Below are positions 1 through 64,000 of a stretch of DNA of 64,000 nt, one piece after another (position 1 is the first letter of the stretch; each line of letters begins with the position of its first letter). The translations under genes and the position numbers were made by a program. The stretch is from Agrypnia vestita. Taxonomy: Eukaryota > Arthropoda > Insecta > Trichoptera > Phryganeidae. Below the pieces are notes generated by a model, which was not told the origin of the DNA, made no database searches, and worked only from the letters and a program-made list of their open reading frames with translations. Location: positions 35,231 to 99,230 of the forward strand of contig JADDOH010004214.1 of the NCBI GenBank assembly GCA_016648135.1, given 5' to 3'.

Positions 1-1488
1 CTTGTAGATTTCTAGTGCTTCCTTGATAAGACGCGCATGGTGATTCTTAGGCTTTCCAAGGATTTTCGGTTCGAATGCAAAATGATGGCCGGTACAGTTG
101 CCGGCAAACTTCTTGAAATTCTTTGACGTGGTGGGGGAATGCGCAGAAGGCGAAATTTGGGTCTCTTTGGTGGAAAGGTAGATGCGCAAACTTCCCCCCA
201 CTACGCCGTAGATTTCAAGATGTTTGCCGGCTACTGTATCCAGAAAATGCTCAGCCAGTGCTGATTTTTCTGGATGACCGAGTTTGCATGTCCGTTTGTG
301 CTCGTTGACCCTTTTGGAAATGGTACGTGCCGTTTGTCCTACGTATACTTTATCGCAGTCTTGACAATCGAGTCTATACACACCGTCTGTTTCTAAGCGA
401 TCTCGATCCTTCGCTGATCTCAACATATCCTTAATTTTGGAGTTGGTACCAAAAACTGTCTTAATGTCTCTTTTCTTGAGAGCTCTGGCAATTCTGTCTG
501 TAACGCTTTGGACAAAAGGTAGAAAGGCGATGCCTTTGCACTCAGGTTCTGTATGTTTTTCAGGGCGAATAGACCTCGTTCTTATGACGCGTTGTATCTG
601 TCGCTTCTGGTAACCATTGCCTTCTAGTGCGTCGCTGAGTGTTATCATTTCTTCCTGTAGATATTCGTCTTGGCATATCCTTTTGGCCCTCGTGGCCAAA
701 GTGTTGATGAGACCTCTTTTCTGAGCAGGATGATGGTGGGAATTCGCATGTAGATAACGGTTCGTATGCGTAGACTTCCTATAAACTCTGTGTCCGAAAC
801 TCCCATCGGCTTTCTTTTTTATTTCAACATCAAGAAAAGGCAGCACGTTGTCTTTCTCTATCTCCATGGTGAACTTCAGGTTGTTATGTAGTGAATTAAG
901 GTGCTCCAAAAAATCACCTAGTTTGTCTTCACCATGCGGCCAGATTGCAAACACATCATCGACGTATCTCCACCAGACCTTCGGAGTAAAGGATGCTGCG
1001 TCCAGTGCTATTTCTTCGAATTTTTCCATAAAAAAGTTAGCAATTACCAGAGAAAGTGGATTACCCATCGCTACGCCTTCCACTTGTTGGAAGAGCTCAC
1101 CTTGGAAAGAAAAGTATCCACTCGTCAGGCAGTGCTCAAACAGTGCACAGATGTCTTCATCATAAATTTCTTCCAACAGACTCATAGCGTCGTCCACAGG
1201 CACATTAGTGAAGAGGGATATGACGTCAAAACTGACTAGTTTATCACCCCTTTCACACTTTATTTCTTTTCACATATTGACAAAGTGTGCTGAGTCTTTC
1301 ACCCATGAGGACGTCTTCCCCGTCTGCATCTGTAGGAGACCGGCCAAATATTGTGACAGCTTGTATGTTGGCGCTCCTATTGCGCTCACAATTGGTCTTA
1401 GTGGCACTCCATCCTTATGTATTTTGGGAAGCCCGTAGATTGCTGGTGTTTTAGATGCTTGCATAAATAGTTTAAAATGCAAAGTCAT
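1..1488 (-). pseudogene. Penelope-like element: reverse transcriptase plus GIY-YIG endonuclease, truncated at both ends
   Basis: Read on the minus strand from 1488 to the window edge, one frame runs about 495 codons with a single in-frame stop (TGA, 1270-1272). It opens with the Penelope-type RT motif YGLPKIHKDG. Then follow SFDVISLFTNV, VAMGNPLS and the catalytic RYVDDVFAIW (aspartates near 955-960). Downstream is a GIY-YIG nuclease domain with GVYRLDC (about 366-386) and KVYVGQTAR (about 330-350). The N-terminus is missing: the frame closes just above 1488, beside a tandem aaagtcattc duplication. The C-terminus runs off the window. Penelope-like elements copy themselves by target-primed reverse transcription with this nuclease. 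A 144-bp MITE insertion interrupts the nuclease domain without breaking the frame. This is probably a dead copy, because of the stop and the 5' truncation, although the domain motifs are well preserved. Confidence 0.9.
93..238. repeat. Palindromic TA-flanked MITE (copy 1), inserted in the PLE nuclease domain
   Basis: The sequence begins TA-CAGTTGCCGGCAAAC and ends with the near-complement GTTTGCCGGCTACTG-TA, so almost the whole element is one inverted repeat. The TA at each end and the CAGT terminus are typical of Tc1/mariner-type MITEs. A second copy lies at 5114-5260. Element plus one TA is 144 bp, a multiple of three, and the minus frame is open through it. Confidence 0.85.
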
Positions 1489-1720
1489 TCAAAGTCATTC
1501 TCGTCGCAGGCTCAGATCAGACAACAGATGAATCATACGTACAACACAATACAACACATCATGACTTCGGCACGGTATTGCAAGCCGATACTTAACCACA
1601 ACACCAACATTCAAGACAACACATCAGCCCTGATGATGGACCCTGCAATGGGATCCGATACGTCGGCTCGAAAGGTCGTAACAACACGGCATAATACCCC
1701 AGAAAACACAAACTTGAAGA
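1489..1720 (+). mobile_element. Penelope-like element terminal region in inverse orientation, with hammerhead-like core
   Basis: This stretch shares long identity with 49735-49858 and, more weakly, with 58670-59190. It carries CTGATGA at 1630, a GGACCC/GGGATCC stem, then GATAC where other copies have GAAAC, and a following hairpin CGGCT-CGAAA-GGTCG (1664-1678). It lies head to head with the minus-strand PLE at 1-1488. Inverted or tandem partial termini are common in Penelope-like elements, and their terminal repeats are known to hold hammerhead ribozymes. This copy has a base change in the GAAAC box, so it is probably inactive. Confidence 0.65.
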
Positions 1721-2228
1721 TCATAGAAGAGTGTTTGTCTGAAGAATGTTTCATAAAAGAGTTGATGTCTAAGAAACCGCAGACTCCTATGAAAAGTGAA
1801 AACTCTTCTGCCAGCTATAGGCTTCACTTCCATATATCAGTGTTGGTACCAGAATTCAGAAGTTAAATATTCCTACAACAATATGGCTGGCCACCGGCAG
1901 GTACATTCAGCAAATATTTCCTTCTTTTACGAAGACCGTCGTTGGCATTTCTCACCCAAACTATGAACGATGATGTATTATTAAATATGTCCAAGGGCTA
2001 ATGAGTCCAAAACAGAATACAGGCGGACCCCGACTTTCGAACATTCGAATTTCGCATAATTCGCACATTGTTGCGCTGTGGGGTAAAGATATCCCCCTCT
2101 CGCTCGCTCACAAGCAAGTGGAATTCTGGCATCACTTGCATCTTGCTTGCTCCCGTCACTTTGCTTGTGAGCTAGCTAGGATAGAGATTTAGTCTTGTGC
2201 AGGAAGGAAAGATAATAATTTACCATTT
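1721..2228. other. Unassigned sequence between transposon remnants
   Basis: A short open frame continues from the PLE terminal region to 1866, but I do not recognise its product. From 1870 to 2190 the sequence is of mixed composition with no gene structure that I can support. Confidence 0.4.
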
Positions 2229-2600
2229 AAAATATTATTAATCTTGGACAATGTTCCAGGACACCCAAAATCTCTACAGAATTTATACACGGAAATCAAT
2301 GTTGCGTTTATTCTTCCCAATACTACCTGCCTTATACAGCCTATGGACCAAACGGTGATAGATATGTTTAAACGATAATTATATGAGGTCAATAATGACT
2401 CAGGCTATCGAGGCAACTGACAGGCAAGGTGGGCCTACATTAAAAGATTTCTGAAAAAACTACAATATATGAAACGCAATAAACAGTATTGGAAACGCGT
2501 GAGACATATAGCTTGGGCTGACATAAGAGTCAACTATGTAAGGTACATGGAAACAAATTGTTTACATACTATATATAGATTATGGCAGGATGGACCAGAA
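2229..2600 (+). pseudogene. Tigger/pogo-type DDE transposase remnant
   Basis: From 2229 one frame reads KILLILDNVPGHPKSLQN, then FILPNTTCLIQPMDQTVIDMF. These are the second and third catalytic blocks of pogo/Tigger transposases (LDNxPGH and QPxDQ). The frame then meets stops and shifts near 2378, and weaker similarity (ATDRQGGPTLKDF) continues to about 2600. The N-terminal CENP-B-like DNA-binding part is absent. The protein is related to the better-preserved minus-strand transposase at 28194-28754 but is too diverged to be the same insertion. Confidence 0.75.
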
Positions 2601-3270
2601 AGATACATTAAACCATCTTCACATTCAGCCCACTTCCCTGGCAACTCCTGCCATTGCCACTCCCTTTACTAGGTTTTTGTGAAAAAGTCAAGATCTGACA
2701 GTACAGGCGTGAGTGTTTAGATTCTGCTCTCTCGCTCAGTCGCCGTCGAGCAGGTGAAGGAAAATATTAATTACTAATTCTATGTCCTCCATTGCCCAAG
2801 GTCTAATGCAAAGTATAGAGCAGCAATGTAAACACTCACTACCTTTGACGCCGCTACAGAGTATTTTGGGGAGTAACCACAAAGCACAAGGAGCAATGAC
2901 AATGACTGAATGTAAACAGGGGAGGTACAATATGAAATATAACGCATATATGCAAGGAGTGGAACGATACAAGCAAAGTCAGTTTTTATTCATTTTCCTT
3001 TTTAATTATTAAATATTTTATTAAATTTTTTAAATGTTTAACATACAAAATGCAAACTGACTAGTTACATGCGCTTCATTTTTTTTATATGATTTTATCA
3101 ATGCTTTAAAAGCCATGGCCGTGTTTACGCACCAAGCCATGTGCGTGATAACACTCTTTTCGATCTTGCGACAGAATTGAAAAGAATTTTCAATGTCGGT
3201 TACTTAAAGACATCATCTATTGGTGGACAATAATACCCAGGAAATTAGACACTTTAACCTTAAACAATTT
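2601..3270. other. Intergenic stretch, no gene recognised
   Basis: Short frames occur at 2736-3012 on both strands, without recognisable domains or splice support. Beyond 3000 the sequence is AT-rich and leads into the 3' flank of the minus-strand mRpL45 gene. Confidence 0.4.
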
Positions 3271-3272
3271 TT

Positions 3273-3278
3273 TTTATT
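3273..3278 (-). promoter_or_regulatory. Poly(A) signal of mRpL45
   Basis: AATAAA on the minus strand, about 45 bases past the mRpL45 stop codon, is the expected place for a cleavage and polyadenylation signal. Confidence 0.6.
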
Positions 3279-3321
3279 TGATATTTATATAAATATTTCT
3301 AAGTCTACTACAACAATATGA

Positions 3322-4511
3322 TTAGGCTACAGCAAGTGGTTTAGTATCAGAACCTTCAGGGGGCACAGCTAACGATTTTTCTTCCCTCTCCTTAGCGGCC
3401 TTCGACAACCCAACATCTACTGGCTCCTCGGCTCTAATGTAAGTGTGTGGCGAGGGTTCTACAGGCGGCATCCAATCTGGAATAATTTTAGAGTGCATCC
3501 TCCAAGTACCATACAAATTGGCTAAATGCTTTTCAAAAACCACGTACTCTAAAACATCTTTGGCTAGTATCTCACTCCCGTGCATTAGTCTCCCAAATCG
3601 ATCATATATAGCAAGCTGTTGTTGAGTGTGAAACCGAACGGTTACCTGACCATAGACATTCTCTTTTGAAATAACATGAGTGCACCGAGCATGCACGACT
3701 CTGGGAGGTTCCAAAGATTTCAGAAACTTCCAATGAATAGTTTTATCTTTCACATTAAACATAAGCTCAGGGTAACATTTTTCTGTGACCAATTCTCTAC
3801 ACTTATACTTATCTTTGGCAGCCATGTACGTATGGGCTTGGACATATATGTCTTGAGCGGTGTTAGCAAACACAGCAGGATTAAAATCCTCTTCGAATGA
3901 GCGAATCTTACGCACTGACATCATAGTTTTTGATTTCTTCTCCAACAATTGCAATTTCTGCTTGGCGCCTCCCCCAGTCACAATAGACAACTTTCCATCG
4001 CCTTCTGGTGGAATATACGCTTCAAAAACAACTCCCGTGCTAGCGATATAAAAAGTTCTCTCCACCCACGGTCTTGGGGGGACCATTCCCTGTTCTTTCA
4101 ATTTACTACGGATTTTTTCCTCACTCATATCCCTACCTATTTCTTCATTTTCCTCAAAATCGGGGAGATCTATTTTCATCACCTTTTCTCTACGTAATTT
4201 CTTGAACTTGGGGTTCCAATGTTTGGCGCGAGCATGCCGGACAGATTCTAACTGTGTTAAAGCTTGAATACTGGGACATAGTAAACCCAAATGCGGTAAC
4301 TATAACAAAACAAAACATTAATATAACAAAAATGGCATGAAACAATCCTTAAGAATGCTCCATAAAACAAAAATGACGGCTTTGCGAATTTTCTATACAA
4401 ATCTCAAATTTAATATACAAATTGTTAATCTTATTTTCATTATTAGCAAAACTAAATATTTTTTACCTTTAAAAAATTTATACCGGAGCGGCATGCTACA
4501 GAAGCAGCCAT
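3322..4511 (-). CDS. mRpL45: Mitochondrial large-subunit ribosomal protein L45 (mL45)
   Basis: This is a two-exon gene. Exon 1 (4511-4467) encodes MAASVACRSGINFLK and ends at a GTAAAA donor. The intron is 4466-4300. Exon 2 (4299-3322) starts after a TTATAG acceptor with LPHLGLLCPS and runs to a stop at 3322. The joined protein is 340 aa, near the insect family length. The N-terminus, with few acidic residues and a basic stretch, fits a mitochondrial targeting signal. The region ARAKHWNPKFKKLRREK precedes a Tim44/MBA1-like domain (roughly residues 150-310) with motifs such as IHWKFLKSLEPPRVVHAR and VTVRFHTQQ. By homology mL45 lies near the peptide exit of the mitoribosome and helps to dock it to the inner membrane. 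I chose the start because it is the only upstream ATG that splices in frame to the conserved part. No lesions were seen. Confidence 0.93.
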
Positions 4512-4543
4512 GTTTATCAATATGTTATGTCAATTCTGAATTC

Positions 4544-4606
4544 CATAGAAAAGAGAATATAGCTGAATTCCCTATATTTGTCTACGGCATAGAAAAGAGA
4601 ATATAG
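4544..4606. repeat. Two direct copies of a 19-bp unit upstream of mRpL45
   Basis: CATAGAAAAGAGAATATAG occurs at 4544-4562 and again at 4588-4606, 33 to 95 bases upstream of the mRpL45 start codon. The repeat lies in the probable 5' UTR or promoter. A regulatory role is only a possibility. Confidence 0.6.
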
Positions 4607-4611
4607 TCTAC

Positions 4612-5113
4612 GGCCCGATAACGTGCCGATAACCACCGACAACGGCGTTAATATTTTTTCATTTGCTCTCCATCCATACCTCTCTATATTCGATCGGAAT
4701 ATGGTTAATCTGGCTCGTTCAATGATATCGTACAAATTTAAGCGTTTTAGCAGAATAAAAAAAGGTATTTTTGGCTGAAATTATTATGCAAAACTGAACT
4801 AATCTATTAACAAATAATTTCTTTGTTAAAGTCACTCATTTAATTCGAGCAGTTTTAGAGAAAAATACATATGAAAACAGGTTTATGAAAGGTAATGACT
4901 TGCAAGAAGATGTAATGAAATGTAAACGGATGGTTAAAAAATACTTAGGAAGAAAAGTACTTAAAAGGTAATTTATATTCGAAAATGGTACTGAATAATA
5001 TAATTATTGACGTAATTCTTCATGAAAACACAATATATTTCAATTTTACTAAACATTAAAAGCAAAATATGACAAAAATATTATGAACAAATACAAAAAA
5101 TAATCTAAATATG
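4612..5113. other. AT-rich flank upstream of mRpL45
   Basis: No open frame of note and no recognisable element were found. The part nearest 4612 would contain the mRpL45 promoter. Confidence 0.4.
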
Positions 5114-5260
5114 TACAGTTGCCGGCAAACATCTTGAAATTTTTCGGCGTAGTGGGGGGAAGTTTGCGCATGTACCATTCCACCAACAAGACCCAAATTT
5201 TGTCTTCTGCGCATTCCCCCACTACGCCAAAAAATTTCAAGAAGTTTGCCGGCAACTGTA
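5114..5260. repeat. Palindromic TA-flanked MITE (copy 2)
   Basis: This copy matches 93-238, with cleaner arms: TA-CAGTTGCCGGCAAAC at the left and GTTTGCCGGCAACTG-TA at the right. Arms of about 65 bp pair around a short centre. Both strands are free of stops across most of the element, as also seen in copy 1. Confidence 0.85.
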
Positions 5261-5297
5261 CATATCTGGAAAAAATAAAATTATTTTCAAATTATTA

Positions 5298-5714
5298 TCA
5301 ACTAAAATTTTCATTTTCGACCAGTAATGTGTTCATTATCTTCCGGACATGTAAGTACATTAAAAAAAAACTCTTTTGTAATGTTTTTTCCTCGTGAGTG
5401 GTAATATCTGTAATATAATAAGTGCATTCACAGTGTTGCACATTTTTAAGAAATTGTGGATAAACGTAAAAAATTTCATTTATATCTAATTCATTATCTT
5501 CCATACCGTCCGAATTCGCTAGGAGAAAGTAATGAAAACTTTTGGATGGCGATGTTTTATTTGATATAAAGATTAAAATATTATGTTTGTGTAATATATC
5601 CCTGGCGAACTTAATGTTTTTATTCATAAAATTGAAATTCCAGTGGAATATGTAGTATTTATAATAATGAATATTTGAAAGGCCATAAGCATAACGGTTA
5701 CGTTCATATAACAT
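5298..5714 (-). CDS. Unrecognised 138-aa open frame
   Basis: A methionine-started minus-strand frame of 138 codons, rich in Y, N, I and K. The composition is close to what AT-rich DNA gives by chance, but the length is unusual for this window. I see no catalytic motif, signal peptide or zinc ligand pattern. It could be a chance frame, a terminal exon or a transposon fragment. Confidence 0.2.
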   Translation of the reverse strand: MLYERNRYAYGLSNIHYYKYYIFHWNFNFMNKNIKFARDILHKHNILIFISNKTSPSKSFHYFLLANSDGMEDNELDINEIFYVYPQFLKNVQHCECTYYITDITTHEEKTLQKSFFLMYLHVRKIMNTLLVENENFS

Positions 5715-5780
5715 GTATTTTTTTATTTATCAAGCCGAAGAAGAACCCGACAAAGAAGAAAATCTGGCTGGTGATAGAAT

Positions 5781-7114
5781 GGTGGTATGCAGCCGAGGTC
5801 TGGTCGCATAGGCTCCGGATTAGGGTTGTCGCTGCAGCTCTGAATAGTGGGCAGAGAGTTCCGTTGCTGGCGCTGACGGGGGCCTACCGGACGGTTTCTA
5901 GTCAGGCCCTCCCGGTTCTAGCGGGGGTGCTCCCTGCAGACTTGGAGGTTTTGGAGACCTGCGCGCGCCGTAAACTTAGGCGGAGTCTGGAAACTGACTA
6001 CTTCGGTAGAACTCTCAGGCGCCTGGAAAACGAGCGGTTCCAGGAGTTGGACAGAAGGATTAGACGGATCACGATCGAAGTTTGGCAAGAAAGATGGGAT
6101 GCCGCTACCACCGGGAGGTGGACCCACAGCTTCTTCCCGAGGGTGGCGGTGAAAGAAAGAAAGGATTCCGAAGGGTATTTCCCCACACTGAACCACCACA
6201 CAGTACAGCTGCTGTCGGGTCATGGAGAGTTCAGATCTAAGTTACATGATCTTGGGCTCTCCACCCACCCTTGGTGCGTCTGTGCTCGTGTGGCCCAGAC
6301 TCCGGGACATATCCTGTGGGACTGTTCTTTGATGAGGGATGCAAGAGAAGCTTTGATTGAGGGCATAAATGGGCCACATGGAACAGGTCGGCGTCTTACA
6401 AATGCCGACCTTGTGAGTTGTGAGGATAACTTCAGACTTTTTAAAGTGTTCGTGGGAATTTGGGTGACCCGTTGGGAAATCCTGAGGGGTCCTGCTCAGT
6501 GGTCCTGATGTACCCTTGACCATGCTGCCCTACATTGGTCTTTCTTTGTTTTCTTTTAATAATCTTGCAATTTCACTTTTTCTGTTTATTACTTCTATTT
6601 TCTCTTTACATTCTTGTTAATTTCATTGTGTTTTCTATCGTTATTTTCCATTTTATTTGCACAACCATGTTATCTTTCTGTTTTGTATCATATTTTGTCA
6701 ATTTTACGTTGTCTCTCCTGATCGGTGTCATACCGGTGGTTTTACCTTTTCTGGCACAAGTGCTACATGTTTTTATTTTGTTTTGTCCCTTTCCCTCCAA
6801 GGAGGGGTGTTGATTTATTTTTGTCCCGTGCGATGTCTCCTCGGGTGTTCTTATGTTGTATTTTTTAGATTATAGATGTTCTTTTATTGTAATTTTGTAA
6901 AACCTCTTTTAAAAATAAAGACTTTTAGCATGGGACATTTAAGGTTTTGCGCGACCGACTCGCCTGGTCTTGCTTCTTGTTATGCTGGGACGCAAGGCCG
7001 GGCGGAGAGGACGCTTTAGCATAAAATAATGCCAACCAGGCGGCGAATGTGTTGGGCTGATATGGACGCTTCGGCGCATAAAACAGCCCAGGGTATGTGG
7101 TGGGTCACCTTCAA
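5781..7114 (+). mobile_element. R1-clade LINE, 5'-truncated, with 12-bp target site duplication
   Basis: The frame from 5781 to the stop at 6506-6508 encodes the C-terminus of an R1-type ORF2. AEVWSHRL, LLALTGAYRTVSS and LPADLEVLE are typical of that family, followed by a C-terminal zinc-knuckle-like CVCARVAQTPGHILWDC. A 600-bp 3' UTR follows, GC-richer near its end. The 12-mer tggtgatagaat occurs exactly at both borders (5769-5780 and 7115-7126), as expected for a target site duplication. The identical duplication and intact C-terminal frame suggest a fairly recent insertion, but the RT and endonuclease are absent, so it cannot move by itself. Confidence 0.88.
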
Positions 7115-7319
7115 TGGTGATAGAATACAAAAAAGCAAAAAGTATAAATACATTAAAAGTATGTGTTACAACAATAAAAATAAAAAATAGTAATGACAAA
7201 AGAAAAAAATAAGGTTTTAAGCATCAAAAATATGGCACCAAAGGGATCAATTGAAGAATTTGAGAAATAATTCATTAAAAAATTATGACAAAAAACTAAA
7301 GAGGCTTCAAAAATGTATC

Positions 7320-7620
7320 CAGTGATTCAATCTCACGGGAACTAAGAAATTGCTATAGATCCCTTATAAAGTTATAATTAACAACATTTTTGTAACTGAT
7401 TGGACAAATGTCATGCAAGAAAATGAAATTAATGACAATGCTCGGAATTAAAAAAAAATTTGATGCAATTATTCATTCAGAAATACGAAATATACAATCA
7501 AAGAAAAACACACCAAAAGTAAACCATGGATTACGAAGGAAATAATACGACTCATAGTAGTAAAAAAACAACTCAAAGTAAAAAAAACGACAATTCCAAG
7601 GAAGAATTTCTAAAACCAAA
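7320..7620 (+). pseudogene. LINE fragment (linker before the RT domain)
   Basis: Broken frames give IHSEIRNIQSK and then PWITKEIIRLI, a hallmark of the linker between endonuclease and RT in CR1/jockey-group LINEs. Several frameshifts are needed, and no RT motif follows. Confidence 0.45.
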
Positions 7621-7750
7621 TTGATTAATCAATTAGAAAGACATACAGAAAAATCTTATTAACGAAATAATATTAGTTTACTACTGGGATTCGAACCCAG
7701 GTCACCTCCTTTCCGGGGCCGGTGCTCTGACCACTAAGCTATAGCAACCC
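7611..7750 (-). repeat. tRNA-derived SINE-like element
   Basis: On the minus strand from 7750 the sequence resembles a tRNA: GGGTTGC, an A box TAGCTTAGTGG (near 7743-7732) and a B box GGTTCGAATCC (near 7700-7690). The 3' side of the acceptor stem is missing, so it is not a tRNA gene. It continues into a body (about 7664-7611) that is repeated at 8022-8100. The internal promoter boxes suggest an origin by RNA polymerase III transcription. Confidence 0.65.
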
Positions 7751-8021
7751 TCTATGTTTCCGTGAATATATCGTCCTTATATATAGTTCTTATTTTTTTA
7801 TTAATTGATTAATTTTTATTTTTGTCCATAGAGCAATCCACTTTTTTGATACGGTAGTTGAAATTACTTTGTAATGCCACCGCTAGATGGACGCCAGAAT
7901 TAATTGAATAATTCATTTTATTTGGACATACATTTATACAACAGATATTATATATATTCAAGAACACATTCATATTTGTGAAGTTGTAATTTTTTTAGAA
8001 CAAAGTTCTGTGAAATTTTTA

Positions 8022-8100
8022 AAACCAAATTGATTAATCAATTAGAAAGACATACGGAAAAATCTTATTCACGAAAAAATACTAGGTTACTACTGGAATT
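8022..8100 (-). repeat. Second copy of the SINE body
   Basis: This 79-bp stretch matches 7613-7692 with a few changes. It ends where the tRNA-like head should begin, abutting the LINE 3' end at 8101, so that LINE may have inserted here. Confidence 0.55.
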
Positions 8101-8430
8101 TCTTATCAAGCCGTGTGGTTGATAGCTGGAATAAGCTTCCAAGAAAAGTTATTGAAGCAACCACGGAGGATGACGGACCACGGAAAAAGACCAGACACCT
8201 TTTTGGAAATGATTATGTTTATATATTATACTTTTATCTTTTCTTTTTCTTCTGTTATAATTTTTTTCCTCTTTTCTCTCTGTGTTTTTTTAAATATATA
8301 TTTAAATATATTTTTAAATTTTCGCTAGTACTGTTCAATTGATATTATATATTTAAATGACATTGTAGAAAACCTGGGGTATATCAGCCCACAAGCTGCT
8401 CACCCACAAATAAACAAATAAATAAAAAGG
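8101..8430 (+). mobile_element. 3' end of a CR1/jockey-group LINE
   Basis: The frame starts FLSSRVVDSWNKLPRKVIEA, the usual last conserved block of CR1/L2/jockey-like ORF2 proteins (RVVxxWNxLP). A long T-rich stretch follows, then a 3' UTR ending in repeated aaataaac units (about 8408-8430), a typical LINE tail. All RT sequence has been lost. Confidence 0.65.
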
Positions 8431-8714
8431 TTATACATTCGGTAACATTGTTTAACTTAGTGTAAATCCTTTTATTTCAGTATGGGAGAATATTACATTA
8501 TCTTGTTTTTACTTATTTGATTATTTTATCGTATTTTTTCCAGTTATATACATATTATGATATTTTTTTATTTTGTGCTTGTTTATGATATTTTTGTTTG
8601 ATATAAAATATATCGTTTTTGCTTTTGCTGTTTCTTTTCTCTGTGTAACAATGCCTCTCTCTAACATTACCAAACCGTGCTGTTTACACGCTGTTTACCA
8701 GGTTAATCAGACAC

Positions 8715-8855
8715 TGAAAAATGGTCCTCATCAATGGTCGAGCTTGTATGAGAAGATGTATGAATGTGAATGAGGTGAAAGTTTTGTCAGGACAGAAGAG
8801 TGTGGCGCTCCATCCTCTCTGCCTATCCCAACGCGGTATCGTCATGATATTAAGT
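8715..8855 (+). pseudogene. LINE C-terminal fragment (family also at 11.7 and 51.7 kb)
   Basis: Frameshifted traces of the block [33 protein letters not shown] are visible. The same block is clearer on the minus strand at 51595-51820 and 11640-11890. Only the very 3' end of the LINE frame is present. Confidence 0.5.
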
Positions 8856-8859
8856 AAGT

Positions 8860-9415
8860 TAATTATGTAATGCATCTATGAGACACGCAAGTTGGTTAGT
8901 TAGTAAACCTTAATTAAATGCTCGCTGATATGTTATTCTATTAAATAGGTACATTTAAATAAAATCCTTAAAAAAAAAGAAAACAAAACAAGCCGGCTCG
9001 AGATACTTATTTCTTACGGTTAATTTTTTGCAGTAGGTACTTACTTGAAATGCGTATTTTTCATTTTACCACATAAATCAGACACAGAACTATAATTACG
9101 TAGGTATTTATACAAAATTTATAAAAGCAAAAAAAGTTTATTTATTTTAATTTTGAAACATTTATCTTGAGAAATAAATCTAAAATAATGTATACCTGGC
9201 TATACTTGCGTATATATTTTAAATATATTTTTTTCGTAAAATTATTTGTGTCGCTCTTTAAATATAAATAGTTTGCATTGTATTTTATATTTTACTGTTC
9301 ATGAATTATTTAGTAAATTAAATTGTTTGCTATGACAATTTTCCCGCTGCTTATATTTTATTTTAATTTTTTTATTAATTCTGTCTTGCATTTGACTACC
9401 GCCGGATATCCGCGA
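8860..9415. other. AT-rich intergenic stretch upstream of kra
   Basis: Nothing recognisable is present. The kra promoter and first exon probably lie at the right edge, near 9400-9511. Confidence 0.4.
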
Positions 9416-9439
9416 TCATAACACGTTGCTCCTCTCTAC

Positions 9440-9511
9440 CTCTCTAGACCGTGTAGTACATCCTGAACTCTTAGAAAAGGAGTTGACTGCTCCTTCTTAA
9501 CCTGTTACATC
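9440..9511 (+). other. Probable 5' UTR exon of kra
   Basis: A strong donor, GTAAGTAT, begins at 9512. The acceptor TTTCAG at 9903-9904 precedes the coding start by eleven bases, so an upstream non-coding exon is required. The 5' end is a guess; only the donor and acceptor are visible. Confidence 0.45.
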
Positions 9512-9915
9512 GTAAGTATAGCTGTTCTATTTATCACTAGATGTTATTATTATACTTTCATTTGCTTACCATCTATCATAAATTGCTCGTGTGATACCGT
9601 CTGCTTCAGGTGCCAACCTTGGCACGTAAACCGATTTAACTAAGGGCATGCTCTTGCCGACATTTATGTGATTCAGCACAAATTTACAGTCACAGTTTAA
9701 CAGTTCACGCTGTTCTCAGTCACGATTTATGTCCTTATTGATATTTTAGCAGCTATTTGTAATTTGAAACATGTGCCGAACAGCGTGGCAAAGCGTGCAA
9801 AATATTCGAATCCGTACAATGACCCTGAACATCTCACGGCTTTTTCGACATTCTTGTATATAACCAAATTTATGATTCATCCGACATTCCGTCTTTTGTT
9901 TCAGTAATATATTGT

Positions 9916-12900
9916 ATGAGTCAGAAAACAGAAAAACCAGTACTATCAGGTCAACGCATCAAGACCAGAAAAAGAGGTATGAATTTTGACCTTTGATTAC
10001 TTTTCTTTTGTAATGCTTTCATGCGACCGTCTAACATGTGCTCAGAATGTGTATTCGAAACGGTTCAATCTATTTCAAATGCTTTTGCCAACAAACCTCA
10101 ATTTTGATTTACCCAAAGTTTGTGCACACATTCTTTTAATTAATAAAATTTTAAAAATAAGGTATGTGTTTACTTGCATATTTTAGTAGGATGTTCGAAT
10201 AGGAAGACACTAATACGCTATTATAAAATATAAATACATTTTCATAAGGAAATTTTGATTATTAGTATTGGATAATGTGCCCCAAATTTATTGTTGATTA
10301 ATAACCCTTGTTCTTGCAATTGTTTCATCACTGGCTTGATGTTGCAACATTTCAAATGTTTCGCAGCACGCATGCGGTGCAACTTATCACAACTTATAAA
10401 TTAATTGCTATTAGAACATTTCTTTAACAAGCATTTCGATTGGAAGGTAAGCAAAAAATATATAGAAAAGGTGCTTTGTCTTTCGAACTTTGTCGCTCAA
10501 TGTGAATTGCGCGGAGTGTTCAATGCGGTTAACAAAAATTAATTCAATTTGTTAGTGGAAGGCATCCGCGCAGTTTAATTAGAAACTATTAGCAATCTTA
10601 GAACAATATGTGTACACCTAACCCCGAATCGGGACATGTGATGGATACTTACAAGTATCAATCCAAACTACACAAATCAAGCACATTGCGAAACTATCAA
10701 ACAAATTCTCTATATAAAATAAATAAACATTATTGATTATTTGATGAAAATTGTTTTAATTTCAGTTTGCAGTTATTTTAACTCTACAAATTTATATATC
10801 AATAATCAATCATATTCGGTTAGTAGGTTATCTTTCCAGACTTTGCCCAGTTTCCTTAACTTTTGATATTATAGAAGAACTGTGAAAGTCCAACTGAATT
10901 TTTATTTTATTAATTTGTACAAAAGCTGGCAGCAGATAAATTATCACTTATAGTATTGAACGACAAAAGCATTGCCATCTACAAGTTATCAAAAGGTCAG
11001 CTCTGTGTCCCCATTCCTATACCCTGACTTGTCTGATTTACTAGTCTAGATGCATTATTCCACCTGGTCAAACTAAAATAAACACGCTCTATTAATTTAT
11101 AGTAAATTGCAACTGTAGGAAGCCCTTTACTATTTTTAATCCATCGTTAATTTTGGCGTATTACTTCTCTTTCGGGATTTATTCAAGAGTCACTCTTCCA
11201 TTTAAAGATCCTTCGTACCGTACACTTGTATATCATCAACACCATCGGCACTCTTGGCCCTACAACCCCTGGTGGGTCTCGGCCTACTCAAGAGTCTTCC
11301 TCCACTCATCTCGGTTTAGTGCCAGCTCTCCACTTCAGAAGCTCCAAGGCAATATGTCTTTGAGGACGTTGTCGCTCCATATTAATTTTGGTCTTCCTAA
11401 GCTTTTGTGTATATTTAAGCTAATTTTTTTTAAATTATTTTACCCACAATGACACCACTTTTAGCAGATTATCGTTTTTTGTAATACACTAAAAGAAGAA
11501 ATAAAAATATTCTTAATTTTGTGACAATTACAACTAGAAAATAAAAATAAAAATATTCCTCCCGTCATCTGTGCAAAGTCACATTTCAATCAATAAGCTG
11601 TAAAGAATGTATTTTCATATATTACAAGGTCTATAACATTTGACTTACTTACCATCACGCCGTTTCCTCATGGGGGTAAGCAGAGGGGATTCTTCTGTCC
11701 TGACATAAAACTCATCCACATACATAGATTTTCGCATGCAAACTCAATGGTTGTTGAGGCTTCTAACGGGACCATCTTCCAGTATCTGGATAATCTGGTC
11801 GTGCCACGTCTTCCACGGTCGGCCTCTCTTTCTGGCACCGTCAACACTCTTGTTATATATCTTACCATTCTTTCCTCATTCATTCAACATGCCCGAACCA
11901 CTTGAACGACCCTTTTTAAAAAATTTATTATGATAATACCTTACTCTTTCTATCACAATTCTTCCATAAAGTTTGCCAACCGAGCTTAAAAGACTGATTG
12001 CCCTGTAGTTCCTGCATTCCACTCTCGACCCTTTACCCATGTAGAGAGGCATATTAACTGCTCTCCTCCAGTCTAAAGGGGTGCAGCTCTCCTTCAAACA
12101 TTGATTAAGGAGTGCATGAAATCACGAAATTACTAATGGGCCACCAGCCTTGATATATAACATTTGAAAACCTAGAAAAATCACCTATCCAAAAAAACTT
12201 ATGCAATAAAAAAAAATAGCAAGCATTGTCCCGGTTGCTGGACATTTAGGAAAATGTAATTATCCATGTGACATGTATTCATGAGACCAGTTTTGCATTT
12301 CCACCAGATGAAAAGGAAAAATATGACCCCACGGGCTTCCGTGACCTCGTCATTGCTGGTCTCGATAAAGCGGGACACGATCCTGAGGCCATCTTCAAAT
12401 TCCTAGATGCCTTCGGGTCCAAGCAGGACTACCGGCGCTATGGAGAGGCGCTGTTTGATATTCTCATAGCTGGTGGACTGCTCGGTAAGTAGGCCTCACA
12501 TTTTATGCCATTCTTACCAAGTATGTACCCTTAGGGCCGGTTGTTTCAAGTTGGATTAAAGTAAGCATTCGTTTAAAGCATAGATTTTTACGTTCTCCAC
12601 CAATCAGATGATTCGTTTTCGTAAATATCTATGCTTTAAACGAACACTTATTTTAATCTAACTTGAAACAACCGGCCCTTAGTGCATTAGTTACATTATA
12701 ACACTTGTGACCATGCAACTCATTGTGTTAATATTTTGCAGATAATGATAAAATTATATAATTAAAATGATGAAAACAAGGCTAGAGTCCTGATATCATG
12801 ACGACACAACCTTTCGTTCGTTTTTTTCTGATCAATGTTCACTCAAATTTACAATATGATTCGAAAAGCTGTCGCCTTATTAGTATTTGTTTTATCCAAC

Positions 12901-15900
12901 AGTTCCGGGCGGATCTATTTCTCTAGATGGCGAGAAACCACACACAGACACCTGCATATTCTGCTCCAGTGCAGATATGGAGGCTATGCGTAATTTTGAA
13001 CAGGTGAGATATTTATTCCATACAGCTTCAACTATTAACTGTACGGGAATGGTAATATTCGACTGTACAGGCACTCAAATTAGAACTGGTTTCATAATTT
13101 GATGTGAAGCTAGTGTCCGTGATGTGCAATATAAATGCTGGAATATATCCTTTTAACTGTCTCTCTGTGGCATCTTGATTCCTAATGTTCCATACATTCA
13201 CTCAATATTGTCAGATTCTCCCCCATCCTGTGGTTCCAACATTACAATCCTGCTTCTTGCCTTTCAGGTTTTCATTAAAATGATGAGGCGGTACAAATAT
13301 TTAGAAAAAATGTTTGAAGATGAAATGAAGAAGGTCCTTGTATTTATCAAAGGGTTTGATCCCGAACAGAGGATTAAACTCGCTCGGATGACTGCACTAT
13401 GGATCGGTAAGATATACGACCCCCTTTTTGCTACCTTCCTTGGCTTGTGCGCTTAATTAGAACTGATTTGATATCTCGATTGTGGGATCAGTGTTGGAAA
13501 GTGCTAAATTAATTGTGGAACGATCCTACTGGTGATGACCCTTTGAATTCATTGGTTCCTAAAGTTCCACACATTGATTTCATTACAAATCACAACAAAT
13601 TTCATTTCATATAATATGCATTATTTATTAAAAAAAAATTATCATTCATTTAATTGTTAAATTTAAATACTGTTTGATTATTGCAGGAAATGGATCTGTA
13701 CCGCCCTCGGTGTTACTGGTGCTTATAAATGAGCATTTGATTAAGGATAATATGGCTTTAGATTTCCTTATTGAAGTGTTCACCACATATAAGCAGGAGA
13801 AGGGCATGTCTAGTTTAACCACTGCTCTGAAGAAGGGACAAATTGAAGGAAGGTGAGTTTAAAATCCACAATGTTCTCGTTTAGTCACGGGGACTGTTCC
13901 CATGGACATCTTTTCTCACTGAATTATTTGTTAATAGTGAGGCTTGAACTCGGGAGATAATAATATAGCCACCATACTGGCATTCATTTCCTTTTGCGGT
14001 GAATGTTATCAAGCGTGTGCTAATAATTATAAATATATTAATATTCAATTAGATAGGTAATAAATAAATAAAAATTATGGTACCTTAAATAAAATTAATG
14101 GTACCTTAAATAAAATTAATGTCAATTTTAAAAATCAGCACTATGTCAACAGATTTTGAGAGATTAGAGAAATCGTACTGAGTAATATGAATCACATCAA
14201 TTGTGAATCATTTTAAATTGCTTACTAGAAATTTCCAACTTATCATATTTCCTGGTATATATTATAGTGTAGATAAAGATACATATACATAATTCACATT
14301 AATTGGGCTCTGCACGATTCATAAATGATACACTAGAATAGTAGCAACTCTAATGCTTGTAATTTGAAATAATTGTCACCACTTGTATCTGAAAATACAA
14401 AACGACTTTCTCTAAATAAATCAATACATTTTGAGTTAATATTTTGTAACTTTTCACTCCAGCTCTTGGGTATATCGTTATGAAACTCTGACTATACCAA
14501 ATAGTCTTCATTCCTAATAAGGTTTTGTGCAGATTTGTTGCTGAGTATGAGAATTATTATATGAAATCATGTTTGTTTTCCATTCCAGATTAATGGAGTT
14601 TGTCCCCGCTAATAAACGAACAGAGGAATACTTCATAAACCTCTTCTCAGAAAAGGAGCTCGGCGACGTGGTGCGGCTCCATAAGGCTCAGGCCAGTCAA
14701 GAGGCTCGCCGAGACCTCACACAGGTAATAAGACATATCTGTGATAAAAGTTGCGTTGCACTTAATTAGAACTGGTTCAATATTTTGATTGTGGAACCAG
14801 TGTTGGAAAGTGCAATATTAAATGTGAAACAATCCTACTGATGATAACCTTTTGAAGTCATTGGTTCCTAACGTTTCAAACATTCCTTCTAATATTCAAA
14901 TTATTTTACATTCTCTGTCTTTAAAATTAAATGTATACTCACTTTTTATTCTTACACTTTATTTTTCAGATCCTTATGGATGACTTGGCTGATAATAAAC
15001 CTCTCCGAGAAACAATAACAGATCTTAAGGAGATGGCACAGAAGAGCAACATTCCTGAACACGAAATAGTTGCTGTGGTGCGTAAATTTTGTTACCCTTT
15101 TAGAAATGCAATCTAAAGATTAGTGATGAAATGATGAAACTGATGACGAGACTTAGTGGTTTACTGTAGTGCAAGGCCAGTTTTTCAACGAGTATTTTGT
15201 TGTTCTTCTGACTCTGTACGATATCAGTATTCTAACGCTGATGATTCGGCAGTCTGATCTCACTACAACTTAAGCAAATTTAAATTATCTACGATTATTC
15301 CGTTAAAAGGTATACTGCGCAGTTGTACAAATACAATAATGTGTGCTTTTAATTGTTGAAGATATGGACGACGGTAATGTCTGAGACAGAGTGGAACAAA
15401 AAAGAAGAATTGGTGGCGGAGCAAGCGGTGAAGCACCTGCGAGCCCTGACTCCGCTACTCGCGGCTTTCTGCAGTCAGCCCCGCTCTCAGCTGCAGCTAT
15501 TACTTAAAGTACAGGAATTCTGCTACCAAAACATGAACTTCATGAAGGCCTTCCAGAAGATTGTCGTATTGCTTTACAAGAGTAAGTTGTCTCATTTCTA
15601 TATATATCTTCGTATTAGCATTTTTTAATTGTCTCTATTTTTTTATAAAAGTTAATTTGTTATTATTTCTCAATTGTTTGTTTACTTATTTCACATATTT
15701 ACTTACTATTTATTGCTTGGGTGCACTTAATTAGAACTGGTTTAATATTTCAATTGTGGAACCTGTGTTGGAAAGTGCAATATTAAATATGGAACAATCC
15801 TACTAATGACGACCCTTTGAAATCATTGGTTCCTAACGTTTCAGACATTCCCAATTTTTATCACAAAATAAATCACTCGTTTAAAATAGAAAATAATGTC

Positions 15901-16401
15901 TAAATTAATGTTTCCAGCTGATGTAGTATCGGAGGAGGTCATACTGAAATGGTATAAGGAGGGACACTCTGCCAAAGGAAAGATGATGTTTGTGGAACAA
16001 ATGAAGAAATTTGTCGAGTGGCTCCAGAATGCAGAGGAAGGTAGGACCCAATTATTTATGCTTAAATATTGGTGCTGTGATTTTGACAATCTTTAATTCA
16101 CTTCTGAACCCTATGAATACAAAACTACATGTGTCGGTGCACAAAGTAGATTGTTGATACCAATTATGATGAAACGATGACGAGACTGAGTGGCGTGTGG
16201 TGTATCCTAAACACTTGCTTGTCAAGTTATTTGTCTGCAAACTGTTGGGCTGCAGTGCACGCTGGCGGTTATGATTCATGGCGTCTGAATTTTGGTTGAC
16301 CAAGTTGACAATGCAATTTCCAGATATTGTCAATTTTGAATTCAATATTAATGAAAATTATATTATTTTCAGAATCTGAGAGCGGAGAGGAAGAAGATTA
16401 A
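9916..16401 (+). CDS. kra: eIF5-mimic protein / BZW family (krasavietz), ten coding exons
   Basis: Coding exons are 9916-9976, 12308-12484, 12903-13003, 13268-13406, 13687-13852, 14589-14724, 14970-15077, 15362-15581, 15918-16040 and 16373-16401. All junctions have GT-AG and join in frame to 419 aa plus stop, the length of animal BZW2. The protein starts [24 protein letters not shown]-type helices follow ([37 protein letters not shown]). The C-terminal W2 domain (about residues 250-415) ends [19 protein letters not shown] with its aromatic/acidic boxes. By homology the protein binds eIF2 and eIF3, competes with eIF5, tightens start-codon choice and affects ATF4-type translation. The exon 8 donor was set at 15077/15078 because it keeps VAV-IWTTVM. 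At least six introns carry candidate small RNA genes, and introns 2 and 3 carry transposon fragments. Confidence 0.95.
11640..12110 (-). pseudogene. LINE fragments in kra intron 2
   Basis: On the minus strand an RT block ([29 protein letters not shown]; about 12097-11900) is followed directly by the C-terminal block (WKMVPLEAS, with frameshifts) down to 11640. The rest of the RT between them is missing, so this copy has an internal deletion. It belongs to the same family as 51595-51820 and is antisense to kra. Confidence 0.75.
12531..12681. repeat. PIF/Harbinger-like MITE in kra intron 3
   Basis: Inverted arms start GGGCCGGTTGTTTCAAG (12534) and end with the complement CTTGAAACAACCGGCCC (12678), flanked by TTA on both sides (12531-12533 and 12679-12681). 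A 3-bp TTA duplication and GGGCC ends are hallmarks of Harbinger-type MITEs. Relatives occur at 36926-37175. Confidence 0.82.
12763..12846 (+). ncRNA. Candidate box C/D snoRNA in kra intron 3
   Basis: Boxes occur in canonical order on the sense strand: C ATGATGA (12767-12773), D' CTGA (12790-12793), C' ATGACGA (12798-12804) and D CTGA (12838-12841). The spacing fits a guide of about 16 nt before D'. I see no clear terminal stem, and boxes this short can occur by chance in AT-rich introns. The case is strengthened by the neighbouring snoRNA-like elements in the same gene. Confidence 0.4.
13071..13199 (+). ncRNA. Candidate box H/ACA snoRNA, kra intron 4
   Basis: This is the most diverged of four related intronic elements. 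The outer stem is GCAC/GTGC. The inner stem ACTGGTTTCA/TGAAGCTAGT pairs over ten positions, counting G-U pairs. The H box is ATATAA. The second hairpin is closed by TGGAA/TTCCA, and ACA (13194-13196) is followed by three bases. The length of 129 nt matches the others (128 nt). By family knowledge such RNAs guide pseudouridylation of rRNA or snRNA with dyskerin. The guide loops differ somewhat from the other three, so the target may differ. Confidence 0.62.
13449..13576 (+). ncRNA. Candidate box H/ACA snoRNA, kra intron 5
   Basis: This 128-nt element has an outer stem GCGCTT/AAGTGC and inner stem ACTGAT/ATCAGT, where the intron 7 copy has ACTGGT/ACCAGT, a compensated change. The H box is AAATTA. 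The second hairpin is closed by TGGAAC/GTTCCA, again compensated against TGAAAC/GTTTCA in the intron 7 copy. ACA (13571-13573) stands three bases from the end. The pocket strands AATTAGA and GTTGGA are the same as in the intron 7 and 9 copies, so these three would guide the same site. Confidence 0.75.
14758..14885 (+). ncRNA. Candidate box H/ACA snoRNA, kra intron 7
   Basis: This copy is the best example of the group. The first hairpin is GCACTT-AATTAGA-ACTGGTTC, loop, then GAACCAGT-GTTGGA-AAGTGC: two stems around an internal loop like a pseudouridylation pocket. The hinge contains ATATTA, which fits the H box ANANNA. The second hairpin is closed by TGAAAC/GTTTCA with an inner AACC/GGTT stem. 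ACA (14880-14882) is exactly three bases before the end. It is 128 nt long and in the sense orientation, 33 bases after the donor of its 245-bp intron. Confidence 0.8.
15121..15265 (+). ncRNA. Candidate box C/D snoRNA, kra intron 8
   Basis: The possible terminal stem TAGTGA (15121-15126) and TCACTA (15260-15265) encloses C ATGATGA (15131-15137) and D CTGA (15254-15257). A C'-like CTGATGA lies near 15238-15244, and a degenerate D' (CTTA) follows the segment GATGACGAGA. That segment, the C box and the D box are shared with the intron 10 element. At 145 nt it is long for a C/D RNA. Conservation between two introns of one gene is the main support. Confidence 0.5.
15723..15850 (+). ncRNA. Candidate box H/ACA snoRNA, kra intron 9
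   Basis: This 128-nt element is over 80% identical to the intron 7 copy by eye. The outer stem GCACTT/AAGTGC, H box ATATTA, second-hairpin stem TGGAAC/GTTTCA (one G-U pair) and ACA (15845-15847) are all kept. The inner stem of hairpin 1 has one mismatch. The pocket strands match those of introns 5 and 7. Confidence 0.75.
16159..16296 (+). ncRNA. Candidate box C/D snoRNA, kra intron 10
   Basis: Terminal stem ACCAA (16159-16163) with TTGGT (16292-16296), C ATGATGA (16166-16172), D' CTGA (16186-16189) directly after the guide-like AACGATGACGAGA, a degenerate C' (TATGATT, near 16270), and D CTGA (16285-16288). The shared stretches with intron 8 are the boxes and the sequence before D', the parts expected to be conserved in a guide RNA. 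Confidence 0.5.
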
Positions 16402-16496
16402 ATTAGTCAGCGTACGAGGATCTAATACGTGCGGCGTATTATCATTATTTATTTTAATACATTTTTCACTGGATGAACATATATTATTTTTTTATA

Positions 16497-16502
16497 ATAA
16501 AA
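16497..16502 (+). promoter_or_regulatory. Nearest poly(A) signal of kra
   Basis: AATAAA lies about 95 bases past the kra stop. Further AATAAA motifs occur downstream, so longer 3' UTRs are possible. Confidence 0.5.
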
Positions 16503-18545
16503 CGATATTGATAATATCTACACTGGGTTTTTTATCAGGAAATTTTTCCACAGCGAGCATTAGTGAGTTATATTATTTAGACACTCGCAATTGTCTTCAC
16601 AATAATTATGCCCCTGACAATTGAGCATGCGCGAGAGTGCTGAACAAATTTCACACAGGGAACAGTGAAAAATTCTATGTTGTATTCAATAGTTTTATAT
16701 CTGATGCAGTATTAATTAATCAATTTGGAAGTACTTTTATCGTCTTCCAATACAATTCATTATTTATAAGTGCAATTTTACTGTAGTTAAACAAATTATT
16801 TTATAATTCATTTTATGGACCATGGAAGAACTTCAATTCTTTGTTTTCATTCCCCTTGGAATTGTGTCAGTTCGAATACATTTTAATGAGTGTTTACAAA
16901 TAGTTAAAAAAATATATATATTATATGTGAAAACGACGCATTTATGGCAAAAATCTGAGAACATTTGATGAGAGCCATTTGTCGCTGCTCCGATAATTAT
17001 GAAAATATCAGAACCATCGAATCATTTACATTTAAATAAAAAATGCTACATGGTGTAGGTTCCCTGTTAACTACTTATACCATTATGTTAATATTAAATC
17101 CATTTATTTCACCATTTTTATAATAAAAGTCATGCGACTAATAAACCAGGAATACCTTCTGACATTTTGTTTCTTTTATTTTATTTATCCCCAAACCTTT
17201 ATTAAAACCAACCTTGCTGGGATGTTTGAATTTTCTACTAGAAAAATTATTATTATTGTTTCAAATTGATGGTCCCTATGTAAACCAAGGCATCTACAAA
17301 AAAGCAATTTTGCAGGAGAGCTGTTTGAAGTTTTAGTTTGTTCACATTTCTTCACTTTTGTCTAAAAGTAAACATTTTTTTAAGTTTTGTATTGGAGAGT
17401 AGAATATTTTCTAAGTAATGGCACAATAATCAAAAATGCATTTTCGGCAGATGTTCAAGTTTATGTAGGGTCTGTCGATATCATCTCTGGAAAAACTTCA
17501 GCTAAGTATCATATTATCAAGATTGAATTGCATTATGGATGGCGTGGCGCAAATGCTTTTAATAATGAGGTCCAAAATATAAGGTCAGTGCAGCTTTGTC
17601 ATTTTTGTGTGGCCATACAAAAATAATTGAATACATGACATCTTTTTCCTTCTACTTGGGTCAGTGGCTAATTCTTTGGATGAGGTGCTTATTAAATGCA
17701 GTTTGGAAAATTGTACAATTTTTTAACATTAATTTTTGCAATATTTGTAACCATATACAGTTAATTTCACATTCAAAATGAAGTCTAATGAATTTAAAAA
17801 ATTATATTATGTGCGTAATGGTAAAAATTCTAAATATGATTGATGTTTGATATTTTAATCATTTAGTCAAAAGTTTTTAGAAGTACCGAAAATAGTACAA
17901 AAGGATATTGTAGTATTTCATCTTAAGACATTTAGTTTTATTACAAATGCATTTTTCTGATCACAATTTTAGCTATATCAACTTTGTTTGACTTCTCTTT
18001 CTAATAATATTTGACTTGAAAGTAATCACCTAATGACAACTGTAATCAATCAGAGGAATGAGTTATTTCTAAAAAAAGTCTGACTAGTATATTTAAAGTG
18101 TCAAAAAGTATTTAATTAATTAAACAAGGATCTGCTGGAGACTAACAAAACTGAGCTTCATCACAAAGATTGGTTTTGGAGTTTTAAAGAGATAATTTAA
18201 GAAAATTCCATTGTGAGAGCGAGACCTGACATAAGTTATTAGCCACATTATAAAAAGGCTTAAAACCGAGTCTTCGGGTGAATTGATTTTGAAAGAATAA
18301 CAAAAACTTGTATATGTGCTTATTAAAAGCAAAAATGTAGCACATTTCCCATAACTGCATAATGTAAAGTACAAGACTTTTTTTAACAACATTCTTTTCT
18401 TTTCCTGTGCAAGGAGATTTAAAAATTGCATTGTCAACCAATATACTATAAAAATTGTCTGTAAAATGCTTGTCTTACAGAGTTACTTTATGGCGTTCAG
18501 ATAATATTCTATTTACTTTAAGATAAAGATGTATTAGATCCCTCC
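16503..18545. other. AT-rich region downstream of kra, unassigned
   Basis: This region may include an extended 3' UTR. No recognisable transposon protein or conserved exon was found. It is unusually poor in repeats compared with the rest of the window. Confidence 0.35.
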
Positions 18546-18832
18546 AAGTGCCTTTCACACATTCACCGGGTAATCGGTGCCGATTTCTTGGTCTCATATT
18601 GAGCTTTCAGACGGCCCAATCTTGTATTGAGTGGCGTGTAAACCGTTGACATGAGTGCTCTCCTCATGGTTGTACCTGGGTGACTAGCCGCTAGCACATT
18701 AAAAGATTTCACTACACGACTGTGTGTGCAGGATAAAAAGAGCCAGTGCATATAAAAGCTCTGTACTTGACCAACAGGTGGTGTACCTGGTGTCGACTAC
18801 CCGGCAATTGGAATGTGTGAAAATGCTCTAAA
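18546..18832. repeat. Short inverted-repeat element (MITE-like)
   Basis: The left end reads GCCTTTCACACATTC with GGGTAATCGGTGCC after it. The right end, read in reverse, gives GCATTTTCACACATTC and then GCCGGGTAGTCGACACC. Imperfect 40-bp inverted ends enclose about 200 bp of higher-GC unique sequence. No clear target duplication was found, so the superfamily is not assigned. Confidence 0.6.
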
Positions 18833-21255
18833 ACTATGAATTTCTTTTTTTTTCAAATCGTTTAACGAATAGAGCAAATTCACATTAAAGTTCTTCTTTG
18901 AATATACATCATATTAAAAATATTGAATATCTTTTTTATCATTATGTATATTTATTTCTTTTTTAGTCTATCCATGTTAATACCATCTCAATAATAGATA
19001 GTAGTAGTAAAATAATATAAGTTAAAAACACAGTGTAACAAATAATGGAGAAATTGTATTAAATAGGAAAGGAATAGCTCAATAAATGTAATGTATTAAA
19101 ACTCATTTTCATTTGTTGTTATCTTACAAATAGGTATTCTAGTTAGCACTCTTAATTTTAATTAGAAATAAGTTTAGATAGGAGACATCTGTTTGCATAA
19201 AGTTAGTTTAAATTCAAATAAATTATGATATGTATGGTTAAATAGATATCTATAGTATGAATACTGTTAGAACGCAGTTAATCAGCAGAGAAATGACGTG
19301 ACCTAATACAATATACGGCCAGTTAATTAAGATATTTACCCGAAGTTCTTGATGACTTGTCTTGGGGTAGCGGAAATCTCAGCCTTATTCTTACAGTGAT
19401 CATACTAAACATCTGCATGCATAATTAGAACATATAAAATCATGTAAATTACATTCCCACCTCTAGTATACATAAGATTGTTGTCTACAGAGTTAATGCA
19501 TCTGCGAAAATGTCTTCCCCTTATCAAATACACTGCATCAGTGATTTGTGTTTCTTAACTCTTTGAAAATTTGATTTCTGTTTTTAAATATAAATTTATC
19601 TGACTAAACTAAACTCATTTCCACAAATTTTGATTTTGAGATCAAATGTAAATTAAGATTTTTTTTATAATTGCACAACAGATTTTATTTAATTCTTTCA
19701 TTCAGCCTTTTACTACGCAAGTTATGACGTGAAGTGAGTACCCATATGATGGATTTTCTGTTTGATGCTTTCAATGCTATAATTAAATACATCAACATGA
19801 TTGCTCAATTCATTTTAGAGTTGCACACTAACACTACGTTAAGATCTTGTGGATATTGTCTCACAAAAATCCAGTATAGGTCACCACCGAGGGTCTTTGT
19901 ACCACTCATGCAAAAATATACATTTCTCTCTCATTTGCACTACAATTGGCTCCATATTAAAGAAGAAGACAGATGATCATACCAAAGCTCTCAGCGATTC
20001 ATTTACCTGGTATCAAAGTTAAATTTGTTGGTATTTTTTTTTATAAAAGAATGTCTGACTGTTTATGAATTTTTTAAATCTGTTTTTGGTAGTTTTGTAT
20101 AGTTAAATTTTAAAAGTCAAAAACATACCTACAATTGTATGATTGCATATACATAGTTACATGCCTTAAATTATTGTTCGTAACTATGATAAAAGATTTG
20201 GAATGTACATACATACTTGTTAGTTATTTGAAAACCATAGTTCTGTTTATCTTATATATTAGTCAGGTCATTCTAATCCTACAATAAACTCTGAAATAAT
20301 ACACTGCCAATAATAAACATGATGATATACATGTTTTACATTTGCATATACATACTGTGTGTTTCCTTTGTAGCACTAATTAAGTATTTCACTTTGCTTG
20401 TAAGTGGATTTTGTACTTTGCATATTGCATGTGTGTTACGCATTGCTGACACTTATACATTTATTGAATCATGAAAACAAAAATAATATTTTTGTAATTG
20501 TTCTTCAGAATTAAATGTTTGTCATTGGATTGATCCAAAATATTGGAAGAGGTTTTGACGTAGTTTGTATTGAATGTTCTTTAGTATCAGGATATTTTGT
20601 GTACCTGTATCTGCAGCAAGATTGATTTACGAGGGCTGTACTTTATAAGCAATTTTGTAATTTAAGGATTCTGGATTGAGAATGTATAATGACATTAAAA
20701 ATATTATTGTTGTTTCACTCAAGTTCATGCAAAATCATTTTACCTGAATCCCTTGAAAAAATATGTTCTGAATATTTTCTGAAAAATCTAAAAGGATGTT
20801 TATTTCTTAAAACAGTCACAACTTCTATTCCTAAACATAAAACTGAACTACGTCATAAGTCAAACTGAAAACGTGGCATTTACTTTTATCGTAATGCATT
20901 TCATACACCTACCAATTCAAATATACCAGATTAAAAAATTCACAAAAATTGCATTGAAACTGTAGGTACGTGCATCTAATCTTCAAATATACATAATTTT
21001 TAATTGACATATACAAAATTATGATTTGCCACATTTAGAAATACACCTTGTCGCTTTTCGGAAGAGATTCGTTCCCAAAATGGTGCAAATCAAAATTTCG
21101 TGTAACAACTAATTTTTTTCTATATAAACATGATTTTTTTGATGAACAAATGATTTTTTTCTATATAAACACATAAAATGTGCGCAATGTGTTCCATGAT
21201 ATAGATATAATAAATTAAAGACGTATTTTAGAGAAGTCAATAGTTTAATAAAAAA
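18833..21255. other. AT-rich unassigned stretch
   Basis: No recognisable gene, RNA or element. Short frames only. Confidence 0.35.
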
Positions 21256-21345
21256 TACAGTAGAACCTGGTTAATGCGAAATTCAAGGGACCCAAAAAAA
21301 CATTTCCAATTATGAGGAACCGGGTTAATTCGATATTCAAGGTAC
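21256..21345. repeat. pogo/Tigger-type terminal sequence
   Basis: TA-CAGTAGAACCTGGTTAAT (TA at 21256-21257) resembles the usual pogo/Tigger terminus. It is followed by a diverged direct repeat (GGAACCGGGTTAATTCGA), a subterminal arrangement known in these elements. I found no matching opposite end nearby, so this is probably a broken copy. Confidence 0.55.
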
Positions 21346-22565
21346 ATACAAAAATCATGATGCGATTGCAATTCGCCAAAAATCGTAATACTCATGAAAA
21401 AAGTCATTCATTTTGTGAAAAATGTCTGTATTTTTGCATATTTCAAGAAATCATTTTGAAAACGCAATATTTATTATGCTAATACAAAATTCGCTATATT
21501 TCTATTACTAAAGTTCCCGATATGTATTTACATATTTGTTGTTCTCAATAAAGACAAAATTTAAAAAAAAAATCTAATTATATGACTTAAAATTTATGAT
21601 GAAGAATTGAGAATATTTCATAACAGAAGTTGAAGTTTGTGATGCAGGAAAAAAGCGGAAATAACCACTCAATGTTTAATGTTTTTCTTTTTCTAGCTGC
21701 TTGTGACAAAATAACTTTAATCATTAATCTTTTATATTGTTTTGAAATTTATCTCTTCATTGGGAGCATTTTCAAAATGTGTAAATATCATTTAAATTCC
21801 CTTTTCAAAATGAGTAAATTCTTAATAAAAATTAGTTTTATCTTCCAAGACTCTCAAGAGTGTATCCATTGATCCACGCAAACCTTCATTTGAATTATCT
21901 TTTCTGTGAGCACAACATCGGATTCTATTCGACTAATTTCCCGTGTTCAAGATATTTTGATAAATATTTAATAGTGTTCATCTTCCATTGCAATCTCTGG
22001 GCAAATATTTACCATGTTTAATTTATTGTTTGTTTCTTCTCTCCACTACTCATTGATATTATCTACATCCTTGATATTCAATTTCTTCCAAAAGTTCTGC
22101 TTATATAATTTTCTGTAACATACAAGCTTAATTAAAGATGTAGTATTTTTAAGAAACTACTGAATTCTAAATTTCTAGGATATTTTTGTAAATTAGTCTG
22201 ATGCCCAGGTGACAGAGAATCAATAATATTCCTACATCATTTATTTTCAAAATTTTTAGATATTTTTTAAATTCTGTTAACAAAGGCATCCTAAAGTGAG
22301 GGATAGATGTATTTGGTTCACAAATCTGACAATGTGCACATGAATTGAAAACTGTGTTACTAGGTTTACATCATATGTATTTTTTATTCTGTGCATCATA
22401 TGCAAGAAAGCACTTCTGCTGATTACGTTAATGAATGGACAAATGAAGACAAAAGTTAATATGACAATTAGTGGACTTAAAAAATAAACTTGACAAATAC
22501 CTCAATCATAATAGCATTAACAAACTGATATGGGCACACACAAAGATTATGATGTCTGTAAATAA
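21346..22565. other. AT-rich unassigned stretch
   Basis: No supportable feature. Short lysine- and phenylalanine-rich frames are consistent with chance. Confidence 0.35.
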
Positions 22566-22569
22566 TAAT

Positions 22570-23220
22570 AATTTCTTTCTTCCTATGGTGCCTGTTTGAG
22601 GTCGGCGATTACGACTTTATTTACTGCCTCACGGAACAACTCAGTCTAGTTACACTTATACCAGTCCCTCAAGTTACGCAGCCATGAGACGCGGTGTCTT
22701 CCTACTTACTTTCCCCTGGATGATGACTCAGATTATGTTTTGATGCTCTCATAATATGTCCGAAATAAAGCTTTAATTTAATTAATGAAATAAAAGCTTT
22801 CTTGTCTTAATAGTTCACAGAACTTCAGGATCTTTTTCCATATGCCGGAGGACTTCAGCATTAGTCACTCTATCCATCCAAGAAACTTTCAATATGCATT
22901 ATATATTATACCACATCTCAAAAGCCTCGACTTTGTGGATTAGTTCTTGGTTTAGTGTCCATGCCTCCACCCCATATAAGAAAATGGCAAAAATATAATA
23001 TCGAACCATACGATTTCCAAGTTGCAGGATTAGACCACGGTTAGAAAATAACGATCTCATTCTGAGAAATACACTTCTTGCCATCTCTATTCGAGCTTTT
23101 ACTTCTTGAGATGGTCCCAGTTCTCGTTCTCGCATGCACCTAAGTACTTGTATTGCGTGACTCTTTCTGTTGGTTCGTTTTAGATGGTTATATTTGGTTG
23201 TATAATTTCTAACTAGAAAA
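22570..23220 (-). pseudogene. RTE-type LINE C-terminal remnant
   Basis: The minus strand reads IEMARSVFLRMRSLFSN, YIFAIFLYGVEAWTLNQE, AFEMW, then SWMDRVTNAEVLRHM and finally RVSWLRNLRDWYK and ELFREAVNKVVIADL. This is the same order as in the copy at 53526-54302. Stops and a small insertion near 22745-22815 break it. The RT catalytic core is absent. Confidence 0.8.
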
Positions 23221-23229
23221 TAATTAATT

Positions 23230-23545
23230 AATATGTTGGGAATATTCGTAGGTCGATGGAATGAAAGAGCAATATGCTGTTACTGTTTATTTCTTCCCGG
23301 AGATAGGCCCCGGAAGCAAGTTAAAGTGTACAAGTAATATTTTATGTAATGACGAACAAAGAAATAGATGACGCGCGGAAGTCTGCCCGATCTTACGGCA
23401 GAAGCCCGACTGGTGTGGTGTCGCCAAGTCCCTAGCTCGACCCTTTTGTTTATATCGCGGAGATTTTTATTATGTTAATATAAACAAAACTCTGGGTCGG
23501 GCGATAGGTACATGGCACAGGGTTGAACAGGTACCGCTACAAATA
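23230..23545. mobile_element. Solo LTR with 4-bp target duplication
   Basis: The 308-bp sequence 23234-23541 starts TGTTGGGAAT and ends CCGCTACA, giving the TG...CA ends of LTRs. It is flanked on both sides by AATA (23230-23233 and 23542-23545). Its base composition is clearly richer in GC than the flanks. No primer-binding site or gag-pol follows, so it is best read as a solo LTR left by recombination. A 4-bp duplication is common in Ty3/gypsy elements. Confidence 0.72.
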
Positions 23546-23828
23546 GATAAATAAATAATCAATTTATTTGATGTAGGTACGTAGTCATAATTACTTTTTT
23601 TAAATTTTATTATTCATGGTTAAAATTATAACCACATAAACTTAAAATTGCCTCTGTATGAGGGTGCCCTTCAAATATATTGATAAAATGGTGTAGGTAT
23701 ACTATTTAACGTAAACTTATTAGTGACCCGGCCATCCTGCGATTAGTGTAATGTGTGACTGCTGACCTCAGTATAGATTTAGCTATCAAAGCGATAGTGC
23801 GCTGAATTTAGTATAGGCAAATACCATA

Positions 23829-23895
23829 ATGTCTGATTTCACAGTGATAAGTGCATGGCTGCTGATAATATTTACAGTATATTATTTCATGGAAC
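23829..23895 (+). CDS. Candidate first coding exon with a hydrophobic N-terminus
   Basis: ATG at 23829 opens MSDFTVISAWLLIIFTVYYF-MER, a short polar start followed by about 15 hydrophobic residues, like a signal peptide or membrane anchor. It stops at a consensus donor GTAAGT (23896). Read through the donor, the frame ends after 36 codons. I could not identify the next exon in this window, which would lie beyond or between transposons. The product is not recognised. Confidence 0.35.
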
Positions 23896-23999
23896 GTAAG
23901 TATTATTATAATAACATAAATGTAAAATATTCTTTTTAAAGGTGACAAATATTATTATATATATAGGTAAATATTAAAAACCATATATAAAAGTACATA

Positions 24000-24260
24000 T
24001 AAAAAAACGAGAAGTCTGCGAAGTTCGAGATGTGGTCAGATGGGGGCGACAACATCAACGATACTGGTACCATAGGTACAGAAAATGAGTTCAACAAGAA
24101 TTCCGTATAGAGCTTTGCATGGTGTACCAGACGAACAGCGTCAACCAGGGAGACTGCCAAAGCAATGCGATGGGGAGATAGCTGGAATTCAGCATCACAA
24201 GAGGAAATTCCTGCACAGACTCTTGAATCTAATCAAAGTTGAAGAAGATGTATTAAAAAC
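24000..24260 (+). pseudogene. Short LINE-like C-terminal fragment
   Basis: The frame contains GVPDEQRQPGRLPKQCDGEIAG, which resembles the GRPxxRWxDEIA block near the end of RTE-like ORFs. A run of lysine codons follows. Support is limited to this one block. Confidence 0.35.
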
Positions 24261-24309
24261 AAAGAAAAAATTAAATTATTCACATACTTATTTCATTTTT
24301 TTTCGCTAA

Positions 24310-25003
24310 AACTATCATAAAATATTTTGATATACACAATGCTTGTTGATGTAGTGATCATGATGCTCGACTGGTGCTCTGGCGATCGGTAGAGTTGCAT
24401 TCCAGGATACTAGAATTAAGTCCTATTTTCATAGCATAGGCGCTTAGGTTAGTCTGACAGTGGTAAAAATATTGATGTGACACATATTCTGAGTCCGTAT
24501 AAATCTCTATAAGATTAAATAAAAATAAAGCATATAGAAATTAAGAGAAAATAGTTGATAATTCGAATTTTTTATTATGTTAAGAATAGAAAGGTAATCT
24601 TAAAAAAAGAAAGATTAGTAAGAATAAACAATTAAGATATTGGTAAATAAAACAAACTCAATTAAAAAATTTTAGGAAATATGTATTTAAAAACAAGATT
24701 TTTATGTGTAAATATAATATATGGACATAGAAGATTTAATAACATTTAAATGAACAAAGCATCATTAAAAAATAATTTTATCGGTACCTTCTTATTAAAA
24801 ATAAGACAGAATTATTTATATAAAATTATCAACATAAGGAATGGAAAGAGGTATACTAGTGGTGGGTCGAATACTTTTATGTCATTATCGACATCCCTTT
24901 TTCAATTTATTTTTCACAAATTTTCGGTTTGTGTTACAGAAGTTATTACTGTGAAAATTATGATAATTTTTATTTACCACTATGTCACAAGTATAACTAT
25001 GTA
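24310..25003. other. AT-rich flank of the Tigger element
   Basis: No feature beyond chance open frames was found. Confidence 0.35.
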
Positions 25004-25801
25004 CACTCGGGCCTCGTATAACACGGTTATATGGTTCCACAAAAACCTCGTGTTATACAAGGTTTGAAGTTCATACAAAATTAGGGTTTGCGTTCCAAAA
25101 AAAAAAATTGAAGATTGTTTATATGAGTATGTACTTTATTTTTTTAATAAAAATATATCAATTTACATATTTATTGCAAAAAATAACACATATAATATAA
25201 TTTCTCTTAATTGTAATCATGTATTTTATATATGGATACATATTTGTATAGTCTTCTTTATTATTCTTTTTTTGTATAGTCTTCTTTTATTCTTCTTTTT
25301 TAATATGTTCATACATATTAAATTTATTGATGTAAAAAGCCATATATAAATAAATAAATATAATGTAGCATTCATTCATCATCGCTATCACTTAATTCTT
25401 AATTTTTACTCTTTTTCGACATCGGTTGTGAGTTTTCATCATCGGAGGAGGGCTCTGAATTTCTTGTGGTTTTAGCCTTCAAAAATCGGTTATAAGCGAT
25501 TGTCTGCTTTTAGCATATAAATCTTTACGTATTTCCTTATAAGATTCCAAAATCTGTTGTAATTCCCTCTTGAATTTCGAACTTCTTTCATTATAGGATC
25601 CTATTCAATAATTTTTTTTTCTAATTTAATAGCCAATTCCAAGCCCTCATGTATAGTTTTTAATGTGAAACATGTAGCTACTTCGTTGCAACTGCTTTTT
25701 GAGTCATTAATTGTGGTAGTTTCATTCAAAATTTCGATTAATTCTTCTTCGTTCAACGAATGATACTCCAATATTTCTTGAATATCATCCAATATTACCA
25801 T

Positions 25802-28282
25802 CCCGCACTTGAATTTTGTTACAATTCGATTTCATATCGCCCTCGTCGAACTAGAGTTCCCGGAGAGGGTACAGTTCGTCGGAGGGGCTGGAACTTTGAT
25901 AAAGGTGACTTCGACAGACTGTACTCTCTTATGGACGCTACCGACTGGGGCGAGATGTATACCATATCGGATGTGAATGAGGCGGTACAATATTTTTATT
26001 ATACTGTCGAGGGTGTACTAGATTCCTGCTTCCCACGAAAATCTCAGGCTACCGGCGGAAGGCGATATCCGGAATGGTTTTCTAGGGATATTGTTAGGGA
26101 TATACGAACTAAACATTTCTATCATAAAAACTGGAAAGCCTTTGGCCGTCACAGCGATTATGAAATGTTTGGACATTACAGATCTATCGTAAGATGTAGC
26201 ATTCGATTGGCACACCGAGAGTTCATTGCCGGGATGGAAAACAATATCCTACAAGACCCTAATACGTTCTGGGCCTATATAAAATCCCAAAAAGCGGATG
26301 GTGGGAATATTGATTCCATGACTTGGGGCGAAAAAATGGTACGGGGTGCAGTATTGCCGAGGCGTTTGCAGGTCATTTTAAAACAGTCTATAGTAATGAA
26401 CCTCCGCTTCTCGATATTAATATTGCTAAAACATGTTCTCCGATCGGTGCACAGTCTATTGATGTTCAATATATCAATGAAAAGGATGTGGCCGACACTA
26501 TTAAAAATCTAAGTAATACCCATTCTCTTGGGCCAGATCTCATTCCAACATTCTTCTTAAAAGGCTGTGTGGAACTGATAAAAAAACCGCTATGTTTTTT
26601 GTTTAATCTTTCTGTAAATACAGGGGTCTTCCCGGAAACATGGAAGACGTCAAAAGTTACTCCCATACACAAGAGTGGTTCTAAGTTATCCGTAGAAAAT
26701 TATAGACCTGTAGCTCTCTGCACCAGCTAAGGTATTTGAAATTATAATAAGTAAAACCGTCGCTTCCCGAGTAGAGCCGTTTATAATTGATGAACAACAT
26801 GGATTCAGGAAGGGCCGCTCGGTTGAGACCAATCTGATGATTTTCACAAATTATGTCACGGAAGCTCTGGACGCGGGACATCAGGTAGACTGTTCATATA
26901 ATGACTTCGCCAAAGCCTTTGATACAGTCAACCATGATGTCTTATTGAAAAGGTTGTATGAGATTGGTTTCTCGGATGGTATGCTAAAATTTATGGCGAG
27001 CTACCTCCAAAATAGGAACCAATACATCTCCTACGGTCTATTCGCGTCAGAGTGCTTCTATACCTTCTCGGGTGTCCCGCAAGGATCTAACCTGGGTCCA
27101 TTGTTGTTCTCGATTTTTATCAATAATATAAAAAATGTAATTTTAAACTCGCGCTTTCTGTTATTTGCGGATGACTTAAAGCTTTTCTTAAAGGTGTCAA
27201 CTTTGGACGATTTTCATCTTCTCCAAACAGATATATCAAATATATGTGAATGGGGAAGACGAAATAAACTTTTGTTTAATGTTTCCAAGTGTTCGGTTAC
27301 ATCCTTCACTAGGGCCCAAAAAACTCTATTTTTTCGCTACAAAATGAACGACCAAAATCTGACAAGAACATCGAATGTTAAAGATCTAGGTGTTAAATTT
27401 GTAAGCAGCCTGACATTTCATGATCACATAGAGACGATCAGTGGTAATGCTCTGAGAATGTTAGGATTTGTTCTGCGTACTGCCAGGGTTTTCGAGAATA
27501 CCCGCGTACTGAGAACTCTTTACAACTCCTTGGTGCGGAGTAGACTCGAGAGTGGCTCGATGATCTGGGGGCCACATGAGGGCAAGTACTCTCTTATGGT
27601 GGAGAAAGTCCAAAAGAAGTTTCTGAGATATCTCTACATGAGAGAGTACGGGCATTATCCTTGGCTTTACCCAACCGAGTTTCTCCAGGGTATGCTTGGC
27701 TACAATAGTTTAGAGACTAGAAGGAATGTGTATTTGATTACACACTTTTATCGATTGTTGCGCGGTATGATCGACAATACTGAAATTATGCAGAGCATTG
27801 GTTTGTATGTTCCTGATAATTACCTTAGACATCGTCAGCATAGATTGTTTCACATTCCAATATACAGGACCAACCTGCCGATGGTTATGCCTGTTGGAAA
27901 AGCTACAGCTATGCTGAACAAGATCGCTTTGGATATTGATATATTCCATGTGTCTGAGGGGGTTTTCCGAAGCAGGATTCTCCTACACCTTTGACCAGAT
28001 TCTCCTACACCTTTGACCAGACAGGTCACTTTTAATTGTTTAATAATTGTTTAATAATAAATTAGTATTTTAATACACAATATGTATATGTGTGTGTATG
28101 TATGTATGTATATGTATATGTGTATGTATGTATACATATGTGTTTATGTATATGTGTATATGGATGTGTATGTATATGTGTATATGTATATTTTTAGATG
28201 TAAGTTAATAATATGTATGCATTGAACATAATGTTTGTAATGTACATATTATGTAATAAATAAAAATTGAAATTGAAATTGA
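25802..28282 (+). mobile_element. CR1/jockey-group LINE inserted in the Tigger element
   Basis: The LINE is 5'-truncated. A linker (WNFDKGDFDRLYSLMDATDW, YPEWFSRDIVRDIRTK) leads to RT blocks: SLGPDLIPTFFLK, VTPIHKSGSK, ENYRPVAL, DFAKAFDTVNHDVLLKRL, FSGVPQGSNLGPLLFS and the catalytic LLFADDLKLF near 27160-27180. The last frame (26837-27994, 385 aa) is intact. Frameshifts lie near 26335 and 26730. The 3' end is attgaaattgaaattg. Imperfect flanking aatat..ccat on both sides may be the target duplication. This clade moves by target-primed reverse transcription. Confidence 0.88.
28079..28196. repeat. TATG/TGTA-rich microsatellite in the LINE 3' UTR
   Basis: Repeated tatgtatatgtgtatg-type units fill about 115 bp between the LINE stop codon and its 3' end. 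Confidence 0.85.
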
Positions 28283-28911
28283 AAATATCCATGTCATTAA
28301 AGCCTTCTACTCCAATACCGCGACAAATATTTATTGTCCTTTGGTATTCGTCTTCTATTGGTGGTAAAACATTTTCTCCGGAGACTACTTCTGGCCACAG
28401 CTTTTTCCAACAAGAATTTAAAGTTGATTGTTTTATTTCTTTAGCGGATGCAGAAACAATATCGATACGATTTTGAATAGAAAATTTTTTCCTTACTTGT
28501 GGAAGTGTTAAATATTCACTTTGATCGATGTCTTCTACTATTTTTTCAAATATTCGACGAGTGTAATAAGCTTTAAATGTTGAAATTATACCTTGGTCTA
28601 AGGGCTGGATTATAAATGTAGTGTTAGGCGGTAAAAATAATATTTCAACATTAGGATGTTTTAAATCTTGCGGATGTCCTGGCGCATTGTCCAATATTAA
28701 TAAAATTTTAAAATCAAGATTCTTGTTCTTCATATAATCTCTTGCATCTTGCATTGTAAAACCAATCTTTAAAAATAATACATATTTAATTCATTTATTT
28801 TTCTGAAACCGTGTTATAAAAAGAATGTTGTACAAAAAATATGTCAATTTATACATCTGTGTTATATAAAATAGTGTTATATAAAACCATGTTATACGAG
28901 GCCCAAGTGTA

Positions 28912-30530
28912 TAGACGTACCACTATAACTAGGCGTGCGAGGGAGAGCGTCGCTGTCGCGTAACAGAAGTTGTCAGGGTGTAAATTTATTACACAATACA
29001 TAATGTACAGAATGTCCGGTGACCAGTGTCGTATTAAATACAGAAATTTAGTCGGGCAGCACTAAAGAAACCATGCAGTAATGGCGGCCGTTCTATCTTT
29101 CAAACTGTCAGACGGTAATATCGGTCCATTACTCGCTTTTTCAGCCTCGCAAAACTTTAATACTTCATTGGCAATTGTTCTTGCACCATCCCGGACTGTT
29201 TTGGATGTTTTAGACATAATAATTCAGTGTATATTGGTAATCAAGATGACACAGCTCGCGCTCGAAGACGAGAATGAACTGAATGACAGGGCGAGGAGTT
29301 ACCGCCGGGTGCGGGCGGGGCGGGTTTAAGTTCAAAATTCGCCGCACGCCAAGTTACGTTGGGCAAGCAATAGTAGCATGCATAAAATAAAAATTTGAAA
29401 ATATGAAGAAACAAGGTAAAAAATAATATAAACAACATAATGGTCTAGAATGGGTATTTATTCTGAAAAGCATTTTATAAAAGATTTTGAAATATGTAAA
29501 GTGTTGTTTTTTATGTATTTTGTACCCAGTTTTCTGTTCGTGTATCTTTAGCAATTAAATTAAATTAAATTTACAACAAAAAAAAACAAAAACAAAAAGC
29601 AAGTAGCAAATTTTTTCGACAAGGCGTTTGCAGTGTTGCGCATCCCTATTGATATTATGATTTATTGCTGGAGTCATCAGTTTGTGAGGGCCTGATAAAA
29701 ATTAAGCTCTAAGAGTGGGGGGAGGGGATGGAAAAAATGATGAACATAGCCATGGCGTAAAAGATCCTAAAACCTGACAATGACAGGTCGTAAGCTCTGT
29801 GGCTTTCATCTCTTCTTTGCTCCACACTACGGGTCCGGGCTTGGGGACTCTGGTCAATTCTTCGAGCCAATTTTTCACAAAAAAAAAATATTTAAAAAAG
29901 TATAGCATGTTTTAAGAACAGACTGTTGTTACCCATAATCGGCCTATTGAATTCTTAACCCATTCCATGCTGACGACACTCCAGGTATGTTCTCCAAAAA
30001 ATGGAACAGTTGTACAAAACAGATCTGATGCGTTTCATGACCATATTCATTTTTTGCTTATATTACTGAACAGAGAAGTGCTTTTAAATATAGACAGCAT
30101 AAACTTTTAAGCCACGTCATAGAGGTAATGGTCGTTCAGATTTATTTTCGCATGAATTTGTATAGATTTAATCAGCAGTGAATATGTTAAGACTTTATCC
30201 GCACTATCATGTGTTCGTCCACACTCCAGTAAAATATTCTTCTATACTATAATATCGGAGCGTGATTGGACCGGGACTGAAGCGGAACATATAGTGTAAA
30301 TCACTTCATTATTAATTGTTTATTAATATTTTATTGCAGCGAGAGCAGACTGCCAGCAGCCAGATAGTATGAATCAAGACTAAATTAAACCAGGTTATAC
30401 CTTTCAAAATCGGTGCTCATAGTTAATTTATTTAAAAAATATATATATACGTATATATATTACACTACGGTCATCAGGTCATTAAGTGAAATAGAAGAAT
30501 CTGAGCTGCGGCCAGCGTTCTACGTTCTCT
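28912..30530. other. Unassigned region right of the Tigger element
   Basis: A patch at 28920-29340 is richer in GC and open on the plus strand at 29081-29329, but nothing is recognised in it. A short GC-richer stretch near 29690-29905 also gives no match. The rest is AT-rich. Confidence 0.35.
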
Positions 30531-30534
30531 ATAT

Positions 30535-31045
30535 AGTGTGGTGATAAGAAAATCCGAGCTTAAGACGAGTCGAGACAACAAAACTGTTTTCAAATCTGTG
30601 TACAGGCCCACCCTAATATATGGTCATCTAATTTGGATCCTAATGGAGAGGGTGAGAGCAAGGATCCAGGCTGCCAAGATGATTAAGGGGGCAATGGGAA
30701 TCACACTGATGGACAGAGTGTGAAATACCAACACAAGGCACATACTCGGCATGGAGCCCCTACTACTACATATAGAAAAAACACAAATGAGATAGCTTTT
30801 ACATGTGCTCAGAATGCCAGAGAAACAAATACCAAGAAAAATCCTCTTGGCAACCCCAGAATGAAGACAGCTGGTGGGTGGCCAGATTAAGCTAGGAGAA
30901 GCAACAAAAAAATTATATAAAAACAGAATAGGTCTGGATTATGCGTGAACAGCGCAAGACAGGGGAATATGAGAGCACCTTGTCGAGTCTTTGGGCTCCC
31001 GACCCTACTAGGACAAGGGGATGAAGATGATGATGATGATGACAT
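30535..31045 (+). pseudogene. RTE-type LINE 3' remnant with GAT-repeat tail
   Basis: The plus strand reads ELKTSRDNKTVFKSVYRPTL-YGH, then RVRARIQAAKMIKGAMGIT, HILGMEPLLLHIEKTQMR, RMPEKQIPRKILLA and GLDYA-TAQDRG, with several stops. It ends in a gatgatgatgatgat tail near 31020-31041, the simple-repeat tail expected of RTE elements. The catalytic core is lost. Confidence 0.8.
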
Positions 31046-32075
31046 TATCAACACACTCACATATTTTGCGTACTATACACAGTCGAACAGTGTATTTATT
31101 GAATGTGCATTCTTATAAAACACACACCTTACCTCGGTTATCTTACTCAATTCATAGAGCTTATGTATATGTATAAAGTTTCTATATGCCGAATTGAAAA
31201 ACAGTTTTACTTAATTATGCACTAAGTAAGATACCTGGTATAATACTACAAAAATATGATGAAGTCTTGGCAAGTGTCGCAATAGATTACCAGCAAGATA
31301 TTTTCATTTTCAGAAAATTAACACTCAACACATAAATATGTAGGCTATAGACACTTTTCTGCAACAAATTATTTACTAAATTCTACATTCCACAAACATT
31401 TTTAAAAAGCTAATATTCATGTTACTTTTTTACTCACTATGCCAACAACTGGTTTGGACAGAAGCTTTCCAGTTAGAGGGCCAGACGTATTGTACCTATT
31501 CATTTTTTATGTTTTGTATCCGTCTGACAATAATTATCTATTGAAATAAATCTGTGTTCGTTGGTGTCGTAGCATGGGCCAGTGTAGAACCGTTATTCTA
31601 ACCTTCTGAAATAATGTTCCAGGTATTTGGTGCATGGTTTATTTCAATAAATCTTGATTTATATCTAAATTTAAAAAATTAAATAAAAATAACCCAAATC
31701 TTTTGCGATTTCGTGTTTGTTTATTAATTGAATATATTCAATTTAAATAAGAGAGTGTCTATAACCTATGTAGTTCCATTTTGAACTCTTTTGAAACCCC
31801 TCCCCCCCATGTAGTCCTAACGTGGCTTTTGCTTTGACTCCCCCAGTAGAACATAATATTTTTTCTATTTATTCCAGAAGACATTTTGTACTGTTTTCTC
31901 TTGCCGAAACTATTTTTAAATTATTAGGTATAAAATGGACAAGACATTTTCATAGTTAATAAGGACAAAATAATACAATTTAATTATAAAAGAATATATA
32001 AAACAATGATATTTGTTTTATATATTTATTTATAATTATAAAAATTCTTACTCAAATGGTGACATTAGCCACTCC
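31046..32075. other. AT-rich unassigned stretch
   Basis: No supportable feature. A run of C at 31800-31806 is only low-complexity sequence. Confidence 0.35.
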
Positions 32076-32336
32076 TGCAAATTGTAAATGATTGGTAAAA
32101 CATTTTTCTTTGTTACAGCCAAGGGATCCTTTTCTTCTTGAAGTTCCCTTTCAAATACAATTTACATCTGCTTCATCGAGCTACAAGTTGCAAATTGTAA
32201 ATGATTGGTAAAACATTTTTTGAACTTGTAGCTCGATGAAGAAGATGTAAATTGTATTTGAAAGGGAACTTCAAGAAGAAAAGGATCCCTTGGCTGTAAC
32301 AAAGAAAAATGTTTTACCAATCATTTACAATTTGCA
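32076..32336. repeat. Near-perfect 114-bp inverted repeat (long hairpin)
   Basis: The arm 32076-32189 is the reverse complement of 32223-32336 with about one mismatch. The 33-bp spacer (32190-32222) is itself a direct copy of the first 32 bases of the left arm. Such a structure would form a very long hairpin if transcribed. No TIR-like ends or target duplication are clear. Confidence 0.85.
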
Positions 32337-32344
32337 ACTTGTAC

Positions 32345-33480
32345 ACACATGATGGATTACTACCATTTATCGGTGCAAACCGATCTGTGTAGATTTATAA
32401 ATCGCATAATCTGTACTGTTTTAACTGTGCCAAATAAAATAAATTAAAGATTTAGGTAGCTCGGCTGTGACCCCCCTCTCCCCCCACATAGCCCAGGGTA
32501 GCATTCTACCTACCCACCCTCCTTGATCACACCCCGTAGTTTATGGATGCCCCCTAATGAATAATTTAACATTTTTTACACCTAATATTTAATCCACTAC
32601 AAAACTCAGGATGTAAGCCCACTTAGGTGCCATTGTTAATGATCAAGGTGAAACCTTTTTGTAGGAAAGGTTTTTGATATTTACATTTCAATGGTGAAAA
32701 AAGTTTTGCCATGAATTCTGTTTTTATTGATTGAAATGCAGGTGTCAATCAAGTCTTTTTGTTATGAATTTGGAGATATTTGTTGAGAATACTTTGCATT
32801 AAAATTTAAGAAGGCTAGAAATATAATATTCTTGGGAAAATTTGGATAGCGATAAATAATGGTATTTCTTCAAACGAATACTTATGGATGTCTATGAATC
32901 TTAGAAATGAAGGAAGGATTGGGGGAGATAGAATGCAATGGAAATGTAATCGTTTAGAATAATCCATGGGAAAACTGCTGAGTGATTGATGATTGATGAA
33001 AGGATAGTTAGAAAGATATGTAGGTAGCACGTATAAAAGATTGTGATTATTCACATAAGACCCTATTGGCATTAAGTAAAGTCTGTTACATACAAAAGTC
33101 TGATAGTTGTTTTTGAAACTATGTATTGTCTGATTATACCTAGTCACTGGGTAAGTAGATAGGTACCTACTTACTACTGACAGTATATGTATATATTTTT
33201 TTGATGTGTGTATTAAATATCGTCCCTTTAGACTTCAGGGACACTAGAACTAAAAGGCTCACAGTGCCCATTAAAGTGAGGCAGAGGTTTTGACCAATCA
33301 CGAAACCTCGTCCAGTCTGACCATTGTTTGGCAGCATTCGACCACAAACACTCGTGCTGTGAACTTTGCTTGTTTTATTGCAATATTTTGCTCGGTTTAA
33401 TTTTAAATGGTGCATTGTGCTGTTAAAATTGAAGTGGGAGTGTTTTATAAACTAACTGCAGCATATCTTTATTACACGTC
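32345..33480. other. Unassigned intergenic stretch
   Basis: Short frames occur on the minus strand at 32815-33415, without recognised domains. taggtacctac-like runs occur near 33160. Confidence 0.35.
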
Positions 33481-33830
33481 AGTATGAATACATAACATTC
33501 ATTCTATAATTTACGCTGCGGTCCATATGGGCCCTGTACATATTAGCTGAGGTTGGCCTAATGTTTACAGGGTTGGCAGAGGTTGGTGGAGGTTGGCGAA
33601 GTTGGTGGCTTTTCGAGAAAAACATCAAAGGAATTATAGCGTCGCTTGGCCGGTCGGGATCACACATCACACATAGGCCGTTATTTAGTTCGTCACCGTC
33701 CGCTGACCGGGGTGTACGTGTCTCGTGTTTCCTTTATCGTATTTCTGAGATCGCCGAAATGTCGCTATCGTGCTTCAATGAAGAGATATTCAAGTTTATT
33801 GAATTATTATTATTAGTATGAACAGAAATT
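33481..33830. other. GC-richer patch open on both strands
   Basis: Open frames of 86 and 63 codons overlap on opposite strands around 33561-33670. Repeated ggttggc units occur at 33550-33610. I believe the minus-strand peptide around RPSDAIIPLMFF belongs to a dispersed repeat, but this cannot be confirmed here. Confidence 0.3.
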
Positions 33831-34155
33831 AATTATGTAAACAATGAATGAGTTTTATTTTTCAGATAATTTAGTTTCAAAACTTTGATTTAGTGACAAC
33901 TAAAATTATCATATTAATATCGATTGAAAATATAAACAAGAAAAATATAAAGAAAGACAAAAAAATGTAGAATTAAAAGACAAAATAAAACAATTCAATG
34001 AAATTAAAATTAGAAATAGTAATTTCATACAATAGGTGATACAATAGCCAATATAATAATTTATATAAGAAAAAATAAAACAATAAATATCAATTCAATG
34101 AAAACTATATACCTACATAGAGTAAAAATATTTTTAGGAAATAATAATTATATTC

Positions 34156-34480
34156 AACTAGCTGTAACCCGTCAAAAATGACAGTACTTTTACATGTCGG
34201 TTCCTAAAGAATAAGTATTTATTTATTTACCTATACAAAAAAAAAGAAAAAAAATTACTATAAGGAATAAAAATAAAAAAAGGAAAAGAAAAAAAAATTA
34301 TGCATAAAAAAATTACATAAAAAAATGAAAAAAGTGGATGTAAACATTTTTACGTAAAAAAAATAAAAATAAAATTAATGTAAAAAAAATATTAAATAAA
34401 ATTAAGTAAATAAAATTAATGTAAAAAAAAATACCTACGTTAAAAATTTAAATTTACAAAACCTCAATACTTTTTTGTCT
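34156..34480 (+). repeat. Dispersed repeat beginning CTAGCTGTAACCCGTC
   Basis: The first 70 bp match 52253-52320, and a short reverse copy lies at 41665-41699. The rest is an A-rich tract with taaaaaaa units. The style is that of a widespread insect short element, but its class is not settled from this sequence. Confidence 0.6.
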
Positions 34481-35046
34481 TGAACCTCGCTGAAGCTCTG
34501 GAAAGAATTGAAAATTTAGCAATCTATAAGAAATTAAAATATGTATATAGGTACATTTGATTAATTGTTTGGACATACAATCCTCACTCTGTACTGTTGA
34601 TGTAATCAGGAGGAATTATGGTTCATGTTCTACGCAAACAATATATTTTATGGTTGCCTGATGGGGTTGCAGATGAGATGAGAGTGATGTTTATGATCAG
34701 TTGAACTATCGAAATAACTTAGCAAAAGTTAACCTTTTATGGGATGTGATATAGTTGGATAATGTTCTGCAACAATATTTAAACCTGTAAAATTATAAAA
34801 AAAAAATTTCATTCGGATTGTCGAACGAAAGGATTTTTATTTATTTATTATTTATTCTAAAATAGTTATAGCAGCTTTTGCAAATTATTTTAATACCACT
34901 ATAAGATAAACAGCAACTGTCCAAACCAACATAAAATAATGTAAGTGGGTACCTAATATTAGTTTAAGAAGCACAAAATGTTATTGCAAATTAAGATTAG
35001 TGTACTACCCAGATTAATACCTTTTTTTATTATTTTAGTTGTGAAT

Positions 35047-35405
35047 CACACTTTTACAAAAAATAAGTCAGAAATATTGAAAAAAAATGCAAACTTTCAT
35101 GTCGTATATCCCCATTACTATTGATATTAATTAGGTCATGGTTGCTTGAACATTTTCAACTCATAATCAAGGTAGGAATATAGTCCTGCGAGGTTATTAA
35201 TGTTTTACAAATAACCCTGTATATTTCAATAAAAGTCATGCTTATTGTTCTCACTGAACGCCTCTTCCTAATGATAGTTCAACTTTTTGTAAAAAATAAT
35301 TCAGAAATACTATAAAAAAAAAATGCAAACTGTGATATTACATATCTCCATAACTACTGATATTAGGGTTGCTTGAACATTTTCGACTCATTATCATGGC
35401 AGTAA
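35047..35405 (+). repeat. Two partial copies of the CAGGGTTATT palindromic element
   Basis: 35047-35220 matches the right arm of the 46672-47207 element up to its ataaccctgt end. 35262-35405 matches the same arm again but is truncated before the end. Confidence 0.7.
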
Positions 35406-35439
35406 TGTACATATGTTGTTTTGTAGGTATGTTTTACAT

Positions 35440-35655
35440 GTTAAAAATGTCCTTAGGTTTTCACGGCCGTTCACAATCTTCTGTGTATAGTTTTCTGGGA
35501 TATTCTGCCGTGTATATGTGACCTCTCTGGCCAACGTTTCGGATCCCATTGCAGGGTCCATCATCAGGATGGACCCTGCAATGGGATCCGAAACGTTGGC
35601 CAGAGAGGTCACATATACACGACAGAATATCCCAGAAAACTATACAAAGAAGTTT
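35440..35655. mobile_element. Penelope-like element terminus as an inverted repeat, with hammerhead-like core
   Basis: The minus half (35573-35440) carries CTGATGA (35567-35561), the GGACCC/GGGATCC stem and GAAAC (35540-35536). It then encodes QNIPENYTQKIVNGRENLRT, also seen in the PLE copy at 49.5 kb. The plus half (35569-35655) repeats the same sequence from ATGGACCC onward, giving a near-perfect palindrome. The hairpin after GAAAC is TGGCC-AGAGA-GGTCA, where the 49-kb copy has CGGCC/GGTCG: a compensated pair. Confidence 0.75.
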
Positions 35656-35839
35656 TACATGTTATCTCATAAATAGATACCTAATTATTATTTTAAAAAT
35701 ATACAATTATTTAAAAATATTTCTTTGTAAATATCCTGTTACTATACATAAATCTTCCTTATTAAAGGTTGAAACATACTGTACCTACCTACTTTTTTTC
35801 ATAAAAAATGTTGTTACCTATTTTTGTTTAAATTCAAAA

Positions 35840-36065
35840 TACAAATTGCTCAGTATAGTAAGAAGTAAGCTGGGAACAATAAAAGAGATGAAAAGAAACA
35901 CGTGGGTGAAGATGAAGGTGAAGGATATCATTGTCGTAGCTAAGAAGTGGAAATGGCAATGGACAAGTCGTATTTCAAGATACAGATGACCCACGGACAA
36001 AGAATGTTCTTAAATAGGACAAACACCACCTACCAGAGCGGTGGAAGTGACATGGCAAAGGTTTA
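35840..36065 (+). pseudogene. RTE-type LINE fragment
   Basis: The frame contains MKVKDIIVVAKKWKWQWTSR, the familiar (T)KVKDI--VAKKLKWxWAGH block of RTE-like ORFs. A stop and a degraded continuation to about 36065 follow. Confidence 0.65.
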
Positions 36066-36925
36066 AAAAATAATAACAATTTTTTTGTAAATTTGATTAT
36101 GAATGTGATTAATAAGTTGTGGAGGTTTGCCTACGTACTTAATACTTTAATTATATCCATATCTATTAACACATTATGACTGAATGATGAATTTGAAGAG
36201 CGAGCGCTCATTGCGCGCACAGCTAGAAAATATCATGAATCAGTAAGTAAAGTCATTAGTGCCTTAATCTTAAATAGTCTTATTCGCCCCTTAACCTTAA
36301 CCTTAACCTGCTTCGGGCCAGCGTCATGTATACATGACGCCGCACGTCCTTAAACGAATGCACGACTTTGGGATGAAACGGGTAAATCTTTTAGCAGATC
36401 ATCTTCTTTGGCTAACTTTGTTATTAGGTTGGCTAACCTGTGATTACTTCTACGAAGCCCTCAGCTACTACCCACATTACCATTCAGTTACTTTTGACGT
36501 ATCTATTGATTAATTCTAATGATATTGTTCTCCAGTTACAACGACATTGGCATTAGAGTCCTGAAAATCAGCTGTCACCCTCTCCACCCCCTCCCACTGT
36601 GACCATCTGCCCTGTATGCCTCCCCAGTCTCTTTGGCTTTCCAAGTACCCTTACAATGATGGTGTACGCGAAGACAGGGCCAGATCGGGCAGGGTGGGTC
36701 TTCGATGTATCCCAAAATCGGAACTGAGAAAGATTAAGTGCGAGCTGAAATGGCACATTTTTTTACGCTTCAACAGGCCAGGAAATTACAGAAGCGAAAT
36801 ACATCCAAATCACATTGTAAATAAAAATTCATTCTCTTTTCAATTCTCTCAAAGCACAATAAAAGTTAGCTTGAGGTAAGCAGAAAAAGCCATTGAGTGT
36901 ATGACTAATGTATGAAGTTGTTAGA
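36066..36925. other. Unassigned stretch
   Basis: Open frames on both strands occur in a GC-richer patch at 36560-36880, with no recognised domain. Confidence 0.35.
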
Positions 36926-37175
36926 TCTGTAGTAATTGTAATAGTTAAGAAAAGGGCATAGATTTTTACGTTTTCTACCAATCAAATAAACCGTTTTCAC
37001 AAAAATCTATAGATACTTTTTGCTTAAGTATTACTATTGATCAAATAACCGGTCCTCGGGGCCAGTTGTTTGATTAGTAGTTAGAGTAATAGTCAAGCAA
37101 AAAGCATAGATTTTTATGAAAAAAATTTATTGGTGGAAAATGCAAAAATCTATGCTTTTTTCTTAATTCATCTTC
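36926..37175. repeat. Two abutting Harbinger-like MITE copies
   Basis: The left copy ends ...caaataaccggtcctc near 37058, and the right copy begins ggggccagttgtttgat at once. Both contain the internal gcatagatttttacg or tatgctttt blocks found in the intronic MITE at 12531-12681. The pair is joined head to head, probably by one insertion beside the other. Confidence 0.65.
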
Positions 37176-37194
37176 CTCTTAATTAATCCATTTA

Positions 37195-37294
37195 ACTATA
37201 TTTTCGGACAATGTTTAAAAATTGGAATTTTCGTTTTAAAAAAAAAATCAATGAGGAAAATTAAACTTTTTTAATATTTTCCGAAAATATAGAG
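37195..37294. repeat. Short palindromic element
   Basis: Left CTATATTTTCGGA and right TCCGAAAATATAG are perfect complements about 100 bp apart, with further weak pairing inside. Confidence 0.55.
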
Positions 37295-37721
37295 TAAATT
37301 GGATAGTTTAAGACAATAAAACGAAAATCGAAGTTTTACATATTCGGCGGTATACGTAGGGATCGTCGATGTTATCGAAAGTGCGACTGTAATTTGAAAA
37401 TCGGGTATTTTTCAATATTCCCGTACCGTTCTCCGAATACCGCCCTGCCGTGTCTTGCCGCCTCTATTGTAATCCCCCTCTGTATTTTGCACAGAATGAG
37501 TAATGCGAATCCAAACTGATTTATCTGCGCCACCGGACCAATCGGGAGACCCGATTCTCAGCTGTTCCCGATCTTTTGTGGGATGCTGTTTCTGAAATTC
37601 GCACACACGCAAATTCGCACACCAACCAGCGGCACTCGATAACGAGGAACACAAATTAACGCGGGTAATTTTTTTTCTCAGATGACTATTTGAAGAATGA
37701 AAAACATGGTTACCTACATTC

Positions 37722-38556
37722 ACGTATTATAATATAGACACGTTATTCCCGTACTAGCCGACTTTCATTTGTAGCAAATATTGCATTAAAAGAGACAACA
37801 AATCCCGGCACACAAACGCTTTGCGTGTAGACAGAAAAATCAGGTAATTTGAAGTCACGGTGACTAAAATAACATACTCATCCTTACAATAGTGTACGAT
37901 ACTCTATTCCTTTTTCCGCGTAGCTTCGCGCCTGATCACAACGAATCCGCCCGTAAAGTTTTTGCTACTAGCTGTGAACACCCGTATATTTAGACTCTAC
38001 TATTACGTGAGATATTTTTCAAGCAACGTGTGCTAGATTATATTATATCGCCCTGTATACAAGCGTGTAGGTATAGGTCTTTTAATTTAAGATAGACAAT
38101 CGAATTAGTATGTGTAAGACGTGCGTACGACGCACGTTGTTTCGTTGTGTTGGTGTTTACGGGTATAAACACCAACACAATGGAATAATGTGCCTCGTGT
38201 GCACGGCTTACACACACTAATTTGAGCAATGATATATTAAACTGTAGATACGTTACAAGCGTGAAATCTTGGCAAATCAAAAGTAATGTAATTGCCTTAT
38301 TTGCATTCGTTATCGAACGGACCTTCTCTGTGATCGTGCGCTACGCTACGCCGAAAAAAGTCCCGGGGAAAAAGGAACAGAGTGTCGTACGCGTAAGAAT
38401 GAGTATGTTATTTTAGTCACCGTGACTTCAAATTACCTGATTTTTCTGTCTACACGCCGAGCGTTTGTGTGCCGTGGTTTGTTCTCTTTCAATGCAATAT
38501 TTGCTACATATTAAAGTTGGCTAGTATGGGAAAAACGTGTCTATATTATAATACGT
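37722..38556. repeat. 835-bp foldback element with arms of about 230 bp
   Basis: The left arm (37722 to about 37950) and right arm (about 38315 to 38556) are inverse copies starting ACGTATTATAATATAGACACG. Both include the shared block GTCACGGTGACT. The right arm has an extra 14 bp or so, and point differences are common. The centre contains the smaller palindrome at 38092-38228. No coding capacity is visible, so it would depend on an enzyme from elsewhere. Confidence 0.75.
38092..38228. repeat. Nested palindrome related to 45824-45894
   Basis: Outer arms (GACAATCGAATTAGTATGTG, and CACACACTAATTTGA at the right) match the 71-bp palindrome at 45.8 kb. The centre has been enlarged by a perfect 15-bp hairpin, TTGTGTTGGTGTTTA (38145-38159) with its complement (38166-38180). 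Confidence 0.7.
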
Positions 38557-40775
38557 CAATGAATTCGAGTGTCTTTCTTAAATAAAAAGATCTATACAAT
38601 GCGCATCTGACCTCTTTATTTTCAAAGGTACGTCGAAATGAATAACAGTAAAAAAATGTTTCATGCGCAGTTTTTTTTAAGGCGTTAATGGGTTAAAATA
38701 GTTATTTTAATAATTGCATTAATGGAAAGGTGCCCCATCGCTGCTCGCTACTTATACCCACCACCACCTTCCTGGGAGTGTGCTGTATAATTCGGTTCGG
38801 CTTACCTTTCCCTATTCACACAGATAACTTTTTCACCGTTTCAATGCCTTTCCGAGAATGTGCGTTTGTCCAAATGGGCCGAAATTTTACGCATCAAAAA
38901 TCACGAAAGACACAACGAATTTCTAATATTGAAAATTGTTGTATTTCTTTAGTACCTAATTTAGAAAGCTTATTTTAAAACTCATTCTTGAATGAGCATA
39001 TATTTATGCGAAAGGCATATAAATCATCGGCCTGGAAACTGAATATCAATTAAATTCGTTTTTTTCTGGTGCCTTGCGTAGACGACCACCATTTTAATGA
39101 GCTTCCATATTTGACAGTGAAATAATAAGACACATTTCACAATCGGAGGTCCTCGTGGTCGACGTGGTCCAATGCGCAATTTTAACAGTGATTGGATGCC
39201 CACCGCATTCCCAGGACCGTTTTATGAGCGAAGGCTGACATATCTGTCCTACTCATGCGTCGCCAGGTTGGCAATTTTTTCTCTGATTGACATCTCCTTG
39301 TAAAGGGCGCCTCAGCGAGGAGGGGCTTGCAAAAATCCAATCACTGTTCGTCACCCACAAAACAAACTCTTTATTAGTATTACAAAGAAGAAATTTTATA
39401 ATGAAAGCAAAATACAACAAAAAAATAATAAGTATAAACAGTTATTTTAGAACAGTTCACTTTACTTTTCGTTCATTGGTTTAGTAGGTGGAAAAAAAAA
39501 CGAACGAGCCTTACAGTAGTCGCGTATGAAGTATAAACATTTGACATCTCACAATTAAAAATATCAATTGATCAGCGACAGAAATTAACATCAAAATTTA
39601 AAAAATACCTATAAATTTATTAATTAGTAAATGCAAGTAAAGAAAATGTATGTACATTTATTTATTATTGATTTTGCTGCACTAGGTACCGTATATCTAC
39701 TTTCGCATTTTGTTTAGAAATGTGTTTGGTCAATTATACGTTTTTATTTATTTTCATAGATGACGGTAGTGTGCTGCCATACATATTGTATGAAAACTTT
39801 GAATAAATATTTTTAAATAATCACATAAATTTCATAAAATTGGAGAATGTAAATCATTAAGGGCAGTTATTGTTTACATTAAGTATTTATTGGATAGTTT
39901 TGAAGGTATAAGCTAAAATATATCAATGTTACAACATCCACACCCTTGACACCAGCTGCGTAGAATATTTACAAAATCAGAAGCGTTGACTGTTGGAAGT
40001 GTGCTTCTTCGCTGTGATTTGCTTGCTTGCTGAACATTGATTTGTTTTTAAACGACGATTTTTTCATTGGTTAAATGAAATTGCGCGCGCTTCCCTGGCG
40101 TCTCATTTCCTGTTACGCATTTCCGTCCATTTTCACGAAATCACTGCCACAGATTGCAGGAAAGCGCGAGGAAAGATGTTTCACATCAAAAAAATCGTAA
40201 TTCCCAAATCTTGAAATATTTGGGAGACTACTTTGTTTATTCGCTTTGGGTAGCGAAAATGTATTGGCGGTCGAATGTAACAATTTTTTTTTGATTTGAA
40301 AATTTTCGGAGACCGAATAATAAAACCCTCCCGTGGTTTCGAAAATTTTCTGGTGGCTGAAAAATTTCCTGGCGAGAAAGTGAACACTTCACTTACAGAA
40401 GTCGATGTAGATAAAAAACGCTTTTGAAAATCAAATGGAGGACTGAACGATTTAAAGTGAGCAGTGCACCGACTGAACGGCTCGGTACTGCGGAACTGCA
40501 CAAGGCACTGGTTTCTCATTCCGGTGATTCGGGTTTGATTCCTGCAGTTGTTGGACCGCAGTATATAAATGTGAATTTCTCAAATTTGGATGGTTTGTCA
40601 GTGCAATTTAGCCTTATGGCCTGTTGTGTTAAAATAAATGCATAAACAAATATTTTTGAAGTTATACTTCTTTAGGCTCGTTCGGGATAAAATGTTAATA
40701 TGCCACGAAATGCGTGCGCAACATGCGATGGAAGTTTTCACACTATGAAGTTATATTTTCACACCATATTTCACA
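38557..40775. other. Unassigned intergenic stretch
   Basis: Several 60-110 codon frames occur on both strands, without recognised domains. No splice-supported gene model could be built. Confidence 0.35.
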
Positions 40776-41000
40776 TACAGGTTGTCTCCTAGCTAGGAGC
40801 AAAAACTTCTGAGGATTCTTCTTCATTAGATTTTGAATAGAATATTATTCCTCACACTTTGGGTGAAATGTCGACAGTTACGGAGATAAGCGACATCAAA
40901 ATTTGCATTTTTTCAATATTTCTTACTTATTTTTTGTAAAATTTTGGAGTATTACTACGGTAACTTATATGGAACATTAAAAATTCATTCGCTTTGATGT
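40776..41000 (+). repeat. Diverged Tc1/mariner-like terminal arm
   Basis: ACAGGTTGTCTCCTAGC opens an arm containing gcaaaaacttctgagg. Further on it carries gcgacatcaaaatttgcat and the gtaaaattttgg block of the palindromic family at 46.7 and 48.5 kb. It looks like one end of an older relative. Confidence 0.5.
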
Positions 41001-41100
41001 AAATCAAACTTAATCACGGAATACGTGTCGCATTAATATTCTTACTATTTTCAAACTAAGCGAAACGCTTGTGCTATGAAAATAGGACTAACATACTTGT

Positions 41101-41175
41101 GTCCTGGATTGGGGCTCGAACCACCGACCACCAGATGATAAGGCGAGCGCCATGACCACTACACCAACAAGCTAT
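41101..41175 (-). repeat. tRNA-derived SINE head
   Basis: The minus strand reads AGCTTGTTGGTGTAGTGGTC, then about 35 bases on GGTTCGAGCCC, a good A box and B box pair. The acceptor stem does not pair, so it is a SINE head rather than a working tRNA. AGATGGCGCTG-type sequence nearby (41620-41640) is typical of insect short elements. Confidence 0.6.
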
Positions 41176-41803
41176 ACTACACTACCAAAATCTATAAGTA
41201 ACTACAGAATGAAAACTCAAAAATCATTAATTTAAATTCATCAAAATCCATATTCCTCTATGCAAAAATGTCAGTCACTAACGCTACCAGATGGCACGAA
41301 TAATGATATGATATAAAATAATGTTGAGGTGTAAAGAGAAAAATAAAATAGCGTTTTTTGTTCGGAATTTTTTACTCTTTCGAATTCATGTAAAATATAA
41401 AACGCACGATATTTATTATAATAAGTAGTTTATAAAAGTGTCAAAGTTATAGAGCTGACGCCCTTGTAGTTGTAGATTAGGCGGTCTAGCCGCATGTAGA
41501 GTACTCAGAGTATCGTAGAGTCCAAGGAATCGAAAATAAAGAGATAAAGAAAAACATAATTCTCTACGTAACAATGTCCATCACTAATGCTACCAAAATG
41601 CCACGCTACGCTAGATGGCGCTGTTCTCACAGCTTTAACTCGCGACCGAAATACACAGTAAAAATATGTATGTCATTTTTGACAGGTTGTAGCTAGTAAA
41701 CATGTAAAAAATAATCACATTAAAAAAATAATTAAATAGCAAAATTTGTCTATTTACAAATAGGTTTGTCAAAAATTTTTTTTTTCAAAGATCGTAAATA
41801 TCT
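41176..41803. other. Repeat-derived flank of the SINE and hAT elements
   Basis: A reverse copy of the CTAGCTGTAACCCGTC repeat start is at 41665-41699. Nothing else can be assigned. Confidence 0.35.
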
Positions 41804-42817
41804 CTGGATTCTAGGGATGGGTCGTCCACGTCCGTCCATCGACGAGACGATCAACTAGTTGAATTCGTCAACTAGTTGATGCATCAACTTCGTTACGCGG
41901 ACTATCGTTGGCTATTTTTATTACGTTAATTTTTAAAATTTAAAGAAGTTCGAGGGAATATAGTTTCGGGGAAAGTAAAACCGCTACTTGTGCTTGTATG
42001 TAAAAAGAAATATTTTATTATTTATTTGTTTACGCACATTATAGGCTTTTACATATTGTTTTATATTCTTCTTTCTATATATAATAAAGAAAGAAGTAGG
42101 TATGCACAACAATATCAGGTGTAAGCAGTAAAATATAAATATAAACTACATATAAAAGCAGTGAAAGTATTGGGTATAAGCATTAAAATATGAGTATAAA
42201 AATTAAAAATATAAATAAGTACAAAGCAGTAATGTGTGTATAAAAAAATATATTAGGTACATATCATTACATGTGCCTTGATTATGAGTCGAAAGCTATC
42301 ATGACCTAATATCAATAGTTATGGAGATATGCGACATCAAAGTTTGAATTTTTTCAATATATCTGACTTATTTTATGGAAAACGTTGGATTATCACTACA
42401 CTAGCTCAAATCAATTACGAAAAATTCATTCGTTTCAATACAAGTTAAATAAAATGATAAAAACCTTTATGTTTATTTATTATCTATAAATTTATAAATA
42501 AATACATAATTTAAAAATACTTTACATTTGAGATATTATTTTTATATGTTATGTTAAGTCAGGCTTTCACTTTGTGGTGACATTATTAATAAATAAATAT
42601 ATCTGTATTATTTGTCAACTTTAGTTTAAGGCTCAATCTGAGAAAGGGAACATTGTTCCCGAAACATGTAAAAAATCAATAAAAAGTAGTGTAAACAAAA
42701 TTATAAAAGATTTATTTTTTATCTATAAAGTTGAAAATAGATCAACTAGTTGACGAATTCAACTAGTTGATCGTCTCGTCGATGGACGGACGTGGACGAC
42801 CCATCCCTACTGGATTC
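41804..42817. mobile_element. Non-autonomous hAT element with perfect 69-bp TIRs
   Basis: The element spans 41812-42809. Its first and last 69 bp are exact reverse complements (TAGGGATGGGTCGTCCACG outward). It is flanked by the 8-bp duplication CTGGATTC (41804-41811 and 42810-42817). TAGGG ends and an 8-bp duplication are hAT characters. The TIR itself holds a further inverted motif, ATCAACTAGTTGA, twice. No transposase is encoded. The interior has picked up a partial CAGGGTTATT-family arm (about 42264-42470) and a PLE-like terminal motif (42638-42720). Perfect TIRs suggest recent movement or gene conversion. Confidence 0.9.
42638..42720 (+). repeat. Hammerhead-like motif of a PLE-type end, inside the hAT element
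   Basis: CTGAGAAA, a hairpin GGGAAC-ATT-GTTCCC and GAAAC (42661-42665) stand in the order of a hammerhead core, followed by acatgt and aataaaaagtagtgtaaac. The tail is shared with 48299-48360 and 59895-59960. CTGAGAA departs from the usual CTGATGA. Confidence 0.5.
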
Positions 42818-43040
42818 TTTAATATAATACATAATGTGATGTCGATTAAAAAAAACAACAATTTAAGGTAAACTACTTAGAGTATATACAATCCATAGAG
42901 GGATAACTAAACATTTTACCAAACCCGTACGCGTGGTAACATAAAGCTTACTCAGTTTTAACAATATAGTAACACATAAGACAAAAAGGGACAAAAAAGA
43001 TCACCCGGTCGGGTACGTCTTTAATTGCTTTGTAAGGGTT

Positions 43041-43074
43041 CTCTTTGCCCGAGTTTCAAAACTCGGGCAGAGAA
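43041..43074. repeat. Perfect small hairpin upstream of the THAP relic
   Basis: TGCCCGAGTTT and AAACTCGGGCA pair across two bases, with outer TCT/AGA pairing. It lies about 80 bases before the THAP start codon and may be a subterminal repeat of that transposon. Confidence 0.6.
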
Positions 43075-43153
43075 CGGCAGAGCTGACAGATTTGTTATCC
43101 GTATTTTCGTAAAATTATTGTGTGTTTACGTGCAAATATTACAAAAAATTGAT

Positions 43154-45099
43154 ATGCCTTCTTGTGCAATGAAGGGGTGTTCCAATAGGACTGGAAACGG
43201 GAAGAAACATATCAGTTATCACAGGTATTTTATCCAAAATATGAAAATTTTACATGTATACGTTTTATTTCATAATTTTAACAACAAACCAACTGCAAAC
43301 ATTTACTTTTGTTTAAAAAATCCTAGAACGTTTATTTTTGATTGATTTTATTACACAAATAATTCGGAGAATGCTATTTTGAAGATGTTTTTGATGACTT
43401 AAATCAAAATATGTCTATGAATGTTCAATCAACACGAACTGTAAAATTATTTACTTAGATAGCCGACATTTTAAAATATATCCGTCTCTTTTTTTCTCCT
43501 TTAAAAATTCTGAATTTTTAGGAGTAAGAAAGAGAAGGCACTACATTGTATGGATCTAACTAAGCTCAATGTGGTATTTTTATGACAAAGTATATTGGAC
43601 CGACAGGGCTGTGCTTAAAATTTTAGAATACAAATTATTTATTATTTATTATTTAAAGTATTCGGATTGGGATATCATTTTTTGTAGGTTCCCAAAAAAT
43701 GAAGTAAGAAAAAATGAATGGATCCATGCTGTGGGAAGGATTAATTGGAATCCCGGATGTCACAGTTGTGTTTGCTCAGATCACTTCTTGAATGTACATT
43801 TTGACAGAAGGAAAGAAAACAAATTAGTTCGAATAAAAAAATTTGCCGTTCCTAGGAATTATTCAAGAACAGAACTGGCTTTTGATAGAGTAAGTACCTA
43901 TAGTGTTCATTCTTTATTCGTTTTTCGTTACATAAAAAATTTCTTAAATCGCCAATTTATACGGGATTTATAAAATTAGTTATGTGCATTCTGAAACTCC
44001 TAGTATATGAAGTAGTATATTTTCGTCTGGTATAAATATACATTGCCCTATAAAATACACCCAAAAAAATGTAATTAATTGCAAAATGTTTTTATTTCTT
44101 TGTTATAAAGATATAAGAAATAAGAAAAAAAAAAACTAAGAATTTTCGATTTATGGGTTATTATAGCATACGTAGGAGCCATCGATATTATGTTTTACCT
44201 AAAATCGTTAGGTATATTAATTTTTCATAAACTTTAAATTTAATCGATATTATTACATGTACGTATTACATGTACATGTACTAACGATGTACAAATTTAA
44301 TCAAGACCATATCGAATTATTTTTCGGAGCTATACGCTCACATGGTGGTTATAATAACAACCCAACCGTTAGACAATTTAAGTCCGCGTACAAGAAATTA
44401 CTTATACGCGCAGAAATCAAAGATAATGTAAATGGAAACTGCATACCTTTAGATCAAATTAGTATATTAAACTGTAATTCAAATAATTCTGTCAACATTA
44501 TAAACTGTTCCTCCTCCAAATTAAAATTATTACGTGATGACGAATTGAGTTTCGAAAATACTTTGCCTTTCGACGATATTCCTGAATCAATATATATGTG
44601 CAGTCAGTATGTGGAGAGTTGTATAATTTATATTTGTGGTTTTGTTGTCAGGCATCTAAATAAAAAAATTAAATGTGAGAATTGTCTTTCTGCCCTTATT
44701 GGCTTTAAGACAACTTTGCGAAATTCATTAATTGCACAAAAAGATAGAGGGGGGTTAGTATATCCATCAGATGACGTTATTTTAATTTGCACACATAGTG
44801 AACGCGTTTTTAGAGAAGCTCTTAACCGTAGTGGAGGAAAAAGAATGAATCCTCACTTTTCATTAGAATATTTAGTCAACAGGGTCTTAAAAATATTCCT
44901 AACTGTAGATTGTTTTAATATATTACTTTCTCACATGCTAGACCAGTCACCGCTGGAGAACCATACTGTTCACCTAATTAAGGCAGTTGCTTCTAAATAT
45001 TTAGATGTCAGGCTACACTTTCTGATCAAATCAGCGGTACAACCTACCGTCAGAGTGAGACAACATTTCAACAGATTAATTATCTTCCAAAATCAATAG
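43154..45099 (+). pseudogene. P-element/THAP9-like transposase relic, catalytic core missing
   Basis: Exon 1 (43154-43224) encodes MPSCAMKGCSNRTGNGKKHI, and exon 2 (43688-43889) continues HRFPKNEVRKNEWIHAVGR to CVCSDHF. Together they give the C2CH ligands of a THAP zinc finger, with a proper donor and acceptor. The frame from 44287 to 45099 encodes the P-element/THAP9 C-terminal region: YKFNQDHIELFFGAIRSHGG, then NNNPTVRQFKSAYKKLLI. The RNase H-like DDE core and GTP-binding insertion, several hundred residues in active P elements, do not fit in the 400 bp between them, so this is an internally deleted copy. The terminal repeats were not found. By family knowledge a THAP-only product can act as a repressor of transposition. 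Confidence 0.82.
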
Positions 45100-45823
45100 C
45101 GTACTATATTAAAATTTTATATTTATTATTAATTCCATTAATGTACTTCATCATATTGTTTTTTCAAACAATGTATTTTATGTGTATATACAAACAATGT
45201 ATATTATGTAAATAACGTAATTTTCTAAATATTTGTACAAATGCAGATATCTAAATGTTTATGTTTGATATGGTATAAATAATCCTCGATTATAATTATT
45301 ATTATTGCAGTACCTTATATAATTATTGTTGTGGTGATATTTAAAATTGTAATAAAATAAATAGATGTACCCACATATAAAAGGCATTATCATTTATTGC
45401 TACTTTATTGTAAGAGAATTCACAGAGAATCGTACATTAGTGGTAGCCCTGATTTAGCAAGAAATTACAAACACGTGTTAGAAATGAATTGTCCAGTCTC
45501 ACCGAATGACCACGCCTCTTTTAACAAAATTCTTACAAGTTTCGAAATAATATGGTCTCTATGGATTGTATATACTCTAAGCATTCTGATATAACTAAAT
45601 AATAAAAACCCACATTTTTGTAAAAAAAAACGTCGAAATATGCATTTCCAGTGAATGTGCTGCCTTTACAGGTATCGGAGAAAGATAATTAATCAATAGA
45701 AATGGAACCAACATTTTCTCGCATACGCGTTTCCATTTTTGCTTTCAGTCTACTTTTGTTCCCCTTCTTACAGTTCCAGGCACCACTTCTATACATTGGT
45801 GTTGGTAAATATGTTTTCATTTT
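45100..45823. other. Flank of the P-like element, unassigned
   Basis: The frame at 45397-45594 has no recognised motif. The 3' terminus of the P-like element probably lies within this stretch. Confidence 0.35.
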
Positions 45824-45894
45824 AGAAAGACAATCGAATTAGTATGTGTGCGTGCGTACGCACGTCTCACACATACTAATTTGATTGTATTTCT
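45824..45894. repeat. 71-bp palindrome, family also at 38.1 kb
   Basis: AGAAAGACAATCGAATTAG and its near complement CTAATTTGATTGTATTTCT close a palindrome with GTGCGTGCGTACGCAC at its centre. Confidence 0.75.
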
Positions 45895-46671
45895 TAAATA
45901 GAATGACCTATACCGGAAGTTTCCGTTAGAAATTAAACCATTATTGTTATTTTCTCAATCACAATATCGAGGTTTTGGAATATGAAACGCAAAGAAAAAC
46001 TATACTCTATAATAGTTACTGCACCCTTCTGGCATTACGATACCAAACTTCACATCCACACTGTACAATGAATCATTCACTTCACCGAAATAAAACTCTT
46101 TAATACCGTAGCATGTCTCACGGTACAAGGGATAGATAAACGATATGAACGCCTGTATTCGTAATTCTAAAATTCGCTCCATGGTTCGTTTATTTCTTCA
46201 CAAAATCTCTCGATCGCAAAAGCGATCAGTAGTTAAATGAAAAAAGCCGAAACCTCCACGTTTATTACTGGACATTAACATTTTTGGGGAATTAGGTATT
46301 GTATTTCGCCCGCCTCGCGCTACTGTAAAATCTATAAAGAGGTTAATAGTACAGACTTCTGTAATAAGGGTTGTGATCTCTTGATCTTAAAGTTCATAGC
46401 TGTGTTTTAACATGTCTTCAGCCATTCGAGTCGATGACTTGGGATGTGTTATCCGTGATTATTTTAATTATTTTTTGATAGAATTTAATTTAAAGGGCTT
46501 TTCTTTAAATATTGATTTGAGGTTTTGCGGGCGGATATATGTTTTTTAATGAAACAGTAAGGAGGGTAATTTTTGCTATGCCTTTTTTCCTTATGCAATG
46601 TCCAATGAAATTTATATGATAACGCAAATAAACAAATCAAATTATTACTATTGCAAGTAAGATTAAATATA
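45895..46671. other. Unassigned stretch
   Basis: No recognised gene. A 60-codon minus-strand frame at 46000-46182 is not supported by anything else. Confidence 0.35.
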
Positions 46672-47207
46672 TAGGGTTATTTGTAAAACATTAATAACCT
46701 CGCAGGACTGTACTCCTGCCTTGATTATGAGTCGAAAATATTCAAGCTATTATGACCTAATGTCAATAGTTAAGGAGATATGCGACATCAAAGTTTGCAT
46801 TTTTTTTCAATATTTCTGACTTATTTTTTGTAAAACGTTGGACTATCATTACAGTAACTCATGTCGATTACGAAAAATTCATTCGTTTCAATACAGGTTA
46901 AATAAAATGACAAAAACCTTGAAAAATTTCCAATTGGAATGTTTTCCAATTGGAATTCGAAGGTTTATATTTTTCATTTGACTTGTGTTAAAGGGAATGA
47001 ATTTTTAATACTCAATATGAGTTACTATGATGATAGTCCAACGTTTTACAAAAAATAATTCAGAAATATTGAAAAAAAATGTAAACTTTGATGTCGCATA
47101 TCTCCTTAACTATTGATATTAGGTCATAATAGCTTGAACATTTTCGACTCATAATCAAGGCAGGAACATAGTCCTGCGAGGTTATTAATGTTTTCCAAAT
47201 AACCCTG
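46672..47207. mobile_element. 536-bp palindromic Tc1/mariner-like element, copy A
   Basis: Left and right halves are inverse copies over about 250 bp each, flanked by TA. The ends read TAGGGTTATTTG and, in reverse, CAGGGTTATTTG. Both halves contain agtcgaaaat-type and atgcgacatcaaagttt blocks. A small central inverted pair, CCAATTGGAA, joins them. It is non-coding. Confidence 0.85.
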
Positions 47208-47984
47208 TATAATCAGAATCCCATCATTTGTGATCATTTGTGAATCATTTTTTGATATAAAATATTCAACAAGATATTGTGGTGATCATGAACTTTGGCA
47301 AACTTTAGCCGTAAACCTTAACAGTGATTTCAACCAATCAGTCAAGGTACGAACAGTGTAACATACGCACTGTAATATTCTTGTCCACAAACGCAACTTG
47401 TACAGATTGTTCAAATTAAATTCAACAGTGAGTATTACTAAACACCCTGTAAGGTCCTGCCTAGTCCTATTAGCTTTGCTGCAGACATTTATTCACTCAC
47501 ACTTTATATATGCGACCACACACACTGAGCACAGGATTCTCCTGGTCGGGTGGGAATTCTTCCACGTCAAGGGATCTATCATCCAACGATTCGATCCAGC
47601 AACTAGCCCGCTAACACCGAGAATGCAGTCCGGATATTAGAGGCGGACTCCCTTCGCAATGTATAAACCTTATAATTATAATTTCTGATCACATGCAACC
47701 TTTTATACTTCAACTCATCTGCAGTGAGGGCGATACATGTACAAGAACGCAAACGAAACACGATACGCAATCAAGGTATCATAGCCAATGATTTTTTAAT
47801 ATTTTATATAATACTTTTCATCGTTTTACAGAAGATGAGTTAAGAATAGTAAAAAAAAATGCCAACTTTGAAGTAGTTTATCTCAATAAGTATTGATATT
47901 AAGAATATTGTTGCAACAACACTTTCGATTCATAATTTAGGCAAGAGTTCTGTAAAGTATTATGGACTAACTCAGTTACATACT
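47208..47984. other. Unassigned, with a degraded arm of the palindromic family
   Basis: 47810-47950 is a diverged single arm of the CAGGGTTATT family. The frame at 47398-47640 (80 codons) has an N-terminal hydrophobic patch but no recognised domain. Confidence 0.4.
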
Positions 47985-48110
47985 TCTTCTTCTTCCTTTT
48001 AATAGACCTATGTGGTCTGTTTATCTGAGGATAGCGTCTTCTGTGAAGTGGGTTCCCATCTATACTTCCATCTTTTGGCAGGTCTTCCATGAGGGCGGAT
48101 TCCGTGAGGC
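47985..48110 (-). pseudogene. Short LINE 3' fragment
   Basis: The minus frame reads MEDLPKDGSIDGNPLHRRRY and then PQINRPHRSIKRKKKK, followed by a poly-lysine/A-rich end. I believe this resembles a repeated insect LINE C-terminus, but only this short piece is present. Confidence 0.35.
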
Positions 48111-48129
48111 TAATTATGTAGTGATTATA

Positions 48130-48400
48130 AGAGATATAATTTATAGAATTAAACTTTGTTTACATCACTTTTTTTATTATTGAACAAATTCAACATGTTT
48201 CGAAACCCATGACTTCTTCGTCAGGATAACAAAAATAAAATCTAAAAATCGAAGTATGAAGTATATTAGTTCGATTTTTAAATTTTATTTTTGTTATGCT
48301 GACGAAGAAGCCATTGGTTTCGAAACATGTTGATTTTTTTCAATAATAAAAAAAGTGGTGTAAACAAATTTTAATTCTATAAATTATAATTATAATGTCA
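48130..48400. repeat. Inverted pair of PLE-type ends with hammerhead-like cores
   Basis: The plus copy has CTGACGA (48299), a stem AAGCC-ATT-GGTTT, GAAAC (48322-48326), ATGTTGA, and an aataaaaaaagtggtgtaaac tail to about 48370. The minus copy (48224-48197 core) mirrors it, giving a 270-bp palindrome. A third copy is at 59895-59960. Confidence 0.65.
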
Positions 48401-48525
48401 ACACAAAATAGTTTTGCTGTGATTGAAGAAGAAGATATTATAAGAGAGTCTGTTACTGTCCATTCTCTGAACATGACCCTACCAGTCCATTCTTCGCTCT
48501 CTCTACCACGCATATTTTCTAAATA

Positions 48526-49027
48526 CAGGGTTATTTGGAAAACATTAATAACCCCTCAGGACTTTATTCCTGCCTTAATTATGAGTCGAAAATGTTCAAG
48601 CTATTATGGCCAATAGTTAAGGAGATATGCGATTTTTTTTTTCAATATTTCTCACTTATTTTTTGTAAAACGTTGGACTATCTTTACAGTAACTCATATC
48701 GATAACGAAAAATTCATTCGTTTCAATACAAGTTAAACAAAATGATAAAAACCCTGAAAAAATTCCAATTGGAATTCAAAGGTTTTTATTTTTTTATTTT
48801 TCTTGTATTAAAGGGAATAAATTTTTCATATTCGTTATAAGTAACTGTAATGATAGTCCAATGTTTCACAAGAATTAGTCAGAAATATTGAAAAAAAGAT
48901 GCAAACTATGATGTCGCATATCTCCTTAACTATTGATATGAGGTCATAATAGCTTGAACATTTTCGACTCATAATCAAGGCAGGAATATAGTCCTGCGAG
49001 GTTATTAATGTTTTCCAAATAACCCTG
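48526..49027. mobile_element. 502-bp palindromic Tc1/mariner-like element, copy B
   Basis: TA-CAGGGTTATTTGGAAAAC at the left and its complement ending GTTATT..CCCTG-TA at the right (TA at 48524-48525 and 49028-49029). The halves are inverse copies of each other and match copy A closely throughout. Confidence 0.87.
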
Positions 49028-49179
49028 TATAGTTCAGGATCTCGATACCGCATTTTTTCCTGGCGCCATTTATTACTAAAATAGAAGTATTAATAGTAGA
49101 GTAGAAATAATTTTCCGTTTGTTTTTTCAACTCGGTTAAAATCTACTAATCCATGTAAAAATAACATTTATATTAAGAA

Positions 49180-49858
49180 TGTTCTTAGGTTTTCACGGCC
49201 ACTCAGAATCTTCAAGTTTGTGTTAACTGGGGTATTATGCCGTGTTGTTACGACCTTTCGGGCCGACGTTTCGGATCCCATTGCAGGGTCCATCATCAGG
49301 GCTGATGTGTTGTCTTGAATGTTGGTGTTGTGGTTAAGTATCGGCTTGTAATTTGATGAATGATGGTGTCACCGACTGTGCTTTACAGCGTTGTAAAAAA
49401 GCTAAGTTGCTTAGAAGCTTTTCTTTTTTACTCCTTAAGCTCTCCAGCCGGCGTGTAGATAAATAAACGAATGGGATCCGAAACGTCGGCCCGAAAGGTC
49501 GTAACAACACGGCATAATACCCCAGTTAACACAAACTTGAAGATTCTGAGTGGCCGTGAAAACCTAAGAACATTCTTAACCAACCTCTATGGGGAGGAAG
49601 TTTATTTATCTACACGCCGGCTGGAGAGCTTAAGGAGTAAAAAAGAAAAGCTTCTAAGCAACTTAGCTTTTTTACAACGCTGTAAAGCACAGTCGGTGAC
49701 ACCATCATTCATCAAATTACAAGCCGATACTTAACCACAACACCAACATTCAAGACAACACATCAGCCCTGATGATGGACCCTGCAATGGGATCCGAAAC
49801 GTCGGCCCGAAAGGTCGTAACAACACGGCATAATACCCCAGTTAACACAAACTAGAAC
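49180..49858. mobile_element. Penelope-like element ends in inverted and direct array, with N-terminal coding piece
   Basis: The minus part (about 49470-49180) holds a full core: CTGATGA (49299-49293) to GAAAC (49272-49268). The plus part starts at 49471 with GGGATCCGAAAC and encodes ILSGRENLRTFLTNLYGEE, then RRLESLRSKKEKLLSNLAFL-QRC, the PLE N-terminal region. A second complete core follows at 49769-49800. The two full cores are identical. The structure matches PLE copies with several terminal repeats in mixed orientation. Confidence 0.78.
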
Positions 49859-49859
49859 A

Positions 49860-50559
49860 TTTATATTATTACTGTTTACGACATCGCTACTTTGCAAATT
49901 TGAATATGTTATCACAACAAAAAAATTTAATTAATATTTTTTTTACCTCTGCGGGCGGCAGAATTTCAGCTCGCAGAACCAATTTCAAACCCGATTACGA
50001 AGTTCAGGTAGGCCGCGGGTATTTACAATGAAAACCTTTATGGACGTTTCGGCTTATCTCAGGTACTTTACTCGCGTATTCTTCACAGGCGGTTTAGGCG
50101 TATTTGAGCATTTTGAGTTGCCTGTTTATGATTAATATTTTTATGTTTTTGCTTTATACGAAGCTTTAAATCAACTTTACGCCTTCCTTACGAGCAACTC
50201 ATAAAACACTCTTTAAAATTTTATATAAAAATAATTCATGTAAAATAGGTATAAAGCTTTTTTATAACATAACTTTTTCTTTAAACTTTGCAGTACACAC
50301 ACAGTATTTGAATTTTTTAATTTATTTAATTTATGGTACTAATACAGTTCTTATATATAACATATCAGATTAAACATTTTATTTTAAATACTTGGTAGTC
50401 ATGTAGACCTCATCAGTGAAGAGAAGCTCTTAAGTCTGATGAGGGAGCCACAGTTCTTATTCCTTATTATAATATATAGGTACATAGTGTATACAATTTA
50501 TTTATTAATACAGTAAAAAGGTAAATTGATAATGAAAGTATAGGAGTTATTTTGAAAAA
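49860..50559. other. Unassigned AT-rich stretch
   Basis: A 9-bp inverted pair (cctcatcag and ctgatgagg) lies near 50409-50444. No gene is supported. Confidence 0.35.
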
Positions 50560-51150
50560 GCTATAGGTTTAAATGACTTATGAATTTAAGTTTTATTTTA
50601 GGAAAATTTTTTTTTTTTTATTTGCTCTGAGAGTTTACTGATGCATCGTATCTCGATAGGTAAGTTATTATAGTAATTAATGGCTTTATAAATATAGTGA
50701 TGCTGCATTTGGGTTGTTTTACATATAGGCATTATGAATTGGTTACCATTTCTCATAAGTTTGAAATATTCCTGGTTTTCTGTAAGGTTTTTTCTTTACA
50801 TATTTTTAATATGGAAACTTGCTTGAAAATATCATCTACGTTTGGTACTGGAAACAGTTTAAAGAGATCTTTTGTTGGAAATGTTGATTTTTTTTCTGTA
50901 TTACTTTAATGATAATCCTTTGTGATATTTTTACTTAGTTTATGTTTTTCTTATAACAACCTCCCCATCCGATAACACCGTATATGAGTGTAGAGTGAAC
51001 AATGGCGTAATAAACATTTTTAATATTTTTTGTACTTAAAATATTTCTTAATATAACGAATATGTAGATATATTTCCTTATTCTATTTACTAATTCAATG
51101 ATGTGTCTATTACACTTGAGGTGTTGATGTTAGTTTTCTATGAGTTAGTT
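50560..51150 (-). pseudogene. LINE RT C-terminal fragment (jockey/CR1 group)
   Basis: The minus strand shows VNRIRKYIYIFVILRNILS, then VYYAIVHSTLIYGVIGWGG, the block that follows the RT catalytic site in jockey-like elements. Further down come KISQRIIIKVIQKK and DLFKLFPVPNVDDIF after frameshifts. Confidence 0.65.
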
Positions 51151-51594
51151 ATCTACTCTCATTTCGAGAGGAGTAGTCCCTCTCATCATCAGGTATAGTT
51201 AAATAAATAACTTAAATACATAAGTTTATCAATCTATCAAAGCAGAACAGGGGGCCGCGTAGTGGGAAAAGATTTTTCGGTCACTAATGGAAACAAGCCT
51301 AGGATCGGAAAACTGTTTTGGAATGTGGTATTAATTAAGTGTTTTCTTTATATTATATATATCGAAATACTAAATAAATTAAAGAATTTAAATGAATAAT
51401 AAAGAATGACGATAAATATAATCAATCTAGCTTGTACAAAGTTTGTGTTTTTTTTTTAATAATTATATTCAATTGCAAAGTTAATTCAAAGGTATAATAT
51501 AACGCACATATAGGTATTTCTTGACAAAGGTACAGTGGTATCAAAACCAATAGGCTTTTAAAACAATCAATGCGGCTTATACAACATTTGTTAC
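51151..51594. other. Unassigned AT-rich stretch
   Basis: No recognisable feature. Confidence 0.35.
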
Positions 51595-51820
51595 TTACTC
51601 ACCATCACGCGTTTCCCCGTAGGGGTAGGCAGAGAAGATAGAGCGCCACGCTCTTCTCTCCTGACATACAACTCTCGCCTCATCCACATTCGTACATCTT
51701 CGCATGCAAGCTCGCCGGTTGTTGAGGCTTCTAACGGGACCATCTTCCAGTATCTGGTTAATCTGGTCATGCCACATCTTTCGCGGTCGCCCTCACTTTC
51801 TGGCGCCATTTACAATATTT
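51595..51820 (-). pseudogene. LINE C-terminal fragment
   Basis: The minus frame reads [40 protein letters not shown] and RRAWRSIFSAYPYGETRD, the clearest copy of the family also at 8.7 and 11.7 kb. It is cut off at the N-terminal side near 51810. Confidence 0.75.
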
Positions 51821-52252
51821 GTTAGTTTTTGTTTATTAATAATTATGTTTAATCAAATATAGTAAGTGTTCTATTTAAGTTTTAATTATATATTAAATTG
51901 TTGACCGTAAACATAATATTATACTCGTAAATAAGCGTGTAGATTAATTTATCATCCATATTAATTAAATGGATTGTTCGTTGGTTCTGGTTCAGTGGTA
52001 TCGAAACTAGTCGACGTCTAAGTAATCAACGTAATAAACATTAAAAGTTTTTTTTGTGCAATTTTTTTATATAATGCATAATTCATAAAATATTTTTAAC
52101 ATTTGCGTAATAAGATATTTGCTCCTATATCTAAACGTCAATAAGATTCAAAATCTCATATTCAAGGTGGTTTATTCCTAATATTTGATTGATTGCATTT
52201 CACTAATAAATCAACAAGGCAAATACAATGAACTTTTTGACTATTTTTATAG
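51821..52252. other. Unassigned AT-rich stretch
   Basis: Nothing supportable was found. Confidence 0.35.
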
Positions 52253-52520
52253 ATTACTACTGTAACCCGTCAAAAATGATAGCACTTTTACATGTCGGTT
52301 CCTAAGGAATAAATATTTACTTATTTTATTTAAAAAATCGAAAAAAGAAATTTAAAAAAAAATATCAACAAAAAAAAACTTTGGAGAAAACAATTTTTCG
52401 GAAAAAAAAAATTTGGAAAAAAAAAATTACTATATAAAAGTTACGCACGTTACACGAAGTTACTGGGACAGACAAACAGACAGACGGACGGATGGACGAA
52501 ATTATTATAATTGGGATTAC
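52253..52520 (+). repeat. Dispersed repeat, CTGTAACCCGTC start and GACAGACA end
   Basis: It starts like 34156, and ends with tgggacagacaaacagacag and a cggacggatggacg tail, then tataattgggatt. The start-to-tail plan, with a GACAGACA run near the end, is common to abundant arthropod short repeats. A relative is at 61197-61747. Confidence 0.6.
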
Positions 52521-53436
52521 ACAAAGTAAGGGTGTACCTTTAAGTGTGACGTCCTTTGTGTGGAAAGGTTCGGGGTAGTGGACGATTCCACGAAACAGAG
52601 AGTTAAGCTTGAATAACGATTATGGTTCTAGGAATATCTCAAACAATGGCGCAGTTTAGCAAAATTAATAGTTATGTAATATTTCAACCGGCTCTTTTGC
52701 ATAAACTTTTTAATTTCTATAAATCTCAATTTTAACACAGACAATAGAAATAGATTATAACTTTATATATATTTTTATTTCAATTTACAGTACCGTCCAG
52801 CCCAATTACTGTATCAAAACACCTCACAAACACACAAGATTGCGAAAAATACGATGTTTTGCGGTCTCACCGAGAATCGAATCCGGAAAAATTTTCCCGT
52901 CATTTTTGACGGTTCATGGCCCGTCCGAAGAGGCATCTTCAGGCGGATACGGAAACAGAAAGGTTAAGCAGTTTCTCTTTAGACATTCCGTCTTCCCGCT
53001 GTTTTGTCTGCAGTAACTTTTCATTAAAACAATTAATAAAAATTATGGCATTTCGACATTTCGCCGCAGTGCGTCAGCCCGCCACCCCGAGTCACGCAAA
53101 GTCCTCGTACTGTTGTAAAATTAATCAAATGGCCGAATATATTCGCGTTGTACCTACGTAAAATGAAATATTAAAATCCTTACCTACATGTTCATACACA
53201 GAGTGTCCCAGTCAGGCGCATAACGTAAGAAAATATTCAATTGGCTTCGAACGGTTCGAATCGTTGTGGAAAATTTTGGAAAAATCTAGAAGCCGTTAAA
53301 ACACACGAAAATATACGAGAAGATTTTAGAAAGAAAGTTCACTTCGTAAATGTTGACGGTATCGCGCTGAGGATAGTAATTGTTTGAGAGCTGGCGAATA
53401 CCATAGGAAAAAGGAAATTTTAATTTTATTTATTAT
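52521..53436. other. Unassigned, partly GC-richer stretch
   Basis: An 81-codon plus frame at 52916-53161 is unrecognised. 53285-53400 shares a diverged block (acacgaaaatat.cg.gaag) with 56695-56760. Confidence 0.35.
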
Positions 53437-54665
53437 AAACTAGATTTGTCCGCGCGTCATTAGTAACTTTTAGTCATATTTTATCAATTTATGTATTACA
53501 TTACAAACAAAATAAGATCTTAAATAACCTGCGTTATGCAGATGATACGGTACTTCTAACAAGTAACATTGAGGATCTGAAACTTCTGCTGAATCAAGAA
53601 GTGAAAACATGTGAGAAATTTGGGTTAGAACTTAAAACAAACAAAACAAAATAGGTGCTTATAAGCAAAAATAACGCAGTTGACTTGAATGACAACCTTT
53701 ATATAGCTGGAACAAAACTAGATAACGTACAAAGTATTGTATACTTGGGCTGCAACTTAAATGAAATATGGGATCCTTCGATTGAAATCAAATGCCGCAT
53801 AGAGCAAGCTCGTGCAACCTTTATCCGCATGAAAAAGTTGTTCTGTAGTCATGATCTCAACCTAGAATTACGAATTTGAAAGGTCAGATGCTACGTGTTT
53901 TCAGTATTATTCTATGGAATGGAAGCATGGAAGCTTACAGAAGAACTGATAAGTCTTGAGGCATTCGAGATGTGGATCTATAGAAGAATTCTCAAAATAA
54001 GCTGGATGGACAGAGTTACGAATGAAGATGTTATGGCTCGGATAAATAAAGAAAAATAAGTTATTAAAACAATAAAAATCCGAAAACTTCAATATCTAGG
54101 ACATGTGATGAGACATCCAGAGAAATACGAGATCTTGCATCTCATAATGCAGGGAAAGATTGCCGCAAGCCGGGGCCCTGGAAGAAGGAGGACTTCATGG
54201 CTGAAAAACTTGAGACAGTGGTTTGGCCAATCTACTGTGGAGCTGTTCCGGGCCGCAGTAAACAAAGTCCGCATAGCCAACATGATAGCCAACGTCCGGT
54301 AAACGGACAGGGCACGAGAAGAAGAAGATGTATTTACCTCAACTTAAAGATATATGTCGCGGATTTTTTTATAGAGTTTTTCGAGTTCTTCAATTTCTCT
54401 AGACAAAGTATTTGTATATCTCTTACCGTTAAGGTGTAGTTCATAAGAAACGCATTGTTCGACCATTTTTTCGTCGTTTTTAGTTGTAAAATAGGTAACC
54501 ACGAAAAGCCCTTTTATCTTAACGGAATAATATAGTCTATGTTCACCCTGAAAGTTCGTTCTAAATATTTGAAAGAATTTTTGAAATCGGATGAGTAGTT
54601 TCGGAGATTACCTCATACATCCAAACTTACAAACTTTTCCTCTGTATACATTAGTATACATAGAT
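53437..54665 (+). repeat. ACTAGA...GTATA-type repeat interrupted by an RTE LINE
   Basis: Left part (from 53437, aaactagatttgtccgcgcg) and right part (about 54540-54665, with atcggatgagtagtttcggag and attagtatacatagat) look like the two ends of one common short repeat. The RTE fragment at 53526-54330 lies between them. Confidence 0.45.
53526..54330 (+). pseudogene. RTE-type LINE, RT to C-terminus, one frame with three stops
   Basis: A single uninterrupted register from 53526 to 54302 contains the catalytic RYADDTVLL (YADD at 53535-53546). Then follow KCRIEQARATFIRMKKLF, CYVFSVLFYGMEAWKLTEE, SWMDRVTNEDVMARI, LQYLGHVMRHPEKYE and SRGPGRRRTSWLKNLRQW. Only three in-frame stops break it (53652 TAG, 53877 TGA, 54057 TAA), and no frameshift is present. 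A gaagaagaag tail follows. Everything before the YADD box is missing by 5' truncation. Same family as 22570-23220. Confidence 0.88.
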
Positions 54666-56395
54666 ATCTATTTGTTTAAATTTTATTATATGAACATTTT
54701 GCAAAACTGTATACGTAGATTATGTGAAAGAAAATATCAGAGTGTTTTTTCTTTTACATTTTAAATAAAACATTTTACATAACATTTTAAGTAATACATT
54801 ACGTTTTATATTTTATGTAATACATTATTACACACATACAAAAATACAATATTATACACATTTTTACGATAGCACTATATTAAATCTTATTTCAGAGGTA
54901 TTATTTCTGTAAAATACTTTCTATTTTCTTTTTTCCTGAATCATTTTTCAGATTGTCCTTTACTTTGTTAAATAGTTAAGGAATTATCTGCTCTTTAGTT
55001 TTATCTCTAATAAACAAGGGTTAATAGACAAGCGTACTTTGCGATAGACAAGCGCCGCGAATAAAGTATTACATAGGCCTTAAAAATATTGCTATGTATT
55101 CTCTGTATTTTTATATGGAATGTAATCATACATAGACACCATCAAAATTCCCCCAACTTTGCCATGTAAAAATGATAATGTTTATCAATAGCACTTATAT
55201 TCATCATTTGACATTTTTTTCGTAAAAAAATTTTTATTAAAGATTCGTAATTTACCAAAACACCATGTATAGAGTAAAATGAAATTTAAGGCTTTAAGTT
55301 ATGCTATCGGCCCTCCCTTAAATTGTTATCGATTCAGACAGACACCATCTGTTTCTGCGGTTTTCATCTGCCTTAGTTAGATTGAAAATTATTTTTATGA
55401 TTAATTAATTAAATATGATTTCATATTTTGGCTATTACTAAAACAATATCGGAACAGGCCTTTTTAGAAATGTGAATAATGGTCATAATATTTACTTACC
55501 GAAAATGAATAAATATATGTAAGTTTTCATATATTTATCCTAAACAAATATCAAGAGAAAATACCATTTTTCAATTATTTTATGGGTTGAATAAATTTAT
55601 CTTTTTTACAAAACCATTCGCCAAAATTATTTTCTACGTAAATTAGATTTTTCACACAAAAATATTTATCCAAAGAGAAATATTGCTACTTGGTATTCTA
55701 CTCAATGGTTTTTCATTGTAATTGAAAAAAATGCTTTCAAAGGAAAAGGGAGATATCTCACTAATAAGGTAAGAAATTTATGTAAAGAGAATCACAGAAT
55801 TTAGCTTAAAATATGAATGCTTATGCTTAGTAGCAGTGGCGTGCAATAAGTACGTGTCTTTTGAAAAAAACTTTACTAATCTGAAATATTTACAAAATAA
55901 ATCGAAATAAAAAATAGTATTTTATTATAATATACCTACTTAAGATTTGAATATATACTTAAAAATATTCGGATTAATATTTATTTAATTTTTCAAATTT
56001 ATTTAATTTCCTAATAATTCAAAATATGTGTGAACGTAAAACTGATGCTTCGATTTTACTGACTGCACGTGTCTAATTAATAGATACAAATCAATATTAA
56101 AAAATTAGAAGACATAGTTTTTTATACTTTCTTTGCATATGTTCGTAATCGATTTTTAACAATCATCTATGTAGTATCCAAATTTTAAATGTCGATCCAA
56201 ATTTATATCAGAGCGCTCAATAATCATGGAAAAGACAGTTTGGGAATGAAATTATTGTTTCCATTTCCAATCAATACTTTATTTTATGAATTTATTTCAT
56301 AATCCTATATGTGAAACTGACTTGGTTTTACTACGATAGTGTAAATTTATTTAAAGTTTGCGGAATAAATATTAAATTTTTGCGTTAGAAAATGA
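54666..56395. other. Long AT-rich stretch, nothing recognised
   Basis: No gene, repeat family member or RNA could be supported in these 1.7 kb. Confidence 0.4.
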
Positions 56396-56399
56396 CTGA

Positions 56400-56600
56400 A
56401 TGCAGTCATCCAGTGGTACCTGTGGAGTTTCAAGAGGCCGAGAGGTCGCTCTAAATCACAGGACTGACAAAATCATCACATTTTGTAGACATTGGTGGAA
56501 GCGAATAATACTGGATAAATAAAAGCAGGAAAAACATGGGGAGGCATTCATCCAGCAGTGGATAGGAAACGGCTGATATTGATGATGATAACCAATGTCA
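56400..56600 (+). pseudogene. RTE/BovB-like LINE 3' end
   Basis: The frame carries HGEAFIQQWIGNG followed by a stop and gatgatgat, the final block and tail typical of RTE-like elements in insects. Upstream the register breaks. Confidence 0.55.
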
Positions 56601-57479
56601 CGAGATGCTAGAAAAAAATAAACTGCACATAAACGAAGATTTTCCGATACTCCGATGCTAAGGAATAAATTGGAAACCTAGAAACCAGTAGAATACACGA
56701 AAATATTCGCGAAGTTACGCGAGAAAACATTTACTATATATTAAGTAGCAGCGTTGCGCTCTGCCAGTCATTGTTTGACTGAAGGTTCAGTTGATAAGCG
56801 AGCAGAGTCAGCCAGCCAATAAAAAACCGGAGTAACGACCTGTATGTGGAATATTCTCGATTGGCGTTAAGTGTTTATAACGAAGTAGTGCTTTAGTTAA
56901 GTTTGTGCCCAATGATTTTAAAAAAAAACTACTTGCCATCAGTAAATAAAAGCATTATTGATTTTCAAGTGCTTCGTTTAGATCCCATCAACTCGAACCC
57001 TTGACAATTTTAATACGAACATTAAGTGATCGGTTCGTCCCAGAAGATCTCCATTTTGTCCTATTTCAAAACTCAAGAGTGCTTAAAAAAAGTATGAATT
57101 TTGATACGACATGTATTCTGTGTATCTCTATTTTTTGGAAATTTAAATTATCAAAGGTTTTAAATCAGGGTTCAGTCGCCATCAAGGTAGGTGGGTAGGT
57201 ACCCTTATCGGAGAACGGAAGGTGTGCCTGCGTGTGTGTATGTAGAATGAATGATGTTGTCCGCTCATACGTGATACATATCATGTTATGCCTCAGTGAA
57301 TTTAAAACGAACACACATCGAGACCTTGGAACAGCAAGGTGCCATGTGACATTTTTAAAACATTTTTTAAAAAAAAAAATTCTGTCAAAAATATTATCTT
57401 TGAAACTGTCTTTAGTCATTTCTAATCATTTAGTAGTTCAGTAGTAGGCGTGCGTGATGACTCTTAGCTTTCTATATAC
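56601..57479. other. Unassigned stretch
   Basis: Contains a diverged copy of a block seen at 53285-53400. No gene could be supported. Confidence 0.35.
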
Positions 57480-58400
57480 ATCTCTCCAGGACGCCTAATA
57501 TATTGTGGTGGATTCCAGCACACGGGCGGCATCTGGCGACGGTGGCAAGCAACCAACCTGCAGGCGGCGAGCAGGAAGACCGCCATTCCCGTTCCGCTCG
57601 CTCAACCGCCAACATTGAGACCTGCGTAACGCGTCGCGACTTTACGGATTGTTACATATTAGACATTTAAACTCGCGCGTACTAAATATGCACTAATAAA
57701 ACCGATCCGCGGTCCCGCAATCTCTTGCTACTAACGTATTTAAGAACATTTACTTTCATTTTTCTAAATACTTTTAATTGTTTTATTTTATTTTATTAAA
57801 TATCCTATTCAGATCATTTTTTTTCCTTTGTCTATAATAGAATTAATTAACACCATTATTAGATTGTAAACATTTAATTATTAGTATTACTCAATTTTAA
57901 TTGGCAATAATATTGATTCACAAATGTTATATAAATACTAAATATTCTTGAACATTATACTACTGGAAGAGCACTGTCTGCTATAATACAGTAAACTACT
58001 AGTGTAGCAGGCAGGGTATCAAATTAATTGTAGTGTTTACTTGCTGCCAAGACTCTCAGCAACAATTAAAAAAGCTTAATTTAATTTTGTAAACACTAAT
58101 TGTAAACTTTGTAAACTTTGTAAACTTTGTAAACTTTGTAAACTTTGTAAACTTTGTAAACTTTGTAACATTGAATAAATTGTAAACTTTGTAAACTTTG
58201 TAACATTGCAACATTGTAACATTGTAACATTGAATAAACATTGAATAAACGAATAAACGAAATAAACGAATAAACTTATATTGTATCTTGATTAAATAAA
58301 CTCCTTGTGACTTTTACACACTACATTCAGTAGAAACTCCGCGGCGACCCGCTATCTGGACCAAGCTGCATCACCAAAACGTGAGTACCATCTGGTAATA
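57480..58400. other. GC-rich islands around a minisatellite, possible LTR remnant
   Basis: A sharply GC-rich patch (57515-57720) is followed by AATAAA, AT-rich sequence, the 9-bp minisatellite and then a second GC-rich patch with ggcgacccgc (58340-58360). The order resembles an LTR followed by a primer-binding and leader region, but I could not find a second LTR, a convincing primer match or coding sequence. Confidence 0.25.
58102..58275. repeat. Minisatellite: GTAAACTTT x7 grading into GTAACATT and GAATAAAC units
   Basis: Seven exact 9-bp GTAAACTTT units fill 58102-58164. Two more units and then repeats of gtaacattg and gaataaac(g) follow to about 58275. The open frame on the minus strand (repeating FTK) is just the 9-bp repeat read as codons. 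Confidence 0.9.
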
Positions 58401-58669
58401 TACCCTAGACACACTGGTTGCAGCTTCAAAGTGCAAACGATATTGGGATCCCTGTGGCCTTGGAGTCGGGACCGCCTAGGTGCGGTACCGGAGTCTTCTC
58501 ACGGTCCACGCCACAGCGGCACTTATAGACATTCCCATAATATAATCACCCGGCGAATATTAAAAGGGATGATGGTCTTGGATTAAAAACCTCGTGGTAT
58601 CCGACGCTGCAAAATGCATTGAATCAACGACAGATGGAACAATGACACAACTCCACAAAAACTCTTGGA

Positions 58670-59190
58670 CAACACCTGTCTCCGATACGGTATCACCACA
58701 CAATACATTAACACATATACACCCTGCTTTCAACACGGTACTGCAAGACAGTACTTAACCTAACGCAGACTAGTACACACACTGACTTCGGTACGGTATT
58801 GTGAGCTAATACTTAATCTTAACATCAACTTCTTAACGAACACTTTACCGTTAACTTATTTGATTAAACTTTATTAATACATAGATGAATACATGTCTTT
58901 GTTCTTACTGATATACACTTTTTATGGTATTTACTTAATTTGTGATTTATGTACTTGTCCAGATAGATATTGTGTTAAAAATTTCATATGTATACATTTT
59001 TAAATGATCATGTAAGCAGATCACTGTCATCTAGACATATATAAGTTTCTTTCATTGTAATAGATGTAAACCGTTGATATAAAATAAAATAAACACGTAC
59101 TCATCTTATCAGCCCTCTTGATGGACCCTGCAATGGGATCCGAAACATCGGCCAGAGAAGTCAGATATACACGGCAGAATATTCAAGAAA
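58670..59190 (+). mobile_element. Degraded Penelope-like element terminal region
   Basis: Three diverged direct units of about 60 bp (around cacggtactgcaagacagta, acggtattgtgagc) resemble 1540-1620. A degraded core follows near 59112-59146, with GGACCC/GGGATCC and GAAAC kept but CTGATGA lost, and then gtcagatatacacggcagaat as in 35.6 kb. Confidence 0.6.
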
Positions 59191-59199
59191 ACAACACAT

Positions 59200-59703
59200 A
59201 GAAAAAAATTAAATCTAAATGTTAGATGATGCCTTGTTATTCCAAGGACACGATATATTCTATATGTCATCCCTTACATCATACCATCACCAGTTCTCCT
59301 CTCAGAAGGTCAAATGTTGACTTCATCTCATAGGAAAAATAAATGTGTTTTTACCAATGATTGATGTGAATTCAGTTTGCAAGTGGGATGGGGTTGAAAA
59401 TACGATAGGGGTGTTCTTAAAAGGCTTAACCTGCTACCTTGAGAGAGAGAGAGAGAGGGGTAGTGACTAAACGTTTAATAATGCATCAACCTTTTCCCGC
59501 AGGGGTCGGTGTGAATTTAATGATCGAGTTCAACTCAACGATCTTTGTAATACTGTAATAAATATCTTAACACCGAATTTTCGTGGCACGGAGACAGTGG
59601 ATAGGATATCAAATATTCATATCAAATTGAACGATACATATTTAAAAATTTTTAAATACGTTTTATTATTAAAGAATTAAGGTTGTTTTTACAGTCGTTA
59701 GAC
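59200..59703. other. Unassigned, with a short (GA)n run
   Basis: A gagagagagagagagag run lies at 59441-59457. Nothing else is recognised. Confidence 0.4.
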
Positions 59704-59846
59704 ATATTTAACTGTAACTGGTTGCGGATATTTTATTTATGATGATGACTATATGATTGAATAAGAATTCAACGAAACGTCGAGAATCGTTTCTCGGAAA
59801 AACATACGGTTCGTATAAAATATCCGCAACCATTTACAGTTAAATA
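59704..59846. repeat. 143-bp palindromic MITE
   Basis: ATATTTAACTGTAACTGGTTG...GCGGATATTTTAT at the left matches the complement of ATAAAATATCCGC...CAACCATTTACAGTTAAATA at the right. A second small hairpin (CGAGAA/TTCTCG) lies inside. Confidence 0.75.
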
Positions 59847-59894
59847 CGTTTTATTAACTTCTTCTTCATATATTATTTTATTATTTTTGTTTTC

Positions 59895-59960
59895 CTGATG
59901 AAGAAGCCATTGGCTTTGAAACATGTTGATTTTTTTCAATAAATTAGTGGTTTAAACAAA
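59895..59960 (+). repeat. PLE-type end with intact hammerhead-like core
   Basis: CTGATGA (59895-59901), stem AAGCC-ATT-GGCTT, then GAAAC (59918-59922), ATGTTGA and a tail with ttagtggtttaaac. Of the three copies of this family it has the best CTGATGA box and a perfect stem. Confidence 0.6.
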
Positions 59961-61196
59961 GTTAATTTATATTAATTATATTAATTACGTTTTATTAGTT
60001 TGTATTTGACACATGGTCTTTTTTAAATCAGTTCTGAATGATTTGACAAGTTATTTTATAAATAAAATATACATTTTCAGTCGTATTAGTGGCTTAAAAA
60101 GCATGACGTAAGCATAAGTAGCTTAAAAAATATAACGTAGTATGATTACCAGCTACGAAATCTATTTATACTATTTCATGAGAAGGACTACAGGTATCTC
60201 TTGTATAGTCCCTTCGAACACATGAAAGGTTTTAGATTTGGAACATATTTACAACTTTCAAAAAATGATACTGTGTTCATGTTTTTACGATGGAATTAGT
60301 AAACGTTGCATTGTGTAGAGTGATAACTTAAGTCAGTTCATTCAGGTCGCAAGCCCTGGGCTATCCTATAACAAGACTTACATGCAGGATTCTTATATAA
60401 ATAGCTTCGTCTCTATGAGACTTCTATAATTTGTCTAAGTTTATGTTATTCTTATATTTTAGTAATTAGTGATTTGGGGTCTTTAATGTGGTCCCACCAG
60501 TAACAAAAAAATAGAAGCCATGGGTTTGAATCGTACGCCACTTCCGTACTCGTTCATTCTCTGTTTGACCGTAGAGTATCATTTACACTTATTTAGCGTC
60601 CACGAACTAACTTGCAACATTTAAATTATTTTGGCATTCTGAAAATAAAGAATCATCCGAAATAAACTGATGTGAAAATACCTTACGTGAGTATCTGTTG
60701 TGTCTTACATATTTGCTAGCTACACATTACACGACTTTTCTTAGATAAATTGCAACACAAACATGTAATCCAGAAAATTCTTTGTGCAGAGTCGACCTTC
60801 TTTGGAATACCCTAGAAATTTGTAACCATCACCATACACACTAACTTTGTCAAAAATGTATACGTAATATCGAGAGTATACTAACAGAAGGCGTTTACTT
60901 AGATTTTTATTAGATTTTCTGTTTTAAGTAAAAAGATTAATATATTATTTTGCTCTACGTCCTAATAAAACGCACTTCATCGTGGGATGTCTGGCTTTCA
61001 AGTAAATAAAATAATTAAATCATGTTGATCTTTTTTCTTCTGACAAAAAGCAGTAATGTCATTTCAAGTTTTCTGCTAGAATAACTTTTGCCACTAGATA
61101 GTGCAGTAGAACATTATTCAAATTAAGCTGTGAAAAAATTTAATAGTGATCTGCGAAACGCTATTTCTAGTCTTAAGTTTCGTCAAGATATATTAT
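59961..61196. other. Unassigned AT-rich stretch
   Basis: No gene is supported. A ctctatgagac motif near 60412 recurs inverted near 61751, without enough sequence to call terminal repeats. Confidence 0.35.
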
Positions 61197-61747
61197 AAAC
61201 TAGCGACCCAGCCCAGCTTCGCCCGGTTAAGTTTTGTTTTTACAGTGAAACACTATCAATTTAATGATTTGATGTACGGAACAAATTGATATGCGGTAAA
61301 TAAAATGTTTAATTTGATACGGATTAATACTGAATTGGTCAAAATCTCTTTCAAGTTAACCATCATATCTTATCTATACATTTAATGAAATGTTATAGAC
61401 AAAAATGGTTGGTGTAAGTTATACTTAAACGATTGATATATGCTACTACTAATTTTTTGTAGATAATTTAATTTTACACAATCTCTAACGGACTAGGCAG
61501 CGCTCCCATATGAGCGTTCTAGGGGCAAATTTTTTTCCGACTTGATTCTCTTATACTATTAATGCTTAGCTCATATTTGTGCTTTTAAATTTAAAATACA
61601 TTAAAATTTTCTGAAAAAAATGCAAATTACAGCAGTAAAAACTGCATGCAAATCCGTTTGGTGGTTCTTGAGATTATCGCGATCATACAGACAGACAGAT
61701 AGAGGGACAGACACTCGCCGGGGACTTTATTTTATACTAAGTATTAA
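61197..61747 (+). repeat. Dispersed arthropod repeat, ACTAGCGACCC start and GACAGACAGAT end
   Basis: It begins aaactagcgacccagcccag and ends with catacagacagacagatag and a ttatactaagtatta terminus. This start and finish are characteristic of very abundant short elements in moths and other insects. Class uncertain. Confidence 0.6.
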
Positions 61748-62991
61748 TGTCTCATAGAGACGGAGTTACTTTTAATTTTTTTAAATTATTTTTACAACCT
61801 ATCATACGGCTGATTTTAGTGATTACAGTACTTTACACAGTGTAACGTTCACCAATTCCCCCTTTGATAGACTACCACATCTATCAAACTTTTGGAAGAT
61901 GTTTAATTTGCACTCATTGTTTCATACGAGAGTTATGTTATTAGAACCACCACCTGTAGTCAAAAACTTTGACTTAAGTTTAAAATATAATGGTTCAGTT
62001 TCGATGATGAAAACTTATCTTAAAATTGTACTCTATAAAAGAAAACATTCTGAATTTTAGTATAAAGCAGGCATAAACTTATTATCCAGCATCTCTTCTA
62101 CAAAAAGTAACCAAAAGCCACTGATGTATATATGTACATATCTGCCGACAAAGAAACATTACATTTGCATTTTCCGTCGTTGACCCATAAAATGTCAGCG
62201 CAAAGTATTCGGCATTTATTTGAAAATACACGGAGAGTTTTGCAGACCAAACGGAATCCTCAATCTGGAAACAAATAAAACCCCGAAAGTAATGTCAGAC
62301 AAAAATACATGCTAGATACCTACTAGACTACCCTGGATGTTGCCAGGCATTTCAGCAGGGACTTGTGCATAAGCCCGCGCACGCGTGCAACGAATGCAAA
62401 ATTGGCTCACGATTCTTAAAGTTCCAACACTCATGAATGCAGGCTGATTTATTGGCAAAGTTTTGGAACATCTACGTAAGGCTCCAGTACACGAATCCGG
62501 TGTACGTGTGTCACTATCGAGTCCATAAAATGTATTCGGAGACCGCAATATATGAGAATACTAAAAACCTTCCGTTATTGACTAACTAACATGTTGAAGA
62601 AAAATGCATTGCACGTCTTAACCTTAGAAGACTACTGTTTGTCGTTTCGAGTAAAATGGCGAACATTTGTTGCTTTTTCTTTATTGTATGTATCGCTTTG
62701 AATCTCCGTGTCAACTTAGTCACCGACAGGACGTCTCTAGGAGCAGTTGCGTCACGCTGGTAGGTGCCGCCATTCTCGATAAACGAATCACTTGTGAGTC
62801 GAATCGGCTTATATATAAAAGCCACAAAGTGTAAAAAATAACAAAAGCCGTCTAGGTTTAAGAGATTGCACCATATTGAGGAATCGACATTCAAATTGAA
62901 ATTAAAAATAACATTTTTGTTACTATTGCACATTCAAAATTCATTTTAGTATCATTTTTTATGGCTAGTATATATCTGTGGCTCAAAATAT
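61748..62991. other. Unassigned stretch
   Basis: Minus-strand frames at 62312-62548 and 62586-62933 have no recognised domains or splice support. Confidence 0.35.
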
Positions 62992-63657
62992 TGTCACGTA
63001 TCGTAGCTGCAGGAGGTATTAAGTACAGGATTTATTGATTACTGAATAATTAAATTCTAACCTACAAGGTTACTAATCACTATTAAATGTAACGTTATTC
63101 CTTAAATTAAACTATTTCGTAAATTTATTACTCGTAAATAAACGCTTTATACTCGCTTTGACACTTTATTCACCATTCACTAGAATATTTCATCCAATTT
63201 CCGCACTTATTAATTTCGCTTCGGTTTATTACGCTACGTAAAAACTTTCTAGAATCGATGTCGAATTACCGCTCGCTTGACACCACTAACTTCTCGCAAC
63301 TCGGAGCTACCGCTCGCTTGGCCGGCCTGACCCGCCGCTGGCGGCTGCCTACGCTCCTGTTATTGCTGTCAGCGCGCACGCGAAAAACAACTCACTCCTT
63401 ATTCCCGTGTGTCGTATTTATATTGGTTAAATACTCTTATCTAGACGTTTTCAGTGTTTATTCGTAAGTTCTCGTAAATTTCAGATGTTCCTTGAACGTT
63501 ACAGGCGTCTCTCGAAAGTTGGAGGTAATTCCAGATCCTTCGGTAGTATTGTGCCAACTTCAAACAACTGTCACTTGACAGAAGTGCGGGTTTTTTTTTT
63601 AGCCTCGTTACTGTATTAATACAAATGTAATATTTCAACAATTACCAGTTTACTACA
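62992..63657 (-). mobile_element. Possible LTR
   Basis: Read on the minus strand, the stretch starts TGTAGTAAACTGG and ends CGATACGTGACA, so it has TG...CA ends. It contains a GC-rich internal part and AATAAA-like motifs. Only 3 bp (TAT) repeat at the borders, so the limits are weak. There is no coding sequence beside it. Confidence 0.3.
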
Positions 63658-64000
63658 TATGATGAAACAAATAATATACGCATGTGCAAATGAAACATGT
63701 ATATAGGTATTTTAGTTAGCTGTTATTTTCTGTTTTCTCATCCAGAATCAGACTAATGACCAACGAAGAAATCGGGTCTTCGTATCTCAGGCTACATTAT
63801 TTTGGAAGGTATCCTTTCCGGAAGAGTGAGATATGCGAAGGTCTGCAATAACTTGGTGCAGCGTTAATGTATCTGCTGTACTCCCCATCTTTTTCCATTA
63901 TCTGTGTAAGTGACTAGATCCCTCGACTTCGCTGGATATAATCAAAGGAAGCCTTTTCTATGATTTCCACATATTGCTCTATATCAGCAACCCTGAGAGT
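63658..64000. other. Window edge, unassigned
   Basis: A minus-strand frame open from the edge to about 63914 gives an acidic, helix-like peptide of about 27 residues that I do not recognise. Confidence 0.3.

Follow-up and report, generated by a model that had tools for sequence, protein, structure and literature searches.

The window, that is, the whole 64-kb stretch of Agrypnia vestita DNA analyzed here, carries the 3' part of a gene of the kra/5MP (BZW-like) type. The exons of this gene were joined and compared with Pfam, and the product matched the HEAT_5MP1_2 and W2 families (304.7 and 92.3 bits, respectively). We lettered the kra introns a to h, from 12485 on, so that a-h span 12485 to 16372. 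Four elements of similar sequence, E1 to E4, lie within these introns. The host gene and the elements are as follows.

12310..16401, + strand: host gene kra/5MP (BZW-like), 3' part; exon limits set by eye on the basis of frame and splice signals, identity from Pfam
12310-12484, 12903-13003, 13268-13406, 13687-13852, 14589-14724, 14970-15077, 15362-15581, 15918-16040, 16373-16401, + strand: kra exons
13071..13199, + strand: E1, box H/ACA snoRNA candidate that has diverged from the other copies; H box ATATAA at 13129-13134, ACA at 13194-13196
13449..13576, + strand: E2, box H/ACA snoRNA candidate; H box AAATTA at 13506-13511, ACA at 13571-13573
14758..14885, + strand: E3, box H/ACA snoRNA candidate; H box ATATTA at 14815-14820, ACA at 14880-14882
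15723..15850, + strand: E4, box H/ACA snoRNA candidate; H box ATATTA at 15780-15785, ACA at 15845-15847

Each intron concerned holds one element: E1 lies in 13004-13267, E2 in 13407-13686, E3 in 14725-14969 and E4 in 15582-15917, an intron whose donor GT starts at 15582. E1, E2, E3 and E4 stop 68, 110, 84 and 67 nt short of the 3' splice site, respectively. A first-pass annotation of this DNA had placed four elements in four different kra introns. Its positions, lengths and common strand are those found here, where the elements measure 128-130 nt, and the introns are indeed separate ones of a gene with the two Pfam domains named above. It had numbered the introns 4, 5, 7 and 9; the order is right (they are b, c, e and g in our lettering), whereas the numbers themselves presuppose one 5' UTR exon. 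Long open reading frames farther along the window, at 26714-27994 and 28194-28790, look by eye like those of a putative reverse transcriptase and a putative DDE transposase.

We compared the four copies with each other and with the rest of the genome. The gapless identity was 0.907 between E3 and E4, and 0.837 for both E2/E3 and E2/E4. In these three gapless copies the identity ends at the element ends, and the 60-nt flanks of E2-E4 were 0.20-0.43 identical. By BLAST, E1 was 71-72% identical to E3 and E4 and gave two short matching pieces only with E2. The copies form a divergence series in which E3 and E4 are close, E2 is intermediate and E1 is far. Three of the four elements, E1, E2 and E3, served as queries for DNA searches in the home genome, which comprises 1.32 Gb in 19,947 contigs. 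E3 and E2 gave three matches each and E1 gave one; very common words were skipped in these searches, and the counts are lower bounds. All matches were kra copies, and no copy outside kra was found with these queries in the 1.32 Gb, again as a lower-bound count. The first-pass annotation had raised copies dispersed outside kra as the mark of a SINE, and the searches with E1-E3 returned none.

The consensus structure of the four elements was calculated with RNAalifold. It has the canonical order of hairpin, H box, hairpin and ACA, with 31 pairs. Paired cells amounted to 95.9% in the consensus fold and to 33-43% once the 3' partners were slid. The H box motif ANANNA lies in the hinge of all four elements (ATATAA, AAATTA, ATATTA and ATATTA), and ACA followed by three bases (TTC or TTG) stands at the end of similarity in 4/4, the ends being read from the sequence alone. 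In H/ACA RNAs, some 13-16 nt separate the open pocket from the box H or ACA below it. Here the H box lies 13-14 nt below pocket 1 and the ACA 14 nt below pocket 2, in every copy. The two-hairpin H/ACA form, recognized by eye before, is thus borne out by the consensus fold, the H box, the ACA plus three nucleotides and the spacing in 4/4.

Three pairs were changed on both sides (columns 20/42, 73/123 and 85/111). Column 20/42 goes from G-C to A-U in E2, and column 73/123 shows G-C, A-U and G-U. Two compensated stems had been reported earlier (ACTGGT/ACCAGT against ACTGAT/ATCAGT, and TGAAAC/GTTTCA against TGGAAC/GTTCCA); both are real, and the pair 85/111 is added as a third. Among 500 shuffle controls, the number of doubly changed pairs was reached by 13 and the covariation score by nine. 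Further pair types showed no excess over the shuffles (198/500 reach the same number). The covariation is modest because four sequences are few. Variable columns made up 2/26 in the pockets against 26/129 overall (P 0.06), which is suggestive of fewer changes in the pockets than elsewhere.

The single folds were also compared with shuffled sequences. The z values of E1, E2 and E3 were −2.96, −2.91 and −3.64, respectively. The plain fold of E4 was ordinary (z −0.99; 31/200 shuffles as good), and the upper stem of this element has one broken pair. Hairpin 1 of E2-E4 has its pocket closed by additional weak pairs in the minimum-energy folds.

We scanned both strands of the 64-kb window with a family-blind H/ACA descriptor, which combined ANANNA and ACA at H/ACA spacing, two hairpins, a pocket held open and a folding-energy score; its spacing settings are the usual ones for H/ACA RNAs and were fixed after the elements were known. 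The scan gave eight non-overlapping matches, and the first four ranks were taken by E2 (−33.1), E1 (−32.6), E3 (−31.8) and E4 (−24.1). The fifth match scored −16.9, and the best score among six dinucleotide-shuffled windows was −17.8. Chance folding is rejected by this control, with the elements at −24.1 or lower. A comparison of the fold scores with shuffled sequence had been proposed in the first-pass annotation, and all four elements beat the best shuffled window, including E4 with its ordinary single fold. A stricter earlier descriptor, which relied on unconstrained minimum-energy folds, gave three matches with E1 at the top and missed E2, E3 and E4.

A covariance model, R1, was built from E1-E4 and by construction recovers all four (E1 with 108.9 bits). 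Besides these, it found in the window one weak candidate at 13897-14028 and three matches at chance level (E 2.7-7.9). No Rfam family reached its cut-off at the elements. The best was SNORA62/SNORA6 at E2, and assignment to this named H/ACA family was rejected with 20.7 bits against a gathering score of 80. Over the whole window, nothing except a tRNA was above the Rfam cut-off.

The guide strands of the two pockets are given below for E3.

14764..14770, + strand: pocket 1 of E3, left guide strand, AATTAGA; shared with E2 and E4 and found in E1 too
14802..14807, + strand: pocket 1 of E3, right guide strand, GTTGGA; shared with E2 and E4 but not with E1
14831..14836, + strand: pocket 2 of E3, left guide strand, AATCCT; ATCCT is common to the four elements
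14866..14872, + strand: pocket 2 of E3, right guide strand, TCCTAAC; TCCTAA is common to the four elements

The strands AATTAGA and GTTGGA had been described as unchanged in three copies, and they are identical in E2-E4. In E1, AATTAGA is kept and the right strand reads GTCCGTG. Targets were predicted on the insect's own rDNA, contig L010, in which 18S lies at 1803-3742 and 5.8S at 4073-4234; 28S starts at 4636 and runs off the contig at 7500. The scan covered the 1059 U positions of the L010 rRNA stretches, which take in 18S, 5.8S and the 5' two thirds of 28S. Strings of 28S for both target sites discussed below are given in PMC11331408 and PMC5327576.

Pocket 1 of E2, E3 and E4 had its best site in 28S at L010:7288, UCCGAC[ΨG]UCUAAUUAA, with 9+6 bp. 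This position is the U within CCGACUGUCUAAUU. The energy was −21.5 kcal/mol for all three elements and that of the runner-up was −11.1. For E3, none of 4000 shuffled targets and two of 4000 permuted guides were as good. E1 has the same best site with 7+3 bp and −13.3, a value inside the null (median −9.2, 1% point −17.7, 300 shuffles). The first-pass annotation had derived UCCAAC-NN-UCUAAUU as the target of this hairpin. This prediction was near-exact: the insect's own 28S reads UCCGAC-UG-UCUAAUU, and the single difference gives a U-G pair. By eye, UCUAAUU occurs also in CAUCUAAUUAG of 28S, and this copy was rejected as a partner of AATTAGA because the base at the Ψ position would be C.

We located the site relative to modifications known in yeast. 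The table of PMC8307265 gives snR3 as the guide of yeast 25S Ψ2133 and marks this position H; helix 69 modifications, which bear this mark, are called conserved in humans in the same paper. With a register shift of 519, all of the 12 listed yeast positions from 2191 to 2288 fell on the right base in the insect 28S, and the listed positions 2129, 2133 and 2142 did not fit. A shift of 520 places 2133 on the target U and m1A2142 on A. The two shifts therefore imply a one-base insertion/deletion between 2142 and 2191, and under the shift of 520 the target U of pocket 1 corresponds to yeast 25S Ψ2133. Yeast Ψ2129, which is not marked H, is C in the insect 28S. The equivalent of yeast Ψ2264 was a weak match for pocket 1 (−8.0, 3+3 bp). 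Judged by its predicted pairing, pocket 1 most likely has its target at a long-conserved Ψ site.

The best site of pocket 2 was the same in all four elements, namely 28S L010:7022, GGGA[ΨA]AGGAUUG (the U within GGGAUAAGGAUUGG). The energies there were −19.7 for E3 and E4, −19.4 for E2 and −16.7 for E1; E3 and E4 come near the 1% point of the null, and E2 and E1 fall short of it. For E3, 38/4000 shuffled targets and 16/4000 permuted guides were as good. The next-best site was one in 18S, at −16.1 to −17.4. The table of PMC8307265 lists no modification between 25S-1888 and 2129, so the site of pocket 2 is without a listed yeast counterpart. Pocket 2 may guide a second Ψ of 28S at this predicted site.

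The search for rDNA brought up several other sequences. L001 (CASBQJ010000122.1) and L002 (IMGVR_UViG_3300007304_000150) hold short 28S pieces only. L001, filed as a cyanobacterial MAG, consists of about 4 kb of other sequence between terminal pieces of eukaryotic 28S; to judge by eye, its interior is probably a contaminating rDNA-inserted retroelement. L002, an IMG/VR contig, begins with a 186-nt eukaryotic 28S match. In home-genome contig C19136 (L011, minus strand), about 4.5 kb lie between 28S pieces that are ~70 nt apart in L010, an R2-like position. The same contig has unrelated sequence after CTGTCCCTATCTA, an R1-like position at which contig L010 also ends; the names R2-like and R1-like were chosen from position only. 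Another home-genome contig, C11092, contains several scattered short 28S fragments in changed order, which are perhaps rDNA pseudogene pieces between mobile elements.

The last eight introns of kra were inspected for other snoRNAs, and four further candidates were noted.

12767..12831, + strand: weaker box C/D candidate, intron a; 10-bp D' complementarity to own 18S
13897..14028, + strand: weak fifth H/ACA-like candidate, intron d; ATA instead of ACA, different family
15131..15257, + strand: box C/D candidate, intron f; C ATGATGA at 15131, D CTGA at 15254, D' guide GATGACGAG, degenerate D' CTTA
16166..16288, + strand: box C/D candidate, intron h; C ATGATGA at 16166, D' CTGA at 16186, D CTGA at 16285, D' guide GATGACGAG

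All three C/D candidates scored below the Rfam cut-offs: that of intron f matched snoZ5 with 33.1 bits (cut-off 60), that of intron h SNORD15 with 25 bits (cut-off 75) and that of intron a snR56 with 24.1 bits (cut-off 54). The D' guide GATGACGAG of f and h forms 9 bp with the own 28S at 2804-2812 and points at G2807 (L010:7442, the G of CUCGUCAUC). This G is the equivalent of yeast Gm2288, which stands in the table of PMC8307265 with snR75 and the mark H. By eye, short stems adjoin boxes C and D of both elements, namely TAGTGA/TCACTA in f and ACCAA/TTGGT in h. BLAST found a 29-nt match at 93% between the two elements. They share the C box and the guide GATGACGAG and little else, and therefore look like a second, older paralog pair in kra. 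A home-genome search with the intron h element returned itself only.

The intron a candidate has C, D' and D boxes, and its 10 bp of perfect pairing is with own 18S ACTCTAGCCT. The same intron contains, at ~12532-12680, a long inverted repeat with ends GGGCCGGTTGTTTCAAGTT and AACTTGAAACAACCGGCCC by eye; it is MITE-like and has a weak MIR7502 match below the cut-off.

The candidate in intron d, at 13897-14028, is the weak one found by R1 (26.3 bits, E 0.001), and the match is one of structure only. Its z value was −2.00 (5/200 shuffles as good), and the L010 rRNA scan gave it no convincing target. As a fifth H/ACA copy it stays weak, given the ATA tail, this z value and a target that does not stand out.

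When the weak ones are included, all eight introns from 12485 to 16372 hold a candidate; six of them (b, c, e, f, g and h) are well supported. With C/D candidates in the neighboring introns, kra therefore looks like a broader snoRNA host.

We consider it highly probable, from the sequence as a whole, that E1-E4 are box H/ACA snoRNA genes of one family that were duplicated within kra and are predicted guides for 28S. They had been read before as intronic H/ACA guide copies that arose by local duplication, and this reading is supported by the boxes, the spacing, the fold, the descriptor, the genome searches with E1-E3 that returned kra copies only, and the target match. To it can now be added that E1 is diverged and has a weaker guide, that pocket 2 has a less certain 28S site of its own, and that C/D candidates lie in the neighboring introns.

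The elements would be transcribed together with the kra pre-mRNA and released after splicing and debranching of the introns. As established snoRNA biology suggests, they would be bound by the H/ACA core proteins dyskerin, Nop10, Nhp2 and Gar1 and trimmed to their folded ends, with ACA plus three bases. Pocket 1 would pair with 28S at UCCGAC[ΨG]UCUAAUUAA and direct the pseudouridylation of the U equivalent to yeast Ψ2133, and pocket 2 may be responsible for another Ψ of 28S, at GGGA[ΨA]AGGAUUG. The four copies may raise the dose of one guide. The diverged E1 may guide less well, or it may be in the course of being lost.

The last point leads to a different view of the family, in which the H/ACA genes are decaying: one or two still function, and the rest, E1 foremost, have become pseudogenes. 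In E1, little remains of the pocket 1 right guide strand and some of the pocket 2 pairing is gone, and E4 has the broken upper-stem pair and the ordinary plain fold. However, the H box, the ACA, the spacing, AATTAGA and TCCTAA are kept in all four, and E1 was second of eight in the family-blind scan. We regard such decay as rather unlikely. It is still less likely that the H/ACA RNAs act on another RNA (the 28S 3' third, an snRNA or an mRNA) or act without modification. The target scan covered 18S, 5.8S and the 5' two thirds of 28S, and PMC8522698 reports that some guides with good pairing fail on natural rRNA, so that predicted pairing is not proof of activity. Against this, 0/4000 shuffled targets equaled the E3 pocket 1 match, which falls on a yeast-modified position marked H (PMC8307265). 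A dispersed short repeat (SINE or MITE) with four copies by chance in kra introns would account for four similar intron units of 128-130 nt and for the unrelated flanks of E2-E4, but it is rejected as scarcely credible: the genome searches with E1, E2 and E3 matched kra copies only (lower-bound counts) and the elements are therefore no SINE, and in addition all four lie on the same strand, their ends coincide with ACA plus 3 nt, their stems are compensated and their guide match to rRNA scores high.

Starting again from H/ACA guide genes duplicated within kra, a wider proposal can be made. In this insect lineage, the gene may have become a ribosome-modification host: each of the last eight introns would carry one guide, and the levels of two conserved 28S modifications would thereby be coupled to a translation-factor gene. 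Pocket 2 may add a Ψ at GGGAΨAAGG. The eight would comprise four Ψ2133 H/ACA guides, two C/D guides for the Gm2288 site and, in addition, one guide each of the C/D and H/ACA kinds. Taken jointly, these parts make a tentative proposal, possible and on balance doubtful.

The divergence of E1-E4 offers a natural series for how guides duplicate and keep or lose their guide strands. A four-copy H/ACA family also gives a concrete predicted target at a deeply conserved Ψ. Should all of introns a-h be confirmed, kra would rank as a protein-coding gene densely packed with snoRNAs.

We compared this arrangement with systems already known. A search of open-licence literature brought up no paper that describes kra or BZW1 as a host of snoRNAs. 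The word 'kra' is absent from the main text of PMC13228274, which deals with fly snoRNAs, and no insect snoRNA catalogue was found by title in a search with a silkworm term. Yeast snR3, the guide of 25S Ψ2133, is alike in that the equivalent U is the predicted target of pocket 1 (PMC8307265). The same source lists snR3 also for Ψ2264, where pocket 1 is weak; the likeness drawn here is one of target position.

For the candidates in introns h and f, Rfam SNORD15 (U15) and snoZ5 are similar in the C box and the D' guide GATGACGAG, but the scores of both are under the family cut-offs (25 against 75 for h and 33.1 against 60 for f). In Drosophila, the intronic cluster of mfl (dyskerin) consists of the H/ACA snoH1, four C/D DmSnR60 isoforms and two snm60 copies, as described in PMC1821038. 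Like kra, mfl has one ncRNA per intron of a ribosome-related gene and duplicated guide isoforms (PMC1821038). However, the multiplied guide of mfl is a box C/D RNA at variable 3' UTRs, whereas that of kra is a box H/ACA RNA between coding exons. Cis-duplicated snoRNA paralogs of chicken and other vertebrates also lie in different introns of one host and have kept their guide regions (PMC2653536). The difference is that about 90% of the chicken H/ACA snoRNAs are single-copy (PMC2653536), whereas the kra family has four copies. The arrangement is thus a familiar one, and what is new here is a well-formed example in kra rather than a new kind of system.
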